Shown: in pieces, positions 1 to 64,000 of the stretch
Numbering within the stretch: the stretch's first letter is position 1
How the letters are laid out: each line of letters starts with the position of its first letter
NCBI GenBank assembly: GCA_029262115.1
Contig: JAJCZZ010000034.1
Coordinates: forward strand, 1-64,000
DNA: 64,000 bases
DNA from: Gemmatimonadota bacterium
Lineage (GTDB): Bacteria; Gemmatimonadota; Gemmatimonadetes; Longimicrobiales; Gaopeijiaceae
Direction: 5' to 3'
Notes under the pieces: model-generated
Told to the model about the DNA's origin: nothing
The model's database searches: none
The model's input: the letters and a program-made list of their open reading frames with translations, nothing else
Position numbers and translations under genes: made by a program

Positions 1-270
1 CTGGCGCGTGATCAGACCTCCTGACGCGACCTCGAACATGGACCGAAACGGAAGCCCATTCACGCCGATGAGATCCAGGAACTCGTTACCCTCCGCGCCC
101 TCGATCATCACCGCCACGCCGTCATCGGAGGCGACCTCCCATTCGAGTCTTCCGTTCACGCCCGCATCCCATTCCAGGGCGGTCGCGGCCTGATCCTTCG
201 TCAGCGCGAATCCGGACTCGCCGAATTCAAGCCGAAAGTCTGGCGCAAGACACCCTAGTGCTTCCGGGCG
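1..270 (-). pseudogene. Truncated minus-strand reading frame, family not recognised
   Basis: On the minus strand there are about 90 stop-free codons running leftwards off the window. They begin directly after an in-frame stop at 271-273. The first half has no ATG, GTG or TTG in frame, so this is not an intact 5' end. The translation looks protein-like (acidic, two Trp, alternating hydrophobic and charged stretches such as ALEWDAGVNGRLEWEV), but I do not recognise a family. It stops being open at about the same point where the recombinase remnant on the other strand becomes open, as expected if a deletion joined two genes that each lost the 5' end. GC-rich DNA can also give chance open frames, so this is only a possible gene fragment. 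Confidence 0.3.
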
Positions 271-694
271 CTATCGGCCCTCCGCGCGGCGCTCACGGTA
301 CGGCGACGTGACGTGAATAGGACGCGCGAAACGGTCCACCTTCACGGAACAAAGCGCGCGGGGCGGGATCGGAACGTGCGGGTGGACTGGGAGTTCTGGC
401 CCCACTTCGACGAGAACTTCTTACCTGACGCCGCCATTTTCGACGGAATCACCTACGACGCTGCCCTCCATCAGCACCGAACCGCGTGCAAGGCGCTCCA
501 GATCGACAACTACACGCAGCATGATGCCCGGCACAGCTATGCGGTTCGACACATGAGAGCCGGGGACGACCCTACCGTGATCGGGACAATGCTCGGGGCA
601 CGTGAACGCTTCGATGGTGATCAACACCTATGGAAAGTACAGCCCCACCGCCGACGACCTGCGCAAGATTGGCGGGGGACGGGGAGACGAATGA
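259..694 (+). pseudogene. Tyrosine recombinase (phage/ICE-type integrase) remnant, 5'-truncated and frameshifted
   Basis: This is the catalytic half of a tyrosine site-specific recombinase. The first part of the frame, open from 259, carries the beta-hairpin with the catalytic Lys (HLHGTKRAGRDR) and the HxxR box (TQHDARHSYAVRHMRAG), ending in an 'LG' motif near 592-597. The next base makes a run of four G at 595-598 where three would preserve the frame. Reading on in the +1 frame from 599 gives HVNASMVINTYGKYSP, that is the LGH histidine and the nucleophilic Tyr, then a stop at 692-694. Loss of the N-terminal half (with the first catalytic Arg) and the frameshift make it non-functional. It reads toward the 3' end of the adjacent tRNA-Leu, the usual integrase position at a tRNA attachment site. 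Confidence 0.8.
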
Positions 695-715
695 TGCGCC
701 TTGAACCGAGATTGC

Positions 716-736
716 CTGTCACACCTTCTGTCACAC
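716..736. repeat. Two direct copies of CTGTCACAC (possible integrase arm sites)
   Basis: CTGTCACAC occurs at 716-724 and again at 728-736 (12-bp period), between the recombinase stop and the tRNA 3' end. Short direct repeats here often serve as arm-type binding sites of tyrosine recombinases. That role is inferred from position only. Confidence 0.4.
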
Positions 737-799
737 TCGCCTTGGCTGACCGTGCTCGACGGAGAAGGCCTACGCCCATGAAAGCGTTGCAGCACAACA

Positions 800-883
800 T
801 GCCGGGGGCGGGACTCGAACCCGCATGGGAGTTACTCCCGGGGGATTTTAAGTCCCCTGCGTATACCATTTCGCCACCCCGGC
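800..883 (-). tRNA. tRNA-Leu (anticodon UAA)
   Basis: The minus strand folds as a tRNA with a long variable arm. The acceptor strand GCCGGGG (from 883) pairs with CCCCGGC near 801, with discriminator A at 800. The anticodon loop CTTAAAA gives UAA, the variable arm is CGGGAGTAACTCCCG-like, and the T loop is GGTTCGAGTCC. The 3' CCA is not encoded. The 3' end faces the integrase remnant at 259-694, so the gene probably served as an attachment site. Confidence 0.95.
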
Positions 884-1038
884 GGAGCGTTCCGTGCCAC
901 GCTACCACATGTGCTGACCTCATGCTGTACTCGGGCCACCGCGTGTGTTTTCTGTGTGAGTCCAGTCCCTGAAACGGCCGATTTCGCCTCTCGCACACCG
1001 CCTATTGGATGAGCATCGGAGAGGAATCCACCCCTGGC

Positions 1039-1335
1039 TCACAGCCGATCTCGCCAATATCCTGGGCGCTGTCGGTGGTGGGGAAATGCCACGATGTAGA
1101 TGTCCTCGTCAATCTCAGGCAGGTAGACGATGTCGTAGGAGAAGGGGGCGATCCGCATCCTTCTCGTCTCCGTGCCGATTGGAGATCCGCTGTAAGGACG
1201 CTCTCGTGCCCTTTACACCGTTTCCATCGCCATGAGCGCAAACCGCTGGGCCAGGGGCTTAGTAACGTTGGCCCGGAAGTAGTCAACGATACAGTCGAAC
1301 TCCTCCCGGGCCATCGGGTGAGCAGAGGCGGCCAC
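1039..1335 (-). pseudogene. ParE/RelE-family toxin interrupted by an in-frame stop
   Basis: Starting from GTG at 1335, 6 bp after the antitoxin stop, one frame of 99 codons covers a whole ParE-like toxin. The N-terminal part contains AREEFDCIVDYFRANVTKPLA. The C-terminal part contains MRIAPFSYDIVYLPEI and ends HHRQRPGYWRDRL, the usual ParE/RelE ending. A single TAA at 1213-1215 breaks the frame after residue 40. The total length (98 residues without that stop) matches the family, so a point nonsense mutation fits better than random ORFs. The product is predicted to be a 40-residue fragment without the catalytic sheet. A sequencing error is possible. Confidence 0.7.
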
Positions 1336-1341
1336 TTCACC

Positions 1342-1560
1342 TCAACTCAAGCGATCCAGGGCATCCTTGAACATGTCCCCGCTGGAGACAGGGATGACCT
1401 CACCGCGACGGATCTCTTGAACTCGCCGGTCGATCTCCTTCGCCCACTCGGCCTCAAACTCGAGGTCGTATGACACGCTGCCCAAGAGCTTTTCCCCAAG
1501 GCGTGCACGTTCTTCGGGTGCGAGCTTCATGGCTTCGGCTTCGAGCTGTTCGATCGACAT
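1342..1560 (-). CDS. Addiction-module antitoxin (unstable antitoxin family, TIGR02574-like)
   Basis: This 72-residue acidic, helical protein starts MSIEQLEAEAMKLAPEERAR and fits the short 'putative addiction module component' family (PF09720 type), whose members precede ParE/RelE toxins. Such antitoxins bind and block the cognate toxin and often repress their own operon. The toxin frame begins 6 bp downstream but carries a nonsense codon, so the antitoxin now looks orphaned. The ATG at 1558-1560 has no strong Shine-Dalgarno sequence. I see no DNA-binding domain that can be named with certainty. Confidence 0.75.
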   Translation of the reverse strand: MSIEQLEAEAMKLAPEERARLGEKLLGSVSYDLEFEAEWAKEIDRRVQEIRRGEVIPVSSGDMFKDALDRLS

Positions 1561-1637
1561 GGCGGGGATCCAGCCTTCGAGTCATTTGACTAAGAATACC
1601 CTTGTCCCGCATCACTGGGAAACCTACTCCTTCGTGG

Positions 1638-2159
1638 CTAGCGTGGGCGCCGCGCACCCCCCACCCCACCATCCCTGAGCATCACCCCCGCCAGCACCAC
1701 ACACGCCCCAGCCGCCAGCGCGACCGCTCCGAGCCCGGTGGGCCCCGGCAGCCCGCCCACCACGGCCACCGCTCCAAACACCCCCGCGCCGACGAGACCA
1801 GACAGCGCCGCGTCCGGCAACGCCTGGGGCGCCTCTTTGCGAATCGGCGTGTCGAGCCATGCGACCGCGGCCAGCAGCTCGGCCGTGACGATCACCCCGG
1901 CCGTGAGCGGAAGCAGGAGCAGCACACCCACGGGCTCCGCCCGCATGAGGAGCGAAACGATCATCAGTTGCCCGTACAGCACTTGTGCGGCCACGGCGGC
2001 CGGGACCATCAGCGCGACTGTGACGACGAACACGTAGATCGCGGCCCCGAGCACGCCCGACGAACTGCTCGTCAGCACCGCGACCGCCCCGGCCGTCGCT
2101 ACCGCCGAGATCAGTGCGCCGACCGCCACCCCCTGACGTCCCCTCCCCCACCCGCTCAC
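1638..2159 (-). CDS. Hypothetical polytopic membrane protein, last gene of the MoxR cluster
   Basis: This 173-residue protein is mostly hydrophobic, with about five predicted transmembrane segments (for example GVLGAAIYVFVVTVALMVP and PVGVLLLLPLTAGVIVTAELL). I do not recognise a family. The start is the GTG at 2157-2159, which overlaps the stop of the upstream DUF58 gene as GTGA; the longer frame upstream of it would only duplicate DUF58 sequence. Its place at the 3' end of a MoxR-DUF58-DUF4129 operon suggests a membrane partner of that system, but no function can be read from the sequence. Arg- and Gly-rich tails flank the membrane core. Confidence 0.65.
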   Translation of the reverse strand: MSGWGRGRQGVAVGALISAVATAGAVAVLTSSSSGVLGAAIYVFVVTVALMVPAAVAAQVLYGQLMIVSLLMRAEPVGVLLLLPLTAGVIVTAELLAAVAWLDTPIRKEAPQALPDAALSGLVGAGVFGAVAVVGGLPGPTGLGAVALAAGACVVLAGVMLRDGGVGGARRPR

Positions 2160-3535
2160 CTGGCGGCTCCTACCGCGCTGCGCCGGGACCCACCCACCGT
2201 CGTACGGCGGCGCAGCGACAGGAGCGCCCCACCGACGCTTTCGCCCGAACGGACTACGGCGGTGGGCACACCGGCACGCTCCAGCAGGTGGCGTTCGGCG
2301 TCCCGCTGGCCGATCCACAGGCGCTGAGCGGCCAGGTCGACCCGGTCATCCGCGGTCGGGAGCAGATCGGAGGTGTCGATGACCAACGCCACGACCGTGT
2401 GTCCCGCCCGCCGATGATGCACGAGATCGGGCGCGAACGTCTGCGACCGCAGGTTGGTGACGCCGACGATCAAGGCATCCGAGGGCACGGCGATCCGTCC
2501 GCGCCGCCGTCGCCTCCGGCTCGGATCGGCCGCCGCCCGGCCGACCGAGAGGAGTTCGTCGAGCAGCATCCACCGGGCCCGACGTCCCCCGCGCGGTGGG
2601 AGCCAGGCGGTGGTGCGGCCCAGGGCGAGGAGACCGACCCGGTCCTGTGCCCGGAGGTGGACGGACGCGACGGCCCAGGCGGCGCGGGCGGCGCGGGCGA
2701 GCCCTTCGGTCCCCTCCCCTCCTGCCCCGAACACGGAGTCGAGCACGAGGAGTACGGTGCCGGTACGCTCCGGGTGATTCACCCGCACCCACGGCGCCCC
2801 GAGCCGGGCGGACGTGCCCCACGAGAGGTCGCGGAGCCGGTCACCGGGTCGGTACGGGCGGAGTTCGGCGAAGTCGGTGCCGTGCCCCCGAGCTCGAGCG
2901 AGGTGCGCTCCGGCCACCGCGCGCGGCTCGCCCGGCTTGAGGAGGCGCCCCAGCCGGAGCTCGGTGGGAAGCACCCGCAGAGTGGGCGCCACCGCGACCC
3001 TCTGCTCGGCCACGACGAAGCTGCCCCGGCGTCGTAGCCGGACCCATACGGATCCGAGGTCGTGCACGCCCCACGAGCCCGCTTCCAAGCGGAACGGGAG
3101 GCGGACCGGCCCCGACCCCGTCGGCAGGGACCACCCGATCACGGGCGACGGCTCCACGGGTGTGATCCCCCGGGAATCGGCGAGCGTGACATCAACCTCA
3201 GCCGCCCCCTCCCAATTGAGGGTCACGACGCCCGACACGGTATCGCCCTCGATGACGCGCTCGGTATCGAGCGAAACACCGCCCTCTACAGCCCCACCCG
3301 ACCGGGCGGTGAGTCCTCGGACCAACAGCACCAGAAACGGCGCGCCCACGGCCACGAGCTCGTAGCGACCGGTGGCGATCCCCGCGAACAGCGCGACGAA
3401 GCCGCCCACCAGATAGGCGGGCAGCCGCGGGTCGGGGCGCCGGCGCACGTGGTGGCTGGCAGGAGTCGGCGGCCGCTCGCCCACCGACATCAGCCGGTCG
3501 GCCGCACGAGCGACCCTGCGGAGCGGAGCCTCCAC
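2156..3535 (-). CDS. DUF58 domain protein of the MoxR system
   Basis: The product has about 459 residues. Two membrane segments lie at about residues 39-76 (LPAYLVGGFVALFAGIATG and ELVAVGAPFLVLLVRGL), followed by a beta-rich region. The DUF58 signature GTDFAELRPYRPGDRLRDL lies around 219-237, and a VWA-like region follows (VLLVLDSVFG, then DRVGLLALG). DUF58 proteins are regularly encoded with MoxR AAA+ ATPases and are thought to act in metal-cofactor insertion or maturation of envelope complexes; the client here is unknown. The chosen GTG at 3533-3535 overlaps the MoxR stop as TAGTG. An ATG at 3490 would also leave both membrane segments intact, and neither has a clear ribosome site. The stop overlaps the next gene. 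Confidence 0.85.
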   Translation of the reverse strand: MEAPLRRVARAADRLMSVGERPPTPASHHVRRRPDPRLPAYLVGGFVALFAGIATGRYELVAVGAPFLVLLVRGLTARSGGAVEGGVSLDTERVIEGDTVSGVVTLNWEGAAEVDVTLADSRGITPVEPSPVIGWSLPTGSGPVRLPFRLEAGSWGVHDLGSVWVRLRRRGSFVVAEQRVAVAPTLRVLPTELRLGRLLKPGEPRAVAGAHLARARGHGTDFAELRPYRPGDRLRDLSWGTSARLGAPWVRVNHPERTGTVLLVLDSVFGAGGEGTEGLARAARAAWAVASVHLRAQDRVGLLALGRTTAWLPPRGGRRARWMLLDELLSVGRAAADPSRRRRRRGRIAVPSDALIVGVTNLRSQTFAPDLVHHRRAGHTVVALVIDTSDLLPTADDRVDLAAQRLWIGQRDAERHLLERAGVPTAVVRSGESVGGALLSLRRRTTVGGSRRSAVGAAR

Positions 3536-4539
3536 TACGTCTGCGGCACCGGAACCCGGTCGACGGCCCGCCGGACGACGTCTTCGGGGTCGACGCGCCG
3601 AGCCCACGCCTCGTCGCCCAGCACGACGCGGTGGGCCAGCGCCGGCACGGCCATCCCCCGGATATCGTCCGGACCGACGTACTCCCGGCCGGCCAGAAGC
3701 GCGGCCGCGCGGCTGAGCTTCACGAGCGCCAACGTCCCGCGGGGACTCGAGCCGACGGCCAGTTGGGGTTCGGACCGGGTCGCCCGAATCAGGGCGACGC
3801 AGTACTCGAGAAGTCGGCCGTCCACATGGATGTTCTCCAGCGCCCGCTGCAGGCCCGCGAACGTGGAGGCATCGCAGACCGCGCGAACCGACACTTCGTC
3901 GGTCCCCCGCTCGACCCGCTCGGCCAGCAACTGGACCTCGTCCGCCTCGCTCGGATAGCCCATCGTCGTGCGCAGCAGGAAACGATCAAGCTGCGCCTCG
4001 GGGAGCGGGTACGTCCCCTCCGACTCGATGGGGTTCTGCGTGGCGATGACCAGGAAGGGATGGGGCAGCCGGTGCGTCGCGCCATCGGCCGTGACCTGGC
4101 GCTCTTGCATGGCTTCGAGCAGCGCGGCCTGCGTCTTCGCGGGCGCCCGGTTCACCTCGTCGGCCAGCAGCAGATTGCTGAAGACCGGCCCGGGGCGGAA
4201 TTCAGGGAGATGCGTGGACAGGTCCAGCACGAGCGCCCCTGTGATGTCCGCCGGAAGCACATCGGGCGTGAACTGCACACGGGAGAAGTCCAGGCCGGCG
4301 GCCGCGGCCAACGACCGGGCCGTCAGCGTCTTCGCGACGCCCGGTACGTCGTCCAACAGCACGTGCCCGTCCGAGATCAGCCCTGAGAGGATGAGGCGGA
4401 CGACGTCGCGTTTGCCCACGACGGCGCGGCACACCTCGTCCAGGATTCGTTCGACCACCGCGGCGGCCTCCGAAAAGGGCAAGGCGGCGACATGGGGTTC
4501 GGAGACGCGGGACGGCTCCCGCGGTGGTGACTGGTTCAT
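3535..4539 (-). CDS. MoxR-family AAA+ ATPase
   Basis: The product has 334 residues. The Walker A region is DDVPGVAKTL (about 64-72), and Walker B is LLLADEVNRA (about 123-132). Sensor-like ATQNPIESEGTYPLPEAQLDRF and the C-terminal lid region follow, which is the typical MoxR layout and length. MoxR ATPases are chaperone-like and work with VWA or DUF58 partners encoded beside them. The start ATG at 4537-4539 overlaps the upstream stop as ATGA, which rules out the longer open frame. The Walker A here reads VPGVAKT, with Ala in place of the usual Gly before Lys; this variant is common in MoxR proteins, so activity is expected. Confidence 0.92.
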   Translation of the reverse strand: MNQSPPREPSRVSEPHVAALPFSEAAAVVERILDEVCRAVVGKRDVVRLILSGLISDGHVLLDDVPGVAKTLTARSLAAAAGLDFSRVQFTPDVLPADITGALVLDLSTHLPEFRPGPVFSNLLLADEVNRAPAKTQAALLEAMQERQVTADGATHRLPHPFLVIATQNPIESEGTYPLPEAQLDRFLLRTTMGYPSEADEVQLLAERVERGTDEVSVRAVCDASTFAGLQRALENIHVDGRLLEYCVALIRATRSEPQLAVGSSPRGTLALVKLSRAAALLAGREYVGPDDIRGMAVPALAHRVVLGDEAWARRVDPEDVVRRAVDRVPVPQT

Positions 4540-5144
4540 GAAGGGTCCAGGTTGGGGGATGCACCGCCGGCCTCGTGCGGCGCCGGGGCTCCAGAGGACA
4601 CGCGCTCGAGGTCGTCGAGCACGAGGTGGACGACTTCGGCGGTCTGCGCCGGATCGGGGCGGAGCGTGTGGAACCACCACGGATGCCGGAGCGGCTCCGC
4701 GCTCACCAGCGCGAGCGTGGTCGGAGAGAGCCGGTCGCGCCAGCCCCGCCACCGGGCCCCGGACGCCTCAGCGTCCGCGTCGAGCGCGGCCACGACGCAC
4801 GGTTTCAGCAGCCGGAGCGTCTCCGGGGGCAGCGCGCGCCCGCCCGGAATGCGCTGTCGACGCCCGGACAGCGTGGAACGGATGGCGTCGATGTCGCCGC
4901 GAGGCGCTTCCGACCAGCCCGCCCAGTCCCGGGTCGCGAACGGAGACATCCACTTGAACGGCGACATCCACCCGGCCGGTGGGACGTGGACGGCCAACGC
5001 GTGCACCGCGACCGCGACCGCGATGCTCACCAACAGCACCGGGACGACCGTCCACACGTGGTGCGGCAGCGCGACGATCACCGCCCCGCCGATGAGAGCG
5101 GCGCCGGACGCAACGTGGCTGGGACGCGACGGATGGGCGCTCAT
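4536..5144 (-). CDS. Hypothetical membrane protein between DUF4129 and MoxR genes
   Basis: This 202-residue protein has two hydrophobic segments near the N-terminus (SGAALIGGAVIVALP and WTVVPVLLVSIAVAVAVHALAV). A soluble C-terminal domain with WWFHTLRPDPAQTAEVVHLVLDDLE follows. I do not recognise the family. Genes of this size with two N-terminal membrane helices are common in MoxR-DUF58-DUF4129 operons, so a structural role in that complex is plausible. The ATG at 5142-5144 lies 31 bp after the upstream stop, and its own stop overlaps the MoxR start (ATGA). A repeated MSPFKWMSPF motif sits just after the membrane segments. Confidence 0.7.
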   Translation of the reverse strand: MSAHPSRPSHVASGAALIGGAVIVALPHHVWTVVPVLLVSIAVAVAVHALAVHVPPAGWMSPFKWMSPFATRDWAGWSEAPRGDIDAIRSTLSGRRQRIPGGRALPPETLRLLKPCVVAALDADAEASGARWRGWRDRLSPTTLALVSAEPLRHPWWFHTLRPDPAQTAEVVHLVLDDLERVSSGAPAPHEAGGASPNLDPS

Positions 5145-5175
5145 CGGCGTGCCGCGACCGCGAGAGGGCGAGCGC

Positions 5176-6219
5176 TCACGCCGGCGCCTCCACCCGCACG
5201 TGACCCCGACTCCGGAGGCTCGTGAGGGCGGATTCCAGGCATCCGGCCGCGGCGGCCCGGTCCGCGTCCCGGATCGGTCGGCGGCTGAACTGTGCAATCA
5301 CGTAGAGCTCGGCCAGACTGTGCAGCGGTTCGGGGGACACACCCAGCGGGCCCAGAACACGATTCAGATGCTCGTGTGGCGCCTCGTGCGCCCGCTTCGG
5401 GCCGCCGGCCTCGGTCAGGGCGTGGAGAAGCCGGAAGTACGCCGCGGTGATCTGATCTCCCGGGCGATGCCCCAGCCGCGCCGCGAGCACCTCCCCCAGA
5501 GACGCCTCGATGCCGGCCTCGGCCGCGCCCCGGCCCACGGGTGGCACATCCAACGGCGGCGGTTCCTCCTCCTCGTCGGCGGCCCGCTCGCGCTTGGACA
5601 TCAAATACACCAACGCGACCATCGCCAGGAACATGAGGTAGGGAAGGAAGCGCGCGAGGCGCCACAGCGGCTCGCCCTCGTCTTGAGCGGGCGAGTCGGG
5701 TTCCGCATCGCCGAACGTGGTGGACGGCGCGGGCCCCGCCCGAACGCCGATTCCGCCCATCCCGCCCTGCGGGGGCGTCTCCGGGGGCGCCTCCCCCTGC
5801 CCACCGGACCGCTCCTGTTGCTGCTCGCGCGGGGGCGGCGGAGCCCGCAAGGTCTCCTCGACGGGCACCTCCAGGGCAACCGGCGGATTCAGGAGCGCCA
5901 CGAGGGTTACGACCCCCATGATCACGGCGGCCGACCGGAGCGCCGCAACCGTCGGATCCCGACCCCCGGCCGCCACGCCCGCCAGGCGTCTCCGCTCGGA
6001 GAGCAGCCCGGCGAGCCCCAAGAGCGCCAGGGCTGCCCCTCCGAGACGGACAACACGCACCCACGCGCCCGTCAACTCCGCGGGGAGACGGACGAGCCCC
6101 TCTCCCGAGACCGCGAGCACGACCAGCACGGCCGCGCCGAGGACCAGGAGAAGCGGGAGCGACGCACCGGAATGCAGGTCGCCGGCAGGGTCCTCCACGG
6201 CCGCCGGAGCGTTTGTCAT
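5176..6219 (-). CDS. DUF4129 domain membrane protein
   Basis: The product has 347 residues. Hydrophobic segments lie at about 23-43, 52-72 and 93-112. A long Pro/Gln/Glu-rich periplasmic stretch follows (about 120-180), then another membrane helix (about 188-206, YLMFLAMVALVYLMS). The C-terminal cytoplasmic domain has the DUF4129-like AAYFRLLHALTEAG and PHEHLNRV elements. DUF4129 proteins commonly accompany MoxR and DUF58 genes and some are fused to transglutaminase-like proteins, but no transglutaminase domain is visible here. The ATG at 6217-6219 is preceded by GGGAGA at a suitable distance, which fixes the start and marks this as the likely first gene of the five-gene operon. Confidence 0.8.
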   Translation of the reverse strand: MTNAPAAVEDPAGDLHSGASLPLLLVLGAAVLVVLAVSGEGLVRLPAELTGAWVRVVRLGGAALALLGLAGLLSERRRLAGVAAGGRDPTVAALRSAAVIMGVVTLVALLNPPVALEVPVEETLRAPPPPREQQQERSGGQGEAPPETPPQGGMGGIGVRAGPAPSTTFGDAEPDSPAQDEGEPLWRLARFLPYLMFLAMVALVYLMSKRERAADEEEEPPPLDVPPVGRGAAEAGIEASLGEVLAARLGHRPGDQITAAYFRLLHALTEAGGPKRAHEAPHEHLNRVLGPLGVSPEPLHSLAELYVIAQFSRRPIRDADRAAAAGCLESALTSLRSRGHVRVEAPA

Positions 6220-6409
6220 GTCGGATCTCCCGCTAGCGATATGGCAGGCACGCAATACACGCCCCGATACGGCGCGGGTCAAGCACGCTCCGACCCCTGG
6301 GGTGTGTCCACAGCACGGTTTGGGGCATTCTGTCACGATGAGTGCGGTCGTCCGCCGCCGCCACCCCACGGCCACCCACCGTCCCCACCACTCCAACAGA
6401 CGCCGGCCC

Positions 6410-7060
6410 ATGCGCCCCGAACGATTCCACCGACTCCGGTCCGTGCTCGCCCGCCGACAGCCCGACCTGACCGTCCTGATGGAGAAGGTCAACAAGACCC
6501 ATAACTTCTCGGCCATCCTGAGAAACTGCGACGCGGTCGGGGTGCTCGACGCGCATGTGGTTCCGCCGCCGCACGGCCTCGACCTGCACCACGGGACGTC
6601 GGCCGGCACCAAGAAGTGGATCCGCGTGCACACCCACGCTTCGGTCGAGGTCGGCGTGGCCCACCTGAAGTCGGACGGGTTCACGGTCCTCGCGGCCCAT
6701 CCGTCCGACGACGCGCTGGACTACCGCGAGGTGGACTTCACCCGCCCGACCGCACTCATGATGGGGGCGGAGCTGCACGGCGTTTCGGACGAGGGTTTGG
6801 CCCTGGCGGACGGGCATGTCGTCGTGCCCATGGTGGGGATGGTGCACTCCCTGAACGTGTCGGTCGCCACCGCCCTCCTGCTCTTCGAAGCGTTTCGACA
6901 GCGCGACGCGGCGGGGATGTACGACGAGAGCCGGCTCGACCCGTCGGACTTCGAGCGCACGCTTTTCGAGTGGGCGTATCCGTCCCTCGCGCGTCGCCGG
7001 CGGGAGCAGGGACGTCCGTATCTCGCCCTCGACGCGGACGGTCAGCTGCAATCCGGCTGA
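6410..7060 (+). CDS. trmH: TrmH-type tRNA (guanosine-2'-O-)-methyltransferase
   Basis: This 216-residue SPOUT methyltransferase has all three family motifs. Motif 1 is EKVNKTHNFSAILRNCDAVG (about residues 24-43), with the catalytic Arg. Motif 2 is MMGAELHGVSDE. Motif 3 is VPMVGMVHSLNVSVATALLL, which forms the AdoMet-binding knot. The N-terminal RPERFHRLRSVLARRQPDL and the extra C-terminal helices are typical of TrmH, which methylates the 2'-O of G18 in tRNA. The ATG at 6410-6412 gives the normal family length; the longer upstream frame runs antisense to the DUF4129 gene. It stands alone, divergent from the MoxR operon. Confidence 0.9.
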   Translation: MRPERFHRLRSVLARRQPDLTVLMEKVNKTHNFSAILRNCDAVGVLDAHVVPPPHGLDLHHGTSAGTKKWIRVHTHASVEVGVAHLKSDGFTVLAAHPSDDALDYREVDFTRPTALMMGAELHGVSDEGLALADGHVVVPMVGMVHSLNVSVATALLLFEAFRQRDAAGMYDESRLDPSDFERTLFEWAYPSLARRRREQGRPYLALDADGQLQSG

Positions 7061-7171
7061 GGCGTCCCGGGAGGCCTGCCGGCACCGCTACACAAGTCAG
7101 ATGCGGAGCCCGTCCTCTCGCCGCCGAAACGTTCGTTTGAGCGACATGATCGCTTTACCCCGCCCTATCAG

Positions 7172-7182
7172 CTTGACTCAAG
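7172..7182. promoter_or_regulatory. Possible operator/promoter element upstream of the CarH gene
   Basis: CTTGACTCAAG (five-base inverted arms around one base) contains the -35-like TTGACT at 7173-7178 and lies 27 bp before the GTG start of the regulator gene. A convincing -10 at 17 bp is missing, as in activator-dependent or poorly matched promoters. Autoregulation by the CarH protein is possible but not shown by the sequence. Confidence 0.3.
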
Positions 7183-7208
7183 CCACTAAATAGGTTCATT
7201 TACTCCAT

Positions 7209-8219
7209 GTGAGCGACTTGGTGTCCAACGAACCTGTTGTCGATCCCAGCCATTCGTCCAGAGAGCGGTGCATGGTCGTTTCGACGAATCGACAGATGTT
7301 GACCAGCAGCCAGGCGGCGGAGCTCCTGGACGTCCATCCTTCTACGGTGAAGCGGTGGTGCAACGACGGCGAACTCGGGTTCGACAAGACGAGCGGCGGC
7401 CACCGACGCATCGGGCTGGACGCGGCCATGGACTTCGCACGGGCCCGCAGGATCTCCACGGTCCTGACGCCGTTCCACCCCTATGAGCCACACGTCTGGT
7501 CCGCCCTCTCGGAAGCAGAGGAAGAAGGTTCGTACCGTCGCCTTCTCTCGCTGGCCATGGGGTGGGTTCACCGCGGGCGCCTGGAGCGGGTTGGCCTCCT
7601 CCTGGACGCGCTGGGCCAGAGTGATCGCGTATCGTTTTGTGGCTTTGCGGACGGCGCGGTGCGCATCCTCATGAACGAGGTGGGGAGGGCCTGGTACGAC
7701 GGGCGGCTGCGGGCCGGCGAGGAGCACATGGTGTCACAGATCGTCACGGAGGCCCTTCTCCGATACCGAGAACGCGCCATCGCCTCGCGTCCGGAGCCAA
7801 CCGCCGGTATCGCGGTCGTCGGTGCATCGGAGGGGAACCAGCACGCGCTCGGAGCCCTGATCGTTCGGATTCTTCTCGAGAGCAAGGGGTGGCGAGTGCT
7901 GTACCTCGGCCCGGACGTGCCCCTCGAAGACTTCGCGAACATTCAGCGTGCACGCGGTGCCGCCCTCGTCTGTGTGTCGATGTCTCCGTCGTCCGCCGTG
8001 GGTGACGTGCTGCGCGTGTTCGGAATCCTGACGGAGTTCTACGACCCGTTCCGCCCGTACACGCTGGCCGTCGGGGGTGCCGCACCGGAGGGAGCCGACG
8101 CCTCCCTTCTGGCGGGCGGGCCGTTCGCCGAGGCTGACTTCTTCTCCAGCTGCGGCGCGTTTTCGGAGCGTCTCGAGCGTGGGTGGGCGACGGCCCCACG
8201 CCGGGAGAACGGGCCATGA
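7209..8219 (+). CDS. carH: CarH/LitR-type B12-dependent light-sensing MerR regulator
   Basis: The product has 336 residues. The MerR-type helix-turn-helix spans about 30-75 (TSSQAAELLDVHPSTVKRW then TSGGHRRIG). The four-helix B12-binding domain spans about 95-190, and a Rossmann-like cobalamin domain spans about 200-330. The lower axial ligand motif is present as EGNQHALG (His212). W162, E172 and H173 reproduce the W-x9-EH pattern that in CarH proteins contacts the adenosyl group of AdoCbl. Known CarH proteins repress carotenoid genes in the dark and release DNA on photolysis of AdoCbl. The stop overlaps the next gene (ATGA), so it heads the carotenoid operon and likely controls it. GTG at 7209 is used; an in-frame ATG at 7272 also exists. 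Confidence 0.9.
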   Translation: MSDLVSNEPVVDPSHSSRERCMVVSTNRQMLTSSQAAELLDVHPSTVKRWCNDGELGFDKTSGGHRRIGLDAAMDFARARRISTVLTPFHPYEPHVWSALSEAEEEGSYRRLLSLAMGWVHRGRLERVGLLLDALGQSDRVSFCGFADGAVRILMNEVGRAWYDGRLRAGEEHMVSQIVTEALLRYRERAIASRPEPTAGIAVVGASEGNQHALGALIVRILLESKGWRVLYLGPDVPLEDFANIQRARGAALVCVSMSPSSAVGDVLRVFGILTEFYDPFRPYTLAVGGAAPEGADASLLAGGPFAEADFFSSCGAFSERLERGWATAPRRENGP

Positions 8220-9121
8220 GCCGCCTGGGCGGTCGGCCTGCCGAGAACATTGCGCTCCTGGCGCTCGTGGGCTTCACGCTGGTTGCGCTGGCCGGGTATT
8301 GGAACTTTGCGCTGCACCCCGAACGGCTCGCGGCCTTCCCCGGCGCACTCGACTTCTATTCGACCTCATATCAGTTCTTTGCTCGCAGCCATATCGTGTT
8401 GTCGAGTATAGTGTTGGGCCTTGTCCTTATCGGACGTCTCGGGCTCCAGTGGCTGCCGGCCTTGCTGGCCGTCTACCTGCTCAGCTTCGTCTCGGAGCAT
8501 GTGGGAACGGGCTTCGGCATCCCCTTCGGGGGATACGGATACACGGCCATGCTGGGGGCCAAGCTCGGGGGGCGGGTGCCGCTCCTGATTCCCCTGAGTT
8601 GGTTCCTCATGGCCTTCCCATCCTGGCTCCTGGCACGCCATGCCGTGGGTGCGAAGGCACCGGCGATGATCCGGGTCTTCCTGGGCGCTCTCTGGCTGAC
8701 GGTGTGGGACCTGGCCCTGGATCCGGCCATGAGCCACCTGACGAGCTACTGGATCTGGGAGGAGACCGGACCCTACTACGGGATGCCGTGGATGAATCTC
8801 GTCGGATGGTATGCGACGGGCATCGTGCTCATGACGGCACTCGAGGGGACCACCCGCCGGCTGCACGTGGACGCCCTACCGGTTGGGTGGATCGGGGCCT
8901 ACTACGGTGTGGTGGCGCTCATGCCCCTGGGGATGCTGGTTGCGGCGGGCGAGTGGTTGGCGGTCGGCGTCTCGCTTGCCGGCCTCGCGTTCGCGTGGCA
9001 TCTGGGCCGCGCGCTCGGCCGGATGACGCCGAAGCAGCCGGTCCTGGCGGACGACCCCGCGGACGGCCCCGCACCGGAAGATTCCGACGCGCCTCGCCTC
9101 GCCTCCATGGGGGCCCGCTGA
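8216..9121 (+). CDS. cruF: CruF-like carotenoid 1,2-hydratase (DUF422 membrane protein)
   Basis: This 301-residue integral membrane protein has about seven hydrophobic segments and the DUF422/CruF signatures. These are FVSEHVGTGFGIPFGGYGY (about 79-97), PLSWFLMAFPSWLL, WDLALDPAMSHLTSYWIW and YYGMPWMNLVGW. CruF proteins add water to the psi-end of acyclic or monocyclic carotenoids to give tertiary hydroxyls; the haloarchaeal homologue makes bacterioruberin. Some Gemmatimonadota make oscillol-type carotenoids that need such hydration. ATG 8216 overlaps the regulator stop (ATGA) and the stop overlaps the next start (TGATG). Which carotenoid is hydrated cannot be read from the sequence. Confidence 0.82.
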   Translation: MSRLGGRPAENIALLALVGFTLVALAGYWNFALHPERLAAFPGALDFYSTSYQFFARSHIVLSSIVLGLVLIGRLGLQWLPALLAVYLLSFVSEHVGTGFGIPFGGYGYTAMLGAKLGGRVPLLIPLSWFLMAFPSWLLARHAVGAKAPAMIRVFLGALWLTVWDLALDPAMSHLTSYWIWEETGPYYGMPWMNLVGWYATGIVLMTALEGTTRRLHVDALPVGWIGAYYGVVALMPLGMLVAAGEWLAVGVSLAGLAFAWHLGRALGRMTPKQPVLADDPADGPAPEDSDAPRLASMGAR

Positions 9122-11154
9122 TGCCCACGACGCCCGCCGGGCTGATCGGCACGGTGCCCACGACCGACATCGCTCCCGGCGGCACGTCCGTGCTTCCACG
9201 CGACGATCAGACGGTACGGAGGGGCCTGGAGCGAGTGGCTGCGCACCTCCGCGATCAGGGCGTCGCGGTGCCAGCGCTCAGGGGGAAGCTGCTCCGCCCC
9301 ATGGTGGCGTACGCCCTGGTCCCGCCACAGAAGCGCGCCATGCTCGACGACCGGTTCTGGTTCGGGGCCCTCGCGATCCAGATGGTTCACGAGGCATCGC
9401 TTCTTCACGACGACATTCTGGACGACGCCGAGACACGCCGTGGTCGCCCCACCCTGTGCACCGAGCACGGGATCGCGGCCGCTCTGGTGCGTGGGGACCA
9501 GTACCTGACGGCGTCCTACCGGGCGGCCGCCCTCACCCGCTGGCCTGCCTTTCTGGATGTGTTCATCCGGTCGGTGGAGCGGACGGTGGCCGGAGAAGTC
9601 GAGCAAGGTCGCGCGGCCGGCGTCGTCCTTGATCGGGCGGCCTACGAGCAGATCATCCTGGGCAAGAGTGGTGAGCTGTTCGGGGCGGCGGCCAGCCTCG
9701 GAGGCCTCGGGGATGGCGCGGAGGCGGACGCTCGCAGCCGGCTCGGCCAACGACTCGGCGCCCTCTACCAGAGAGTGGACGACCTGCTCGACTACTGCCA
9801 GGCCGCCGAGACCGGCAAGCCGCCATTCCAGGACTACCGCCAGGGCAAGTGGACGTGGGTTCTCGGGTTGGCCGGGGTGGAGAGTTTCGCCTGGACGAGC
9901 GAGGCGGTGGCCCGTGCGGTCTTCGGCGCGGTGAGCGGGTCGTCTCCCGCACGCGCCGCCGTGGAAGAGCTGGAGCGAACCCGGTACAGTCTTCTCGGAG
10001 CCGCTCAGGAACTGGCGCCCGAGGACGTGATCCTGTCCGACGTGCTCGACGATTGGATCCGCGCGGCCCGGGAGGGGATCGCTCGACAAGAGGCATGCCT
10101 CGCGAGGGACGGTGCAGTCGCCCGGAACGGAGGCGCGCCGGCTGGAGGCGGTCCTGTGAGGAACGGAGCCGCCGCCCGGGACGGAAGCGCGCCGCGGGAT
10201 GCGGATCCGGCGAGGGAATCAGCAGCTCCCGGGATGCCGGTCCGCACCGACCCGGTGCGCGAGGTGGCCGAACTGGCACGCGACCTGGGCGGGCCCGACG
10301 ATTGGGCGGCCTACTTCGCCCAGCACGCTCGCACTTTCCGGTTCGCCGCACGGCTCTTCCCGAAGGCCGAGGGTGCACGTGTGGCATCGCTGTACGCCTT
10401 CTGCCGCTTTTCCGACGACCTTGTCGACAACCCTCACGACGGTGCTCCTGCGGACGTCCTGACCGAGCGGCTCAGCGCCTGGCGAACGCTCGCCCGGGCC
10501 GCCTTCGACGGCGTGAAGACGGACATCCCGCTCCTGGACCACGTGATGGCCCAGGCGCGAGACCGTGGCGTGGATTGGCTCTACCCCGACGCCGTGCTGG
10601 AGGGCGTGGGCATGGACCTCGTGCCGTGGGCGTACCGCGACTGGGACGACCTCGAAGCCTATACGTTCGGGGTGGCGGGAGCGGTCGGCGGCTGGATGAG
10701 CCAGCTCTTCGCTGTGCACGACCCGGAGATGCTCGAGCAGGCGCACGCGCTGGGGCACGCCATGCAGTTGACGAACATCGTGCGGGACGTCGGCGAGGAC
10801 TGGCGGATGGGTCGTTGCTACCTCCCACAGGAGCTTCTCTCCAGCCACGGCATCACCGTTGGAGACCTCGCCGCCCTCGTGTCCGGGGCGGTGCCGGTGA
10901 CGCCGGCCTGGCAGGCCGTCATGGAAGACGTGATGGACCGGGCCGACGCGTGGTACGACCTTGCGTGGCCTGGCATACGTGGGCTCCCGAGTTCGTTCCG
11001 CAGGCCCGTCGCCGTGGCGGCCGCCGCCTACCAGGGGATCCACGACGAGGTGCGCCGAAACCGGTGGAACAACCTGAACCGTCGGGCCGTCACCTCGCGC
11101 TCACGAAAGGCCGTCCTGGGGCTGGGCGGCCTGCGACGGGCGGCCCGCCCGTGA
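9121..11154 (+). CDS. crtEB: Fused geranylgeranyl diphosphate synthase-phytoene synthase (CrtE-CrtB)
   Basis: One 677-residue reading frame holds two enzymes. Residues 1-322 form an all-trans polyprenyl diphosphate synthase: first Asp-rich motif DDILD at 97-101, RRGRPT at 106-111, second motif DDLLD at 220-224. The residue five before the first Asp is Ala, consistent with C20 or longer products. Residues 380-677 form phytoene synthase: YAFCRFSDDLVDN with DDLVD at 432-436, and NIVRDVGEDWRMGRCYLP from 552. Between them lies a 50-residue linker rich in Gly, Ala, Arg, Asp and Pro, with degenerate ARDG/RNG repeats. The pair would turn FPP/IPP into GGPP and then phytoene without release. TGATG couples it to cruF, and GTGA couples it to the acyltransferase. 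These activities are normally on separate proteins. Confidence 0.93.
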   Translation: MPTTPAGLIGTVPTTDIAPGGTSVLPRDDQTVRRGLERVAAHLRDQGVAVPALRGKLLRPMVAYALVPPQKRAMLDDRFWFGALAIQMVHEASLLHDDILDDAETRRGRPTLCTEHGIAAALVRGDQYLTASYRAAALTRWPAFLDVFIRSVERTVAGEVEQGRAAGVVLDRAAYEQIILGKSGELFGAAASLGGLGDGAEADARSRLGQRLGALYQRVDDLLDYCQAAETGKPPFQDYRQGKWTWVLGLAGVESFAWTSEAVARAVFGAVSGSSPARAAVEELERTRYSLLGAAQELAPEDVILSDVLDDWIRAAREGIARQEACLARDGAVARNGGAPAGGGPVRNGAAARDGSAPRDADPARESAAPGMPVRTDPVREVAELARDLGGPDDWAAYFAQHARTFRFAARLFPKAEGARVASLYAFCRFSDDLVDNPHDGAPADVLTERLSAWRTLARAAFDGVKTDIPLLDHVMAQARDRGVDWLYPDAVLEGVGMDLVPWAYRDWDDLEAYTFGVAGAVGGWMSQLFAVHDPEMLEQAHALGHAMQLTNIVRDVGEDWRMGRCYLPQELLSSHGITVGDLAALVSGAVPVTPAWQAVMEDVMDRADAWYDLAWPGIRGLPSSFRRPVAVAAAAYQGIHDEVRRNRWNNLNRRAVTSRSRKAVLGLGGLRRAARP

Positions 11155-11864
11155 GCACCCGGTGGCCGTGGCGCGTCTTCGATCTGGCTCGGCGACCGTG
11201 GATGGCGCTCCACCTTCGGGTCCACATGACGGGTGGCCGCACCGCCCTTCCCGCGGGGCGCGTCCTCCTGCTGTCGAACCACGAGACGTTCTGGGACGGC
11301 TTCCTGATGCGCGACGTCCAGCGCCTCCTGTGGCCCGAGCGGTCGTTCCATGCCGTCATGCTCCAACGTGAACTCTCTCCCCGCCCCTGGCTTCGCCCCC
11401 TGGGAGCCATCGGTGCCCAACCCGGCTCCGTAGGCGGCGGCCGACACCTCGTCCGCGCGCTCGACGGCCTCCCGTCCGACGCCGTGCTGGCGTTTTTCCC
11501 TCAGGGGAGGATCCACCCGGGATCGCCTCGTCCGCTCGCCTTCAAGCCCGGGGTCGAGGTCGTGCGTCGGCGATTCGAGCCGGTGGCGACGATCCCGGTG
11601 GGAATCCGGCTGACCGGGGGACGGACGCCGCGGGCCGACGCGTACGTGAGTATCGGACCACCCATCGCCCCCCACCCGGGCCGGCGCCCCCGGGGCACGG
11701 TCCTCGAAGCGGCGGTTACGGCGCAGATTTACAATATCGAGGCCTTCCTGGCGCGGCACGGTGAAGACGCTCCCGACGCATGGCCCGGTCCGGGCGGCGA
11801 ACTCGACGCCGCCCCCTCGCCGCCACACTGGCTGCAGACGGTTCCCTGGACCGCGAGGAACTGA
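11151..11864 (+). CDS. PlsC-like lysophospholipid acyltransferase-fold protein, possible carotenoid acyltransferase
   Basis: This 237-residue protein has the acyltransferase H-x4-D motif NHETFWD (about 43-49). The second block, FFPQGRIHPG (about 115-124), has Gln where most PlsC proteins have Glu (FPEG). A later IPVGIRLTGG block follows. The family transfers acyl chains from acyl-ACP or acyl-CoA to glycerol-phosphate or other hydroxyls. Because the gene is locked between crtEB and crtI (GTGA overlap upstream, 1-bp gap downstream), acylation of a hydroxylated or glycosylated carotenoid is more likely than bulk phospholipid synthesis; this is inference. No glycosyltransferase is seen in the cluster. 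Confidence 0.75.
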   Translation: MSTRWPWRVFDLARRPWMALHLRVHMTGGRTALPAGRVLLLSNHETFWDGFLMRDVQRLLWPERSFHAVMLQRELSPRPWLRPLGAIGAQPGSVGGGRHLVRALDGLPSDAVLAFFPQGRIHPGSPRPLAFKPGVEVVRRRFEPVATIPVGIRLTGGRTPRADAYVSIGPPIAPHPGRRPRGTVLEAAVTAQIYNIEAFLARHGEDAPDAWPGPGGELDAAPSPPHWLQTVPWTARN

Positions 11865-11865
11865 C

Positions 11866-13422
11866 GTGACGAAGCCACGGATCGACACCGCCGTCGTCAT
11901 CGGGAGCGGCTTTGGAGGCTTGGCCATCGCGGCTCGGCTCCAGGCCGCCGGGGTCGCGGTCACCCTGTTCGAAAAGCGGGAGAAGATCGGAGGACGGGCG
12001 TACCAACTCGAAGACAGCGGCTACACCTTCGACATGGGGCCGAGCTTGATCACGGCCCCCCACGTGATCGACTCCATCTTCCGCGCGGGGGGACGCCGCC
12101 TCGGGGACTTCGTCGATCTGGTTCCCTTGGACCCGTACTACCGGATCTACTTCCACGACGGGACCCACCTCGACTACGTGGGCGATCCCGAGCGGATGAA
12201 GGCGCAGATGCGCCGCTTCTCCTCCAGGGATGCCGACGCCTACGATCGGTTCATGGAGGCCATCCGGCCGATCTTCGACTCCGTCATTGGCGACCGGCTC
12301 GGATCCAGGCCGTTCGACTCGCTCGGGACGATGATGCGGTTCCTTCCTCAGATGGCCCGCCTGGGCGCCTACATCCCCGTCACCCGATTCGTGAACCGGT
12401 TCTTCGAGGACTTCCGGCATCGCTTCATCTTCTCGTTCCACCCCCTGTTCGTGGGGGGCAATCCGTTCGCCACGCCGGCCATCTACCTCATGATCCCGTT
12501 CCTCGAGCGCGAGGGTGGGGTCTGGTTCGCGAAAGGCGGGATGTACTCGGTCGTGGAGGCGCTCGGGCGGCACTTCGAGGACCTCGGTGGAGAGATCCGC
12601 ACCGGCGCTGAGGTCGATCGGATCCTCGTGGAAGACGGGCGGGCCGTCGGTGTGCGTAGCGGTGACGAGACGATCCGAACCGACGTGGTCATCAGCAACG
12701 GCGACCCGGGCCACACGTATGGGACACTACTGGAGACCAGCGCTCGTAAACGATGGAGCGACAAGAAGTTGAAGCGCACCGACTGGAGCATGAGTTGCGT
12801 CCTCCTCTACATCGGAACGCGACGCCAGTATCCCCAGTTGGAGCACCATACGCTCATCCTGTCCGAGCGGTACAGGGAGCTACTCCGGGACATCTTCGGC
12901 AAGAAGATCCTCCCGGACGACTTCAGCATGTACCTCCACGCACCGACACGCACCGACCCCGGAATGGCGCCGCCCGGCTGCGAGAGCATGTACGTCCTGA
13001 TTCCCGTGGCGAACCAGGCCTCCGGCCTCGACTGGGGTGACATCAAGGAAGGGTTCGCCGATCGCGTGATCGACTTCCTGGAGGCGTGGGGCCTGGACGA
13101 CCTCCGTGCTCAGATGGACGTGTTGCACATCTTCACGCCGGACGACTTCGAGACGGAGATGAACGCCACGCTCGGCAACGCGTTCGCCATCGAACCGCGC
13201 TTCACCCAGACGGCGTGGTTCCGCCCCCACAACCGAAGCGAGGATGTGGACGGGCTCTACCTCGTGGGTGCTGGGACACACCCCGGTGCCGGCGTGCCCG
13301 GCGTCCTGATGTCGGCCGAGACGACGTACGGGTGCATCGCCCACGACCATGGTCTTCCGGACCAGTGGGACTGGGACGAGCCGGGTCGCGTCGCTCTCGG
13401 GGAGCTTCAGCCGTCGTCGTGA
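11866..13422 (+). CDS. crtI: Phytoene desaturase (CrtI family)
   Basis: The product has 518 residues. The N-terminal FAD-binding motif is VVIGSGFGGLAIAARL (about 10-25), followed by EKREKIGGRAY and DMGPSLITAP. The C-terminal signature is LYLVGAGTHPGAGVPGVLMS (about 466-485). CrtI uses FAD to desaturate phytoene stepwise, usually to lycopene or related acyclic carotenoids. It is the last gene of the carH-cruF-crtEB-acyltransferase-crtI operon; the GTG start lies 1 bp after the previous stop. Homologues also include 3,4-desaturases (CrtD), but with only one desaturase in the cluster the phytoene step is most likely. The 3' end overlaps the convergent epimerase gene by 16 bp. Confidence 0.92.
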   Translation: MTKPRIDTAVVIGSGFGGLAIAARLQAAGVAVTLFEKREKIGGRAYQLEDSGYTFDMGPSLITAPHVIDSIFRAGGRRLGDFVDLVPLDPYYRIYFHDGTHLDYVGDPERMKAQMRRFSSRDADAYDRFMEAIRPIFDSVIGDRLGSRPFDSLGTMMRFLPQMARLGAYIPVTRFVNRFFEDFRHRFIFSFHPLFVGGNPFATPAIYLMIPFLEREGGVWFAKGGMYSVVEALGRHFEDLGGEIRTGAEVDRILVEDGRAVGVRSGDETIRTDVVISNGDPGHTYGTLLETSARKRWSDKKLKRTDWSMSCVLLYIGTRRQYPQLEHHTLILSERYRELLRDIFGKKILPDDFSMYLHAPTRTDPGMAPPGCESMYVLIPVANQASGLDWGDIKEGFADRVIDFLEAWGLDDLRAQMDVLHIFTPDDFETEMNATLGNAFAIEPRFTQTAWFRPHNRSEDVDGLYLVGAGTHPGAGVPGVLMSAETTYGCIAHDHGLPDQWDWDEPGRVALGELQPSS

Positions 13423-14792
13423 CGGCCCAACTGAAAGCGGAGCGACTCCTCGACGCCCTCGAAGGCGAAGCGGAAGTCCGAATCGAGCGCCACCTCCGGG
13501 AGGACGCGCTGCCCCTCGAGTAGCGCTTCCTTTCCGAGCTCTCCGAACGCCGCCTTCACCGCCAGGGCGGGGACCGGGATCACCGTGGGTCGTCCGAGGA
13601 CGGTGCCGAGCACGCTGCTGAAGGTGCTGTTCGTAACGGGATGGGGCGCCGTGGCATTGACCGGCCCCGATACCGAGCGGTCCATCAGAGCGTGGTGGAT
13701 CAGGCCGACCACATCGTCCAGGTCGATCCAACTGAGGTACTGGCGACCGCTTCCGAGGCGTCCGCCGACGCCCATCTTGAAGGGAAGGAGCATCTTGCCC
13801 AGCGCGCCCCCTTCCGGCGAGAGGACGACGCCGGCGCGCAGCCGCACCACCCGGACTCCGGCCCGATCGGCAGGGCGAGTGGCCGCTTCCCAGTCCTGCG
13901 TCACCGAGGCGAGGAAGCCCTTTCCCGCCTTGCTGGCTTCCGTCACCCGCTCGTCGTTCCGGTTGCCGTAGTAGCCCACCGCCGACATCGACACGAGCAC
14001 GCGTGGTCCACCTCTCATCTCGGCCATGGTTCGGGCGAGTAGGTCGGTTCCCTCCACCCGGCTGCGACGGATGGCCTTCTTGCGCTCGTCGGTCCAACGC
14101 CCGTCGGCGATCGGCACCCCCGCGAGGTGCACGACGGCGTCGGCCTGGGCCAAGCCATCGGCATCGATCTCCTGCGTCGAGGGGTTCCAGAAGATGGCAT
14201 CCGGCCCGACCCGCGCGCGCTCCCGTACCACCCGGATGACCCGGTGCCCCCCGGTCGTCAGGAAGTGGGTGAGGCTCGTTCCGATCATGCCGGACGAACC
14301 CGTGATGGCCACGGTCATCCGGGGGCGCTCGGACCACCGGGCGTGGCGCGCCAGGTCGTTGGCGAGACGGGTCTGCCGGAACCGGAAGAGCCGCTTCAAC
14401 TCCCCCTCGATGAACCCGGGCGCGAGCGCGGCACCGGCCGGCCCGAGCGGAGGCTGGACCTCGATCGTGTCCGTCATCGTCGTGCCGCCCGCGCCGTCCG
14501 GCTCGAAGCGGTGCGTATGCTCCCATGCCTTGAGCGGTCCGGAGAGCTGGGTGTCGCGGAACTGCTCGTTCTCGACGAAGTCCTTGTGGACGAGCTCCCA
14601 CCGGAACGACGCCGGGCCCTGACGGACGCGCAGGACGACCCGCGCCCCGTCACGGATCCCACCCTCCTTCTCGACGACGTCGACGTTTGCCCACGGGGGG
14701 GTCAGCCGCTCGAGAGCACCGGGACGCTCATGCCACGAGAAGACTTCGGGGACCGGGTGGCCCGGCAACTCCGTTCGGAAGGTGAATCGCAT
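13407..14792 (-). CDS. SRPBCC domain fused to TIGR01777-family NAD-dependent epimerase
   Basis: The product has 461 residues. Residues 1-150 form a START/SRPBCC-like ligand-binding domain (FTFRTELPGHPVPEVFSWHER, later FRFRQTRLANDLARHARW). From about 158 follows an extended SDR domain with ITGSSGMIGTSL (163-174), HLAGVPIADGRW and VLVSMSAVGYYGN. This two-domain layout is known for the TIGR01777 (YfcH-like) group, whose substrate is unknown. It is convergent with crtI (16-bp overlap of 3' ends) and lies just downstream of the photolyase gene on the same strand. Such genes often neighbour LitR/CarH regulators and photolyases, which suggests a light- or stress-linked role. Confidence 0.85.
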   Translation of the reverse strand: MRFTFRTELPGHPVPEVFSWHERPGALERLTPPWANVDVVEKEGGIRDGARVVLRVRQGPASFRWELVHKDFVENEQFRDTQLSGPLKAWEHTHRFEPDGAGGTTMTDTIEVQPPLGPAGAALAPGFIEGELKRLFRFRQTRLANDLARHARWSERPRMTVAITGSSGMIGTSLTHFLTTGGHRVIRVVRERARVGPDAIFWNPSTQEIDADGLAQADAVVHLAGVPIADGRWTDERKKAIRRSRVEGTDLLARTMAEMRGGPRVLVSMSAVGYYGNRNDERVTEASKAGKGFLASVTQDWEAATRPADRAGVRVVRLRAGVVLSPEGGALGKMLLPFKMGVGGRLGSGRQYLSWIDLDDVVGLIHHALMDRSVSGPVNATAPHPVTNSTFSSVLGTVLGRPTVIPVPALAVKAAFGELGKEALLEGQRVLPEVALDSDFRFAFEGVEESLRFQLGRHDDG

Positions 14793-14862
14793 CGGTCTGC
14801 AGTCGGAAGGGTGGGCGTCATCGGCGGAACCGTACCCCGCACCGCGCGGAGGGTGCTCCCGA

Positions 14863-16326
14863 TCAGACTCCGAGGCTCTCCTGGCCGCCCCATCGGCCGA
14901 GGTACCCGTTCACGTCGATCTTTCGGCGCGTCGAGGCCGAGGTCATCGACCGCACCTTCCCGTACAGGGCACGCTCTGGCCATCCCCGATCGAATCGGCC
15001 CAGGACCCAGAAGATTCCGGTATACGAGTTCGGGTCCCGTCCGTCGATGGCGTACTTGTTGTTGAGCTCGACCATGATATCGAGCGCCTGCCGAGGGTGC
15101 GGCGTCCACTCGAGGATCTTCTTGCCCCAGAGCATCCTCAGGTAGTTGTGGATGACCCCCTCGGCCACGAGTTGGCGCTGCGCGGCATTCCAGAGTTCGT
15201 CGTGGGTTGCAGCGGACTCGAACTGCTCCAGAGAGTACAATGCTGGCCGCGGGTCGCCCGCATGCTCTTCCAGCGTGGCCCGTGCCCATTCCGGCAGGGA
15301 GTCGTATTCCGCGTAGTTGGGGCGCAGCGCGCAGAAATTGAAGCCGATCTCCCTCCACGTGACGAGCTCATCGAGGAATTTCTCGGCATCTGGATCGAGG
15401 CCCCACCACCCCTCGCGCTTCCCATCCGAGCGAGGCGACAGGCGCGCGGGACTCCAGCCGGACCGGGCGGCCACCGCGTGGAAGATCTCGTGGACGGACA
15501 CGTGCCCCCAGTGCAACCACGGCGACAGCCCGCTCTGCCCGTCCCGGTCGGGGTGGTTCCGGTCGGTTCCATAGCGGGCGAGGCCGGTGTCGATGAAGCG
15601 TCTCAGGCGGGCGCGTCCGGCCGCTGAACCCCCACACGCAGCCACGGGACCCACGGAGTGGTCGATGGGCAGGTCGGACAGCACCGAGGGTCCGCCCCCC
15701 AGGAGGTCGCCGGACGCCGACGGCCACCGCCGTAGGACAGTTGCAGATACGGTCGCGGGCGGAAGCGCCCGCTCACGCGAGAACGGATCGGGATCGGGCG
15801 CGTCCAGCAGGTGCTCCGGGAGCGTCTTCTGCAGGAACCGGCGGAAGTGGAAGGCCGCGCTGAACGTGCGATCCGCCGCAGCGATAGGGAGCAGACCGCA
15901 GGAATCGACCCCCTCGAGGAGCACCGACACGGCGCGGGCGGCGGCTTCCTGCATCGAGGGGAGAAAGAACGCGGGGTAGCGGTCCGTGACGATCAGGCAG
16001 GCGGAGCGGCTCAAAGCCTCCAACAGCCCCTTGCCCGCGCCCGGACTCGGTTCGACATACGGGTAGTAAGCCACCCGAGCCGCTTGGAGTACGCCCACGT
16101 GTTCGGCCATTCCGTCGATCACGAAGCGGTGGTGTCGGTCCGACGCCCATCGGTACCCCGCGCGCAACGGCTCGAAAACGAGAAGCGGCTTCCCGAGTGA
16201 ATCGGCGTGGGCCAGCGCCCGGTCGAGGCCGAAGTTCCACGACAGCCGCCGTTGGGCCACCATCCAGTAGAGAACGTAGTCGCCGTCCGGACGGATCGGC
16301 GCTTCGTTCAGGCGCGCGACACGCAG
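14863..16326 (-). CDS. phr: Class II CPD photolyase, apparent CTG start
   Basis: Deoxyribodipyrimidine photolyase repairs cyclobutane pyrimidine dimers with FAD and blue light. Class II features include YWMVAQRRLSWNFGLDRALAH at the N-terminus and WREIGFNFC in the middle. The C-terminal FAD region has LRMLWGKKILEWT, LNNKYAIDGRDPNSYTGIFW and FDRGWPER. The first ATG (16261-16263) lies inside the conserved GDYVLYWM block, so it would remove about 21 residues of conserved N-terminus. The in-frame codons upstream are conserved in type (VARLNEAPIRPDGDYVLY) and end at a TAG at 16327-16329. The only suitable start is CTG at 16324-16326, with GGAG 8 nt upstream. The product would have 487 residues; use of the internal ATG gives 466. 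Confidence 0.9.
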   Translation of the reverse strand: MRVARLNEAPIRPDGDYVLYWMVAQRRLSWNFGLDRALAHADSLGKPLLVFEPLRAGYRWASDRHHRFVIDGMAEHVGVLQAARVAYYPYVEPSPGAGKGLLEALSRSACLIVTDRYPAFFLPSMQEAAARAVSVLLEGVDSCGLLPIAAADRTFSAAFHFRRFLQKTLPEHLLDAPDPDPFSRERALPPATVSATVLRRWPSASGDLLGGGPSVLSDLPIDHSVGPVAACGGSAAGRARLRRFIDTGLARYGTDRNHPDRDGQSGLSPWLHWGHVSVHEIFHAVAARSGWSPARLSPRSDGKREGWWGLDPDAEKFLDELVTWREIGFNFCALRPNYAEYDSLPEWARATLEEHAGDPRPALYSLEQFESAATHDELWNAAQRQLVAEGVIHNYLRMLWGKKILEWTPHPRQALDIMVELNNKYAIDGRDPNSYTGIFWVLGRFDRGWPERALYGKVRSMTSASTRRKIDVNGYLGRWGGQESLGV

Positions 16327-16441
16327 CTACTTGACTCCGGCCAGGTTGAAGAAGAGGGCGGCGGCCGGTCGGACAGCATGTCGACGCCCGAGGCGTCAGT
16401 CTCGCTCCGGCCTGCTATGAGCGCATCATCCGAGCCCGATG

Positions 16442-16816
16442 TCAGGGCGTCGGGTTCAGGCAACTTTCGATGGCGTCGATGAGCACATCCTCGTCCAGGA
16501 TGGGCTTCGTGACGTAGTCGTTGAAGCCTGCCGCGAGGTACTTTTCCCGGTCGCCCGCCATGGCATGCGCCGTGAGCGCGATGACGGGGAGATCCGCGAA
16601 CTGGGGCTGGTCCCGAATCCAGGCCAGGACCTCCGTGCCGTCCATCTCCGGGAGAGAGATGTCCAGCAGCACCAGATCCGGAGGGTCCTCCGCGAGCCCG
16701 TCCACCGCGTCGACGCCCGTTTCGTACTCGGACAGCTCATAGCTTCCTTCCAGGAGGGCCTGGACGAGAAGGCGGTTGTCGGGGTTGTCCTCCACAACTG
16801 CAATCTTGGCTCTCAT
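16442..16816 (-). CDS. Single-domain response regulator (CheY-like)
   Basis: This 124-residue receiver domain stands alone. The acidic pocket is VVEDN at residues 7-11, the phospho-acceptor is Asp52 in LVLLDISLPEMDG, the conserved Thr/Ala region is VIALTAHAM, and the Lys is in YVTKPI (about 102). There is no output domain, so it probably acts by protein-protein contact or as a phosphorelay intermediate. Its ATG (16814-16816) overlaps the stop of the upstream HPt gene as ATGA, so the two proteins are translationally coupled and probably exchange phosphate. No histidine kinase is encoded in this window. Confidence 0.9.
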   Translation of the reverse strand: MRAKIAVVEDNPDNRLLVQALLEGSYELSEYETGVDAVDGLAEDPPDLVLLDISLPEMDGTEVLAWIRDQPQFADLPVIALTAHAMAGDREKYLAAGFNDYVTKPILDEDVLIDAIESCLNPTP

Positions 16817-17172
16817 TCCGGGAGATCCTTTTCGACGGCCGCGAGCGCGGCACACGCGCTTGCGTAAGATTTTTCGAGTAGGGGAACGTTCGCGAGAAAG
16901 CCCTCGCGATTCCCATCGTTGCATTGCTCTTCGATTTCCGCGGACAGACTTCGCACCCGCACGGCGCCGACGTTCGCGGCGCTCGACTTCAAGCTGTGGG
17001 CCCCGCGGCCGGCTTCTTGAAGATCGTCCTGGTCCACCCCCGCTCGGATCTGGTTCATCCGCTCGGCTGAGTTTTCGAGGAAGAGGCGGAGCATCTGACC
17101 GAGGAGCCGCTCACCACCCCACTCCTTGAGACGGTCGAGCGCCTCCGGATCAATGACGCCAGAATCGGTCAT
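16813..17172 (-). CDS. HPt (histidine phosphotransfer) domain protein
   Basis: This 119-residue helical protein carries the HPt motif GAHSLKSSAANVGA, with the phospho-accepting His at 59. HPt proteins shuttle phosphate between receiver domains of hybrid kinases and response regulators. It overlaps the downstream receiver gene by 4 bp (ATGA), so it is a two-protein relay module lacking a local kinase. The N-terminal region (GVIDPEALDRLKEWGGERLL) is typical of HPt modules found at the end of hybrid kinases, so the pair may be a detached tail of such a kinase. A 116-bp gap separates it from the deacetylase gene upstream. Confidence 0.88.
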   Translation of the reverse strand: MTDSGVIDPEALDRLKEWGGERLLGQMLRLFLENSAERMNQIRAGVDQDDLQEAGRGAHSLKSSAANVGAVRVRSLSAEIEEQCNDGNREGFLANVPLLEKSYASACAALAAVEKDLPE

Positions 17173-17288
17173 TCACGCCGGTCCGGGGGGGAGGTTTTGC
17201 ACGATTTTCGTGACACCACTGTAGTCTGTGGGCCGCGCCGCAGCAACGCTCCGGCGGCCTGCTCAGATCCACCGCGGATGGCCGGGGT

Positions 17289-18038
17289 TCATGGGTCCGA
17301 CACGTCGGGTCGGGTCGGATGGGCCGGCCCCCCGATGGGAACGGCGTGGAAGAGCGTCGGGATGACCCCCGGTTCCGTTTCCCACGTGTCCAACCGCTCA
17401 GCCCAATCCACGCCTGGTGGGGACGCCGCGCCGCGCAGACGCGCCTCCAGCCACGCGCGCTGGCCGAAGCCGATCTCGCGGAAGTAGACGTCCGCCAACT
17501 CGAAGATCCGGTCGACATGATCGGATACGTCGATCCAGACGGACGGGAGGGTCGAGTGGACTCCCCGCACGGTGAACACGGGGCACGGATCGCGGTGTGG
17601 GGGCGTCGGCTCGACCACCCGGGCGATGCGCGCCAGCGTGATCGCGTCGACAGCCATGGCTCCCGTGGCCATATGATCGGGGTGGCGCATACCCTTCACC
17701 CACATCCTACCCCAGGTCAGCAGAGCGTCGGGGCGAATCTCGGCCACCACGTCCGCGACCGCTCGACTCCCGGTCGGGTTCGCCACGATCTCGGTATCCG
17801 TGAACCCGAGGAATCGATGCTCGATGTCGAGAATGCGCGCGGCGCGCTCGGCCAGACGCACGCGGCGGGCCGCCACGTCGTCGGGTGGGAGCGGGCCGAA
17901 CGCGGCCGTCGCCTCACCGCGGGTGAGGTAGACCACGACCACGCGATGACCAGCAGCCCTGTGCGCGCACAGGGTACCCGCCACGACCAACTCGTCGTCC
18001 GGGTGAGCCAGGACGACCAGCAAGGTCTTCGGAGCCAT
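17289..18038 (-). CDS. PIG-L/LmbE family deacetylase
   Basis: This 249-residue zinc-dependent N-acetylglucosaminyl deacetylase-like protein carries the metal site AHPDDE (residues 11-16) and the later His in RHPDHMATG. The family removes N-acetyl groups from sugar conjugates (GlcNAc-PI, bacillithiol and mycothiol precursors and others). The substrate here is unknown; the gene is translationally coupled to rpe (TGATG), which suggests only co-expression with sugar-phosphate metabolism. Bacillithiol synthesis would also need BshA and BshC, and neither is seen here. The C-terminal part (GVIPTLFHAVPIGGP) is shorter and more divergent. Confidence 0.85.
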   Translation of the reverse strand: MAPKTLLVVLAHPDDELVVAGTLCAHRAAGHRVVVVYLTRGEATAAFGPLPPDDVAARRVRLAERAARILDIEHRFLGFTDTEIVANPTGSRAVADVVAEIRPDALLTWGRMWVKGMRHPDHMATGAMAVDAITLARIARVVEPTPPHRDPCPVFTVRGVHSTLPSVWIDVSDHVDRIFELADVYFREIGFGQRAWLEARLRGAASPPGVDWAERLDTWETEPGVIPTLFHAVPIGGPAHPTRPDVSDP

Positions 18039-18697
18039 CAGCGCGCGAGACTCGACCGGATGGCGCGGATTCCTTCAGCGGGTCCGCCGGGGTGGCCGTA
18101 GACCGCCGAGCCCGCCACCAGGACCGTGGCCCCGGCGTCCCCGAGCGCAGCCGCGTTGGTCGCGTCCACGCCGCCGTCGACTTCGATGTCGGCGTCCGAC
18201 GCCATGCGGTCGAGGAGCGCGCGCGCGGCACAGACCTTCTCGACCGACGCCGGGATGAAGGCCTGCCCACCGAAGCCTGGGTTCACGGACATCACCAGGA
18301 GAAGATCGAGGTCGCGCGCGATCGCGGTCAGCGACGCAACGGGTGTGGCCGGGTTGAGCGCCACTCCGGCCCTCGCGCCCACTTCCTTGATCCGGCCGAT
18401 CGTCCGATGGAGGTGAGGGCACACCTCCTGATGCACCGTCACGACATCCGCGCCCGCACCGACGAATGCGGCAAGGTGCCGGTCGGGCCGCTCGATCATC
18501 AGGTGAACGTCTACGGTCAGGGACGTGGAGGCGCGAACCACCTCGGTGATGCGTGGTCCGATCGTGATGTTCGGCACGAAGTGCCCGTCCATCACGTCCA
18601 CGTGGATCCAGTCGGCTCCGCCCTCCTCGGCTGCCTGGACCTCCTCGCGTAACCGTCCGAAGTCGCACGACAGGATCGACGGAGAAAGCCTCACCAC
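18038..18697 (-). CDS. rpe: Ribulose-phosphate 3-epimerase
   Basis: This 219-residue (beta/alpha)8 enzyme interconverts ribulose 5-phosphate and xylulose 5-phosphate. Family motifs are LSPSILSCDFGRL (start), WIHVDVMDGHFVPNITIG with the metal and catalytic Asp, HLMIERP, SVNPGFGGQAFI, and EVDGGVDATN with the second catalytic Asp. Two adjacent GTG codons (18695-18697 and 18692-18694) can start it; both overlap the end of rpiA. The stop overlaps the PIG-L start (TGATG). With rpiA immediately upstream it forms a non-oxidative pentose phosphate module. Confidence 0.96.
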   Translation of the reverse strand: MVRLSPSILSCDFGRLREEVQAAEEGGADWIHVDVMDGHFVPNITIGPRITEVVRASTSLTVDVHLMIERPDRHLAAFVGAGADVVTVHQEVCPHLHRTIGRIKEVGARAGVALNPATPVASLTAIARDLDLLLVMSVNPGFGGQAFIPASVEKVCAARALLDRMASDADIEVDGGVDATNAAALGDAGATVLVAGSAVYGHPGGPAEGIRAIRSSLAR

Positions 18698-19392
18698 AGC
18701 GGTCCCATTGTCCGAACTCCGTCCGGCCCCGCCACGAAGGCGCCGTCCGCCATTGAAAGGAACAGCCCGTGGTCCACGACGCCGGCCGATGCCTCGAGCG
18801 CATGAGCGAGCCCGGCGGGATCGTCGATCCCGTCTTCGAACCGGCAGTCGAGGATCAGATTTCCGTTGTCCGACTTGAAGGGAGGTCCATCATCGAAGGT
18901 CCGAACGGAGACGGTTGCCCCCAGGCTCTCGAGCCGAGTCACGTGGACCTGCCACCCCCAGTCGATCACCTCGACCGGAAGCGCGGAGCGGGTGCCGAGT
19001 CGCTCCACCCACTTGGAGTCGTCGCCAATGATCACGTACCGGTCCGACGCCTGGGCAATCATCTTCTCGCGAAGGAGCGCGCCCCCCATTCCCTTGATGA
19101 GATCGAGGTCCGGATCGATCTCGTCCGCACCGTCGACCGTCAGGTGCAGGTGCCCGTTCTCGCCCAGCCCGGTGAGCGGAATACCGAGTTCGCGCGCCTC
19201 CCGTCCCGTTCGGACGGACGACGGGACGCCCACGACCTCACGGAGTCGACCCTGATCGAGCGCGTCGGCCAGCAGATCCAGGAAGTGGGCCACCGTACTG
19301 CCTGTGCCGAGACCCAGCACCATCCCGTCTTCGACGAGCTCCAGCGCCCGTGCGGCCGCCTCACGCTTCCTCTGCTCCGAGATGTCCGTCAC
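18691..19392 (-). CDS. rpiA: Ribose-5-phosphate isomerase A
   Basis: This 233-residue enzyme interconverts ribose 5-phosphate and ribulose 5-phosphate. Characteristic blocks are MVLGLGTGSTVAHFLDLLA, the catalytic LTVDGADEIDPDLDLIKGMG with its Asp residues, GALLREKMIA, and FKSDNGNLILDCRF. GTG at 19390-19392 is chosen because it follows the aldolase stop by 2 bp and gives the usual family length; the longer upstream frame would overlap the aldolase gene. It overlaps rpe by several bases at its 3' end. The fba-rpiA-rpe order suggests one operon for sugar-phosphate interconversion. Confidence 0.95.
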   Translation of the reverse strand: MTDISEQRKREAAARALELVEDGMVLGLGTGSTVAHFLDLLADALDQGRLREVVGVPSSVRTGREARELGIPLTGLGENGHLHLTVDGADEIDPDLDLIKGMGGALLREKMIAQASDRYVIIGDDSKWVERLGTRSALPVEVIDWGWQVHVTRLESLGATVSVRTFDDGPPFKSDNGNLILDCRFEDGIDDPAGLAHALEASAGVVDHGLFLSMADGAFVAGPDGVRTMGPLW

Positions 19393-19394
19393 AC

Positions 19395-20321
19395 TCAGCC
19401 GGGAAAGTTCGAGAGCACGTCGCTCTGCATCCGATCGGTCATGGCCAACGCTTTCTTCCAGGGGCGCTCCCACATGTTCCGCCCGAAGATCAAGCCGACC
19501 GCCCCGGCCTCCATGGCCACGCGCGCCTTTTCGACCACATCCTCGTCTCCGAGCTTGCTGCCTCCGGAGAAGAGCACCAGGGTCCGGCCGGCCGAGGCGA
19601 CCACGCGCCTGGCGCCCTCCTCGTACGAATAGTCCATCTTGGCGTACTTACCCGGCTGCTCCCCGTCTTTGTCCGACCGCTTGGGCATGTTGAGCTTCAC
19701 GATGTCGGCACCGAGCTCCATCGTGACGCGGGCGGCGTAGTCGACCGCGTACAAGGAGTCGCGCCCGCCTTTGCCCTCGATCTCGTGGCCGCGCGGATAC
19801 GCCCAGACGATGAGCGGCATTCCGAAACGGTCGCACTCCTCGCGGATCTGCTGGAACTGGATGAAGTCCTCGTCCTGTCGGGGCGAGCCGACGTACAACG
19901 TGTAGCCCACCGCGTCGGCGCCCAGGGCCACGGCGTCTTCGACCGTGCCGGTCTGGGTCGAGAGGGCATCGGCGTCCGACGGGATGTTGGTCTTTCCGTT
20001 GAGTTTCAGCACCAGCGGAACCTGCCCCGCGTAGGCGTCCATGTACTTGCGGGCGAGGCCGTAGTGGAGGGCGATCCCGTTGTAGTTCCCCTCGACCGCG
20101 AGCTTCCACTGGAAGTCCGGGTTTGCCGACGCCGGGTTGGGGAAGAAGTCGATGGGGCCGTGCTCGAGCCCCTGATCGATGGGCAAGATCATCAAGGTCC
20201 CGTTCTTCAGCCCGTGCTCGTACATCATTCGGTGAAGACGCGCTTTCTTGCCGAGAGACAGACCCATCTCGTCCAGCGTGGGGCGTGTGACTTTGGACGA
20301 TTTCCGTGGTTTCGGACTCAT
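19395..20321 (-). CDS. fbaB: Class I fructose-bisphosphate aldolase (DhnA/FbaB type)
   Basis: This 308-residue Schiff-base aldolase of the archaeal/DhnA type has family blocks LMILPIDQGLEHGPIDFF, IALHYGLARKYM, VPLVLKLNGKTN, and ADIVKLNMPKRSDKD, where the catalytic Lys is expected, then LVLFSGGSKLGDED and GAVGLIFGRNMWER. It cleaves fructose 1,6-bisphosphate in glycolysis or makes it in gluconeogenesis. The ATG at 20319-20321 is preceded by GGGAG at a good distance. It is the first gene of a minus-strand operon with rpiA, rpe and the PIG-L gene. It diverges from the DAHP synthase leader, so the intergenic space carries two outward promoters. Confidence 0.93.
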   Translation of the reverse strand: MSPKPRKSSKVTRPTLDEMGLSLGKKARLHRMMYEHGLKNGTLMILPIDQGLEHGPIDFFPNPASANPDFQWKLAVEGNYNGIALHYGLARKYMDAYAGQVPLVLKLNGKTNIPSDADALSTQTGTVEDAVALGADAVGYTLYVGSPRQDEDFIQFQQIREECDRFGMPLIVWAYPRGHEIEGKGGRDSLYAVDYAARVTMELGADIVKLNMPKRSDKDGEQPGKYAKMDYSYEEGARRVVASAGRTLVLFSGGSKLGDEDVVEKARVAMEAGAVGLIFGRNMWERPWKKALAMTDRMQSDVLSNFPG

Positions 20322-20430
20322 GGGTCGATCTCCCGCCGCGGCGGTGGAACAAAGGTATTTTCGGGACGGCGAAAGGTACCGCCCCCGGGTACACGATTCC
20401 ACCCACGGGGAACCAAAAAGCGAGTGACCG

Positions 20431-20459
20431 TTGACACCACCGCGTGCGCCGACAACACT
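20431..20459 (+). promoter_or_regulatory. Promoter of the DAHP synthase attenuator transcript
   Basis: A perfect -35 TTGACA at 20431-20436 is followed at 17 bp by AACACT (20454-20459), a weak -10. It directly precedes the leader peptide, so the transcript start would fall close to the leader ATG at 20466. Confidence 0.5.
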
Positions 20460-20465
20460 TCGGTC

Positions 20466-20546
20466 ATGAACCTCACGCGGTCCTGGTATCGATACGGTTG
20501 GTATGCTCCCTCGGGAGTCCAGGGCCCGTGTATGCCTGCACCGTAG
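20466..20546 (+). CDS. Trp/Tyr-rich leader peptide of the DAHP synthase attenuator
   Basis: This 26-codon open frame begins MNLTRS, then codes for Trp-Tyr-Arg-Tyr-Gly-Trp-Tyr at codons 7-13 (20484-20504): five aromatic codons out of seven. It ends at TAG 20544-20546, 25 bp before a strong intrinsic terminator and 91 bp before the DAHP synthase start. This is the design of amino-acid attenuators. Ribosomes that stall for lack of charged tRNA-Trp or tRNA-Tyr leave the segment at 20514-20525 free, favouring an antiterminator. Fast translation covers it and lets the terminator form. The ribosome site is weak, as is common for leader peptides. No homology is claimed; the call rests on codon content and RNA architecture. 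Confidence 0.85.
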
Positions 20547-20600
20547 ACAGGCGCAACCCACGACAGCCCAGGCTCCCGACTCGGTCGGGGGCCTTTTTTT
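20514..20600 (+). terminator. Attenuator: antiterminator segments and intrinsic terminator
   Basis: The terminator is GGCTCCCGAC (20571-20580), loop TCG, GTCGGGGGCC (20584-20593), then seven T. It is a 10-bp stem with one G-U pair. A competing pairing joins GGAG (20514-20517) and GGGC (20522-20525) with GCCC (20566-20569) and CTCC (20573-20576), which consumes the left arm of the terminator. A smaller hairpin GCCTG/CAGGC lies between and could act as a pause site. The 5' segment lies just after the aromatic codons of the leader peptide. Confidence 0.85.
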
Positions 20601-20637
20601 GTGCCCACCGTTCGGGGGCACCAAGGAGACGAACACC

Positions 20638-21672
20638 ATGATCATCGTCACACGACGCGGCGTAACCGACGCCGAACTCGACCACATCCGCGAGCGCGTG
20701 GAGGCCCTCGGCCTACGCACACACCTTTCGCGCGGCGAACACCGCACCATCATTGGGTGCCTGGGCGACGAAGCTCGCCTCCAAAGCGTCCCGCTGCACT
20801 CCATTCCCGGGGTGGAAGCGGTCCATGCCGTGCTGAAGCCGTACAAGTTGGCGTCCCGGGAATTCGCCGCGGAGGACACGCGCGTCCCGCTCGGCAGCGT
20901 CGAACTGGGCGGGCCCGAGATCGTGGTGGTCGCGGGGCCGTGCTCGGTCGAGGGCGCCGACATGATGGAGGAAACCGCCCGTGCGGTTCAGGCGGTCGGC
21001 GCCCGAGGACTGCGGGGTGGCGCGTTCAAGCCCAGGACCTCTCCGTATTCGTTCATGGGCATGGGCGAGAGCGGGCTCCAGATCCTGGCCGACGTGCGCG
21101 CATCGACCGGACTGCCGGTCGTCACGGAGGTCATGGACACCCGTCAGGTGGAGTTGGTGGCCTCGTACGCCGACGTCCTTCAGATCGGTGCGCGCAACAT
21201 GCAGAACTTCGCGCTCCTGACGGAGGTGGGTCGACTGCGCCGTCCGGTCCTTCTCAAGAGGGGGATGAGCGCCACGGTGAAAGACCTTCTCCTGGCGGCG
21301 GAGTACGTCATGGCGCAGGGCAACCCCAACGTGATTCTCTGCGAGCGCGGGATTCGGACGTTCGAGACCGCGACCCGGAATACGTTCGACCTCGCGGCGA
21401 TTCCGGTCCTCAAGGCGGAGACCCACCTGCCGGTCGTTGCGGACCCGTCCCACGCTGGGGGTCGGCGCTCCCTGGTCGCCCCCCTCTCCTACGCGGCCGT
21501 AGCCGCGGGGGCGGACGGTCTGCTCATCGAGGTCCATCCGGACCCGGAGACGGCGACCTCGGACGGCGACCAGTCACTCGACTTTTCGGAGTTCGCCGAC
21601 CTCATGGACGGACTACGCGCCTTTGCGGACGCGGCCGGGCGCACGGTCGCGGGTGCCACGGCTGCCGTGTGA
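20638..21672 (+). CDS. aroF: 3-deoxy-7-phosphoheptulonate (DAHP) synthase, type I-beta with regulatory N-domain
   Basis: This 344-residue enzyme condenses phosphoenolpyruvate with erythrose 4-phosphate, the first step of the shikimate pathway. Residues 1-70 form a ferredoxin-like (ACT-like) domain starting [17 protein letters not shown], as in DAHP synthases that are feedback-inhibited by aromatic amino acids. The barrel shows [15 protein letters not shown] (about 98-112), [50 protein letters not shown], and [12 protein letters not shown]. The ATG at 20638 has AAGGAG about 10 nt upstream. It is expressed from the attenuated leader transcript, so both enzyme activity and transcription are probably controlled by aromatic amino acids. 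Confidence 0.96.
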
Positions 21673-21761
21673 CGCTGTCGAAGGGCGGCGTTCAAGCCGG
21701 TGCCATCGGTTCGGCGCGCCACGGCGGTGGTGTGATGCTGTCGAACGGCTCCGTTCAGCCC
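21669..21761. repeat. Two imperfect direct repeats of about 30 bp between aroF and argH
   Basis: GTGACGCTGTCGAAGGGCGG (from 21669) and GTGATGCTGTCGAACGGCTC (from 21731) are imperfect copies 62 bp apart, both followed by CGTTCA. The first overlaps the end of aroF, and the second touches the 3' end of the convergent argH. No terminator with a T tract is evident here. Confidence 0.6.
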
Positions 21762-23212
21762 GCCGAGCGGAGGGCACGGGCGTCGGCGACCACCGCGCGG
21801 GCGTCGTCGAGCTGCTTGACGACCGCCCGGCGCGACGTGCCCCCGTCGCTGTCCCGTGAATCGACCGATGCGCTCCAGTCGAACACCGTGTGGACGTCGG
21901 GGGCGAACTCGGCGTGCTCGCCCTGGAATTCGTCCACGGAGAGGTCGGACAGGGGCACCCCCCGCTCTTCCGCACGCCGAACCAGCCGTCCGATGACCTC
22001 ATGGCTTTCGCGGAAGGGCACGCCACGTCGAACCAGGTAGTCCGCCAGGTCGGTCGCGAGCAGTTGGCTGTCCATGGCCGCGGCCATCCGCTCCGGGCGG
22101 AACGTCACGGCCCGCACCATGCCGGCCACGGCCGGGAGGGTCAGAAGAAGCGTGTCGACGGTGTCGAACAGTTGCTCCTTGTCCTCCTGCAGGTCGCGGT
22201 TGTATCCCGTCGGAAGTCCCTTGAGGAGCACGAGCAGCGCCTGAAGATTTCCGACCAGACGACCGGCTTTCCCTCGGGCCAACTCCGCCGCGTCGGGGTT
22301 CCGCTTCTGGGGCATGAGGCTCGAGCCCGTGCTGAAGCCGTCCGACAGCCGGACGAACCCGAACTCCATGCTGGAGAACAGGACCAGATCCTCGCCCAAC
22401 CGGGAGAGGTGGACGCCCAGCATGGCCCCGGCGTACGCGACGTCACAGATCCAGTCACGGTCGGACACGGTGTCCACGCTGTTTTCCGACACTCGATCGA
22501 AGCCGAGCTCCACGCACAGGGCGTCCCGATCCACCGGGAATGGGCACCCCGCGATCGCCCCTGAACCCAGAGGAAGCACCGCAGCGGACGACCGGGCCGC
22601 CTCGAGGCGCTCCAGGTCGCGCGCGAACGCCCAGAAGTGGGCCAGGGTCCAGTGCGCCGCCCGAATCGGTTGCCCCTGCTGGAGGTGGGTGTAGCCGGGC
22701 ATGATCGGATCGACCCCGGTCACTGCCAGGGTGTGGAGGGCGTCCAGGAGTTCGACCACGAAAGCGCGGACCCGGTCGATCGACGCCATGCCCCACAGCC
22801 GCACATCGGTGGCGGACTGGTCATTGCGCGAACGCCCGGTGTGCAGCTTGCCCGCGACCACCCCAACGTGCCCTTGAAGGAGCCGTTCGACCGCCGAGTG
22901 GATGTCCTCGTCGGACGCCCCCGTCAGCGCCCCTTCTTGAATCGCGACCTCGACCGAGTCGAGGCCTTCGAGGATGGTGTCCCGCTCCTCCGCGCTGAGC
23001 ACGCCGGCCCTGGCAATCGCTCGAGCCCAGGCGCGGCTACCCTGGATGTCTTCCCGCCACAGTCGGCGGTCGATGTCCAGGCTGAGGTTCAGCGGGACCA
23101 TCTCCGGGGACATCCCCTGGGCGAAGCGTCCGCCCCAGAGGGCCTTCGCCGGTCCGGCCGGCGTGTCGTCGTTGTATGCCATTGCGGCCGTAGTGTGCTC
23201 GTTGGATCCCAT
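21755..23212 (-). CDS. argH: Argininosuccinate lyase
   Basis: This 485-residue enzyme splits argininosuccinate to arginine and fumarate, the last step of arginine synthesis. It has the superfamily signature GSSLMPQKRNPD (catalytic Ser loop), AGKLHTGRSRNDQ, and PGYTHLQQGQPI, plus the N-terminal ALWGGRFAQG. The start is an ATG at 23210-23212 (MGSNEHTT); a second ATG at 23182 (MAYNDDT) would give a protein closer to the usual N-terminus. It is transcribed alone from a promoter overlapping an ARG-box-like palindrome about 215 bp upstream, rather than with argCD. Confidence 0.95.
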   Translation of the reverse strand: MGSNEHTTAAMAYNDDTPAGPAKALWGGRFAQGMSPEMVPLNLSLDIDRRLWREDIQGSRAWARAIARAGVLSAEERDTILEGLDSVEVAIQEGALTGASDEDIHSAVERLLQGHVGVVAGKLHTGRSRNDQSATDVRLWGMASIDRVRAFVVELLDALHTLAVTGVDPIMPGYTHLQQGQPIRAAHWTLAHFWAFARDLERLEAARSSAAVLPLGSGAIAGCPFPVDRDALCVELGFDRVSENSVDTVSDRDWICDVAYAGAMLGVHLSRLGEDLVLFSSMEFGFVRLSDGFSTGSSLMPQKRNPDAAELARGKAGRLVGNLQALLVLLKGLPTGYNRDLQEDKEQLFDTVDTLLLTLPAVAGMVRAVTFRPERMAAAMDSQLLATDLADYLVRRGVPFRESHEVIGRLVRRAEERGVPLSDLSVDEFQGEHAEFAPDVHTVFDWSASVDSRDSDGGTSRRAVVKQLDDARAVVADARALRSAG

Positions 23213-23550
23213 TTGCGTCCGTCAGGAAGGTGGTGCGCGAACCCTACCCATGCGAAAGGGCCGTGACAACGCTTTCGCGCTGCCACGACCCAGATTTGGA
23301 CCGGCCGACCTACCCGCCGTAGAACGACACGGCCCCCTGCTTCGCATTCATCACCCGGCGGCGACATGAGAGCCGCCAGCCTCCGAGTGGCCCCGGTGAA
23401 TCCGACGAGCGGACCACCGTGACCAAGCATAAATATGCACCATCTCTGTATAGTGCAAGCGGGTCGGTCAATCCCTCTGAGAAACGTCCCCGAAGCGGTC
23501 GTGTCACAGGTACGCTTCGGGCCTCCTCATGGGCCCTTCCGCGCAGACCG
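23213..23550. other. 338-bp intergenic region between argD and argH
   Basis: No convincing gene is present; frames here are short and lack family features. The region holds the argH promoter and operator (23427-23458) and a 5' untranslated stretch of about 210 nt. I see no clear riboswitch or attenuator in it. Confidence 0.6.
23427..23458 (-). promoter_or_regulatory. argH promoter with ARG-box-like operator
   Basis: On the minus strand, TTGCAC (23453-23458) and TATTTA (23430-23435) are spaced by 17 bp. The palindrome GCATAAATATGC (23427-23438) covers the -10. It resembles the site at argC and known ArgR boxes (AT-rich, TGCAT-type half sites), so repression by the ArgR encoded at 25840-26295 is likely. 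Confidence 0.7.
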
Positions 23551-24732
23551 TCAGCGCCGGATCGACTGTCGCAGTAAGGAGACGGCCTGGTCGATCTGCG
23601 CATCGGACACGATCAGGGGAGGCACGAGGCGCACCACGTCCGGGCCCGCCCCGACCATGAGGAGGCCGGCCTCCCGGGCGGAGGAGACGACCGGGGCGGC
23701 GGGTTCGTTCAGGGCCAGCCCGAGCATGAGGCCCCTGCCCCGCACTTCGCGGACCGCATCGAGATCGAGCAAGGTCTCGAGCCCGGCTCTCAGACGCTCG
23801 CCCTTTTCGCGCACGGAGCGTAGGAAGTCGGGCGCGCACACCGTCCGGACGACCGCATGGGCCACCGTCGAGACGAAGGGTCCGCCCCCGAAGGTCGTGG
23901 CGTGATCACCGGGCTGGAGCGTCGCCCCGACGGCGTGGTTCGCCACGACCGCCCCCAGAGGAAAGCCACCACCGAGCGGCTTGGCCAGCGTCAGGATGTC
24001 GGGCACGACCCCCGAGTGCTCGTACGCGAAAGCGTCACCGGTACGCCCGAGCCCGCACTGGACCTCGTCGAAGACGAGAAGCACGCCGTGTTCGTCGCAT
24101 GCGGCCCGCAGTCCGCGCAGGAAGGCGGTGTCGATGGGGCGGATCCCACCCTCCCCCTGGAGCGGCTCGATGAGGACAGCGGCTGTCTGTCCCCGCGCCA
24201 GCAGCGTGTGGACGCAGTCGAGGTCGCCCACCTCCGCGAACTCGACACCCGGCATCACCGGCAAGAAGGGTTCGCGGTAGTTGGGACGATCGGTGGCCGC
24301 CAACGTCCCGAACAGACGTCCGTGGAAGGAGCCCCGGAACGCGATGAATCCCGTGCGTCCGTCTCCGTGGGTGGCGCCCGCCCAGCGGCGCGCGAACTTC
24401 AGGGCCGCCTCGTTCGCCTCCGCGCCGGAGTTGCAGAAGAACACTCCCCCCGGGAAGGCGAGGGACACGAGCGTCTCGGCCAGCGCCTCGCCCGGAAGCG
24501 TGCGGTAGAGATTCGAGGTGTGGATCAGCCCCGACTCCAGCGCCTCGTCGATCGCGCGCCGAATCACCGGCGAAGCGTAGCCGAGGGCGTTCACCGCGAT
24601 TCCGGCCGTGAAGTCCAGATACTCGCGTCCGTCCGCGGCACGCACGGTGCAGCCCTCGCCGGAGACCAGCGTGAGCGGCGGGTCGCCGTACAGCGGGAGA
24701 AGCGCTCCCGCTGGCACCGTTTTGGTCAGCAT
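23551..24732 (-). CDS. argD: Acetylornithine aminotransferase
   Basis: This 393-residue class III PLP aminotransferase converts N-acetylglutamate semialdehyde to N-acetylornithine. It has YLDFTAGIAVNALGY, the CNSGAEANEAALKFAR block, FIAFRGSFHGR, LLVFDEVQCGLGRTG, and the PLP-lysine region DILTLAKPLGGGFPLGA. The ATG at 24730-24732 overlaps the end of argC by 7 bp, so it is co-translated with argC. The family is similar to ornithine and succinylornithine aminotransferases, but the argC linkage decides for ArgD. Confidence 0.94.
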   Translation of the reverse strand: MLTKTVPAGALLPLYGDPPLTLVSGEGCTVRAADGREYLDFTAGIAVNALGYASPVIRRAIDEALESGLIHTSNLYRTLPGEALAETLVSLAFPGGVFFCNSGAEANEAALKFARRWAGATHGDGRTGFIAFRGSFHGRLFGTLAATDRPNYREPFLPVMPGVEFAEVGDLDCVHTLLARGQTAAVLIEPLQGEGGIRPIDTAFLRGLRAACDEHGVLLVFDEVQCGLGRTGDAFAYEHSGVVPDILTLAKPLGGGFPLGAVVANHAVGATLQPGDHATTFGGGPFVSTVAHAVVRTVCAPDFLRSVREKGERLRAGLETLLDLDAVREVRGRGLMLGLALNEPAAPVVSSAREAGLLMVGAGPDVVRLVPPLIVSDAQIDQAVSLLRQSIRR

Positions 24733-25694
24733 CGTAGCCCCATCGTGTCCTCGAGCCCCATCATCAGATTCATGTTGTGGACCGCCTGACCGGCCGCCCC
24801 CTTCCCCAGGTTGTCGAGCGCGGCCACCACGGTGAGCAGGCCCGGAGCGCACCGATTGTCGCTCACGCCGAGCGCGAGGACGTCCGTACCCACCACGTCC
24901 GCCAGCGAGGGTACCCGACCGGGACCCGACAGCCGGATGGTAGGATGTCCCGCCCAACTCTCCGCCCACACGTCGCGGACCCGAGCGGCCGTGACGCCCT
25001 CATCGACGGGAACGTAGATCGTCTCGAGGATCCCGCGCGCCACCGGAAGCAGATGGGGTTGAAAGACGAGGTCGAGCCCCGGTAGGCCGTGACGCATCTC
25101 ACGGAGATGACGGTGTTCGTTTCCCAGCGAGTAGGCCCGATAGTCGTTCGCGACCTCGGCGAAGAGCAGATCCCGTCGTGCCGAACGTCCCGCGCCGGTT
25201 ACGCCGGACGCGGCATTGATCGCGACGGTGGCGCCCTCAGCGACGAAACCGGACGCTTGAAGGGGGCCGAGTGCGAGTTGGACGCCGGTCGGATAGCAGC
25301 CCGGGTTGGCCACCAACCGGGCGGCTCGCACCTCATCGGCAGCGACGTCCGCGAGGCCGTACACCGCATCGTCCTCACGCCCCGAGCCCGGGCGGTGATC
25401 CGCGGTCAGATCGACGACCCTCGCGCCAGCGGCGAGGGCACGGGTCGCCCAGTCGGCCGCCGAACCGTGCGGGAGGCATAGAAAGACCAGATCGACGCTG
25501 GACAGATCCGCGTCCGCGGCGGGGCGAAGCTCCAGACCGGGAAGAACCGACGCCCCACCCGCCTCCCGCTCCGACGTGGCGAATCGGACATCGGCTCCTG
25601 GATGACCGCCCAGGACGCGGAGCAACTCCATGCCGGTATACCCGGTCCCGCCGATGACGCCGACCGTCACTGTAACCGCTGATGTGTCGTTCAT
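24726..25694 (-). CDS. argC: N-acetyl-gamma-glutamyl-phosphate reductase
   Basis: This 322-residue NADPH-dependent reductase of arginine synthesis has the dinucleotide motif VGVIGGTGYTGMELLRVL (about 11-28), LVFLCLPHGSA, and the catalytic Cys in ANPGCYPTGVQLAL. Other blocks are SGVTGAGRS and GNEHRHLREM. The start ATG at 25692-25694 has no Shine-Dalgarno sequence; it sits about 7 bp after a -10 element, so the mRNA may be leaderless. It leads the argC-argD unit. argB, argJ, argF and argG are not in the window. Confidence 0.95.
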   Translation of the reverse strand: MNDTSAVTVTVGVIGGTGYTGMELLRVLGGHPGADVRFATSEREAGGASVLPGLELRPAADADLSSVDLVFLCLPHGSAADWATRALAAGARVVDLTADHRPGSGREDDAVYGLADVAADEVRAARLVANPGCYPTGVQLALGPLQASGFVAEGATVAINAASGVTGAGRSARRDLLFAEVANDYRAYSLGNEHRHLREMRHGLPGLDLVFQPHLLPVARGILETIYVPVDEGVTAARVRDVWAESWAGHPTIRLSGPGRVPSLADVVGTDVLALGVSDNRCAPGLLTVVAALDNLGKGAAGQAVHNMNLMMGLEDTMGLRC

Positions 25695-25696
25695 CG

Positions 25697-25728
25697 CATA
25701 ATTATGTACAAGAACGCCGAAGCGTCAA
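25697..25728 (-). promoter_or_regulatory. argC promoter with ARG box; start codon suggests a leaderless mRNA
   Basis: Minus-strand -35 TTGACG (25723-25728), a 16-bp spacer, and -10 CATAAT (25701-25706) are followed by only six bases before the argC ATG. The perfect palindrome CATAATTATG (25697-25706) lies over the -10, ideal for repression by ArgR. Confidence 0.75.
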
Positions 25729-25807
25729 GGAGCGCGGCGAAGCACGACTTGCGCTTGCGCAGCTTGCAAATACTGAGACAAGACAGGAAAGAAGGCCGGT
25801 CCATGAC

Positions 25808-25824
25808 TGCATAATCATACTATG
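25808..25824. promoter_or_regulatory. Second ARG-box-like site in the argR-argC spacer
   Basis: TGCATAATCATACTATG repeats the TGCATAAT half site of the argC operator, about 100 bp farther upstream, just after the argR stop. ArgR hexamers often bind paired boxes, so this may be an auxiliary site. Confidence 0.45.
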
Positions 25825-25839
25825 ACACCAAATATTTTG

Positions 25840-26295
25840 TCAGTCACCCATTCCGGCGAGCGCTTCGATGCGCGACTTGACGGGCGCGAGGGCCTCGCGC
25901 GACCGCAAGATCAGCAGGATCGTATCGTCCCCGGCGAGCGTGCCGAGCACCTCCGGCCACTCCTCCCCGTCTATCCCGGCGGCGACGGTCTGGGCGGCGC
26001 CCTTGAGCGTGTGGATCACGAGCATGTGCTCCACGCCCTCGGCGGCCAGGAACAGGGTTGGCAGAAGCGACGTCAGGGACGGTGTACTGTCGTATTCATC
26101 GGGGACCGTGTAGTGCGCGCCACCGTCCGAAGCCGGGACCTTGACCAGCCGCAGTTCCCGGATGTCCCGTGACAGCGTCGCCTGAGTCACATCGATCCCG
26201 CGTTCGACGAGGAGTGCCCGGAGCTTCTCCTGGCTGCCCGGACGGTGCGTCCGGATGGCCTCGACGATCTCGGCATGGCGTACCTGCTTGCTCAT
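25840..26295 (-). CDS. argR: Arginine repressor ArgR
   Basis: This 151-residue regulator has a winged-helix N-domain (RHAEIVEAIRTHRPGSQEKL, and the recognition region VTQATLSRDIRELRLVKVP). Its C-terminal arginine-binding/oligomerisation domain includes EGVEHMLVIHTLKGAAQTVA and EVLGTLAGDDTILLILRS, which contains the conserved GT-AGDDT loop. With arginine it binds ARG boxes and represses arginine synthesis genes; such sites lie at argC and argH. The ATG at 26293-26295 (MSKQVRHAEI) has GGAGAGG just upstream and gives the normal length. Confidence 0.96.
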   Translation of the reverse strand: MSKQVRHAEIVEAIRTHRPGSQEKLRALLVERGIDVTQATLSRDIRELRLVKVPASDGGAHYTVPDEYDSTPSLTSLLPTLFLAAEGVEHMLVIHTLKGAAQTVAAGIDGEEWPEVLGTLAGDDTILLILRSREALAPVKSRIEALAGMGD

Positions 26296-26393
26296 GGACC
26301 TCTCCGGTTCCCCGCCTGCCAACAACGTGACGGCCCGACCGCCTGGGGGAAGCAGTCGAGCCGCTCATCACGACAGGTGGGGATGGCGTCCGT

Positions 26394-29153
26394 TCAGAAG
26401 GTGTACTGGAGCTTGAGAAGCGCGAGCCGCCCGAGCTCGGGCGCACCGATGAACTCCCGGTGCACGTTGTCGAACAGGTTCGTCACCGTTAGCGATACCT
26501 GTGCCTGCGCGGCCACCGGCAGCTTGTACCCGATATTCGCGTCGACCACCGCGTAGCTGTCCACGTCTCCGAGGTAGACGCCGGAGTTCATCGTGAACGC
26601 GTCCGAGTACCGGACCCGACCATCCAGCGACAGGCCCGACAGCTGATCCATGAAGCGGGCGCCGAACGAGCCCTTGAACGTCGGCGCGTTCAACGAGATG
26701 TCCGACGACGACGTGCAGCTCCCGTCTTCGTTGAAGTCGAAGCACTCCTCGCTGACCCACGACAGCGACCCCGTGAAGCTGACCTTGTCCGTGGCAATGA
26801 ACTGCATGCCGAAGTCCGTGCCCCAGAGGTCGACGTCCCCGAAGTTGCGGTACGTCAGGACCAGGTCCGAGTCGCTACGCTGATCGGGCGCGACCGTACC
26901 GAGCGGGATGGCTGCGGCGGAACCGGCCAACTGCGCCGCGAGTCCCTGCGCGACCTGAGCCGGTAGCCCTGCCCCGATCAGACGCTGTGCAAGAAAACCT
27001 CCGACCGAAGTACCTGTGAGGAAGACGCTCGGCGTCTCGACCCGGAGCGGACCCACGAAGTCCTTGATCTCCGAGCGGTAGACGTCGACAGAGAGCGAGA
27101 GCCGGTCCGCGATGACGCCCTTGTAGCCGACCTCGTACGTGTTGGTAATGGTCGGACGAATCCGATTCACCGCCACAGGCCCGGCGTCAGGTCTGAATGG
27201 GTTCTCGGTGTCCTCCTGGTTGAAACGGAGTAGCCACGACTCCAAGTCGCCCGCGGCCGGGTTGCTGATGATCTGGAGGAACTGCGTGGGCGATAGGCCG
27301 AGCTGACCCAAAGTCGGGCCGAGCGCCGGATTGAACGCCAGCGTAGGCGCCACGAGCGTGTTCCACAGGAGGGCGCCGTTGGCCGGGATCTGCCCGAGTT
27401 GCGTAGCGAACGGCGAATACATGCACAGTCCCTGGACCCCACCCGTGCACTGTTGGTTGAACGTGAAACCCGAGGTCGGGACGCCCTGGGTGCGGACGTC
27501 GAAGCCGAAGAAGCCGCCCGACCCGTCCGGAATCGGCAGGGGGATGCGGCCGGCACGCAGGTCGAGGAACAGGTTGTTCGTCGACGGCGTCGAGAACGCT
27601 CGGTTGTACGTCAGGCGGAAGTTCTGACCCTCGGTCGGCTTGAAGACGAGCGCTGCCCGCGGCGAGTAGTTCAGCTCATCGAGGCGGCTGTGATCGTCGA
27701 TCCGCAGCGCTCCGACCAGGTCGAATTGTTCCGACAACGAGGCGGTGGCGTGCACATAACCTCCGATCTCGTCGATGCCGTCGTCGTCCTCGTTGGAGCC
27801 GTTGATCGTGCCCTCGGTCTTCGGCGTGGTCCGTTGGACATCGACACCGGTGATCACGTCCAGCATGTCGCCGAGGAGGAAGCCGTACTGTACCTGGCCG
27901 GCCACCATGTTCGACTTGTCGATGATCGGCTGACCGGTGCGCAGCAGGAACGAATCACCCGCGTCGCTCTTGTTCACGAATGTCTGCGCGAACAGCCGCC
28001 CCTTGCGCAGACGCGCCTGCCCGAACGTGTAGCCCCAGTCGTTCGCCTGGCCCGCGCCAATACCGGTCAGTTCGACCGAACGGACCAACTGGTTGTGTCC
28101 GACCGAGAAGATGACTTCGCCGTCGTCCCAGGGGCGCAGGTCGAGTCGGGCTTCCCCGCCCCACCGCTCGGCGCCGAAGTCGCGGGCTCCGACTTGAAGT
28201 GTCGAGGGATCGGCGCCCTGTTCGATGGCGGACTCCCGCGCGGCGAGCTCGACCGGGTCGACGAACTTCCAGTCATCGCCTCGGAAGTATTGGCCGGAGA
28301 CCTTCAGGCCCGCTTTCTCGCTGAACGCGAACGCCTGGCGGAAGGCGCCGTGAAAGACGTCACGCTCACCGCCGGACAGCGAAAAGGTCGTTCCGGGCTT
28401 GTCGATGGGCGACGAGGTGATGATGTGCATGACGCCGCTGGCCGAGTTGGGGCCGTAGAGCGCCGCGGCGGGACCCAGTAGGACCTCGATGCGCTCGATA
28501 TCGAGCGGCGTGGTCGGGATCATGTTGTACGCATTGAACCGGAGCGACGGCACAAATGCGTACCGGTTGTCCGTCATGGTCAGCATGGCGCCCGAGAAGA
28601 CGTTGTTGAAGCCGCGCGTGACCGTGTTGCTCTGCGTCAGACCGGTCTGGACGACATCCACGCCCGGGAGCGCCTTCAGGTACTCGGCCGGAGTGATTGC
28701 TGCACGCTCCTGGATGCGCGCGGCCGAGACCACCGAAATGGACGCGGGCGCTTCCAGCGCCTTTTCCTCGCGGCCGCGACTGATGGAGACCACGATCGGG
28801 TTCAGCGCCAGAGCACGCGAGGTCATCATGATCTCGATCGAGGCCGTGCCCCCCGCCGGTACGTCCACCCCGTCGACGCGGGCGGTCTCGTAGCCGACCG
28901 TCACCACCACGATGGAGTAGCTGCCGCCCGGAACCTGCATCCGGAACTGGCCCGCCTGATTGGTGAGCACCCCACCGGAGTTGGCCTCGCCGGCTCCGAG
29001 AAGCTGTACCTGCGCACCATTCATCGGCTGGCTGGTTTCCCGATCGATGACCCGACCGGTCAGCGTCCCCTGCTGGGCGGACAGGGGCGCGGCAAGAAGC
29101 GCCAAGAAGGCGGAGAACAGGTGGCCCATAGGCCACGTGAGTCGACGACGCAT
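26394..29153 (-). CDS. TonB-dependent outer-membrane receptor with carboxypeptidase-regulatory domain
   Basis: This 919-residue receptor has a signal peptide (about 1-27, ending PLSAQ) and a CarboxypepD_reg-like domain (about 28-112, GTLTGRVIDRETSQPMNGAQ). A plug domain follows (about 125-245; SISVVSAARIQERAAITPAE, IERIEVLLGPAAALYGPNSA). A 22-strand-type barrel ends in the outer-membrane sorting tail LLKLQYTF. A long extracellular loop region near 500-640 has several short Gly/Pro-rich repeats. The ligand is unknown: no siderophore gene or polysaccharide lyase lies nearby. Its neighbours are a BNR-propeller protein upstream and argR downstream. The ATG at 29151-29153 is the one giving a clean signal peptide. 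Confidence 0.92.
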   Translation of the reverse strand: MRRRLTWPMGHLFSAFLALLAAPLSAQQGTLTGRVIDRETSQPMNGAQVQLLGAGEANSGGVLTNQAGQFRMQVPGGSYSIVVVTVGYETARVDGVDVPAGGTASIEIMMTSRALALNPIVVSISRGREEKALEAPASISVVSAARIQERAAITPAEYLKALPGVDVVQTGLTQSNTVTRGFNNVFSGAMLTMTDNRYAFVPSLRFNAYNMIPTTPLDIERIEVLLGPAAALYGPNSASGVMHIITSSPIDKPGTTFSLSGGERDVFHGAFRQAFAFSEKAGLKVSGQYFRGDDWKFVDPVELAARESAIEQGADPSTLQVGARDFGAERWGGEARLDLRPWDDGEVIFSVGHNQLVRSVELTGIGAGQANDWGYTFGQARLRKGRLFAQTFVNKSDAGDSFLLRTGQPIIDKSNMVAGQVQYGFLLGDMLDVITGVDVQRTTPKTEGTINGSNEDDDGIDEIGGYVHATASLSEQFDLVGALRIDDHSRLDELNYSPRAALVFKPTEGQNFRLTYNRAFSTPSTNNLFLDLRAGRIPLPIPDGSGGFFGFDVRTQGVPTSGFTFNQQCTGGVQGLCMYSPFATQLGQIPANGALLWNTLVAPTLAFNPALGPTLGQLGLSPTQFLQIISNPAAGDLESWLLRFNQEDTENPFRPDAGPVAVNRIRPTITNTYEVGYKGVIADRLSLSVDVYRSEIKDFVGPLRVETPSVFLTGTSVGGFLAQRLIGAGLPAQVAQGLAAQLAGSAAAIPLGTVAPDQRSDSDLVLTYRNFGDVDLWGTDFGMQFIATDKVSFTGSLSWVSEECFDFNEDGSCTSSSDISLNAPTFKGSFGARFMDQLSGLSLDGRVRYSDAFTMNSGVYLGDVDSYAVVDANIGYKLPVAAQAQVSLTVTNLFDNVHREFIGAPELGRLALLKLQYTF

Positions 29154-29263
29154 TGAGGGTCCTCGGCTGAATGTTTGGTCTTCAATCATGACGAAACCGC
29201 AGACGGGTCTGGCAAAAAGCTCGTAGCAACGTAGGCGTTGCAACAACTGCGCAGCAATCCACA

Positions 29264-32200
29264 CTAGGCGATCGGCCTCCCGCTCGCGTCGATCCGGGGC
29301 AGAATCACGTGCGGGATTCCGAGCGCGTCCAAGAGTCGTTCGAAGGCGGCCAACTCCTCGTCGATCAGACGGTCGCGTTCGTCCGCGCGGGTCCTCCACT
29401 CGTCGGCGAGGTCGCCCAGCCGCTCGCGGGCTCCCGCCGTCACAGGGGGCTCCGTGCCGTCCACCGAGCCGATCAGCGCCAGGATCTGCGCATCCAACTG
29501 ATTCACGTAATTGATGACGTCCTGGAACGTGCGTTGCCGTGGCTGCACCAGTTGCTCTTCCCATTCGGTAATTCCGTCGGTGAGGTCGGCCGCGACCGCC
29601 GACACGGTGTCGACCTGGGGATGGTCGGCGAGATCGGCCACCAACGCGTCGATCTGCTCCCGCACCGACCGCATGGCAATGACCGAGCGATACAGGTCGC
29701 GCGCGGCTTGCTGCGCTTCGGCCAGGAAACGGTCCTGCGCGACGTAGTCGGCCGTGGCGGCGGTCCGCCGGGGGTCGGGATCGACCCGGAGGGGCACGGT
29801 CGCACGGTCCTGACCATGGCTCAGCCGTACCTGGTAGCTACCGGGCGGGAGGACTCTTCCTTGGAGGCTCCCGAACGGTACGAGCCCCTCCACGGCAGGG
29901 AGTCCCTCGGCCCGGAAGTCCCATGCGGTACGATTCAGACCGGCGGTGGGCTTCGTAAGGCTCGTGTAGTCCTCGTTGCCTGCGGCCTCGGGATCCGTCG
30001 CCATCGTTCGGACCACCTGCCCCGCCGCGTCGAGGATCTCCAGCGTCACGAGACTGTCCGGCGCTTCCGCGAATGCGTAGAAGATCTGGGCGCCGGTCGG
30101 CGGATTCTGCCCGGTCCGAGGACCCCCTCCGCCGAAGAACGCCGCCTGCACGGCCGGAGCCGGCTCGAAGAGGTGCATCGACGCGTTGACCACCGGCTCG
30201 CTCAGTTGCCGCAGGGGCGACAGGTCGTCGAGCACCCAGAACGCCCGGCCCTGGGTGGCGGCCACGAGGTCGCCGTCGCGGATCGTCAGATCCGTGATCG
30301 GTACCACGGGAAGACCCAGTTGGAAGGGCTGCCAGGACGCGCCGTTGTTCGCCGATGCGTACAACCCCACCTCCGTTCCAGCGAACAGCAGCCCCGGTCG
30401 GACGGGGTCCTCTCGCACGACGCGCACCCATGCCTCGTCCCCGATCCCGTCCACCGTTCGCGTCCAGCTTCGACCGTAGTCGTCGGTGCGGAAGATATGC
30501 GGCGTGAAGTCGTTGTACTTGTAGTTCGTGGCCACGACCCAGGCGGTGGCTGGACTGTGGGGCGAGACTTCGATGCTGTTGATGAGCGCTTCGCCGATGC
30601 CGGGCGGCGTGACCGCGCTCCAGGTGGACCCGTCGTCTCGCGTCACGTGAACCAGCCCGTCGTCGGTTCCGACCCAGATCGTGCCCTGCTCGTGGGGTGA
30701 CGGGGCCACGTAGAAGATCGTGTTGTAGTTCTCTCCTCCGGCTCCCTCGTTCGTGATCGGGCCGCCCCCCGCACCCTGCAGGTCCTCCTGGTCGCGCGTC
30801 AAGTCGGGGCTGATTTCGCGCCAGCTCTGACCGGCGTCGTCCGTGCGCAGGAGCACGTTGCCACCGTGGTAGATCACGCGCGAGTCGAACGGCGACGCCA
30901 CGATCGGCGCGTTCCAGTTGAACCGGTAGCGCTGCTCCCGGGGGTAGGTGCCCAGCCCCAGATACGGGTAGGCCATGATCGGCTTGGACTCGCCGGTGGC
31001 GCGGTCCCACCGATCGATCAGGCCCTGGTAGCACCCGCCGTACACGTACCGCGGGTCGTCCTCGTCGAACGCGAGATACGCACTTTCACACCCGGCCACC
31101 GAGTAGAAGTCGTCCGCGCCGATGCCGCCGAGCGCCGCCGAGGCGATGCCAATGGCCGAGTTGTCCTGCTGCCCGCCGTAGATGTGGTACGGGAAGCGCG
31201 CATCCGTGCTCACTCGATAGAACTGGGCCGTCGGCTGGTTGTTCAGCGTCGACCAGGAATCCCCGCCATTGAAGCTGATCTCGGCCCCTCCGTCATCGCC
31301 CAGAATCATCCGCTCCGAGTCGAGCGGATCGATCCAGAGGTCGTGGGTGTCGCCGTGGCCGACCTGGACCGGTGTGAACGTCCGTCCCGCATCGATCGAG
31401 CGGAGCATGGGCGCGTTCAGGACGTACACCGTGTTCTCGTCGAGCGGGTCGCCGAAGATCTCCATGTAGTACCAACTCCGGGTCTGGGTCACCCGGTCGG
31501 ACGTCGTCTGTGTCCATGTGGCGCCCGCGTTGTCAGAGCGGTACACGCCGCCCTTCTCGTCCGCAGCCTCGATGTTTGCGAAGACCCGATCCGGATTCGC
31601 CCGCGATACGTCGACGGCGATCTTGCCCATCAGATCGGGGAGCCCTTCGGTCAGCTCGGTCCACGAGTCGCCGCTGTCGGTCGACTTCCAGATGCCCGAG
31701 CCCGGCCCACCCGAACGGACCTCCCACGGGCTCCGCCGGTGGTCCCAGTAGGCGGCGTACAGGATGCGAGGATTCGTCATATCCATCGACAGCTCGGCCG
31801 CGCCGGCCGTCTCACTCACGTAGTGGATCTTGTCCCACGACGCGCCGCCGTCGCGCGAGCGGTAGATCCCACGGTCCTCGGAGTCTCCGTAAGGCGATCC
31901 CTGGGCCGCCACGTAGACGAGGTCGGGATTCGTCGGGTGGACGCGGATCCGAGCGATCTGCCGGGTACGCTCCAAACCCATGTGGGTCCAGGTGCGTCCG
32001 GCATCCGTTGACCTGTAGACGCCGTCGCCGTGGGAGGTGGTGACCCCGCGGACCGCGTGCTCGCCCATGCCGACGTAGACCACGTTCGGGTCCGACTCAG
32101 ACACCGCGATCGCGCCAACCGATCCGGTCTTGAAGAAGCCGTCCGAGACGTTGGTCCAGACCTCCCCCGCGTCGGTCGTCTTCCACACGCCTCCGCCGGT

Positions 32201-32395
32201 CGAGCCCATGTAGTACGTGCGCGGCCGGCCCACCACGCCCTCGACGGCCACCGAGCGGCCGCCGCGGAAGGGTCCTACGAGTCGCCACTTCATGGCCGAG
32301 ACGTTGTCCTCGTCGAGCCACTCCTGGGCGTCGATGGAGGCAGGGACGACGACGAGGACGGCGACGCAGAGGGTCAGGGGTAAGCGCAGGCGCAT
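29264..32395 (-). CDS. Secreted BNR/VPS10-like beta-propeller protein
   Basis: This 1043-residue protein has a signal peptide ([20 protein letters not shown], cleaved near DAQ) and a long series of BNR/sortilin-like blades (for example [54 protein letters not shown]). A Fn3-like region follows (about 790-880), then a helical tail rich in charged residues (about 890-1043). Proteins of this layout are often annotated as 'glycosyl hydrolase', but I see no known catalytic motif; a binding or processing role at the cell surface is equally possible. A second protein of the same design lies at 53808-56876. An ATG 57 bp upstream (32452) is an alternative start but would spoil the signal peptide. Confidence 0.85.
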
Positions 32396-32644
32396 GGCGC
32401 GGCGGTCCGGATTTCGGGTGGGGGTGCGACGCTGTGTGGCCACATCCGTCATGCGGCAGGCTACCGCGAATGGGGCATATTCGGCAATATCGCGAGCAGA
32501 ACGGGGAGTCGACCGAGGCGCCGCCGCCACCCCTCCCGTCGATGAGCATTGCCTCATTTGGCACACCAACGGCCAGACGCACGAGCGGCCGTTCGTGCCG
32601 GCGCCCGAGTACCCACGCACAATCCACCCACCGAACCCTCGCGA
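32396..32644. other. Divergent intergenic region, no gene seen
   Basis: This 249-bp spacer lies between the divergent propeller gene and threonine dehydratase. A relatively AT-rich patch (CATATTCGGCAATATCG near 32478-32494) could hold promoters for both directions. No RNA gene or repeat is evident. Confidence 0.4.
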
Positions 32645-33622
32645 ATGGATCGAAAGGCCTTGACCATCCCGTCGTTCGACCGCGCCCGCTTCGAAACGGC
32701 CCGCGAGCGCATTGTCAGTGCCGTCCACCGGACGCCGCTCCTACACTCGCGCACCCTCAGCGAACGGTTGGGTGTCCCGACCTACCTCAAGTGCGAGAAC
32801 CTCCAGAAGACGGGAGCGTTCAAGGTGCGCGGCGCGCTGAACCGGATGCTCACGCTCACGGATGAGGAGCGGGCGGGGGGTGTGGTTACCATCTCGGCGG
32901 GCAACCACGCGCAGGCCGTGGCGTGGGCGGCTTCGGCGGCCGGTGTGACATCGGTCGTGGTGATGCCCGATGGAGCGTCGACGACCAAAGTCGCGGCCAG
33001 TCGGGAGTACGGGGCCGAAGTCATCTTGCACGGGACCGCGGCCGAGGCATTCGAGCGCGCGTTCGCGCTGGCTGACGAGCGCGGGCTACGCTTCGTCCAC
33101 CCTTTCGATGACGAAGAGGTGGTAGCGGGGCATGGGAGCTGCGCCCTGGAGATCGTCGAGGAACTCCCGGACGTAGGAACGATCGTGGTCCCCGTGGGCG
33201 GCGGCGGTCTTATCTCGGCCATCGCCACGGCCACTTCCACCGTCCGGTCCGGGGTCGACGTGTGGGGCGTCGAGCCGCTCGGAGCGGCCGCCATGACCGC
33301 GAGTCTGGCCGAAGGTCGCGCCATGCACATCGAGGTCGGAACGACGATCGCCGATGGGCTCGCCGCGCCGATGGCCGGCGAACTCAACTTCGAACTGGTA
33401 CGGCGGCACGTGCGGGGCGTCGTCACGGTCGAGGACGACACCATACGCAGGGCGATGTCGCTCCTGCTCGAGCGGACCAAGCTGCTCGTCGAGCCGGCGG
33501 GCGCCGCCGGGTTGGCAGGGCTGCTCCAGGGTGCCATCCCCCATGATACGGGCAGACCGGTGGTGGTGCTGCTCTCCGGCGGCAACGTGGATCTGGGACG
33601 GTTGGGTGGGCTGCTGGCGTAG
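32645..33622 (+). CDS. Threonine ammonia-lyase (biodegradative/short type) or serine racemase-like PLP enzyme
   Basis: This 325-residue fold-II PLP enzyme has the cofactor Lys at 60 in [25 protein letters not shown], the phosphate-binding loop [13 protein letters not shown], and [15 protein letters not shown] near the end. The length matches short threonine dehydratases (TdcB type) without the C-terminal ACT domain of IlvA. These convert threonine to 2-oxobutyrate and ammonia, and serine racemases share this fold and size. No isoleucine genes lie nearby, so a catabolic role is as likely as a biosynthetic one. ATG 32645 gives the normal N-terminus. Confidence 0.88.
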
Positions 33623-34215
33623 TGAGGTGGGGTGGTGGTGCGGGGGGGCGCGTGATGCGGTCGTGGAGGCGGCGGGAGGGCGTTCCCGGTCGCGACGGCA
33701 CGCCCGGTCGCTCGCCACCGCTCGCCACCCGGCCTCGATTGCTACCGTACCGGCACTATTTCTCGTTTAGATTTAGCGTGATGGAGTCGCGGGTGCCCGC
33801 GTCCTGAACGCACCCCCCGGGATCACGCCCGGTCGCTCGCCACCGCTCGCCGCCCGGCCCCGATTGCTGCCGTACCGGCACTATTTCGGGTCCGGCGTGA
33901 TGTGGTCGCGGGTGCCGTGGACGACTGCTACCGTACCGGCACTATTTCTCGTCTAGCGTGATGGAGTCGCCGGTGCCCGCGTGCTGAACCGCAACCCGGC
34001 TCTCCTCCACCCTCCTGATCGCTTCAGCCGCCCTCCCCATCGCCCAGCCACGCCAACTCAGCCGTCCTCCCGGGTCGCCCCAGCCGTCCCACGCCAACTC
34101 AGCCGTCCTCCCGATCGCCCCAGCCGTCCCGCGCCAACTCAGCCATCCCGGGTCGCCCCAGCCGTCCCGCGCCATCTCAGCCGTCGCCGGGTCGCCTCAG
34201 CCGTCGCTCGCGGCC
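33623..34215. other. Gene-free 593-bp region filled by two repeat families
   Basis: No gene is supported between the threonine dehydratase stop and the egtB stop (convergent genes). The region is occupied by a dispersed repeat at 33701-33957 and a tandem array at 34008-34240. Open frames through the array merely translate the repeat. Confidence 0.7.
33701..33957. repeat. Direct repeats with a conserved CTRCCGTACCGGCACTATTTC core (three copies)
   Basis: The core occurs at 33742-33762, 33867-33887 and 33928-33948, each followed by a GCGTGATG-NN-GTCG tail. Copies one and two extend to about 65 bp of near identity (33701-33765 and 33826-33890), including CGCCCGGTCGCTCGCCACCG. They lie between convergent genes. 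This is repeat-like intergenic DNA of unknown origin, possibly a REP-type element, but no transposase is near. Confidence 0.75.
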
Positions 34216-34240
34216 TCAGGCGTCCCGCGCCAACCGGATG
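34008..34240. repeat. Tandem array (about 40-bp higher-order unit) continuing from the 3' end of egtB
   Basis: Read on the minus strand, units of about 19-22 bp alternate: CTGAGTTGGCGCGGGACGG and CTGGGGCGACCCGGGAGGACGG, about five and a half pairs, with decay toward 34008. The first unit overlaps the end of egtB (the sequence coding LARDA and its TGA). This looks like local tandem duplication seeded by the egtB 3' end. It is not a CRISPR: there are no unique spacers. Confidence 0.8.
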
Positions 34241-35517
34241 CCGCTGAACTGCCACCGGGTTCCAGCCGGGAAGAAGTTTCGGTAGGTCGCCCGGATGTGA
34301 TCCCGCGGGGTCGCGCACGAGCCGCCGCGCAGCACGATCTGGTTGCACATGAACTTGCTGTTGTACTCGCCGAGCGGGCCCTCCGGGGGCCGGTACCCGG
34401 GGTACGACGAATACGCGCTGGACGTCCACTCCCAGACGCCACCGAGCATCTGCGTGGGCACGTCCCGACCCTGACCGCCTGGGGCCGCCGGGTGCAGGCG
34501 CGACATATCCAGGAACGTTCCGTCCCGGGCGGCGCTCACGCCGAACAGCTCCCACTCCTGCTCGGACGGAAGCCGCGCGCCCGCCCACGAGGCATAGGCG
34601 TCCGCCTCGTAGAGGCTGACGTGACACACCGGTTCCGCGGGGTCCACGGGACGGAGCCCCGCCGCCGTGAAGACCGACCACGACCCGTCGTCTCCCTTCT
34701 GCCAGTAGAGAGGCGCGGACCACCTCTCGCGACACACGGTAGCCCACCCATCCGAGAGCCAGTGGGCCGGGTTGTCGTACCCGCCGGCGTCCATGAACTC
34801 CAGGAACTCCCCGTTGGTCACGGGGCGCGACGCCAGCGAATACGGCTGGACCAGCGCCTGATGCCTCGGCGTCTCGTTGTCGTAGGCGAAGCCGGGGCCG
34901 GAATGGCCGATGTCCACCAGGCCGCCATCGCGCGACAGCCATCGCAACTCCGGGACGGGAGCGCCCGTCGACGAAGCGGAGGGATCCGTCACGAACGCGG
35001 GAAGTAGCGGGTTGCGGGACAGCAGGTATTTGAAGTCCGTGATCATGAGCTCCTGATGTTGTTGCTCATGGTTCAGGCCGACTTCGATGACTTCAGCCAG
35101 CTCATGGGAGGTCCCGTCGGACAGGACTTGCTCCATGGCGGCATCGACGTGCGCGCGGTAGGCGGTCGTCTCCGCGACCCCCGGTCGGGTGATGAGGCCG
35201 CGCTCGACGCGAGAGTGCTGCTTGCCGATCGAGTTGTAGTAGGAGTTGAACAGCACGCGGAAAGCCTGATTGAACGGCTGGTAGCCCTCGATGGCCTCCT
35301 CGAGAACCATGGTCTCGAAGAACCACGTCGTGTGAGCTCGGTGCCACTTCGCCGGGCTCGCGTCGGGCATGGCCTGGACCGTCTGGTCCTCCGCCGACAT
35401 CAGGGCCGCAATGGCCTCCGTCGTGGCGCGGATCGCGCGATACCTGTCGAGGAGGTTGGACGTCGGGTCCTCGTGCGTGTCTCGCGGTGCGATATGCGTC
35501 GGGGTATGCAGGGCCAT
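34216..35517 (-). CDS. egtB: Ergothioneine biosynthesis protein EgtB (iron-dependent sulfoxide synthase)
   Basis: This 433-residue enzyme joins hercynine with a thiol substrate (gamma-glutamylcysteine or cysteine) using oxygen. The N-terminal DinB-like domain supplies the iron site: His in KWHRAHTTWFFET (about 58-70) and NHEQQHQELM (His150, His154). The C-terminal domain is of the formylglycine-generating/FGE-sulfatase fold (RPVTNGEFLEFMDAGGY, LPSEQEWELFGVSAARDG, GGVWEWTSSAYSSYPGY, VLRGGSCATPRDHIR). The start ATG overlaps the egtD stop (TGATG), so both are co-translated. EgtC is absent nearby, so the system may use cysteine directly as in EgtC-lacking pathways. The 3' end merges with a tandem repeat array. 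Confidence 0.94.
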   Translation of the reverse strand: MALHTPTHIAPRDTHEDPTSNLLDRYRAIRATTEAIAALMSAEDQTVQAMPDASPAKWHRAHTTWFFETMVLEEAIEGYQPFNQAFRVLFNSYYNSIGKQHSRVERGLITRPGVAETTAYRAHVDAAMEQVLSDGTSHELAEVIEVGLNHEQQHQELMITDFKYLLSRNPLLPAFVTDPSASSTGAPVPELRWLSRDGGLVDIGHSGPGFAYDNETPRHQALVQPYSLASRPVTNGEFLEFMDAGGYDNPAHWLSDGWATVCRERWSAPLYWQKGDDGSWSVFTAAGLRPVDPAEPVCHVSLYEADAYASWAGARLPSEQEWELFGVSAARDGTFLDMSRLHPAAPGGQGRDVPTQMLGGVWEWTSSAYSSYPGYRPPEGPLGEYNSKFMCNQIVLRGGSCATPRDHIRATYRNFFPAGTRWQFSGIRLARDA

Positions 35518-36527
35518 CAGTCCGTCTCCACGTCCGTGTCGTCTTTCTTCCGTCCAAGGACGAGCGCGTAGAAGCCCTCGTCGTCTTCTGCCCATCGGTC
35601 GATGACCAGGCCCGCTTCATCGAACATCCGGCAGATGCGGGTCCGGTCGTACTTGTGGCTCAACTCCGTGCGGATACTCTCACCCTCGGCGACGTGGATG
35701 GTGCCACCACCCGGAATGGTCGCGACCTGATCGGACCGAGCGACGAGGTGGATCTCGATCCGCTCCTCGACCGGGTCGTAGAACGCGTTGTGCTCAAAAC
35801 CATCGACGTCGAAGTCCGCGTCGAGCTCCCGATTGAGGACGCGGAGAACATTGTGGGTGAACTGAGCCGTCACGCCGGCACGGTCGTTGTAGGCGAGTTC
35901 CAGCCGCTCCCGGGACTTGTACTCACCCGGCGTCCGATCCGCGCCCAGGAGGAACCGGTCGCCCGGCTTCATCTGCACCGCGATCCGTCGAAGGAGCGAA
36001 GCGGCCTGGGCCTCCTCGAAGTTGCCGATGGTCGACCCGAGCAGCGCGTACCACGTCCGGTTGGGCGGATGCACGGGCAGGTCGAACTCGCACGTCATAT
36101 CAGCAACGGCCGGTTCCACGGTCAGCTCCGGGTACTCGTCACGGAGGGCGGTCGCGACCTCCTGGAGGAAGTCGCCACTCACGTCCACGGGCATGTAGGT
36201 GTTTCCACCGCCCTCGGACTCCATGGCGTCGAGCACGACCCGGGACTTCCGGGCGCTCCCTGCCCCGAGCTCCACGAATCCGCGTGGGCGCAACTCCGCG
36301 ACCCACCCGGGGATTACGCGTTCGAGGAGCGCCTGTTCTACGCGTGTGGGATAGTACTCGTCCGTCCTCGTAATCTCTTCGAAGAGCTCCGACCCTCGCG
36401 TGTCGTACAGGTACTTTGGCGACAATTCCTTCTGTGGCCTGCACAGGCCTTCCACCACATCGCGAAGCATGCCTTCATCGACATGGATGGTCGGGGCGGC
36501 CCCCAGGTGATCCGTAGCTTCACTCAT
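35517..36527 (-). CDS. egtD: L-histidine N-alpha-methyltransferase EgtD
   Basis: This 336-residue AdoMet enzyme trimethylates histidine to hercynine, the first step of ergothioneine synthesis. Family blocks are KYLYDTRGSELFEEITRTDEYYPTR, the AdoMet loop VELGAGSARKS (about 85-95), YMPVDVSGDFLQE, LGSTIGNFEEAQA and LLGADRTPGEYKSRERLELAYND. It is the first gene of the egtD-egtB operon and diverges from the disulfide reductase gene. The 113-bp spacer carries a 14-bp palindrome, a candidate shared operator. Confidence 0.95.
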   Translation of the reverse strand: MSEATDHLGAAPTIHVDEGMLRDVVEGLCRPQKELSPKYLYDTRGSELFEEITRTDEYYPTRVEQALLERVIPGWVAELRPRGFVELGAGSARKSRVVLDAMESEGGGNTYMPVDVSGDFLQEVATALRDEYPELTVEPAVADMTCEFDLPVHPPNRTWYALLGSTIGNFEEAQAASLLRRIAVQMKPGDRFLLGADRTPGEYKSRERLELAYNDRAGVTAQFTHNVLRVLNRELDADFDVDGFEHNAFYDPVEERIEIHLVARSDQVATIPGGGTIHVAEGESIRTELSHKYDRTRICRMFDEAGLVIDRWAEDDEGFYALVLGRKKDDTDVETD

Positions 36528-36590
36528 GCGATGTTCGGTCGGAGGGCGTCAGGGACGAGGAATCCCGCCCGAAAACACAATGGATGGGCG

Positions 36591-36604
36591 GGAACGATCG
36601 TTCC
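36591..36604. promoter_or_regulatory. Perfect 14-bp palindrome in the egtD/reductase divergent promoter region
   Basis: GGAACGATCGTTCC is fully self-complementary and lies 36 bp before the reductase ATG and 63 bp from the egtD start. A dimeric regulator could use it to control both transcription units. No regulator gene is adjacent, and I do not recognise the motif. Confidence 0.55.
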
Positions 36605-36640
36605 GCCGCCCTTACTTCTCGTCTCAATCGTGCGGATATC

Positions 36641-38014
36641 ATGAAACAACCGGATATCGTGATCATCGGGAGCGGCCAGGCGGGCGTGCCGCTGGCGACT
36701 CGGCTCGTGGCGGCAGGGCGTCGAGTGGTCCTGGTCGAGCGAGACGCGCTGGGGGGCACTTGCGTCAACACGGGCTGCACTCCCACGAAGACATTCATCG
36801 CCAGCGCCGAGGCCGCGCATCGGGCGCGCAAGGCCTCTCGTCTGGGTGTGAACACGGGAGACATATCAGTCGACTTCCCTGCGGTGGTGGCTCGGAAACG
36901 CGATGTGGTCGAGACGTGGCGGGAGGGCGTCCAGTCCAACCTCCAGGACGCTGGAGACGCGCTGGTCCTGCTCCGAGGAGATGCCCGGTTCAGCGGGCCC
37001 CGGACCGTCACGGTCGGTGGAGACTCCGTTTCCGCGGACGTGATCATCGTTAACACCGGAGGACGGCCCGCGGTCCCTCCGATCGACGGACTCGACGACA
37101 TCCCGTGGCTGGACAACGCACGGGCGATGGATCTGGACGCCCTTCCCAGCCATCTGGTGGTGCTCGGCGGCGGGTACATCGGGTGCGAACTCGGTCAGGC
37201 GTTCCGCCGCTTCGGGGCGGAGGTGACCATCGTCGACAAGAACGACCACCTGATGAGGCGAGAGGACGTCGACGTGTCGGAGGCGCTGGAAGACGCCTTC
37301 CGCGAGGAGGGGATCTCCCTCCGCTTCGGGGCTCGCGCGACCCGTGTCGAGCGGACGGACGGAGGAGTCCGCCTGTACCTCGACGAGGGGGATCCGGTGG
37401 ACGGATCCCACCTGCTCGTCGCCACGGGGCGGCGGCCGAGCACGGACGGCCTCGGCTGTGACGCCGCGGGGATCGACCTCGACGCCTCGGGCCACGTCGT
37501 CGTCGACGATGGGTACGCGACGAGTGCGGACGGCATCTATGCCGTGGGAGACGTCACCGGCGGCCCTCAGTTCACCCACGTTTCGTGGGACGATCACCGG
37601 ATCCTGTTCGACATCCTCGAGGGGACGCGCTCGGGTGGACGGAGCGGGCGCGTTGTCCCGTATGCCGCGTTCACCGACCCACCGATCGGTCGGGTGGGTT
37701 GGTCGGAGCGTGAGGCGGAGGAGTCAGACACTCCCTACTCGGTGGGGACGCTCCCGTTCAAGATGGTCGCCCGAGCGTACGAGACGGATCGCACGGCGGG
37801 GCTGATCAAGGTCGTCATCCAGGACGGCACCGACCGCATCCTCGGCGCGACCGTCGTGGGCGCCGAGGCCGCAGAACTGGTGACCGTGTTCCAGGCCCTC
37901 ATGCTCGCCGGGGCTCCGGTGACGGACCTCGTACGCGGCCAGATGATCCACCCGGCCTTTGTCGAAGGACTCCAGTCTGCGGTCATGACGCTGCCACGCT
38001 TTTCCCTCGGATAG
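36641..38014 (+). CDS. Flavin-dependent pyridine nucleotide-disulfide oxidoreductase (MerA/lipoamide-dehydrogenase-like)
   Basis: The product has 457 residues. The FAD motif is VIIGSGQAGVPLATRL (about 7-22), and the redox-active cysteines are Cys41 and Cys46 in GGTCVNTGCTPTK. The NAD(P) motif VVLGGGYIGCELGQAF and the C-terminal dimerisation domain are present, with HPAFVEGLQSA in place of the usual His-Pro-Thr of glutathione reductases. It lacks the extra Cys pair of mercuric reductases. It diverges from egtD and is followed 2 bp later by the ABC ATPase gene. A role in reducing an oxidised thiol such as ergothioneine disulfide is suggested by context only; dihydrolipoamide or mixed disulfides are alternatives. 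Confidence 0.85.
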   Translation: MKQPDIVIIGSGQAGVPLATRLVAAGRRVVLVERDALGGTCVNTGCTPTKTFIASAEAAHRARKASRLGVNTGDISVDFPAVVARKRDVVETWREGVQSNLQDAGDALVLLRGDARFSGPRTVTVGGDSVSADVIIVNTGGRPAVPPIDGLDDIPWLDNARAMDLDALPSHLVVLGGGYIGCELGQAFRRFGAEVTIVDKNDHLMRREDVDVSEALEDAFREEGISLRFGARATRVERTDGGVRLYLDEGDPVDGSHLLVATGRRPSTDGLGCDAAGIDLDASGHVVVDDGYATSADGIYAVGDVTGGPQFTHVSWDDHRILFDILEGTRSGGRSGRVVPYAAFTDPPIGRVGWSEREAEESDTPYSVGTLPFKMVARAYETDRTAGLIKVVIQDGTDRILGATVVGAEAAELVTVFQALMLAGAPVTDLVRGQMIHPAFVEGLQSAVMTLPRFSLG

Positions 38015-38016
38015 CC

Positions 38017-38781
38017 GTGCCCACCGCCTCAGATCTCGTCCGCCAGCAGAACGACACCGAACACCTCGCCGCTCGTGCCGCCAGCAAGCGCTACGGGACC
38101 GTCCAGGCGCTCCACCCTGTCGACCTGTCCGTGGACCGTGGCGAACGGACCGCGCTTGTCGGGGAAAGCGGGTCGGGAAAGACCACGCTTCTCAGGATGT
38201 TCAACCGGATGGTCCAGCCGGACGCCGGACAGATCCGCGTCCGAGGGGCGGACGCCGGCGCGACCGACCCGGTGACGCTGCGCCGTAGCGTGGGCTACGT
38301 CCAGCAGGAGGGCGGCCTCCTCCCGCACTGGACCGTCCTGCGCAATGCCGCGCTGGTTCCGGATCTCCTGGGGATGGCGGATCCGGAGGAGCGGGCGCGC
38401 GCGGCCCTCGATCGCGTGGGTCTGCCCCCCGCCGACTTCGGGAAGCGATGGCCCCGCCGGCTGTCGGGTGGACAGCGCCAGCGGGTCGCGCTGGCCCGGG
38501 CAATCGCGGCAGAGCCGGACATCGTGCTGCTCGACGAGCCGTTCGGGGCGCTCGACGCCATCTCCCGCGCCCGGCTCCAGGACACCTTCGGGCGCCTCGT
38601 GGGAGAGTTGGGCGTGACCGTGGTGCTCGTCACCCACGACCTCGATGAGGCCTTCCGCCTGGCCGATCGCGTGGCGGTCATGCGGGAGGGACGGATCGAA
38701 CAGATCGGCACGCCGTCCGACCTACGGGCTCGGCCGGGCACCCCGTACGTGGAAACCCTGTTGCGGATGGCCGCCCGATGA
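38017..38781 (+). CDS. ABC transporter ATPase, OpuCA/EgtV-like
   Basis: This 254-residue ATPase has Walker A GESGSGKT (49-56), a Q-loop near VGYVQQEGGLLPHWTV, signature LSGGQRQRVALARAI, Walker B IVLLDEPFGALDA and the switch His in LVTHDLDEA. It is of the ProV/OpuCA type but lacks C-terminal CBS domains, like EgtV and some OpuC ATPases. GTG 38017 starts 2 bp after the reductase stop, and its stop overlaps the permease gene as ATGA. With the downstream fused permease it forms a complete importer. The OpuC family imports quaternary ammonium compounds (glycine betaine, choline, carnitine); hercynine and ergothioneine are betaines too. Confidence 0.9.
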   Translation: MPTASDLVRQQNDTEHLAARAASKRYGTVQALHPVDLSVDRGERTALVGESGSGKTTLLRMFNRMVQPDAGQIRVRGADAGATDPVTLRRSVGYVQQEGGLLPHWTVLRNAALVPDLLGMADPEERARAALDRVGLPPADFGKRWPRRLSGGQRQRVALARAIAAEPDIVLLDEPFGALDAISRARLQDTFGRLVGELGVTVVLVTHDLDEAFRLADRVAVMREGRIEQIGTPSDLRARPGTPYVETLLRMAAR

Positions 38782-40466
38782 GGCGCCTCTCGACGGTGAT
38801 CGCCGCCGGGGCGCTCCTCCTGCCCGGATCGGCCCACGGACAGGACCGGACCGGCGCCGTCGACCGCACGTCCCCGCGCGCCGTCTCTTCCGACCCGATC
38901 GTGGTCGGTTCGAAGCCGTTCGCGGAGAGCTTCGTCCTGGCCGAGATCTTCGCCCAACTGCTGGAGTCGCGGGGCATCCGCGTGGACCGCAGGCCCGGTC
39001 TCGGCTCCACAGAGATCCTCTTTCAGGCGGTCCGGCGGGGCGACATCGACGTCTACCCGGAGTACACCGGTACCGGTCTGCTCGCCGTGCTGGGAGAGGA
39101 CCCACCGCGCGATCGACGGGCGGCGTATCGGCGGGTTTCCGCAGCCTTTCGGGAGCGGTGGGACGCCCGTTGGCTTCCACCTCTCGGCTTCCAGAACACC
39201 TATGCCATTGCCGTCCGACCCGAGACGGCGGATTCGCTCGGGCTTCGCACTCTGTCCGACCTGGCCGCCGTGTCGCCTCGGCTGACGGCCGGGTTCACAC
39301 CGGACTTCATCGGCCGGCCCGACGGCTTGGAGGGCCTGCGCACGACCTACGGGATCGACCCGGGTGACGTGCGCAGCCTGCTGCAGGCCGTGAAGTACGA
39401 AGCGCTGGCCGCCGGTCGGGTGGACGTGATCGACGGGTACGGCACCGACGGGCTGATCGCCCGGTACGGGGTGACCGTCCTGGAGGACGATCTCCTGTTC
39501 TTCCCACCCTACGATGCCGCCCCGCTCATGAACGGGACGACGGCCCGGGACCGTCCGGACGTGGTGGCGGCCTTGTCCGAACTGGCCGGCCTCATGGACG
39601 AAGCGTTCGTCCGCGGCCTCAACCAGCGCGTCGAAGTGGACGGCGAGCCGGTCGAGGCCGTCGCGCGTTCCGCGCTGGCGTCGCTCGGGCTGATCGAAGC
39701 GGACCCGGGCGGCGCGAATGCAGGGGGCGGAGTCGGCGGAGCCCAGGGCGGCGGACCGAGGGGCGGCGAGGCTGGCGCCTCGGACGGAGGGGACGAGCGA
39801 GGGAACGGGCTGGCCGTGGGCGGACGCACCGCCCGCCCGGGCCTCGTCGCCTACCTGTGGGGGCGCCGCGTCGAGACGCTCCGGCTGGTCCGTCAGCACC
39901 TCGTCCTGGTGGGGCTGTCGCTGGTGGCCGCCATACTCGTCGCGGTGCCGCTCGGCCTGGTGTTGGAGCGCACGCGGGGCGCGGCGGAAGGCGTCATCCG
40001 CGGCGTGGGCGTGCTCCAGACCATCCCCTCGATCGCGCTGCTCGCGTTCATGATTCCGGTTCTCGGGATCGGGGTGGCTCCGGCCGTGGCCGCCCTCTTC
40101 CTCTACTCCCTCTTCCCGATCGTGCGCAACAGCTACTCGGGTGTCCGGGACGCCGACCCGGTGGCGGTCGAGGCGGGCCGAGCGCTCGGGATGACCGACG
40201 CGCAGCTTCTCCGGGACGTTCGCCTCCCCCTCGCCGCCCCCGTGATCATGGCCGGAATCCGCACGGCGGCCGTCATCAACGTGGGCACCGCCACACTGGC
40301 CGCCTTCATCGGTGCGGGCGGTCTGGGAGATCCCATCGTGGCCGGCCTGGCCCTGACCGATTCGCACCTCGTTCTCGCGGGGGCGATCCCGGCGGCCGTC
40401 CTGGCTCTGGTCGTCGACGCGGTCCTGTCCGGGGTGGAGCGCGCCGTGACGCCGAGAGGGTTGTAG
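38778..40466 (+). CDS. Fused substrate-binding and permease protein of an EgtU/OpuC-like importer
   Basis: The product has 562 residues. A signal peptide (1-21) is followed by an OpuC-type binding domain (about 40-305: VVGSKPFAESFVLAEIFAQL, GLGSTEILFQAVRRGDIDVY, PEYTGTGLLAVLG). A Gly-rich linker follows (310-350), then a permease domain with about five or six membrane helices (355-560; AVEAGRALGMTDAQLLRDVRLP is the ATPase-coupling loop). Known EgtU proteins of ergothioneine importers are also fusions of these two domains, but with the permease first; here the binding domain comes first. Its place next to egtB/egtD makes ergothioneine or hercynine the best substrate guess. Betaine import for osmoprotection is the main alternative. 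Confidence 0.88.
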   Translation: MRRLSTVIAAGALLLPGSAHGQDRTGAVDRTSPRAVSSDPIVVGSKPFAESFVLAEIFAQLLESRGIRVDRRPGLGSTEILFQAVRRGDIDVYPEYTGTGLLAVLGEDPPRDRRAAYRRVSAAFRERWDARWLPPLGFQNTYAIAVRPETADSLGLRTLSDLAAVSPRLTAGFTPDFIGRPDGLEGLRTTYGIDPGDVRSLLQAVKYEALAAGRVDVIDGYGTDGLIARYGVTVLEDDLLFFPPYDAAPLMNGTTARDRPDVVAALSELAGLMDEAFVRGLNQRVEVDGEPVEAVARSALASLGLIEADPGGANAGGGVGGAQGGGPRGGEAGASDGGDERGNGLAVGGRTARPGLVAYLWGRRVETLRLVRQHLVLVGLSLVAAILVAVPLGLVLERTRGAAEGVIRGVGVLQTIPSIALLAFMIPVLGIGVAPAVAALFLYSLFPIVRNSYSGVRDADPVAVEAGRALGMTDAQLLRDVRLPLAAPVIMAGIRTAAVINVGTATLAAFIGAGGLGDPIVAGLALTDSHLVLAGAIPAAVLALVVDAVLSGVERAVTPRGL

Positions 40467-40487
40467 CGGCCGCGGCACCTCACTCGG

Positions 40488-40594
40488 GAGCGAGTGGCCG
40501 GAAGCGGTGGTCGCCGCTGGCTACCGCTTCGCGGGATGGCCACGTACCGAAAGACCGAGCGAGCGGCCGGAAGCGGTGGTCGCCGCTGGCTACC
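40488..40594. repeat. Two 37-bp direct repeats forming hairpins between convergent genes
   Basis: GCGAGYGGCCGGAAGCGGTG and the following TCGCCGCTGGCTACC occur near 40489-40525 and 40558-40594. Each copy contains the short stem AGCGG-TGGTCG-CCGCT. The second copy includes the mscS stop. They lie between the 3' ends of the importer gene and the MscS gene and could act as transcription barriers, but there is no T tract. Confidence 0.65.
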
Positions 40595-41891
40595 CCGCCT
40601 CAGCGTCTCCGGGACCGGGCTCGAGCTGAGCCGCGAAACCCTGGAAATCCCGCCCCGCGGGTTGCTGATACGCACCCAATCCGAAGTCCGGAAGCACCGC
40701 AATCAGGTGGTCGAAGATGTCGGACTGGATGCCCTCGTACACGCCCCACGCCGTCTCCTTTGTGAAGCAGTAGATCTGGATCGGCACCCCCTGCGGCGTC
40801 GGGTCGAGCTGCCGGACCAGGAGCGTCATGTCCTCGTGGATACCGGGATGCGCCTTCAGGTACTCTACGACGTACGCACGGAAGGTCCCGAGGTTGGTCA
40901 GACGGCGGCGCTCGGGAATAACCTCCGACTCGTCGGGGCCGCTCGGCGACAGCTCAGCCCGCTTTCGCGTCATGTACTCCCGCAACAGTTCGAAGCGCGA
41001 AAGGTGCTCGATCTCCTCCACATCGAGGAAGTGGACCGTGTTCATGTCCAGGTGGAGCGATCGCTTGATGCGGCGTCCCCCGGACTCGCTCATCCCCCTC
41101 CAGTTCTTGAAGGACTCGGAGATGAACTTGTGGGTCGGGACTGTCGAGATCGTCTTGTCCCAGTTCTGGATCTTGACGGTGTGGAGGGCGATATCGACGA
41201 CGTCGCCGTCCGCGTTGTTCTGCGGCATCTCGACCCAGTCGCCGACACGGATCATGTCGTTGGACATGAGCTGGACGCTCGCCACCAACGAGAGAATGGT
41301 GTCGCGGAAGACGAGCAGCAGGACCGCCGTGAGCGCGCCGAGGCCCGACAGGAAGACCAGCGGTGACTGATCCGCGAGCACCGCGATAACCACGATCCCG
41401 GCAATGGCGTAGACGAAGATCGTCACGACCTGCAGATATCCCTTGATCGGTCTCCGATTGGCTTCCTTGAACCGGTCCCGATAGATGTCGTCGACGGCGT
41501 CGAGGACGGACTTGAACGCCATCGCCCCGGCCAGAACGATCCACGCCAGGGCGACCCGCTGCGCCAGAAGCGTCACCAGAGAGAGCGCTTCCACCACGCT
41601 CATGGCCTCCATGGCGCCGGTGGAGAAGGCCGTCATCTCCTCGGGTCCGATCCCCAGGGCCGGACCGATCCCGTAGTAGATGACGAGCGCGGGGGCGACG
41701 TTGGCCAGCCGATGGAAGACCCGCCGCTCCACGAGGCGATCGTCCCACGTCGCGCTCGTACGACGGGTGATCCGCTGGACGATGGTCAGCATGACGCCCT
41801 TCGCGACCATGTTCGCCAACCAGGCGACCGCCAGGAGAATCGCGACGCCGAGCACGATGCTGAGCCACCCCGAGCCGAAGAGCCCGCTCAT
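40590..41891 (-). CDS. MscS-family mechanosensitive channel (YbdG-like)
   Basis: The product has 433 residues. Five or so membrane helices fill the first 200 residues (SIVLGVAILLAVAWLANMVA, LALAWIVLAGAMAFKSV-like, VVTIFVYAIAGIVVIAVLA). The pore-lining helix follows (GLGALTAVLLLVFRDTILSLVASVQL), then the MscS beta domain (DMIRVGDWVEMPQNNADGDV) and a long cytoplasmic part. The VEMPQNNADGDVVDI element and the overall length match the YbdG/MscM group, which opens under membrane tension to relieve osmotic downshock. It lies 3'-to-3' with the betaine-type importer. The serine hydrolase gene upstream on this strand ends 13 bp before it, so they may share a transcript. Confidence 0.9.
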   Translation of the reverse strand: MSGLFGSGWLSIVLGVAILLAVAWLANMVAKGVMLTIVQRITRRTSATWDDRLVERRVFHRLANVAPALVIYYGIGPALGIGPEEMTAFSTGAMEAMSVVEALSLVTLLAQRVALAWIVLAGAMAFKSVLDAVDDIYRDRFKEANRRPIKGYLQVVTIFVYAIAGIVVIAVLADQSPLVFLSGLGALTAVLLLVFRDTILSLVASVQLMSNDMIRVGDWVEMPQNNADGDVVDIALHTVKIQNWDKTISTVPTHKFISESFKNWRGMSESGGRRIKRSLHLDMNTVHFLDVEEIEHLSRFELLREYMTRKRAELSPSGPDESEVIPERRRLTNLGTFRAYVVEYLKAHPGIHEDMTLLVRQLDPTPQGVPIQIYCFTKETAWGVYEGIQSDIFDHLIAVLPDFGLGAYQQPAGRDFQGFAAQLEPGPGDAEAG

Positions 41892-41904
41892 GCCCGTGCC
41901 CCCG

Positions 41905-43167
41905 TCATCGGGACTCCCCCAGTTCCTCGGCCATCAGATCCAGCGCGAGGTTGGAGATCCGGACGAGGTGTGGGTGCGCCGCGTTCCCGTTGGTCAGAAG
42001 CGCCACGCCGAGCCCTCGCGTCTTGTTGCCCATGACGAAGGCCGTGTAGCCGGGAACGCTTCCCGAGTGCGCGAAGTAGCGCTCGTCGCCCCGGTGGGTC
42101 GTCCACCAGGTCAGGCCGTAGCCGGCGTCGTCGTACCCCCACCCTCCCGCCATCTCCTGCCCGGCAAACTGGGGGTACTGCAGTGTGTGCATGGCGTCGA
42201 GCGTCTCGGGCGACAGGAGGCGAGCGCCGTTCCACGACCCGTCCCCCAGGTTGAAGCGCACCCACTTCGCCTGATCGTGAACCGTGCCGTACACGATGCC
42301 CGCCGGCCAGACGTTGGCCTTGAGCCTCACCGTTGCCGTCGGGCGTCCCGTTTCCGGGTGGGTCGCATACGGCATCGCCAGGCGCTCCTCCATCTCGGGC
42401 GTCGGTGCGAAGGCGGTGCTGTTCATGTCGAGCGCGCCCCAAATCCTCTCCTGGATGTACTGCGCGTACGGTACGCCCGAGAACTTCTCGACCAGCCATC
42501 CGACCAGCGTATAAGCGATGTTCGCGTACTCCATCTCCTGCAGCGGCGGACGCTGCACGGCCAGGGAGTCGGCCAGGTAGTCACCGAGCGGCGGGGGTAC
42601 CGTCTCCCCCCAGACGAGGTGGGGCCCGAACGAGACGGGCAGACCGGACGTGTGCGTGAGGAGGTGCCGGAAGCGGACCGGGTCGTCCGCCCGCTCCCCC
42701 TGGATGGGAAAGGCGTCCAGGTACTGCCGTACCGGGTCATCCAACTCGAACCGCCCGGCCTCCATCTGCTGGAGGAGCGCGACCGTCGACTGCGCCTTGA
42801 ACGTCGACCCGATCAGGTAGACGGTCTGCGTCGAAGCGGGCGTGCGCGCCCACAGGTTGCTGTAGCCGAAGGCGCCCGACCACACCTCGCCGGTGTGGTC
42901 GGTCAGCGCGACCGTCATCGAGGGGATGTTTCCGTCGAGCAGGGCGCGGCGGATCTCGGGCTCGAGTCGAGCGGCCACCCGAGAAGCGGCCGCATTCCAC
43001 TCCCCGTAGGTCGGAGCCGTCGGCGACTGGGCATACCCTGTCGATGGGCTCAGGCCGACGGTGAGCGCGACCGCGAGAACGCGGAGGCCCTGGATGGGGC
43101 GTCGCAGCGTGGGCGACTGGGAGCGGCGGGAGGACGGCGCTTCCCGGTGGGTACGTGTGACGGGCAT
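41905..43167 (-). CDS. Secreted class C beta-lactamase-like serine hydrolase
   Basis: This 420-residue protein has an N-terminal export signal (hydrophobic core about 28-46, ending GYAQ) and the penicillin-binding-protein fold. The nucleophile motif is S121-T-F-K124 in LIGSTFKAQS, the second motif is YAN in EMEYANIAYTLVGW, and the third is HSG in FAHSGSVPGYTAFV. HLLTHTSGLP is also typical. The family includes AmpC, D-aminopeptidases and esterases; the substrate cannot be decided from sequence. The third motif is HSG rather than KTG, more common in the peptidase/esterase branch. It is transcribed toward the MscS gene and diverges from the YkvI-like gene. Confidence 0.87.
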   Translation of the reverse strand: MPVTRTHREAPSSRRSQSPTLRRPIQGLRVLAVALTVGLSPSTGYAQSPTAPTYGEWNAAASRVAARLEPEIRRALLDGNIPSMTVALTDHTGEVWSGAFGYSNLWARTPASTQTVYLIGSTFKAQSTVALLQQMEAGRFELDDPVRQYLDAFPIQGERADDPVRFRHLLTHTSGLPVSFGPHLVWGETVPPPLGDYLADSLAVQRPPLQEMEYANIAYTLVGWLVEKFSGVPYAQYIQERIWGALDMNSTAFAPTPEMEERLAMPYATHPETGRPTATVRLKANVWPAGIVYGTVHDQAKWVRFNLGDGSWNGARLLSPETLDAMHTLQYPQFAGQEMAGGWGYDDAGYGLTWWTTHRGDERYFAHSGSVPGYTAFVMGNKTRGLGVALLTNGNAAHPHLVRISNLALDLMAEELGESR

Positions 43168-43369
43168 TCAGAGGACCTTGCGTCGTGTTCGAGGCGTGGT
43201 TGGGCGGCCGACCCGGCATTCGCGGGGGAGTCACTCCGGCGCTGCGAGCATCGGCCCACCCGCTCCAGGGGTCAAGTACAGCGAAGGAACGCGCGGCTCG
43301 GAGAAGCCACATCCCGCACCGGCGGTAACTGGATGGCACCTGCGCCGCCACTCCCGTACCTTCGCGCTC

Positions 43370-44491
43370 ATGCACCGAGCATCCGCCTTTCGCCGGTATC
43401 TCCTGCCCGGCTTCGTCTTCCAGTCCGTGGTCATTGCCGGCGGGTACGGCACGGGCCGCGAGCTCGTCGAGTTCTTCCTCAGCGAAGGGCCGCTGGGCGG
43501 GCTCCTCGCCATGGGCGTGGCCACCCTCGTGTGGAGCGCGGTGTGCATGGCGTCGTTCGAGTTCGCCCGGCTGTACCGGGCCTTCGACTACCGCCACTTC
43601 TTCCGCGAGTTGCTCGGCTCCGCCTGGTGGCTGTTCGAGCTGTCCTACCTCGCGCTCCTGGCCATCGTGCTGGCGGTCATTGCCGCCGCGTCCGGCTCCA
43701 TCCTCGAGGAGACGTTCGGCCTCGACTACTGGGTCGGGGTGATCTCCGTCATGGTCGCCGTGGGCGCCCTGGTGTTCGGAGGCAGTGAGGTCATCGAGCG
43801 CTTCCTGGCGGGGTGGTCGCTCCTCCTGTACGCGCTGTACATCGTCTTCTTCGTCTGGGCATTCCGGGCGTTCGGAGCCGACATCGCGACCGGGCTCACC
43901 TCCGAGCCAGCGGGCACCGGCTGGGCCTGGGCGGGTCTCCGATACGCGGGCTACAACCTGGCGGTCATTCCCGCGGTGTTGATGACCATCCGGGCGCACG
44001 AGGACCGAACGGACACCCTTGTGGCCGGAGCGCTGGCCGGGCCGATCGCCATGATCCCCGGGCTGCTCTTCTACATGGCGATGCTCGGTGAGTACCCGGC
44101 CATTCTCGACCGCCCCGTCCCCGCCAACCACATGCTGGAGGTCCTCGGCTCGCGCGGCTTTCAGATCGCGTTTCAGGTGGTCCTGTTCGGGACGCTGATC
44201 GAGACGGGCACCGGTCTCATCCACGCGGTGAACGAACGGATCGCGGGAACGGTCGAAGAGAGGAGCGGCCACCTCGCCCGCTGGGTGCGGCCCGCCGTCG
44301 CCGTCGGCTTCCTCGTAGCGGGGGCCTTCGTCGCCCAATTCGGGCTCATCGACCTGATCGCCAAGGGGTACGGGACCATCACGCTGGCCGTGATCGCGGT
44401 CTACGTGGTGCCGGTCCTGACGCTCGGCGTGTGGAAGATCCGCACGCACTCGGCGGCGGCAGTGACGGTCGCCGCGCGTCCCGACTCGTAG
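43370..44491 (+). CDS. YkvI-like membrane protein (APC-superfamily transporter-like)
   Basis: This 373-residue integral membrane protein has ten or so hydrophobic segments. The first contains FQSVVIAGGYGTGRELVEFF, where the unwound Gly-rich TM1 of the LeuT/APC fold would be. Others include WSAVCMASFEFARLY, LAIVLAVIAAASGSI and LFGTLIETGTGLIHAVNERI. Bacillus YkvI and its relatives are uncharacterised. ATG 43370 gives an N-terminus at the expected place. It ends opposite the creatininase gene with a shared hairpin between them. The substrate is unknown. Confidence 0.75.
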   Translation: MHRASAFRRYLLPGFVFQSVVIAGGYGTGRELVEFFLSEGPLGGLLAMGVATLVWSAVCMASFEFARLYRAFDYRHFFRELLGSAWWLFELSYLALLAIVLAVIAAASGSILEETFGLDYWVGVISVMVAVGALVFGGSEVIERFLAGWSLLLYALYIVFFVWAFRAFGADIATGLTSEPAGTGWAWAGLRYAGYNLAVIPAVLMTIRAHEDRTDTLVAGALAGPIAMIPGLLFYMAMLGEYPAILDRPVPANHMLEVLGSRGFQIAFQVVLFGTLIETGTGLIHAVNERIAGTVEERSGHLARWVRPAVAVGFLVAGAFVAQFGLIDLIAKGYGTITLAVIAVYVVPVLTLGVWKIRTHSAAAVTVAARPDS

Positions 44492-44515
44492 AGCCGGCGC
44501 TCCGCACTTCCTCGG

Positions 44516-44555
44516 CCGCAGTACCCGCAGCCGCGCGCCCGCAGGTACTCTGCGG
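44516..44555. terminator. Hairpin between convergent YkvI and creatininase genes
   Basis: CCGCAG-TACC (44516-44525) pairs with GGTA-CT-CTGCGG (44544-44555), a 10-bp stem with a 2-nt bulge, and a GC-rich loop. Its central location between two stop codons suggests a bidirectional terminator, but there is no T tract. Confidence 0.5.
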
Positions 44556-44577
44556 CAGCGACCGCCACCACGCGCCC

Positions 44578-45342
44578 CTATTCGTAGAGGTCGTCGGTGT
44601 CGACCGCCGCCACTTCGATCAGGTAGTCCGCCACGCGGTCGGTGACCTCGTCGAACCAGACCCGCCCCTTCTCCTCCGTGGCGGGCGTCGGATCGCCCGC
44701 CCCGCTGTCGTCGCTCACCTCGCTCCACCGGCGCGGCGCCCAGGCCCACCCCTCACGGATCGCCTTCAGACGCCAGGGTCGGACCGCCCCATCGCCGGCC
44801 TCGTCCATCGGCAGGACCAGGTCGGGCGTCAAATGCAGCATCAAGCTGGTCTCTGCCTCGCCCGCGTGGTCGCCAGGATCGTCGAAGCCGTTCAGGGTTC
44901 CGGGGATGCGGAACCAGTCCAGCGTGCTGAGGAAGAGGTCGGTCGTGCGCTGGGCCTCGCGGATCATCTGACGGAAATGGTTTCCGCCGTGACCGTTGAG
45001 GATGACCAGCGAGTCGAGGCGCCACTCCTCCACGCTCTCGATCACGTCGGCCAGAACCGCCGCCTGGGTGGACGGATGCATGTTGACCGTCCCGGGAATG
45101 TCCATCTGCTGCTCGTTCGCCCCGAACGGGATGCACGGGAGCACGAGGAAGTGCGCTTCCGCCTCCCACGCCTTGCGAGCCGCCTCGGCCGCGACCCTCT
45201 CCGACTCGATGACGTCCGTACCGTACGGGAGGTGGAAGTTGTGCGCCTCGGTGGCGCCCCAGGGCAGCACGGCCCCGTGGTAGCTGTTCTGCGCGAGTGT
45301 TCCGAGGGCGGTTTCCGCGAGCACCCATGGGCGGCGGCCCAT
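44578..45342 (-). CDS. Creatininase-family amidohydrolase
   Basis: This 254-residue protein has the creatininase fold motifs: LPWGATEAHNFHLPYGTDVI with the metal-binding Glu, His and Asp, VILNGHGGNHFRQMIRE, and DHAGEAETSLMLHL. Family members open creatinine, formamide or lactam rings, or act in cofactor (mycofactocin, FAPy) pathways, so the substrate here is not defined. The start chosen is ATG 45340-45342 because GGAG lies 9 nt upstream and it follows the symporter stop by 1 bp; earlier ATGs at 45351, 45363 and 45381 also exist. It is translationally linked to the dicarboxylate/glutamate symporter, which may import its substrate or remove its product. Confidence 0.85.
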   Translation of the reverse strand: MGRRPWVLAETALGTLAQNSYHGAVLPWGATEAHNFHLPYGTDVIESERVAAEAARKAWEAEAHFLVLPCIPFGANEQQMDIPGTVNMHPSTQAAVLADVIESVEEWRLDSLVILNGHGGNHFRQMIREAQRTTDLFLSTLDWFRIPGTLNGFDDPGDHAGEAETSLMLHLTPDLVLPMDEAGDGAVRPWRLKAIREGWAWAPRRWSEVSDDSGAGDPTPATEEKGRVWFDEVTDRVADYLIEVAAVDTDDLYE

Positions 45343-45343
45343 A

Positions 45344-46576
45344 TCAGGCATCTCCGGGGACATCGCGTGTATCCCCTCCACCTACCCAGGAATCCACCAG
45401 CGCGGCGGTGGCCAACTGCCCGACGTTGTTCGTTGCGCTGCGGAACATATCCGGGATACGGTCGATGCCGAGGAGGATGGCCAGGCCGGACAGAGGCACA
45501 CCGATGGCGTCGAGCGCCGGCGCGAGCGTCACCACGCCGGAAGACGGAACGGGCGCCACGGTCAGCGACACGAGGAACGTCGCGAGGAGTGCGCCGCCGG
45601 CCGCGCTGAGCGGGAGCGGGACGTCGTAGAGGTGGGCCAGGAAGACGATGGCCGCTCCCTGGAAAAGGGCGCTCCCGGCGCGATACATCGACGCCCCCAA
45701 GGGCACCACCAGGTCCGCCACGGTCTCGCTGACGCCCAGATTCTCACGGGCCTCCTCGAGCGCGACAGGGAGCGCAGCCACCGTCGACGTGGTGGAGAAC
45801 GCGATGGAGTACGCCCCGAACGTGCCGCTGAGCATCTGCTTCGGACCGATGCCCGCCACGATCTTCAGCAGTGGCAGGTAGAACAGCCCGACAAAGAGCC
45901 CGAGCCCGATGATCACAGAGATCACAAAGACGGCCAGGCTCTGCAGGAGCGCCCACCCCATCTGCGCGGTCACCGGCGCCGCCAGTCCGAAGATGCCGAT
46001 CGGCGCGGTCCACAGGATCCACCAAACCAGCTTGATCAAGGCGTCTCCGAGCGCGTCCGCGATGCCGATGAGCCGCTGCCTCGGCTCGTCGTCCAGCGCA
46101 CCCGCGGCGGCGGCGAGCAGCGCCGTGAACACGATCAGCGGGAGCAACGCCCCGGAACTCGCGGCCGCGAACGGATTCGACGGAATCAGGCTCACCAGAA
46201 AGTCGACGAAGCCCGGCAGCTCAGGCGCGACCGTGTCGCCGACGGCCGGGACCGTCACCTCCGAGGTGAAGCGGAGCCCGACCCACATGACCGCCATGCC
46301 CGTGGCGATGGCCGGGACCAGACTGCTCCAGAAGAACGCGAGGGTGGTCCCGCCGAGGCGGCCGAGCTTCCTCGGATCGCCCAGTTTGGCCACTCCGGTG
46401 AAGATCACAGCCATCACCAGCGGAATCACGACCATCCGGATGCCGTTCATGAACGCCTGCCCCAACGGAGCGACTCCGGTGGCCACCGCCATGAGGACGT
46501 CCGATCCGGTGGCCGCAGCGGCGAGCCCGGTGGCCAGCCCCGCGACGAGTCCGATGGCGATGGCGAGGTGGAGCAT
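45344..46576 (-). CDS. Dicarboxylate/amino acid:cation symporter (DAACS, GltP/DctA-like)
   Basis: This 410-residue transporter has eight membrane helices and two re-entrant loops. Typical elements are GQAFMNGIRMVVIPLVMAVI, the serine-rich loop AYSIAFSTTSTVAALPVALE, VPLGASMYRAGSALFQGAAI, and the substrate-binding end DRIPDMFRSATNNVGQLATA. The family carries glutamate, aspartate or C4-dicarboxylates with Na+ or H+. The specificity cannot be read with confidence. It heads a two-gene unit with the creatininase-family enzyme. Confidence 0.92.
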   Translation of the reverse strand: MLHLAIAIGLVAGLATGLAAAATGSDVLMAVATGVAPLGQAFMNGIRMVVIPLVMAVIFTGVAKLGDPRKLGRLGGTTLAFFWSSLVPAIATGMAVMWVGLRFTSEVTVPAVGDTVAPELPGFVDFLVSLIPSNPFAAASSGALLPLIVFTALLAAAAGALDDEPRQRLIGIADALGDALIKLVWWILWTAPIGIFGLAAPVTAQMGWALLQSLAVFVISVIIGLGLFVGLFYLPLLKIVAGIGPKQMLSGTFGAYSIAFSTTSTVAALPVALEEARENLGVSETVADLVVPLGASMYRAGSALFQGAAIVFLAHLYDVPLPLSAAGGALLATFLVSLTVAPVPSSGVVTLAPALDAIGVPLSGLAILLGIDRIPDMFRSATNNVGQLATAALVDSWVGGGDTRDVPGDA

Positions 46577-46885
46577 GGGCGCGCGCGGGTCCTTCCGGAG
46601 GATTCAGCGGAACGGTGGGCGACGAATATGGACGGGGGGTGGGGCGGCGGCCAGCGGGAGCGAGCGGAGCCATTGCTCCGGGCACCCGAGTCCCACGGCG
46701 CGCGGAGAGAGAGACCAGTACCAGACGCTACCAGCTCCGATCTCTTTCGCGTTTCCCGCCTCGCTGAACGGGCCCTCGGCCCCGCCCACCTCTGCCCGCT
46801 GGACAGGCCGGCCCGAAGTGTGCCATACTGAATATGGTGCCAGATTCAGTGCGCCCGCAATTCAGTGCGTCCGGAGGAGAGGACC
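46577..46885. other. Intergenic region upstream of an orphan antitoxin
   Basis: This 309-bp spacer lies between the divergent symporter and antitoxin genes. It holds an inverted-repeat operator (46823-46869) close to the antitoxin start. Nothing else is recognised: no RNA gene and no coherent ORF. Confidence 0.5.
46823..46869 (+). promoter_or_regulatory. Operator-like repeats upstream of the antitoxin
   Basis: CCATA-CTGAA-TATGG (46823-46837) is an inverted repeat. ACTGAAT (46827-46833) is inverted against ATTCAGT (46844-46850), and ATTCAGTGCG occurs again at 46860-46869. Multiple half sites before a Phd/YefM gene fit autorepression. Confidence 0.6.
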
Positions 46886-47164
46886 ATGCACAAGACGACC
46901 GACACCTATCCGCTCAGCGAGTTTCGCCGGAACACGTCCGAGCACGTGGCCCGAATCTCGGAAGGCGCGATCGAGACCATCACGCAAAACGGCCATGCGG
47001 CGATGATCGTGATGAGCCCCGAGCGTTATGACTTCCTGGTCCATGCGGCCGAGCGTGGCCACATCTGGCGCGAGGCCATTCGGGCCTACAGGGCCGGAGC
47101 GCGCGGCGTGCCCGCGCGGGAAGCCATCCAGGAGATCGCGGATGAGCTCGGCATAGAACTGTGA
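46886..47164 (+). CDS. Phd/YefM-family antitoxin, apparently orphan
   Basis: This 92-residue protein has the family N-terminus TYPLSEFRRNTSEHVARISEG and the DNA-binding fold region ETITQNGHAAMIVMSPERYDFL. The C-terminal part is helical (HIWREAIRAYRAGARGVPAREA). Such proteins neutralise a RelE/Doc-type toxin and repress their own operon. GGAGG and GAGAGGA upstream of ATG 46886 mark the start; an earlier GTG (46865) overlaps that ribosome site. The expected toxin frame starts at GTG 47161 overlapping the stop (GTGA) but ends after seven codons, so the toxin is lost. Confidence 0.85.
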   Translation: MHKTTDTYPLSEFRRNTSEHVARISEGAIETITQNGHAAMIVMSPERYDFLVHAAERGHIWREAIRAYRAGARGVPAREAIQEIADELGIEL

Positions 47165-47184
47165 TCCGCTACGAAGAAGGCTAG
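47161..47184 (+). pseudogene. Seven-codon stub at the expected toxin position
   Basis: GTG overlapping the antitoxin stop (GTGA) opens a frame coding VIRYEEG and then TAG. The coupling geometry is that of a toxin gene, but nothing downstream in any frame looks like a toxin. It may be the eroded start of a lost gene. Confidence 0.4.
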
Positions 47185-47393
47185 CCCTCGACACCTGCAC
47201 CAGCCACTGCAGGTACACTCCCACTCATACCGGCTTCATGGGTGGCGTTCACGATGGCTGTTCTTTCCACCACGTGCATCATTCATCTCAAGCCGTATCG
47301 CAGCAGATGGGCCGGATGTATCGGTTCTCGAATGGTCGAGACACTTTCGTAACACGACCTGACCGTCCGGCCCACGCCGCGTTACGATTCCAG

Positions 47394-48170
47394 ATGACGT
47401 CCCGCCGACCGGCCTCCCGCCGCGCCCTCTCAGCCCTCGTGCTCGCCGCCATCCTCACGGCGTGTCGAGGGCCCGCGCCGTCGCCGGACCGCCTGATCCA
47501 GGATCTTCCGTTGCTGGAGTTTCCCACCGATCGGGGCACCGCCCTGGCCGTCTTCCTGTCGGGGGACGGGGGGTGGGCCGAGCTGCCCCGGGAGGTCGGC
47601 GCCCGGCTTGCGGCGGCCGGGGTCGCCGTGGTCGGACTCGACTCCCGGCGCTACCTCGAATCCGGGGGGTCCGCGTCCGCGACCGCCGCGGATATCGGAC
47701 GTGTCATGGAGGCCTACAGCCACCAGTGGCACCGGACCGAGATCGTGCTGGTGGGCTTCAGCAGAGGTGCGAACCTCGCGGCGTTCGTCGATCCGTCGCG
47801 GTGGGACATCTCCGGCGCATCGTTGAAGGCGATCGTCCTGCTGGCGCCCGGTACGCACGAGAAGTTTCGCTTCCGGATGCGCGACCTCCTGCGCACCACC
47901 GCCGATTCGTCCGGCACGTCCGTCGTCGACCGGGTCCGGCGCCTCTCTCCTCGCTCCGTCGTCTGCCTGAGCGGCGTGGACGAGCGGGTCCCGACCTGCG
48001 AGCAACTGGTCGGCGTGCCGAGCGTGGACGCCCGGCTCGTCCCGGGAGGCCACCATCTCGACCGTGACTACACAATGCTGGCGGAGCTCATCCTCCGCCC
48101 GCTATCGGCCGATCAGCCCACGGGCGCCACCGCTGACCAGCGTGGCGATGTTCCCGACGATCCTCGGTAG
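47394..48170 (+). CDS. virJ: VirJ/AcvB-like lipoprotein hydrolase
   Basis: This 258-residue protein has a lipoprotein signal (LVLAAILTAC, lipid-attached Cys at about 24) and an alpha/beta-hydrolase domain of the VirJ family. Matching blocks are VFLSGDGGWAELPREVGARL, GVAVVGLDSRRYLESG, nucleophile Ser in VLVGFSRGANLA, and the His in PGGHHLDRDY. AcvB/VirJ proteins of rhizobia and Agrobacterium hydrolyse lysyl-phosphatidylglycerol made by the MprF-like LpiA. Here the gene faces mprF and overlaps its 3' end by 69 bp. The pairing strongly suggests the same periplasmic role. ATG 47394 gives the signal peptide; the longer upstream frame does not. Confidence 0.87.
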   Translation: MTSRRPASRRALSALVLAAILTACRGPAPSPDRLIQDLPLLEFPTDRGTALAVFLSGDGGWAELPREVGARLAAAGVAVVGLDSRRYLESGGSASATAADIGRVMEAYSHQWHRTEIVLVGFSRGANLAAFVDPSRWDISGASLKAIVLLAPGTHEKFRFRMRDLLRTTADSSGTSVVDRVRRLSPRSVVCLSGVDERVPTCEQLVGVPSVDARLVPGGHHLDRDYTMLAELILRPLSADQPTGATADQRGDVPDDPR

Positions 48171-50702
48171 CGCGAGACCCCCGGGTGACGCCAGATACCG
48201 CGGCTCCCACACCGGGTCGAACTTCTCCTTGTAGGCCCGCAAGCCCTGGAAGTTGTAGAAGTGCTCGCCGTGCCGGAACACCAGCGCGCCAAGGCGGGCG
48301 GACAGGGGGGCAAGCGGGCCCGATTCCAAGCCCGACAGAGGCGCCATCCCCATACTGAAGCGGGTAAAGCCCCGCTCTTTTCCCCACAGCAGGGCCTGGG
48401 CGAACACGTACTGCATGACCCCGGACGGTGAGGTGGCGGGGTCATACCGCATCAGGTCGAGCGAGAACTCCCGTCCGTCGCCCCCCTGGAGGACGTTCGC
48501 GAACGCGACGACGCGCCCGTCGACCTTCGCGACGGCCACGGAAAAGTGGGCCATGTACTCGCGGGAGAACGAGCCGAGCGAGAAGCTCTTTTCCTTCGCG
48601 TTCTTGTCGACGAGCCACGCATCCGAGATCTCAGCCAGACGGTTCATCTCCGTCCGTACGTCCTCACCCTCGAGGATCTCGAAGGTCGCGCCCTCCTTCT
48701 CCGCCTTGCGCACCGTCTTTCGCATCCCGGCGCGGGCGCCACCCTCCAACGAGAAGCCCCCGACGTCCACCACGGCCTCCTCGCCCAACTTCAGGAGCCC
48801 CAGCCCCGCGTCGATGTAGAGCGGCAGATAGGCGGGTGTCACCTGATAGAACACGGGCCACCCGCCGTGGCGAAACGTCCGACTGCGGAACATCCAGATG
48901 AGGTCCTGGAAGTCGTCCGGGTCGCCGACCGGGTCGCCGAGAGACACCCAGCTCCGACCCTCCACCCCGTACATGAGGAGTGCCCGCTCGCTCTTGGCCA
49001 TGAGGAGCTGTTTGTCGCCCAGGAACGCGAGTTGGGCACCCGGGCGGGGGCTGGCTCGGATCACGGCCTCGGCAGCCCCCGGGAGGCGCTCTCCCGCCCG
49101 CGTCATGGAGGGCGGGTCAGACCCGCGCAACAGGCGAGCGGTCCCAAAGGCAATGAGCACGCCCGCCGCGCCCACCGAACCCCGCAGGAAGCGGGGCGCG
49201 TCCGCCGAGAACGCGAACCGCCACCACAGCTCCCCGGACAGCGTGACGTCCCGGTAGGCCCATACGCCGAGCCAGAGCGTGCCCACCAGGACTGCGGCGA
49301 CCCCTACCGTCCACTCGGGCGACAAGGGCTCCCGGGTAAGCGCCGACGGGCGGAAGAACTCGCGCCGAGCCGCCCACAGACCCGCCGCGAGGATCAGAAA
49401 AAAGGCGGACGACCAGAGGTGGTCGCCCAGAACCAGACCCAAGGCGATGGCGCCCAGGAGGAGGGCCAACGCCAGGTGGTGAGCGCCGTCCATCCGGCGT
49501 GCCAATCCCCAGGAGAGGATGAGCAGCCCGGCCCCGAACACGCTCCCGATGAAGTGCGATGCCTCCAGGACCGGAAGGGGCACGCGTACACCCCACCCTG
49601 CCGTCTCGGGCAACGGGAGCGCACCGTTGAACAGAAGGAGCGCTCCGGCCACGAAGGCGGCGCCCGCCATGGCGATCGGGGTCGCGGCCGAGACGCCGGC
49701 GCCCGCGGTGGCGAACACGCTCCCGACGGCCGACCGGCGTTGGTGCCCCTCGATCCCGGCCAGGACAGCCAGCGCCACCATCAAGGGTCCCCCGAACGCC
49801 AGCAGGCGGAAGCCGGCCACCGCTCCCAACAGCGTGGCGGGCTCCAGCGACACGGGAAGGAGCGAAAACAGCGCGACCTCGAACACGACGAGCCCCTGCG
49901 GGACCCTGCTGGCCAGCGCCAGGAGGCGCGCGGCGGCGAACACGCCTACGAGGACGCCGGCTCCAACGGAGGGCCGGCCGGGGAGGAGCGCGTACAGGGC
50001 GGCCGCGGACGCGGCGATCTCCAGGGTGCCGACCAGAAACTGCATCGCGACGGGGCGCCATCGGGCGTCGACCGGGATGCCCGGCGCCTCCTGAGAGTAT
50101 GGAGCGTCTTGTGCCCCCTGCCCCTCTGGAACGGCGGTTGGGACGCGCCCCGGTCGAACTCTCGCCATGACTGCGGTCGCGACCACGACGCCCAGCAGGA
50201 GCAACCCCACGAGCCGCCACAGCACGGCCGGGTGGATCCATCCCAATGCGAGCGCGGCCCCCGCGACCGTACCCGCACCCACCCAATCCGTCCGCCGGAC
50301 GAACGAAACGATCCGTGCGATATCGGGGCCGTCCACGCCCCCTGCCGAGTAGAGGCGGTACCGGAACGGAGCCGTCGCGCCCGGGGCGATGCCCAGAGCT
50401 CGGGTGAAGGCGTTCGCCTGCAACGTGACCAGGGCCACCCGCCTGAGGGGCTGCCCCACCCCGATGCTCGCGAGGGCAGCCATCTCCCCGATGAGTAGGG
50501 CTATGTAGGACAGAACCACGAGGGCCGCAGCACCACACGCGCTTCTCAGGGGGATGGCACGCAGGGCAGCCGCGACTTCGCGAGGGGAGGCCCCAGCCAC
50601 GATCCCGTTGAGCAGCCAGAGCGACGCCGCCAGGACACCGAGGGCCGCGGTCGCAGTCACCCATCGCCGCGCGACGGCCGATGGGAGGGGCGTCTCGGTC
50701 AC
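48102..50702 (-). CDS. mprF: MprF-like lysyl/aminoacyl-phosphatidylglycerol synthase and flippase
   Basis: This 866-residue membrane enzyme has about 14 hydrophobic segments in the first 560 residues: the flippase domain (RVALVTLQANAFTRALGIAP, LLALASRVPQGLVVFEVALF). The C-terminal DUF2156/GNAT-like synthase domain has LAFLGDKQLLMAKSERALLM, WVSLGDPVGDPDDFQDLIW, KTVRKAEKEGATFEI, and RFSMGMAPLSGLES. It transfers an amino acid from aminoacyl-tRNA to phosphatidylglycerol and flips the lipid, lowering negative surface charge. The GTG start (50700-50702) overlaps the MFS stop (GTGA). The convergent virJ/acvB gene encodes its likely counter-enzyme. Confidence 0.92.
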   Translation of the reverse strand: MTETPLPSAVARRWVTATAALGVLAASLWLLNGIVAGASPREVAAALRAIPLRSACGAAALVVLSYIALLIGEMAALASIGVGQPLRRVALVTLQANAFTRALGIAPGATAPFRYRLYSAGGVDGPDIARIVSFVRRTDWVGAGTVAGAALALGWIHPAVLWRLVGLLLLGVVVATAVMARVRPGRVPTAVPEGQGAQDAPYSQEAPGIPVDARWRPVAMQFLVGTLEIAASAAALYALLPGRPSVGAGVLVGVFAAARLLALASRVPQGLVVFEVALFSLLPVSLEPATLLGAVAGFRLLAFGGPLMVALAVLAGIEGHQRRSAVGSVFATAGAGVSAATPIAMAGAAFVAGALLLFNGALPLPETAGWGVRVPLPVLEASHFIGSVFGAGLLILSWGLARRMDGAHHLALALLLGAIALGLVLGDHLWSSAFFLILAAGLWAARREFFRPSALTREPLSPEWTVGVAAVLVGTLWLGVWAYRDVTLSGELWWRFAFSADAPRFLRGSVGAAGVLIAFGTARLLRGSDPPSMTRAGERLPGAAEAVIRASPRPGAQLAFLGDKQLLMAKSERALLMYGVEGRSWVSLGDPVGDPDDFQDLIWMFRSRTFRHGGWPVFYQVTPAYLPLYIDAGLGLLKLGEEAVVDVGGFSLEGGARAGMRKTVRKAEKEGATFEILEGEDVRTEMNRLAEISDAWLVDKNAKEKSFSLGSFSREYMAHFSVAVAKVDGRVVAFANVLQGGDGREFSLDLMRYDPATSPSGVMQYVFAQALLWGKERGFTRFSMGMAPLSGLESGPLAPLSARLGALVFRHGEHFYNFQGLRAYKEKFDPVWEPRYLASPGGLALPRIVGNIATLVSGGARGLIGR

Positions 50703-51886
50703 GCCGCCACCGCCCGTCCGAACGATCGGATGCTCGCGATGCCCGCCGCCGGTCCGAAGGCGAGCAGCGCGAAGCCCCACGACCAGCCCGGACCGTCGGC
50801 CAGCGCTGGAACGGCCTGAATCGTGATCATCGTCAAGAGGAATCCCAGGGAGGTCTGAACCGTGAGGGCCGTTCCGACCGCGTGACTCGGGGCGACCTCG
50901 GTCACCATCGCGCTGAACTGCGCGGAGTCAGCGACCACGAAGAATCCCCATAGCAGGGCAAAGAGCGCAACGAGCCAGAAGGGCCCCAGGGATACGAGAC
51001 CGACGCCCACACAGCAGGCCCCGCTGACGGCCATGGCGCGATTCACCACCACGGTTCGTCCGATCCGGTCCGCGGCCCAGCCGCCCCACACGCACCCGGC
51101 GCCGCCCGCCACCAGGATGGACCAGCCGACGAGACTCACCAGGCCCGGCCCGACGCCGCGAGCGGCTCCCACCAGCCCGATGTAGACCGGGAGCCACGTC
51201 CACATCGCGTAGAGTTCCCACATATGGCCGAGGTATCCGCCCGTGGCCAGCATGGTCGGCCGGTGGCGGAGGATTTCGCCCACGAGGCCGAGCGAAAACG
51301 GGCGGCGCGAGAAGCTGTAAGGTCCATCCCGGTAGAGGACGAGCGACAGCACGGCGGCGGCCACCCCTGCGATCGACGCGCCGCCCACGACGGCGCCGAC
51401 CGACGTCGCGCCCACCGCCTTCAGCAGATACGGCGTCCCCTTTCCCACCGCCAGCGCGCCCACCACCGTGCCGATGGCGAGGCCGCGCGACGAGCGGAAC
51501 CAGGTGGCGATCATCTTCATGGCCGGGGGATACACGCCCGCGTAGAAGAAGCCCGTGCCAAAACGTGCGGCCAGCGCGGAGCCGTACGAGGGCGCCACGA
51601 GAAGGACGGCGTTGGCGAGTGCGGCCAGCAGCGCACTGGCGGCGACGAACCGCCCCGATGGGACGACATCCGCGAGGTTCAGGACCGCTGCGACGGCCGT
51701 TCCGACCACGAAGCCGAGCTGAACCACGGTGGTGAGCCACCCGACCTGCGCGGTCGACAGACCCCACCGCAGTTGAAGCTCCGCCGAAACGGCGGAAGCC
51801 GCGAACCACCCGCCCATGCCCAGAAGGAGGACGAGGGAAACCAGGACCAGCATCCCCCATCGGGCCGGGTGGTCGTCGAGCGTCAC
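50699..51886 (-). CDS. Major facilitator superfamily transporter
   Basis: This 395-residue protein has 12 predicted helices. The loop between helices 2 and 3 is weakly MFS-like (NLADVVPSGRFVAASAL), and the second-half loop is GGWAADRIGRTVVVNRAMAV, a G-x3-D-R-x-G-R motif. Other features are GFFYAGVYPPAMKMIATWF and GLAIGTVVGALAVGKGTPYL, as in CynX/NimT-type transporters. The substrate is unknown. GTG 51884-51886 overlaps the proline dehydrogenase stop (GTGA), excluding the longer frame. It is the fourth gene in the overlapping chain. Confidence 0.85.
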   Translation of the reverse strand: MTLDDHPARWGMLVLVSLVLLLGMGGWFAASAVSAELQLRWGLSTAQVGWLTTVVQLGFVVGTAVAAVLNLADVVPSGRFVAASALLAALANAVLLVAPSYGSALAARFGTGFFYAGVYPPAMKMIATWFRSSRGLAIGTVVGALAVGKGTPYLLKAVGATSVGAVVGGASIAGVAAAVLSLVLYRDGPYSFSRRPFSLGLVGEILRHRPTMLATGGYLGHMWELYAMWTWLPVYIGLVGAARGVGPGLVSLVGWSILVAGGAGCVWGGWAADRIGRTVVVNRAMAVSGACCVGVGLVSLGPFWLVALFALLWGFFVVADSAQFSAMVTEVAPSHAVGTALTVQTSLGFLLTMITIQAVPALADGPGWSWGFALLAFGPAAGIASIRSFGRAVAA

Positions 51887-52833
51887 CCCACCATCTGCTT
51901 CATCACGAACCAGATGTTGGCCGGGCGCTCGGCGAGCCGGCGCATGTACCACGGAAACCACGCGTTGCCGTAGCTGACGAGGACCCGCATGCCGTATCCG
52001 CCAGCCGCGAGGCGACGCTGCTCGGAGGACTGGATCCCGTACAGCATGGCGAATTCGTAGGCGTCCTTCGACAGTCGCAGTTCGTGCGCCATGCGGTTGG
52101 CCTCCCCGATCATGCGGGGGTCGTGCGTAGCGATGACGGGTCGCCCCATCCGCCCGTTCTTCCGGCCCCGAAGCAGCGTGGAAGTCAGACGCACGAAGTT
52201 CTGATCGACCTCGGCCTTCCGCTCCATGGCGACGTCGGGTGGCTCTTTATACGCACCCTTCACGAGACGGATCGTCGGGCTGAGCGGGGTCAGATCTTCC
52301 AGATCCTGCACGGTCCTATGGAGATAGGCCTGGAGGCAGACGCCGACGTTCTCGTGCTTCTCCCGCACCGCGCGAAACATCTCGAGCGTGCTGTCGACGT
52401 ATTGAGATCCCTCCATGTCGACCCAGACCAGCGCACCGTCGGCCGCCTGGATCAACTCGAGCAGACGCTCGCGGGCACCATCAACGCCGCGATCGAGCCC
52501 CAACTGTGTCGGCTTTATCGAGATCTCCGTGGGAAGCTCGCGCGCCCTGATCGTCTCGAGAACCTCCAGGTAGTGATGCAGGACCGCATCGGCTTCGGCG
52601 TCCGAGTCGACGTTCTCACCGAGTCGAGTGACCGTGGTGGCGATACGATCCGCGGCGAGGCGCTCGGCTTCCGTGAGCGCGTCCGACAGCTCTTCTCCGG
52701 GCAGGAAGCGCCGGGTCGCCTTCTTCACGAATCCGTAGGTGGGGAGCCGCTCGGCCATGAACGGATTGGTCGAAGCCCAGAGGAGTGCGTTACGAAGCAT
52801 GGGAGGCTGGTTCGGGTGGAGTTCCACGGACAA
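51883..52833 (-). CDS. putA: Proline dehydrogenase (monofunctional)
   Basis: This 316-residue flavoenzyme barrel oxidises proline to pyrroline-5-carboxylate. Family blocks are TEISIKPTQLGLD, ALVWVDMEGSQYVDSTLEMF, VGVCLQAYLHRTVQDL, IRLVKGAYKEP with the FAD-binding Lys, VIATHDPRMI, and EFAMLYGIQSSEQRRLA. The C-terminal YGNAWFPWYMRRLAERPAN holds the substrate-carboxylate Arg pair. The annotated start is TTG 52831-52833, 3 bp after the M55 stop; GTG 52825-52827 and ATG 52798-52800 are alternatives. No P5C dehydrogenase is adjacent. Confidence 0.94.
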   Translation of the reverse strand: MSVELHPNQPPMLRNALLWASTNPFMAERLPTYGFVKKATRRFLPGEELSDALTEAERLAADRIATTVTRLGENVDSDAEADAVLHHYLEVLETIRARELPTEISIKPTQLGLDRGVDGARERLLELIQAADGALVWVDMEGSQYVDSTLEMFRAVREKHENVGVCLQAYLHRTVQDLEDLTPLSPTIRLVKGAYKEPPDVAMERKAEVDQNFVRLTSTLLRGRKNGRMGRPVIATHDPRMIGEANRMAHELRLSKDAYEFAMLYGIQSSEQRRLAAGGYGMRVLVSYGNAWFPWYMRRLAERPANIWFVMKQMVG

Positions 52834-52836
52834 GGA

Positions 52837-53811
52837 TCACTGCTGGACGAATCGGTACATCAGTCGGATCAGCCGGTACGCCTCGTCCGCGTCCGCGGCG
52901 GTGTAGGAGACCGTGTACCCGTCGACCTTCGACATCCCGGGAATGCTCTGAAGGATGTCCACATGTGTGGGCGACTGGAAGCGCATGCGGATCTCGACCG
53001 GCGCTCCGACCGACCAGGGCCGCGCGTCTCCGCGGTCGAGTCGCTCGAGCGCGTCCCGGACGCCCGCCTGGAGGCGTCGGTGGACCTCGCGAGGGTGGAC
53101 CATGCGGGCGGACGACGGTGTTTCGGCCGTCTTCGTCGTCACGGTGGCCGCCGCATACGCCGCCGCCTCGGCGGCGGCGGCGGAGTCGCCCGATACCAGG
53201 ATCACCGGCACACCGTGCATCCCGGCAAAGGCGGCGTTCATTCCGCCCTCCCCGACCTCGTGCCCGTTCAGCCAGAGCCCCTTCACCGAGCCGGACCCCG
53301 TGTGCGCGAGAAATCCGTCCGGGTCGCCGGCCTTCGCGTGATAGCCGATGAACACGGCCGCGTCGAACGTGTCGTCGAGCCCCTGGACCATACCGAGCGG
53401 CTTGATCGAACCCTGGATGTAGCTGACGGCGGGGTCCAACTCCGTATGCAGGACGTTCTGATGGTCGCCGTGGGAGTCGTTCACCAGGATCGAGACCGGG
53501 CCGTGGGCTCGGAGCGCGGCGATGACGACGTTGACTTCGTCCGTCATGAGTCGGCGCGCGGTCGCGTAGTCCTTGCCGCTGGTGGACGTCATGGACGGGC
53601 TGCCCACGCCCCCGATGCCCTCCATGTCCACCGAAATGAAGACGCGCAGAGAGTCCTGGGCGGCGGCCACCAGCGGGGTGAGCGCGGCCGTCGCCACCAG
53701 CAGCAGCGTGAGGGCGACCCCGCCGACGAGCGCGATCCGACCGCTCACAACGGCCTTACCCGGAGGCGGCGTCCGGTCGACGGAGCGCGCCGTACCGGCC
53801 CCCAGGCTCAT
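52837..53811 (-). CDS. M55-family D-aminopeptidase-like metallopeptidase (DppA-like), exported
   Basis: The product has 324 residues. A hydrophobic export segment (about 25-50, ending PLVAAAQ) precedes a DppA-like zinc peptidase domain: FISVDMEGIGGV with metal-binding Asp and Glu, ILVNDSHGDHQNVL, IFIGYHAKAG-like (AAVFIGYHAKAGD), and GWLNGHEVGEGGMNA-like. DppA hydrolyses D-Ala-containing dipeptides, but the substrate here is not known. An Ala-rich stretch (SAAAAEAAAYAAAT) follows the active domain. The start ATG overlaps the propeller-protein stop (ATGA). The next gene is proline dehydrogenase, so a peptide-to-proline catabolic chain is conceivable. Confidence 0.87.
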   Translation of the reverse strand: MSLGAGTARSVDRTPPPGKAVVSGRIALVGGVALTLLLVATAALTPLVAAAQDSLRVFISVDMEGIGGVGSPSMTSTSGKDYATARRLMTDEVNVVIAALRAHGPVSILVNDSHGDHQNVLHTELDPAVSYIQGSIKPLGMVQGLDDTFDAAVFIGYHAKAGDPDGFLAHTGSGSVKGLWLNGHEVGEGGMNAAFAGMHGVPVILVSGDSAAAAEAAAYAAATVTTKTAETPSSARMVHPREVHRRLQAGVRDALERLDRGDARPWSVGAPVEIRMRFQSPTHVDILQSIPGMSKVDGYTVSYTAADADEAYRLIRLMYRFVQQ

Positions 53812-56800
53812 CGGGCCCTCCGGAGCGGCTCAAGGTCGGGAAACGGGGTGAAGCCGGCAGCCCGCAGGGCATCCCGGTACGGATCGACGTGGTCCCGGAA
53901 GAGCGCGTTCACCCCCACGATCAAATCGTCGAGCGCGGCCTGGGCATGCCCCATCCGTATCCGGTCGGTTCCGGTCGGAGCACCGTACCGCCCGGCCACG
54001 CCGAACAGCGGGGCCCGGATCGAAGACGCCAGGACGTCACCGCCGCAGATGCCCTGACACTCGGGCCCCGTGAACCAGGCCTGCATCCTCGCGTCGATGG
54101 TGTCCCGGAGCGCTCGCCCACGGTCGCTGAGGGCGGCGGCGGCGTCTCCGAGCGTCTCCAGCACGATGTCGACCGCTCGGCGGGCCCGCTCGACGCGTTC
54201 GCGGGCCTCCTCCGCGGTTTCATTCCACCCGGCGATCTCCCGCACCGCCTCACGGCGCGCCCGGAGCTCCGCCACCGTCACCTGACGGCGCGGATCGGGG
54301 AGCACGTCCAGCGACGCCTCCGAGCTGCGTCCCTCCAGCTCGAGGGACGCATGGTACGTCCCCGGCATGACCTCCAGGAATCCCGGGAATCTGTCGGAAT
54401 CCGCGTCGTCCGACGGACGCAGGTTCCACGCGGTGCGGTTCACCCCGCGCCGGACGTCGACGTCGTCACTCCACACGAAATTCCCGGCATCGTCGTGCAC
54501 GCTCACCGTGGCGGAGCCCTCCTCCGGGCTCCAGAAGCTCAGGAGCGCGCCGAACGCGCGGGTCTCCGCCTGCTGCATGGCGTGTCCGGTCGACCGGTAC
54601 CCGATTCCCTCCGCAATCTCCAGGAGATGGGCAGGAGGAGGGTCGAACATGAACGGGCCTCCATCCCGGTCGAAACCGCCGGCCGCCATGCGCCGGAGCG
54701 GTCGGATGTCGTCGACGATGATGACGCCGCGGCCATGCGTGCCGAGGACCAGATCGGCGTCGCGTGGGTGCACGACCAGGTCCCGGACCGGAACGGCGGG
54801 AACCCCGGCCGTGAACTTCTCCCAGGACGCGCCCCGGTCCAGGCTGACGTGAAGACCGAACTCCGTGCCGAGGAACAGGAGGTCGGGCTCGACCGGATCC
54901 TCTTCGATCGAGCGCACGAAGCCGTCGATGCCCGGCCCGGCCAGGCTCTGCCAACTCCGCCCGTAGTTCGTCGTGCGCCAGACGTACGGCGTCCAGTCAC
55001 CGGATCGGTGGGCGCCCATGACCGCGTAGGCCGTGGCCGCATCGTGCTTGGACGGCTGGACGTCGGGTACGTAGGCCCGGGTCGGCGCACCGGGAATGTT
55101 GCCCGTCACGTCGGTCCAGCTCTGCCCGCCGTCGCGCGTCAGTTGCACGTTGCCGTCATCGGTCCCGATCCAGATGACGCCCGGCTCGAGGTGGCTGAGC
55201 CCGATCGAAATGATGGTCGTGTTGTTCTCCGCGCCCGTCGCGTCCAGGGACAGCCCCCCACTCTGCATCTGGCGCTGCAGCTCCGGGTCGTTGGTGGTCA
55301 GGTCCGGGGAGATGATCTCCCAGGTGGCCCCGTGGTCCCGCGACCGGTGCAGGTACTGGCTCCCCAGGTAGATCGTCGTGGAGTCGTGCGGGTCCAGCGC
55401 GAGGCCCGCGTTCCAGTTGAAGCGCAGCGGCGTCCCGTCCGGGTGGGACGGCTGAATGCCCACCCGCAACCCGGTGACCTTGTCGAAGCGCTGCAGATTC
55501 CCCTGCTGGGACATCGAGTAGCCGTAGCGGGGGTCCGACGGATCGTCCATGACGCTGAAGCCGTCGCCACCACCGACGCGGCGCCAATGTCCGTTCAGGA
55601 TGCCCTTGGTCTCCCAGACCGTGCTCGGCCCGTACCACGACCCGTTGTCCTGCAGCCCCCCGTAGACGTTGTAGGGCGTCTCCATATCGACGGAGATGTG
55701 GTAGAACTGCGCCAGCGTGAGGTTCTCGACGAAGCGCCAGTGGTCTCCGCGGTCGTATGTGAACGCGATGCCGCCGTCTTCCCCGATGATCATGCGCCGG
55801 GAGTCGTCGGGGTCGATCCAGAGCTCGTGGACGTCGCCGTGGATGATCCCGCTGGGCACGACGGTCCTCCACGTCCGACCCTGGTCCTCGCTGACCTGGA
55901 TGGCCGAGTGGAGCGAGTAGATCCGGTTCTCGTTCGTCGGATCCACGCGCAGATCGGCGTAGTAGAACGGTCGCGGCGCCACCCCCTCGCGGTCGGAGAT
56001 GGTCCGCCACGACGCACCGCCGTCGTCGGAACGGAGCAGACGGCTCCGGCTTGCCTCCACGAGGGCGTACACGACGTCCGGGTCGGACGGGCTGATGGCG
56101 AGTCCGATCCGTCCGAGGTCGCCCGCTGGCAGTCCGTCGTCCTCGCCGAGTTCGGTCCACGAGTCGCCGCCGTCGTGCGACACGTACAGCCCGGAACCCG
56201 GTCCGCCCGAGGTGAAGAACGCGGGGGTCCTGCGGAACTCCCAGAGGGCCGCGAAGAGCTTGTCGGGATTGGACGGATCCATGATGAGATCGGCGGATCC
56301 GGTCCGCTCGTTCGTGAACAGGACCCGTTCCCACGTGTCGCCGCCGTCCCCCGTCCGGTAGACCCCCCGCTCCTGGCCGTCGGACCACGCCGGACCCAGC
56401 GCTCCGACGTAGACGATGTCCGGATCGGTGGGGTGCGGGACGATCCTGTGGATCCGCTCGGACGCCTCCAGGCCGACCCTGCGCCACGAGTCTCCGCCGT
56501 CGACCGACTTGTACAGCCCCCGACCGACTCCTGCGCTGTTGCGCGGATTCCCCTCGCCGGTGCCGGCCCAGACGATGTCCGGATTCGGCTGAAAGACCGC
56601 CACGGCGCCCATGCCCAGGGTGTTCTCGTCGTCAAAGACCGGATCCCAGGTGAGGCCCCCGTCCGAGGAACGGAACAGGCCCCCGGTCGCCGCCGCGACG
56701 AAGATGATGTTGCGATCTGAGAGAACCACGTCGACGGCCGACACCCTGCCGCTCATGCCCGCGGGACCGATGTGACGCGCCGCCATTCCCGACCATTCGC

Positions 56801-56876
56801 CCCCTTCCTGGGCGGCGAGCGGCGTGGCGAGCGCAAGGGCGGCGAGCGCGGCGGCGAGCATGGATCGATTTCGCAT
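53808..56876 (-). CDS. Secreted BNR/VPS10-like beta-propeller protein (second copy of the type)
   Basis: The product has 1022 residues. A signal peptide (MLAAALAALALATPLAAQ, 6-23) is followed by repeated sortilin-type blades with Asp-box patterns (GLFRSSDGGLTWDPVF, GLYKSVDGGDSWRRV, GVYRTGDGGDTWERV, LHVSLDRGASWEKF). A Fn3-like part follows (about 770-860), then a charged helical tail with a CQGIC pair near the end. It shares plan and many blade sequences with the protein at 29264-32395 but not close identity. It is the first gene of an overlapping operon (ATGA to the M55 peptidase), so a role in extracellular peptide or polymer use is possible. No catalytic motif is seen. Confidence 0.87.
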   Translation of the reverse strand: MRNRSMLAAALAALALATPLAAQEGGEWSGMAARHIGPAGMSGRVSAVDVVLSDRNIIFVAAATGGLFRSSDGGLTWDPVFDDENTLGMGAVAVFQPNPDIVWAGTGEGNPRNSAGVGRGLYKSVDGGDSWRRVGLEASERIHRIVPHPTDPDIVYVGALGPAWSDGQERGVYRTGDGGDTWERVLFTNERTGSADLIMDPSNPDKLFAALWEFRRTPAFFTSGGPGSGLYVSHDGGDSWTELGEDDGLPAGDLGRIGLAISPSDPDVVYALVEASRSRLLRSDDGGASWRTISDREGVAPRPFYYADLRVDPTNENRIYSLHSAIQVSEDQGRTWRTVVPSGIIHGDVHELWIDPDDSRRMIIGEDGGIAFTYDRGDHWRFVENLTLAQFYHISVDMETPYNVYGGLQDNGSWYGPSTVWETKGILNGHWRRVGGGDGFSVMDDPSDPRYGYSMSQQGNLQRFDKVTGLRVGIQPSHPDGTPLRFNWNAGLALDPHDSTTIYLGSQYLHRSRDHGATWEIISPDLTTNDPELQRQMQSGGLSLDATGAENNTTIISIGLSHLEPGVIWIGTDDGNVQLTRDGGQSWTDVTGNIPGAPTRAYVPDVQPSKHDAATAYAVMGAHRSGDWTPYVWRTTNYGRSWQSLAGPGIDGFVRSIEEDPVEPDLLFLGTEFGLHVSLDRGASWEKFTAGVPAVPVRDLVVHPRDADLVLGTHGRGVIIVDDIRPLRRMAAGGFDRDGGPFMFDPPPAHLLEIAEGIGYRSTGHAMQQAETRAFGALLSFWSPEEGSATVSVHDDAGNFVWSDDVDVRRGVNRTAWNLRPSDDADSDRFPGFLEVMPGTYHASLELEGRSSEASLDVLPDPRRQVTVAELRARREAVREIAGWNETAEEARERVERARRAVDIVLETLGDAAAALSDRGRALRDTIDARMQAWFTGPECQGICGGDVLASSIRAPLFGVAGRYGAPTGTDRIRMGHAQAALDDLIVGVNALFRDHVDPYRDALRAAGFTPFPDLEPLRRAR

Positions 56877-57032
56877 CGGGGTCGTCTTCGGGGCTGTTCG
56901 GACAAGCGGGTCCCGCTCGGCAACCGGACACTCGGTCCGCGCGTCCGGGTGGGATCTGTCGCCCCGACAGTACGAAGGGCCCCCGGCAGAGGCTAGCCGG
57001 GGACCCCGATCACCATCAACGGTCGGACCTCT

Positions 57033-58343
57033 TCAACCGCCCCCGCCGCCCTCCGCCATCCTGAACGTGATGGGAAAGCTGACCCACACGGGTACTCTCT
57101 GGTCCCGGTTCAGGGCCGGAGAGAACTCGTAGACGTCGGCCACCGCCAGCGCGGCGCGGTCGACCGCCGCATTGCCGGAGGAAGCATCGATACGCACGTC
57201 CTGCGCCACCCCTTCCTCGTCGATGAAGAAGAAGACCTTGACCATTCCCCCGATCCCGGCGTCGCGGAGCATGGGCGGATACTCCCGCGCCATGGCCTGG
57301 ATCACCTCCCGCCGGTTCTGGATCGACGGGGCCACCGTGAAGGGGGTGAACGTGGGGCTCAAGGCGATCTCTTGGCCTCGAGAGGTGTGTACGGCGGGTG
57401 CGTCGGGCTCCACCGCCTCGTCGCTCTGATCGTGCCCCAGGTTCACGTTCACTTCGAGCGAACAGGCGGCCGCAAACAGACCGATCGCCATGGTCATACG
57501 AAGTCCCACACTACTCCAACGACGACGCGACGGGTCGAGCATAAGACGTACCCTCCGTTCGAGCGATGATCGACGTTCTCCGAAGCCGGCCCCGACCGGC
57601 ACTTGACCGAGCGTGCGGGCGCCGACATCCACGAGAAGACGGGCATACGACGGAGCGCCGCTGAGGCGCCGGGCGAGCACCCGCTGGTCGCAATCGGATT
57701 CCACGGCGTCCCGAAGACGGGCGAATCCCCACCACAACGCTGGATTCCACGGCATGAGCATCGGGAGCATGCCCGCGACCGCCAGGACGACCGGGTCCCG
57801 CCTCTTCCGGTGTTCGTCCTCGTGCGCGAGCACCAGCGAACGCTCTTCGGCCGGGAGTCGAAGCGCCCACTCGGGCAACACGATCTCGGGACTCAGCACG
57901 CCGACCACGGCCGGCCCGACCCCCGGCGACACGAGGACGGGCGTGCCGTCCACCACCGCGCGCCGCCAACTCCTCCGCATTATCTGCAGACGCCGGATGG
58001 CCAACAGCGCGACGACCAGAACCGACAGCGAGGCGCCGAGCCAGAGGCCGCTCAGGAGGGCGGGAACACCCCACCCGGACATGGCGGACGCGGCCGGTGC
58101 CGCGAGATCCGCGAGTGTCGAGCCAACGACGGGTATCGCGGGGCCGAACGTCACGTCGAAGCCGGCCGGGGCGAGGAGGGCGCGCCGGAGGTCCGGGAGG
58201 AGAGCCGGCACGAGTGCCGCCAGCGCGAGCGCCGAAGCCCACAGCCATCGGCGCCGGCCGGCCGAAACGCGGTCCACCGACTCCGCCGCGGCCAGGATCA
58301 GGCCGGATGTCACGACCGCGTAGAGCATCCAAAGCGCCATCAA
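57033..58343 (-). CDS. M56 (BlaR1/MecR1-like) membrane metallopeptidase with TonB-like C-terminus
   Basis: The product has 436 residues. Four N-terminal membrane helices carry the zinc site HEDEH (174-178) after LPAEERSLVLA. Another helix or lipoprotein-like segment follows (MAIGLFAAACSLEVNVN, about 283-299). The C-terminal domain resembles the TonB/energy-transducer fold (GGMVKVFFFIDEEGVAQDV, VPVWVSFPITF). BlaR1 proteins sense a signal and cleave the BlaI repressor; the penicillin-binding sensor domain is replaced here by the TonB-like domain, which suggests another signal. A BlaI-type operator lies 70 bp upstream, but no blaI gene is found next to it. Confidence 0.85.
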   Translation of the reverse strand: MMALWMLYAVVTSGLILAAAESVDRVSAGRRRWLWASALALAALVPALLPDLRRALLAPAGFDVTFGPAIPVVGSTLADLAAPAASAMSGWGVPALLSGLWLGASLSVLVVALLAIRRLQIMRRSWRRAVVDGTPVLVSPGVGPAVVGVLSPEIVLPEWALRLPAEERSLVLAHEDEHRKRRDPVVLAVAGMLPMLMPWNPALWWGFARLRDAVESDCDQRVLARRLSGAPSYARLLVDVGARTLGQVPVGAGFGERRSSLERRVRLMLDPSRRRWSSVGLRMTMAIGLFAAACSLEVNVNLGHDQSDEAVEPDAPAVHTSRGQEIALSPTFTPFTVAPSIQNRREVIQAMAREYPPMLRDAGIGGMVKVFFFIDEEGVAQDVRIDASSGNAAVDRAALAVADVYEFSPALNRDQRVPVWVSFPITFRMAEGGGGG

Positions 58344-58670
58344 CTCTCCCTCGAGCCCGAAGCCATCGACCGTGAACTGTGCGAAGGTGGAGGGAAGAGA
58401 CCCTCCATGTCACCTACATCTGTAGTCCGGGTGGCCGGCTCCGCCTCCAGGGTCACGGTCGGCGCTCCCGGACGCGGGGGTGGGGGTCTGGCCGCACGCC
58501 ACCGATGCGATCGTGGACGCCGCGGCAACGGCGGCCTTCAAGCAGCTTCGTTGGCGTCGGATCATGGTTGTCGGCGACTTCGGGTGCGCGCCCTGTAATG
58601 AAATGATAGAGTAGACGCCCTCCGGAACGTCGTCCAGCGACTCCGGGTTTCGCCTTCACCTTTCGATCCG
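58344..58670. other. Divergent 327-bp region without a gene
   Basis: This is the spacer between the BlaR1-like and GGDEF genes. Frames here are short and arise by composition. The only clear signal is a BlaI-like operator at 58414-58425. No BlaI/MecI helix-turn-helix protein is encoded. Confidence 0.6.
58414..58425. promoter_or_regulatory. BlaI/MecI/CopY-like operator
   Basis: CTACATCTGTAG carries the TACA-NN-TGTA pattern of BlaI/MecI/CopY repressors, as CTACA/TGTAG arms around TC. It lies 70 bp upstream of the BlaR1-like start, where such boxes control blaI-blaR operons. Confidence 0.65.
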
Positions 58671-60725
58671 ATGGCCTTGGAACTCAGCGACAAGGCGATT
58701 CCCCCCCGGGCCCACGCGATTTCCGCGGTGGCTCTGCTCGCCCCGGTGACCGCGGTTGCGCTCGGCGCGGATGTGCTGGGAAGCTCGGGTCCCCTTGTCT
58801 GGTTGCTCTCTCTGATCCCGGCCTTTCTCCTGGCCTACTACCGGGGATGGCGGGGCGTTGCGACGGCGTTGGCCGTGGGAATGGCGACGCTGTCCATCAC
58901 GGAGGCGACGCTGAGCGCGTTCGGGCGCGATCTGCCCGACATCCTGTTCGGCGTCGTCGTGGCCTACATCGGCATCTCCCTGGCGGTCGGCCTCCTCGCG
59001 GACCGACTTCACAAGGATCGGGCGGCGGTGGAGGATATGGCCTTCACCGACCTTCTCACCCATCTCCCCAACCGTCGTCACGCCCGCCTCTTTCTCGAGA
59101 ACGAATTCGCGGCTGCCGAGCGCGGCCGACAGCTCTCGGTCGTCCTGTTCGACCTGGACCACTTCAAGGCGTACAACGACCGGCATGGCCACGCGGCGGG
59201 CGACGAAGCCCTGGCGGAGTTCGCCGCGCTCCTCGGGGAGATGACGCGTCGGATGGATCTGTCCGCACGCTTCGGCGGGGAGGAGTTCGTGTCCGTACTC
59301 GCCGCCACGGATACCGAGGGCGCCCTCGTCTTCGCCGACCGCATCCGCGCGGCCTTGGGCAGCCGCACCCTTCCGACCGGCGAAACGCTGACCCTGAGCG
59401 CCGGAGCGGCCACCTACCACCCGAGCATGCGTTCACCGGACGAACTGCTCGCGGCCGCCGACCACGCCCTCTACCAGAGCAAGCACGAAGGGAGAAACCG
59501 CGTTCGGCTGTTCGGCCACACCTTGATGGACCATGCGATGCCGTCCCACGACGCCGCGGAGGGACTCCGGGATCGACTGGGTGGAGACACGAGCGAGTAT
59601 CCCCGGCCCTCCGACGAGATCGGTAGGACGCGGCCTCCCCTGACGCTGCTGCCCCACCAGATCACGGGATTCGGCGAAGGACGCGAAGTCCTTGTGGTGG
59701 AGGACGATCCGCAGGTACGCGCTCTCGTCTCCACCTATCTCTCCCGGGAAGGGTTCGTGGTGGTCGAGGCACCCGACGTGGCCGCGGGAATCCGTGAATT
59801 GAGCGTGGAGTTCGATCTGGTCGTCACCGATCTTCGGCTACCGGGAGCGCCCGGAACCGATCTGGTGGCGGCGGCGAAGTCACGGTGGCCGGACACCCAG
59901 GTCGTGGTCATCACCGGCTTGCACGATGCCAAGGTCGCGGCCGACGCGCTGAACGCCGGGGCGGACCAGTATCTGTTCAAGCCCTTCGGGATGCCGGATC
60001 TGCGACGCGAACTCCTCTCGGCGCTTCAGCGCCGGGATCTTCGCGCGGCCGAACGGGAGGAACGCCGGAGCCAACCGGACGATGTGCGGGACCGCTCGGC
60101 GCAGACGCACGCGGCGGTCCTGCGCGCGGCCGCTCTCCTGGCAGACGCCGGAGAGACCCACGAACCGTATCTCGCGGGCCACTCGGCGCGGGTGCAGGCC
60201 TACTCAATGGTCATCGCGGAGACGGTGGACCCGGGTGCAGAGCGGATCGACCGCGAGGCCCTCAGGTACGGAGCGGCGTTTCACGACATCGGCATGTTGG
60301 GCGTCCCGGCGTCGGTCGTCGGGCATCCCGGACCGCTCGACTCCGATCAGTGGGCACGGGTGCGGGCGCACCCGGCACGCGGCCGCCGCATCCTCGACGC
60401 GGTTCTCGACGACAGGGACCTGCTCGCCGCCGTCACATGGCATCACGAACGGTGGGACGGAACGGGCTACCCGGACGGCTTGGCGGGAGAGGGGATCCCC
60501 CTGTGCGCCCGTGTCGTCGGCTTGTGCGAAACGCTCGACGCGATCACGTCGGATCGTCCGTTCCGGCCCGCGATGACCTGGGAGCAGGCGATGGAGGTGC
60601 TACGAACGGAGGCGGGGCACCGCTTCGATCCGGAACTCGTGGCCGCCGCGGAGTCGTGTGAGGCCACGCTGCGCACGGTATACGACGCGCGGGCCGACCA
60701 TACGAACGACGAAGCGGACGCGTAA
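58671..60725 (+). CDS. Membrane-linked GGDEF-REC-HD-GYP cyclic-di-GMP protein
   Basis: This 684-residue protein has membrane helices at 17-35, 42-58 and 88-110, followed by a diguanylate cyclase domain (about 120-285). Its active motif GGEEF is at 202-206, and an inhibitory RxxD site (RRMD, 193-196) lies five residues before it. A receiver domain follows (about 340-450, phospho-Asp387 in VVTDLRLPG, Lys in YLFKPFG). An HD-GYP phosphodiesterase domain closes it (about 485-670: GHSARVQAY, AFHDIGMLGVP, HHERWDGTGYPDGL). Both synthesis and breakdown motifs look intact, so the receiver may decide the net activity. No kinase partner is adjacent. The order GGDEF-REC-HD-GYP is unusual. Confidence 0.93.
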   Translation: MALELSDKAIPPRAHAISAVALLAPVTAVALGADVLGSSGPLVWLLSLIPAFLLAYYRGWRGVATALAVGMATLSITEATLSAFGRDLPDILFGVVVAYIGISLAVGLLADRLHKDRAAVEDMAFTDLLTHLPNRRHARLFLENEFAAAERGRQLSVVLFDLDHFKAYNDRHGHAAGDEALAEFAALLGEMTRRMDLSARFGGEEFVSVLAATDTEGALVFADRIRAALGSRTLPTGETLTLSAGAATYHPSMRSPDELLAAADHALYQSKHEGRNRVRLFGHTLMDHAMPSHDAAEGLRDRLGGDTSEYPRPSDEIGRTRPPLTLLPHQITGFGEGREVLVVEDDPQVRALVSTYLSREGFVVVEAPDVAAGIRELSVEFDLVVTDLRLPGAPGTDLVAAAKSRWPDTQVVVITGLHDAKVAADALNAGADQYLFKPFGMPDLRRELLSALQRRDLRAAEREERRSQPDDVRDRSAQTHAAVLRAAALLADAGETHEPYLAGHSARVQAYSMVIAETVDPGAERIDREALRYGAAFHDIGMLGVPASVVGHPGPLDSDQWARVRAHPARGRRILDAVLDDRDLLAAVTWHHERWDGTGYPDGLAGEGIPLCARVVGLCETLDAITSDRPFRPAMTWEQAMEVLRTEAGHRFDPELVAAAESCEATLRTVYDARADHTNDEADA

Positions 60726-60758
60726 CCGCCCGGCCGACTCGGCCGCCGGCACGCCACA

Positions 60759-61379
60759 CTAGAAGGCGATCACCACCGCCACGTCGGCCACCAGGTAACG
60801 CATCCGGAGGAGCCCGCCGTCCGGCAGCCCCGAGTTGACGGCGGTGACCCGAACGCCGGGGCTCAACCCGACCGGACCGGCCGCGCCGAGGTAGACGCCG
60901 GCTCCGATCTCCCCGCCGTACCCGAGACTGCTGACCGCGTCCGGGTAGTCGGGATGGTCTCCCAGTTCGACGCGGGTCGTCAGTCCGCCGACCCGTATCC
61001 ACGGGATGACGTGGCGATGAAGGTTCACGTTGAAGCGCATCCCGATCTCGACGTTCGTGGCCACGAACGACCCGTCGGTGTCGCAGCCGGCGTCCTCACA
61101 GGCGAAGCGGTGCTGACTGAAGCCCACGAAGGTCGTCCGGGTTGACGTGCGGGTGACGCCGAAGGCCATCCCGAACGACCGGTCCGCCGTCGCGCCCTCC
61201 GCTGGCCGCGCTCCGTCCGCGAACGAGCCGATAGGAATGGACGCACCGCCGCGTACCTCGAGCACGAACGGCGGCGCCTGTGCCGCCGCGTCCGGAGCCA
61301 GGACGGCCGAAACTGAAATGACAAGCAGCGCAATACGCGCGGATTCGACCAACGATCGGTGGGTCAAACGTCCCTCCAT
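60759..61379 (-). CDS. Small outer-membrane beta-barrel protein, unknown function
   Basis: This 206-residue protein has a signal peptide (ALLVISVSAVLAPDAAAQ), alternating hydrophobic strands (FVLEVRGGASIPIGSF, RSFGMAFGVTRTSTRTTF, EIGAGVYLGAAGPVGLSP) and a terminal Phe, as in OmpA/OmpW-type barrels. A Cys pair (CEDAGC) sits in a loop. No specific family is recognised. The start is ATG 61377-61379; the much longer frame that continues upstream runs antisense to the aminotransferase gene and is not coding. It is divergent from the aminotransferase. Confidence 0.7.
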   Translation of the reverse strand: MEGRLTHRSLVESARIALLVISVSAVLAPDAAAQAPPFVLEVRGGASIPIGSFADGARPAEGATADRSFGMAFGVTRTSTRTTFVGFSQHRFACEDAGCDTDGSFVATNVEIGMRFNVNLHRHVIPWIRVGGLTTRVELGDHPDYPDAVSSLGYGGEIGAGVYLGAAGPVGLSPGVRVTAVNSGLPDGGLLRMRYLVADVAVVIAF

Positions 61380-61505
61380 AGGGTGATTCGGCACGCTGTG
61401 ACGCCGCGTCCATTGTACGCGACCAATCCGATTCCGGGCCCGTTGCCGAGCCACGACCGGCCCGGCATCATGGGAGGCCCTTTCCAACACTTCAGCGCCG
61501 AACCC

Positions 61506-62684
61506 ATGACCCAGGTCACCCGAACCGCTCGCAGGACCCACACCTTCTCCGAGTCGGTCATCCGTGAGATGACCCGAGTCGCGCGTGAGCACGACGCCGT
61601 GAATCTGGCGCAGGGCTTTCCCGACTTCCCCGCCCCGTCCGTCCTGAAAGATGCAGCATGTGCCGCGATTCAGGCAGACGTGAACCAATATGCCATCACC
61701 TGGGGCACCGCCTCCATGCGGGCGGCCCTCGAACGAAAGTACCTCGACTGGTACGGCATGCAGGTCGACGGTGCCCGCGAAATCACGGTGACGTGCGGTG
61801 GGACCGAGGCGATGGCGGCCGTGATGCTGGCTCTGGTCGACCCGGGCGAAGAAGTCATTGTCCTGGAGCCCTTCTACGAGAACTACGGGCCCGACGCCGT
61901 CCTGTGCGAGGCCAAACCGGTGTTCCTCCCGCTGGAGGCGCCCGACTTCCGGCTGGACCTCGACCGACTCCGGTCGCTGATCACGCCGCGCACCCGGGCC
62001 ATCGTGGTCAACACGCCGAACAATCCGACCGGTCGCGTCTTCGACCGCGACGAGATGGAGGGGCTGGCCGCCGTCTGTCGGGAGCACGACCTGCTGGCCA
62101 TCACCGACGAGATCTACGAGCACATCCTGTACGAGGGCACGCATCACTGCCTGGCGACGTTCGATGGGATGCGGGAGCGCACGGTCGTCGTGAGCGGCGC
62201 GTCGAAGACGTTCTCGGTTACGGGATGGCGGGTTGGCACGATCATCGCCCCCGCGCCGTTGACCGATGCGATCCGAAAAGTTCATGACTTCCTGACCGTC
62301 GGGGCCCCCGCCCCGCTCCAGGAGGCGTGCGCGGTCGGGATGAACCAACTGGACCGGTCCTACTACGCGGACATGGTCGAGGGCTATCGGGAGCGGAGGG
62401 AGGTCCTGGTGCCCGCGCTGCAGGAAGCCGGCTTCAAGTGCGGGCCTCCTGAGGGGGCTTACTACGTCCTGGCCGACTTCTCCGAGCTGTCGCGTGACGA
62501 AGACGCGACCACATTCGCCAAGCGCCTCACACGTGAGGGTGGGGTCGCCTCCGTACCAGGTTCGAGCTTCTTCAGCGAGCCGGAGCGTGGGCGCTCGCTC
62601 ATCCGTTTCGCCTTCTGCAAGCGGGTCGAGACGTTGCACGAGGCGGCCGACCGGCTGCGGGCCTTCACCGGCCGCGGCGGATGA
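61506..62684 (+). CDS. Fold-type I PLP aminotransferase (class I/II)
   Basis: This 392-residue enzyme has NLAQGFPDFPAP near the start, NQYAITWGTASMRAAL, the turn motif VNTPNNPTGRVFDRDEM, ITDEIYEHILYEG, the PLP Lys in VSGASKTFSVTGWRVG, and the carboxylate-binding Arg in LIRFAFCK. It resembles kynurenine/glutamine transaminase and methionine aminotransferase (YbdL) proteins, which have broad amino-acid and oxo-acid specificity. The substrate cannot be decided here. ATG 61506 (MTQVTRTARR) is used; an earlier ATG at 61470 would add 12 residues. Confidence 0.9.
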   Translation: MTQVTRTARRTHTFSESVIREMTRVAREHDAVNLAQGFPDFPAPSVLKDAACAAIQADVNQYAITWGTASMRAALERKYLDWYGMQVDGAREITVTCGGTEAMAAVMLALVDPGEEVIVLEPFYENYGPDAVLCEAKPVFLPLEAPDFRLDLDRLRSLITPRTRAIVVNTPNNPTGRVFDRDEMEGLAAVCREHDLLAITDEIYEHILYEGTHHCLATFDGMRERTVVVSGASKTFSVTGWRVGTIIAPAPLTDAIRKVHDFLTVGAPAPLQEACAVGMNQLDRSYYADMVEGYRERREVLVPALQEAGFKCGPPEGAYYVLADFSELSRDEDATTFAKRLTREGGVASVPGSSFFSEPERGRSLIRFAFCKRVETLHEAADRLRAFTGRGG

Positions 62685-62728
62685 GGCTACGGAGTCTCCG
62701 TCGGCCCTCCGGACCGACGCGGCAGCCT

Positions 62729-64000
62729 CTACCGACCCATCCGGAGCAGCTCGGGCTTCGTATCGCGAAGGATGTCCAGCGTCGTCGCGCGGTCCTCAGC
62801 GTTCAGGTGCCTGAACACCTCGCTTCGGTCCTCGCCTGACAGGACGGCGACGAGGCGGCGGGCCACGACCTCCTTCGCCAGAGTGGGGAGGGCGTCGAAT
62901 GCCTCGGTGTAGACGAGGAAGCTCAGCGGATACCGGAACAGGCGGGTCTCCAGGTCGAGCTCACGGAGCGAGCGGCCTTCCATGCTCCAGGGTCCCCGCG
63001 CGGCGAAGTCGACGGCGAATGAGGACGTGCCCGACACCGGTCCGTCGAGGGGCGCCTCCTTCACGAAGAGGAGCGCACGGACCAGCCGCTCGGCCGGGCC
63101 TTCGACGCGGGCGATCGTGGTCGGCATGTGCCCTTCCCCCTCCGACTCCCCACCCCGGGTGCGCGTCACGGTCGCCTCGAGTTCCAACGCTTCCGTCGTC
63201 TCCTCGTGGAGCAGCGTGATGAGGTTGTGCAGCTGAGCTTGATGGGTGAGCACCATGAGCGCGACCAGATCGCTGTGCGGCGTCAGATAGGCATCGACGT
63301 AGAAACGGTCCTCCAACGCGTCGACGTTTCCCCCAGCGGCGAAGTCGACGGCCTGCAGGTAGCGGGCCTTGTCCGACACCTCGTGGCTCAGGTCGGGGGC
63401 GTACACGTTGCCGGCGTGCGCCATGTCGCCGTGCGTCCCGGTCACGTACCAGCCACCCCACCGATCCTCGATGGGCGTCCGGTCGTTCGTGCCCCCCTGA
63501 TGGACGTTCGTGATGGGATATCCAAGCCGGTCCACGAGCACCGAGCGCACGATGAGACCGGGCACGCCCCCCGTCACCGAACGGGATTCGTGGCACATCA
63601 GACAGGTCGTGGTCTCACGGGTGAACCGCGCCGTCTCGGGGTCGGTCTGGCTCAGGGTGTAGAACACCGCCCCCGCGACCGGATCGATCGACGCGATCTC
63701 GAGGAAGGGGCTTTCCTGCACCCACCCGACATAGACCTCGTCGTTGAAGTAGAGGGCGCGGGGGGTCCACGGCGCGATCCGGTCGGTCTGGAGACTGGTC
63801 CTGGAAAACACGAGGGTCTGGGACGACGCCGGGATCTCCAGCGCCTCCAGGAGCGCCGGCAGGTACCCACGGAGCGAGTCGTACGTCAGGGAAAGCTCGC
63901 CAGTGGCCAGACGCGCTTGCAGCCGAGCCACCGGGTCGTCCAGATCGGCGATGCGGCTCGGTGCGGCGTCCGTTCCGGCCCGCGCCACTACAGTGGTGGC
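62729..64000 (-). CDS. CxxCH-containing protein, 5' end outside the window
   Basis: At least 423 residues lie in this window. The frame is still open at the right edge (the codons before GTG 63988 read ATTV), so the true start and probable signal peptide are missing. The sequence has one covalent-heme motif CLMCHES, flanked by TRETTT, a few residues before a conserved GGVPGLIVRSVLVDRLG. Similar single-CxxCH proteins are annotated only as hypothetical or cytochrome-like. A periplasmic redox role is possible. The 3' part has no recognisable domain. It is convergent with the aminotransferase gene with a 44-bp gap. Confidence 0.75.
   Translation of the reverse strand, partial: ATTVVARAGTDAAPSRIADLDDPVARLQARLATGELSLTYDSLRGYLPALLEALEIPASSQTLVFSRTSLQTDRIAPWTPRALYFNDEVYVGWVQESPFLEIASIDPVAGAVFYTLSQTDPETARFTRETTTCLMCHESRSVTGGVPGLIVRSVLVDRLGYPITNVHQGGTNDRTPIEDRWGGWYVTGTHGDMAHAGNVYAPDLSHEVSDKARYLQAVDFAAGGNVDALEDRFYVDAYLTPHSDLVALMVLTHQAQLHNLITLLHEETTEALELEATVTRTRGGESEGEGHMPTTIARVEGPAERLVRALLFVKEAPLDGPVSGTSSFAVDFAARGPWSMEGRSLRELDLETRLFRYPLSFLVYTEAFDALPTLAKEVVARRLVAVLSGEDRSEVFRHLNAEDRATTLDILRDTKPELLRMGR

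Follow-up and report, generated by a model that had tools for sequence, protein, structure and literature searches.

Natural proteins that join phytoene synthase (PSY) to another carotenoid enzyme form a short list, in which CrtYB, CrtIBY, a protist four-domain form and CrtIB have been described (PMC10016063, PMC10284914). In the fungal CrtYB/CarRA/AL-2, the protist CrtIBY and the verrucomicrobial CrtIB, the partner is a lycopene cyclase or a desaturase and acts after phytoene. The CrtE-CrtB gene described here is likewise a natural fusion of phytoene synthase with a carotenoid enzyme, but its partner acts before phytoene and is predicted to make the substrate, thus adding a new pairing to that list.

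A GGPP-forming prenyltransferase tethered by a long, flexible stretch to a GGPP-consuming alpha domain is found in the fusicoccadiene synthase PaFS and in the fungal prenyltransferase-terpene synthase (PTTS) chimeras. PaFS carries its GGPP-making and GGPP-using domains on a flexible linker and achieves proximity channelling without a tunnel (PMC8190136). CrtE-CrtB differs from PaFS in being bacterial, in its shorter linker, in its opposite domain order and in its consumer, a head-to-head condensing enzyme of the Pfam SQS_PSY family rather than a class I cyclase, which sets it apart from the PTTS type. The same two enzymes have been placed in one chain in engineered PSY-GGPPS fusions, which are said to have improved phytoene formation from IPP, lifting conversion from about 60% to a nearly quantitative level (Camagna 2019, cited in PMC9399743); these, as described there, are artificial, of plant origin and carry the GGPPS C-terminal to PSY. 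Purple bacteria and other Gemmatimonadota carry out the same reactions with separate CrtE and CrtB from two genes, the separate CrtE being of the type with an insertion in the first aspartate-rich motif (FARM), the IspA/CrtE type, unlike the fused half.

At GGPP the routes to carotenoids, quinones and further terpenoids diverge, and GGPP synthase has been fused with phytoene synthase by engineers to prevent leakage. The gene is a natural counterpart of such hand-built fusions of consecutive carotenoid enzymes, bringing together what are most likely the maker and the user of a 20-carbon precursor. A search of the open-access literature, with subscription papers and protein-architecture databases outside its scope, found no natural CrtE-CrtB or CruF fusion, in agreement with an earlier note, made from the DNA letters, that had called a prenyl synthase fusion a non-standard form. 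The natural fusion is apparently previously undescribed, although priority is not proven.

A conserved fusion of two synthase genes

The window, a stretch of 64,000 nucleotides from a Gemmatimonadota genome, contains the fusion gene at 9121-11154 on the plus strand, where translation is free of stops for 677 residues and ends in TGA. The N-terminal, trans-prenyl diphosphate synthase half (9202-10098, plus strand, residues 28-326) matches Pfam polyprenyl_synt (PF00348) over residues 53-249 (5e-35, 121.4 bits against a gathering score of 27) and contains the FARM, DDILD (9409-9423, residues 97-101), and the second aspartate-rich motif (SARM), DDLLD (9778-9792, residues 220-224). It is followed by a low-complexity linker rich in G, A, R, D and P (10099-10254, residues 327-378, about 52 aa). 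The C-terminal, phytoene-synthase (CrtB) half (10255-11151, residues 379-677) matches SQS_PSY over residues 400-662 (4.4e-60, 204 bits against 26) and carries DDLVD (10414-10428, residues 432-436) and DVGED (10786-10800, residues 556-560). Translation and Pfam together bear out the continuous frame and the four aspartate motifs reported in the earlier note. At about 70% GC, the window has many wrong-frame open reading frames of 250-650 aa, so that an open frame across the linker is by itself little proof of a fusion; the proof comes from conservation.

Relatives were sought in 59 related genomes and in 395 genomes sampled from the phylum. Complete fused frames were extracted from 36 distinct genomes (38 loci, two of which repeat the window), and 25 fusions with 37-54% identity to the window protein were aligned. 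The fusion occurs in the Gemmatimonadota family groups f1, f3, f5 and f7; in both f2 genomes the frame is cut by a contig end, with the synthase tail and PSY still in one frame. It is also present in a second phylum-level group, in a record titled Myxococcota. Contamination of that record is unlikely, a second genome of the group having a triple fusion. Searches for a mobile source gave no plasmid record covering 80% of the query, and predicted viral structures yielded just prenyltransferase-like matches.

An assembly artefact, or a missed stop or frameshift joining two genes, has in its favour that the genome is a draft of 110 contigs and that contigs of one relative (G158) break near the GC-rich linker. 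It is refuted, and its chance is negligible, by the dozens of other genomes and by two single-contig chromosomes, G005 and G123 (CP070829.1, 'Gemmatimonadales bacterium bin109'), in which the fused frame is intact. The two outcomes that the earlier note had named as fatal to a fusion, an assembly error near 10100-10240 and homologues that are all separate, are therefore both set aside, most close homologues being fused. The CrtE-CrtB fusion is real, natural and conserved in dozens of genomes.

An internal start that would release free PSY was considered as well and rejected: a linker start codon with an SD-like sequence is found in just 14 of the 36 fusions, four linkers lack a start codon and no internal start is conserved.

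Catalytic residues, phylogeny and predicted products of the two halves

In the phytoene-synthase half, both aspartates of each motif (D432/D436 and D556/D560) are invariant across the 25 aligned fusions, as are the equivalents of CrtM R45, D48, D52, Y129, Q165, N168, R171, D172 and D176. The PSY halves group together in a single clade (97-99 SH-aLRT). Its sister comprises the CrtB of Proteobacteria and of f3 genomes, while the tandem HpnC/HpnD genes lie far from it. The pocket is of a kind permissive for C20 substrates, with no Phe at either of the two positions that restrict CrtM to C15 substrates: F26, a Phe in C30 enzymes, is replaced by Ala410 in the window and by Ala, Ser or Thr in all 25 fusions, and F233 by Leu622 and by Leu throughout. 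CrtM mutants F26A/S/L accept GGPP (PMC13304436).

Annotation thresholds are of less help. The NCBIfam CrtB equivalog models, which span narrow groups and whose cut-offs are annotation thresholds rather than biochemical features, give 157, 128.6 and 124.6 bits against 500, 480 and 550; the HpnD equivalog gives 175.5 bits against 278.6. As neither name is reached in this way, CrtB rests on tree, pocket and operon, whereas an HpnD or squalene-pathway identity is rejected by trees and cut-offs alike. From these three lines the second half is most likely a CrtB phytoene synthase, predicted to form phytoene from GGPP; it belongs to the sole SQS_PSY gene found in the genome.

The synthase half has the Pfam score, both DDxxD motifs and the substrate-binding residues of a trans-isoprenyl diphosphate synthase. 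None of the 25 fusions departs from the FARM and SARM aspartates, R59, H90, R106, R107, K182, Q217 or K233; Lys56 of the IPP site is Gln or Ser in eight. The synthase halves also group as a single clade (99 SH-aLRT), separate from the long-chain and the IspA/CrtE-type synthases of the same genomes. Within this clade fall two stand-alone Spirochaetota genes (L065:4527-5477 and L068:8836-10221), from two of the 149 genomes of that group, with no phytoene synthase beside them.

Chain length is less readily read from the residues. The FARM insertion is absent and positions -5/-4 of the FARM are Ala-Ser, a pair shared with the Thermotoga octaprenyl synthase TmOPPS; moreover, Phe148 aligns with F132 of TmOPPS, which we take to be the floor residue of that enzyme. 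The window's fused protein scores below the NCBIfam GGPP synthase cut-offs. Such likeness to an octaprenyl synthase would fit a first half making C25-C40 products, which would serve as a polyprenyl supply of their own or feed C45/C50 backbones, a reading that is nevertheless improbable: the PSY pocket of the partner half is of the C40 type, as is the carotenoid operon, a long-chain synthase is already encoded in the genome, and eukaryotic type III GGPP synthases likewise have Ala-Ser at -5/-4. Less probable again, and very much a long shot, is that an open TmOPPS-like tunnel would deliver C25 or mixed chains for direct condensation by the tethered PSY, giving C45/C50 backbones without later elongation. 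The earlier note is supported as regards the intact active-site motifs; its name GGPP synthase is drawn from context, and the chain-length residues are ambiguous.

The genome encodes two more synthases that score above the Pfam cut-off, one long-chain (C54) and one short-chain (FPP/GGPP) of the IspA/CrtE type with Tyr at -5 (C81). An IspA/CrtE-type synthase was present in all 31 genomes tested, with or without the fusion; its FARM is the same in both sets, and position -5 is nearly always Tyr. The fused synthase half is absent from G119, G128, G377, G409 and G075, and these relatives presumably obtain GGPP from the IspA/CrtE-type enzyme. An argument that the fused half must be the GGPP synthase by elimination of other sources was dropped, because the IspA/CrtE-type enzyme shows these residues with or without the fusion and G075 lacks the fused half. 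The presence of that enzyme in every genome tested would suit a first half of low catalytic ability that serves as a scaffold or regulator, with GGPP supplied from elsewhere in the genome. This is unlikely, to a slightly greater degree than C25-C40 products, since a scaffold without activity should have little reason to retain the FARM, the SARM and the other catalytic residues unchanged.

The reading we favour, with good though not full confidence, is an enzyme at the start of carotenoid synthesis that has both GGPP synthase and phytoene synthase activity and acts through the proximity of its tethered domains. The N-terminal half would condense DMAPP, GPP or FPP with IPP to form geranylgeranyl diphosphate, and the C-terminal half would join two GGPP head to head into phytoene, to be desaturated by the neighbouring CrtI and hydrated by CruF.

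Linker and domain arrangement

AlphaFold2 modelled the window protein at a mean pLDDT of 87.5, with both domains mostly above 90, and Foldseek matched the model to CrtM-like enzymes and trans-prenyl synthases. Residues 336-357 and 359-374 fall below pLDDT 50, most of the linker in all, consistent with the flexible, low-complexity tether of Gly, Ala, Arg, Asp and Pro noticed earlier; with a pTM of 0.54 the arrangement of the domains is not fixed. Linker length among fused relatives spans 7-52 aa, the window's being the longest, and the sequence is unconserved. A linker this variable and disordered, together with domains in no fixed arrangement, fits tethered proximity and not a tunnel. Substrate channelling, which the earlier note had considered likely, is by the same properties reduced to plausible at most.

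In the favoured bifunctional enzyme, the floppy tether would provide equal stoichiometry and a local concentration of GGPP, with proximity channelling at most, as in fusicoccadiene synthase. As is usual for trans-prenyl synthases, the first half probably forms dimers, which would cluster at least two phytoene-synthase domains.

A variant of this explanation denies just the proximity effect. Both halves would be active and GGPP would diffuse freely, the fusion serving expression through 1:1 stoichiometry and a shorter operon, with no kinetic benefit. The unconserved, length-variable linker would agree with this, and tethering appears dispensable because G119, G128, G377 and G409 keep CruF and PSY without the synthase half; on the other side, the fusion has been kept across several families, and the engineered PSY-GGPPS fusions, as far as the citation of Camagna 2019 in PMC9399743 conveys, did raise conversion to phytoene. 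We regard a purely expression-based role as a serious possibility of somewhat less than even chance. The range of linker lengths, the triple form with CruF described below and the relatives lacking a half make up a comparative set on the flux benefit of tethering.

Operon and related gene arrangements

The fusion stands in the middle of a compact run of five genes on the plus strand, carH–cruF–crtE-crtB–plsC–crtI. The first (7209-8219) encodes a CarH-like MerR/B12-binding regulator with Pfam HTH_17 and B12-binding domains (NCBIfam CarH 5e-15, below cut-off), and is kept beside the fusion in many relatives. It contains the Wx9EH motif, WYDGRLRAGEEH, a mark of B12-dependent light sensing. The regulator likely represses the operon in a light- and cobalamin-dependent manner, and the motif suggests that the operon is probably light-induced. 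Two residues before the B12-ligand His, where Glu or Asp is usual, the window's regulator (7209-8219) has Asn (GNQHALG).

The second gene (8216-9121) encodes a CruF-type carotenoid 1',2'-hydratase (Pfam Caroten_synth 1.8e-46; NCBIfam CruF 2.4e-35, below cut-off). After the fusion come a PlsC-like acyltransferase (11151-11864; NCBIfam acyltransferase 2.4e-4) and a CrtI-type phytoene desaturase (11866-13422; TIGR02734 4.2e-175, above cut-off), the latter kept beside the fusion. The PlsC-like protein may acylate the carotenoid end product, probably a carotenoid glycoside, and its gene also occurs at L144, L155 and the Rhodothermota CruF-CrtB loci. Neighbouring genes overlap or abut, by ATGA at 8216 (carH/cruF), TGATG at 9119 (cruF stop and fusion start), GTGA at 11151 (fusion/plsC) and a 1-nt spacing between plsC and crtI, which suggests translational coupling. 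A promoter scan found no promoter. The order CarH-CruF-fusion-CrtI is found again in most relatives. Downstream, the minus strand (13407-16263) encodes an SRPBCC-domain epimerase of TIGR01777 and a photolyase of the phr2 type, a pair that recurs beside the operon in relatives.

Four arrangements occur within the PSY clade: CrtE-CrtB, CruF-CrtE-CrtB, CruF-CrtB and separate genes. CrtE-CrtB is found in Gemmatimonadota and in G411. The triple fusion CruF-CrtE-CrtB, a single frame of 1005-1025 aa, is present in two genomes of the Myxococcota-titled group (G403 and G408); its loci, L059:7798-10875 and L188 (G408), have CarH upstream, and L059 has CrtI downstream. CruF and CrtB share one frame with no synthase domain in five Rhodothermota-group genomes (G404, G414, G419, G441 and G496), and these forms make up one clade (93). 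Their loci (L062:8110-9969, L236, L237, L238 and L239) have the same operon context. The arrangements have the order cruF-(crtE)-crtB in common, which suggests that adjacent genes were joined in frame within one operon lineage. CrtE-CrtB may have had a single origin followed by losses, or several origins.

Several single cases were also observed. In G001, of the window's genus, the synthase half stands alone (L147:6300-7500), its frame ending soon after the linker with crtI directly next, and the genome, which is 89% complete, yielded no SQS_PSY gene. In the f2 genomes G043 and G055 (L160:8400-10643 and L162:2-1987) the fusion frame runs about 260-295 aa past the PSY half, in an extension that has no Pfam match, contains a hydrophobic segment and is conserved (47% identity). 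In Candidatus Kapaibacterium (L087:8869-10748), crtI, a prenyl synthase gene and crtB overlap or lie adjacent, forming an unfused analogue.
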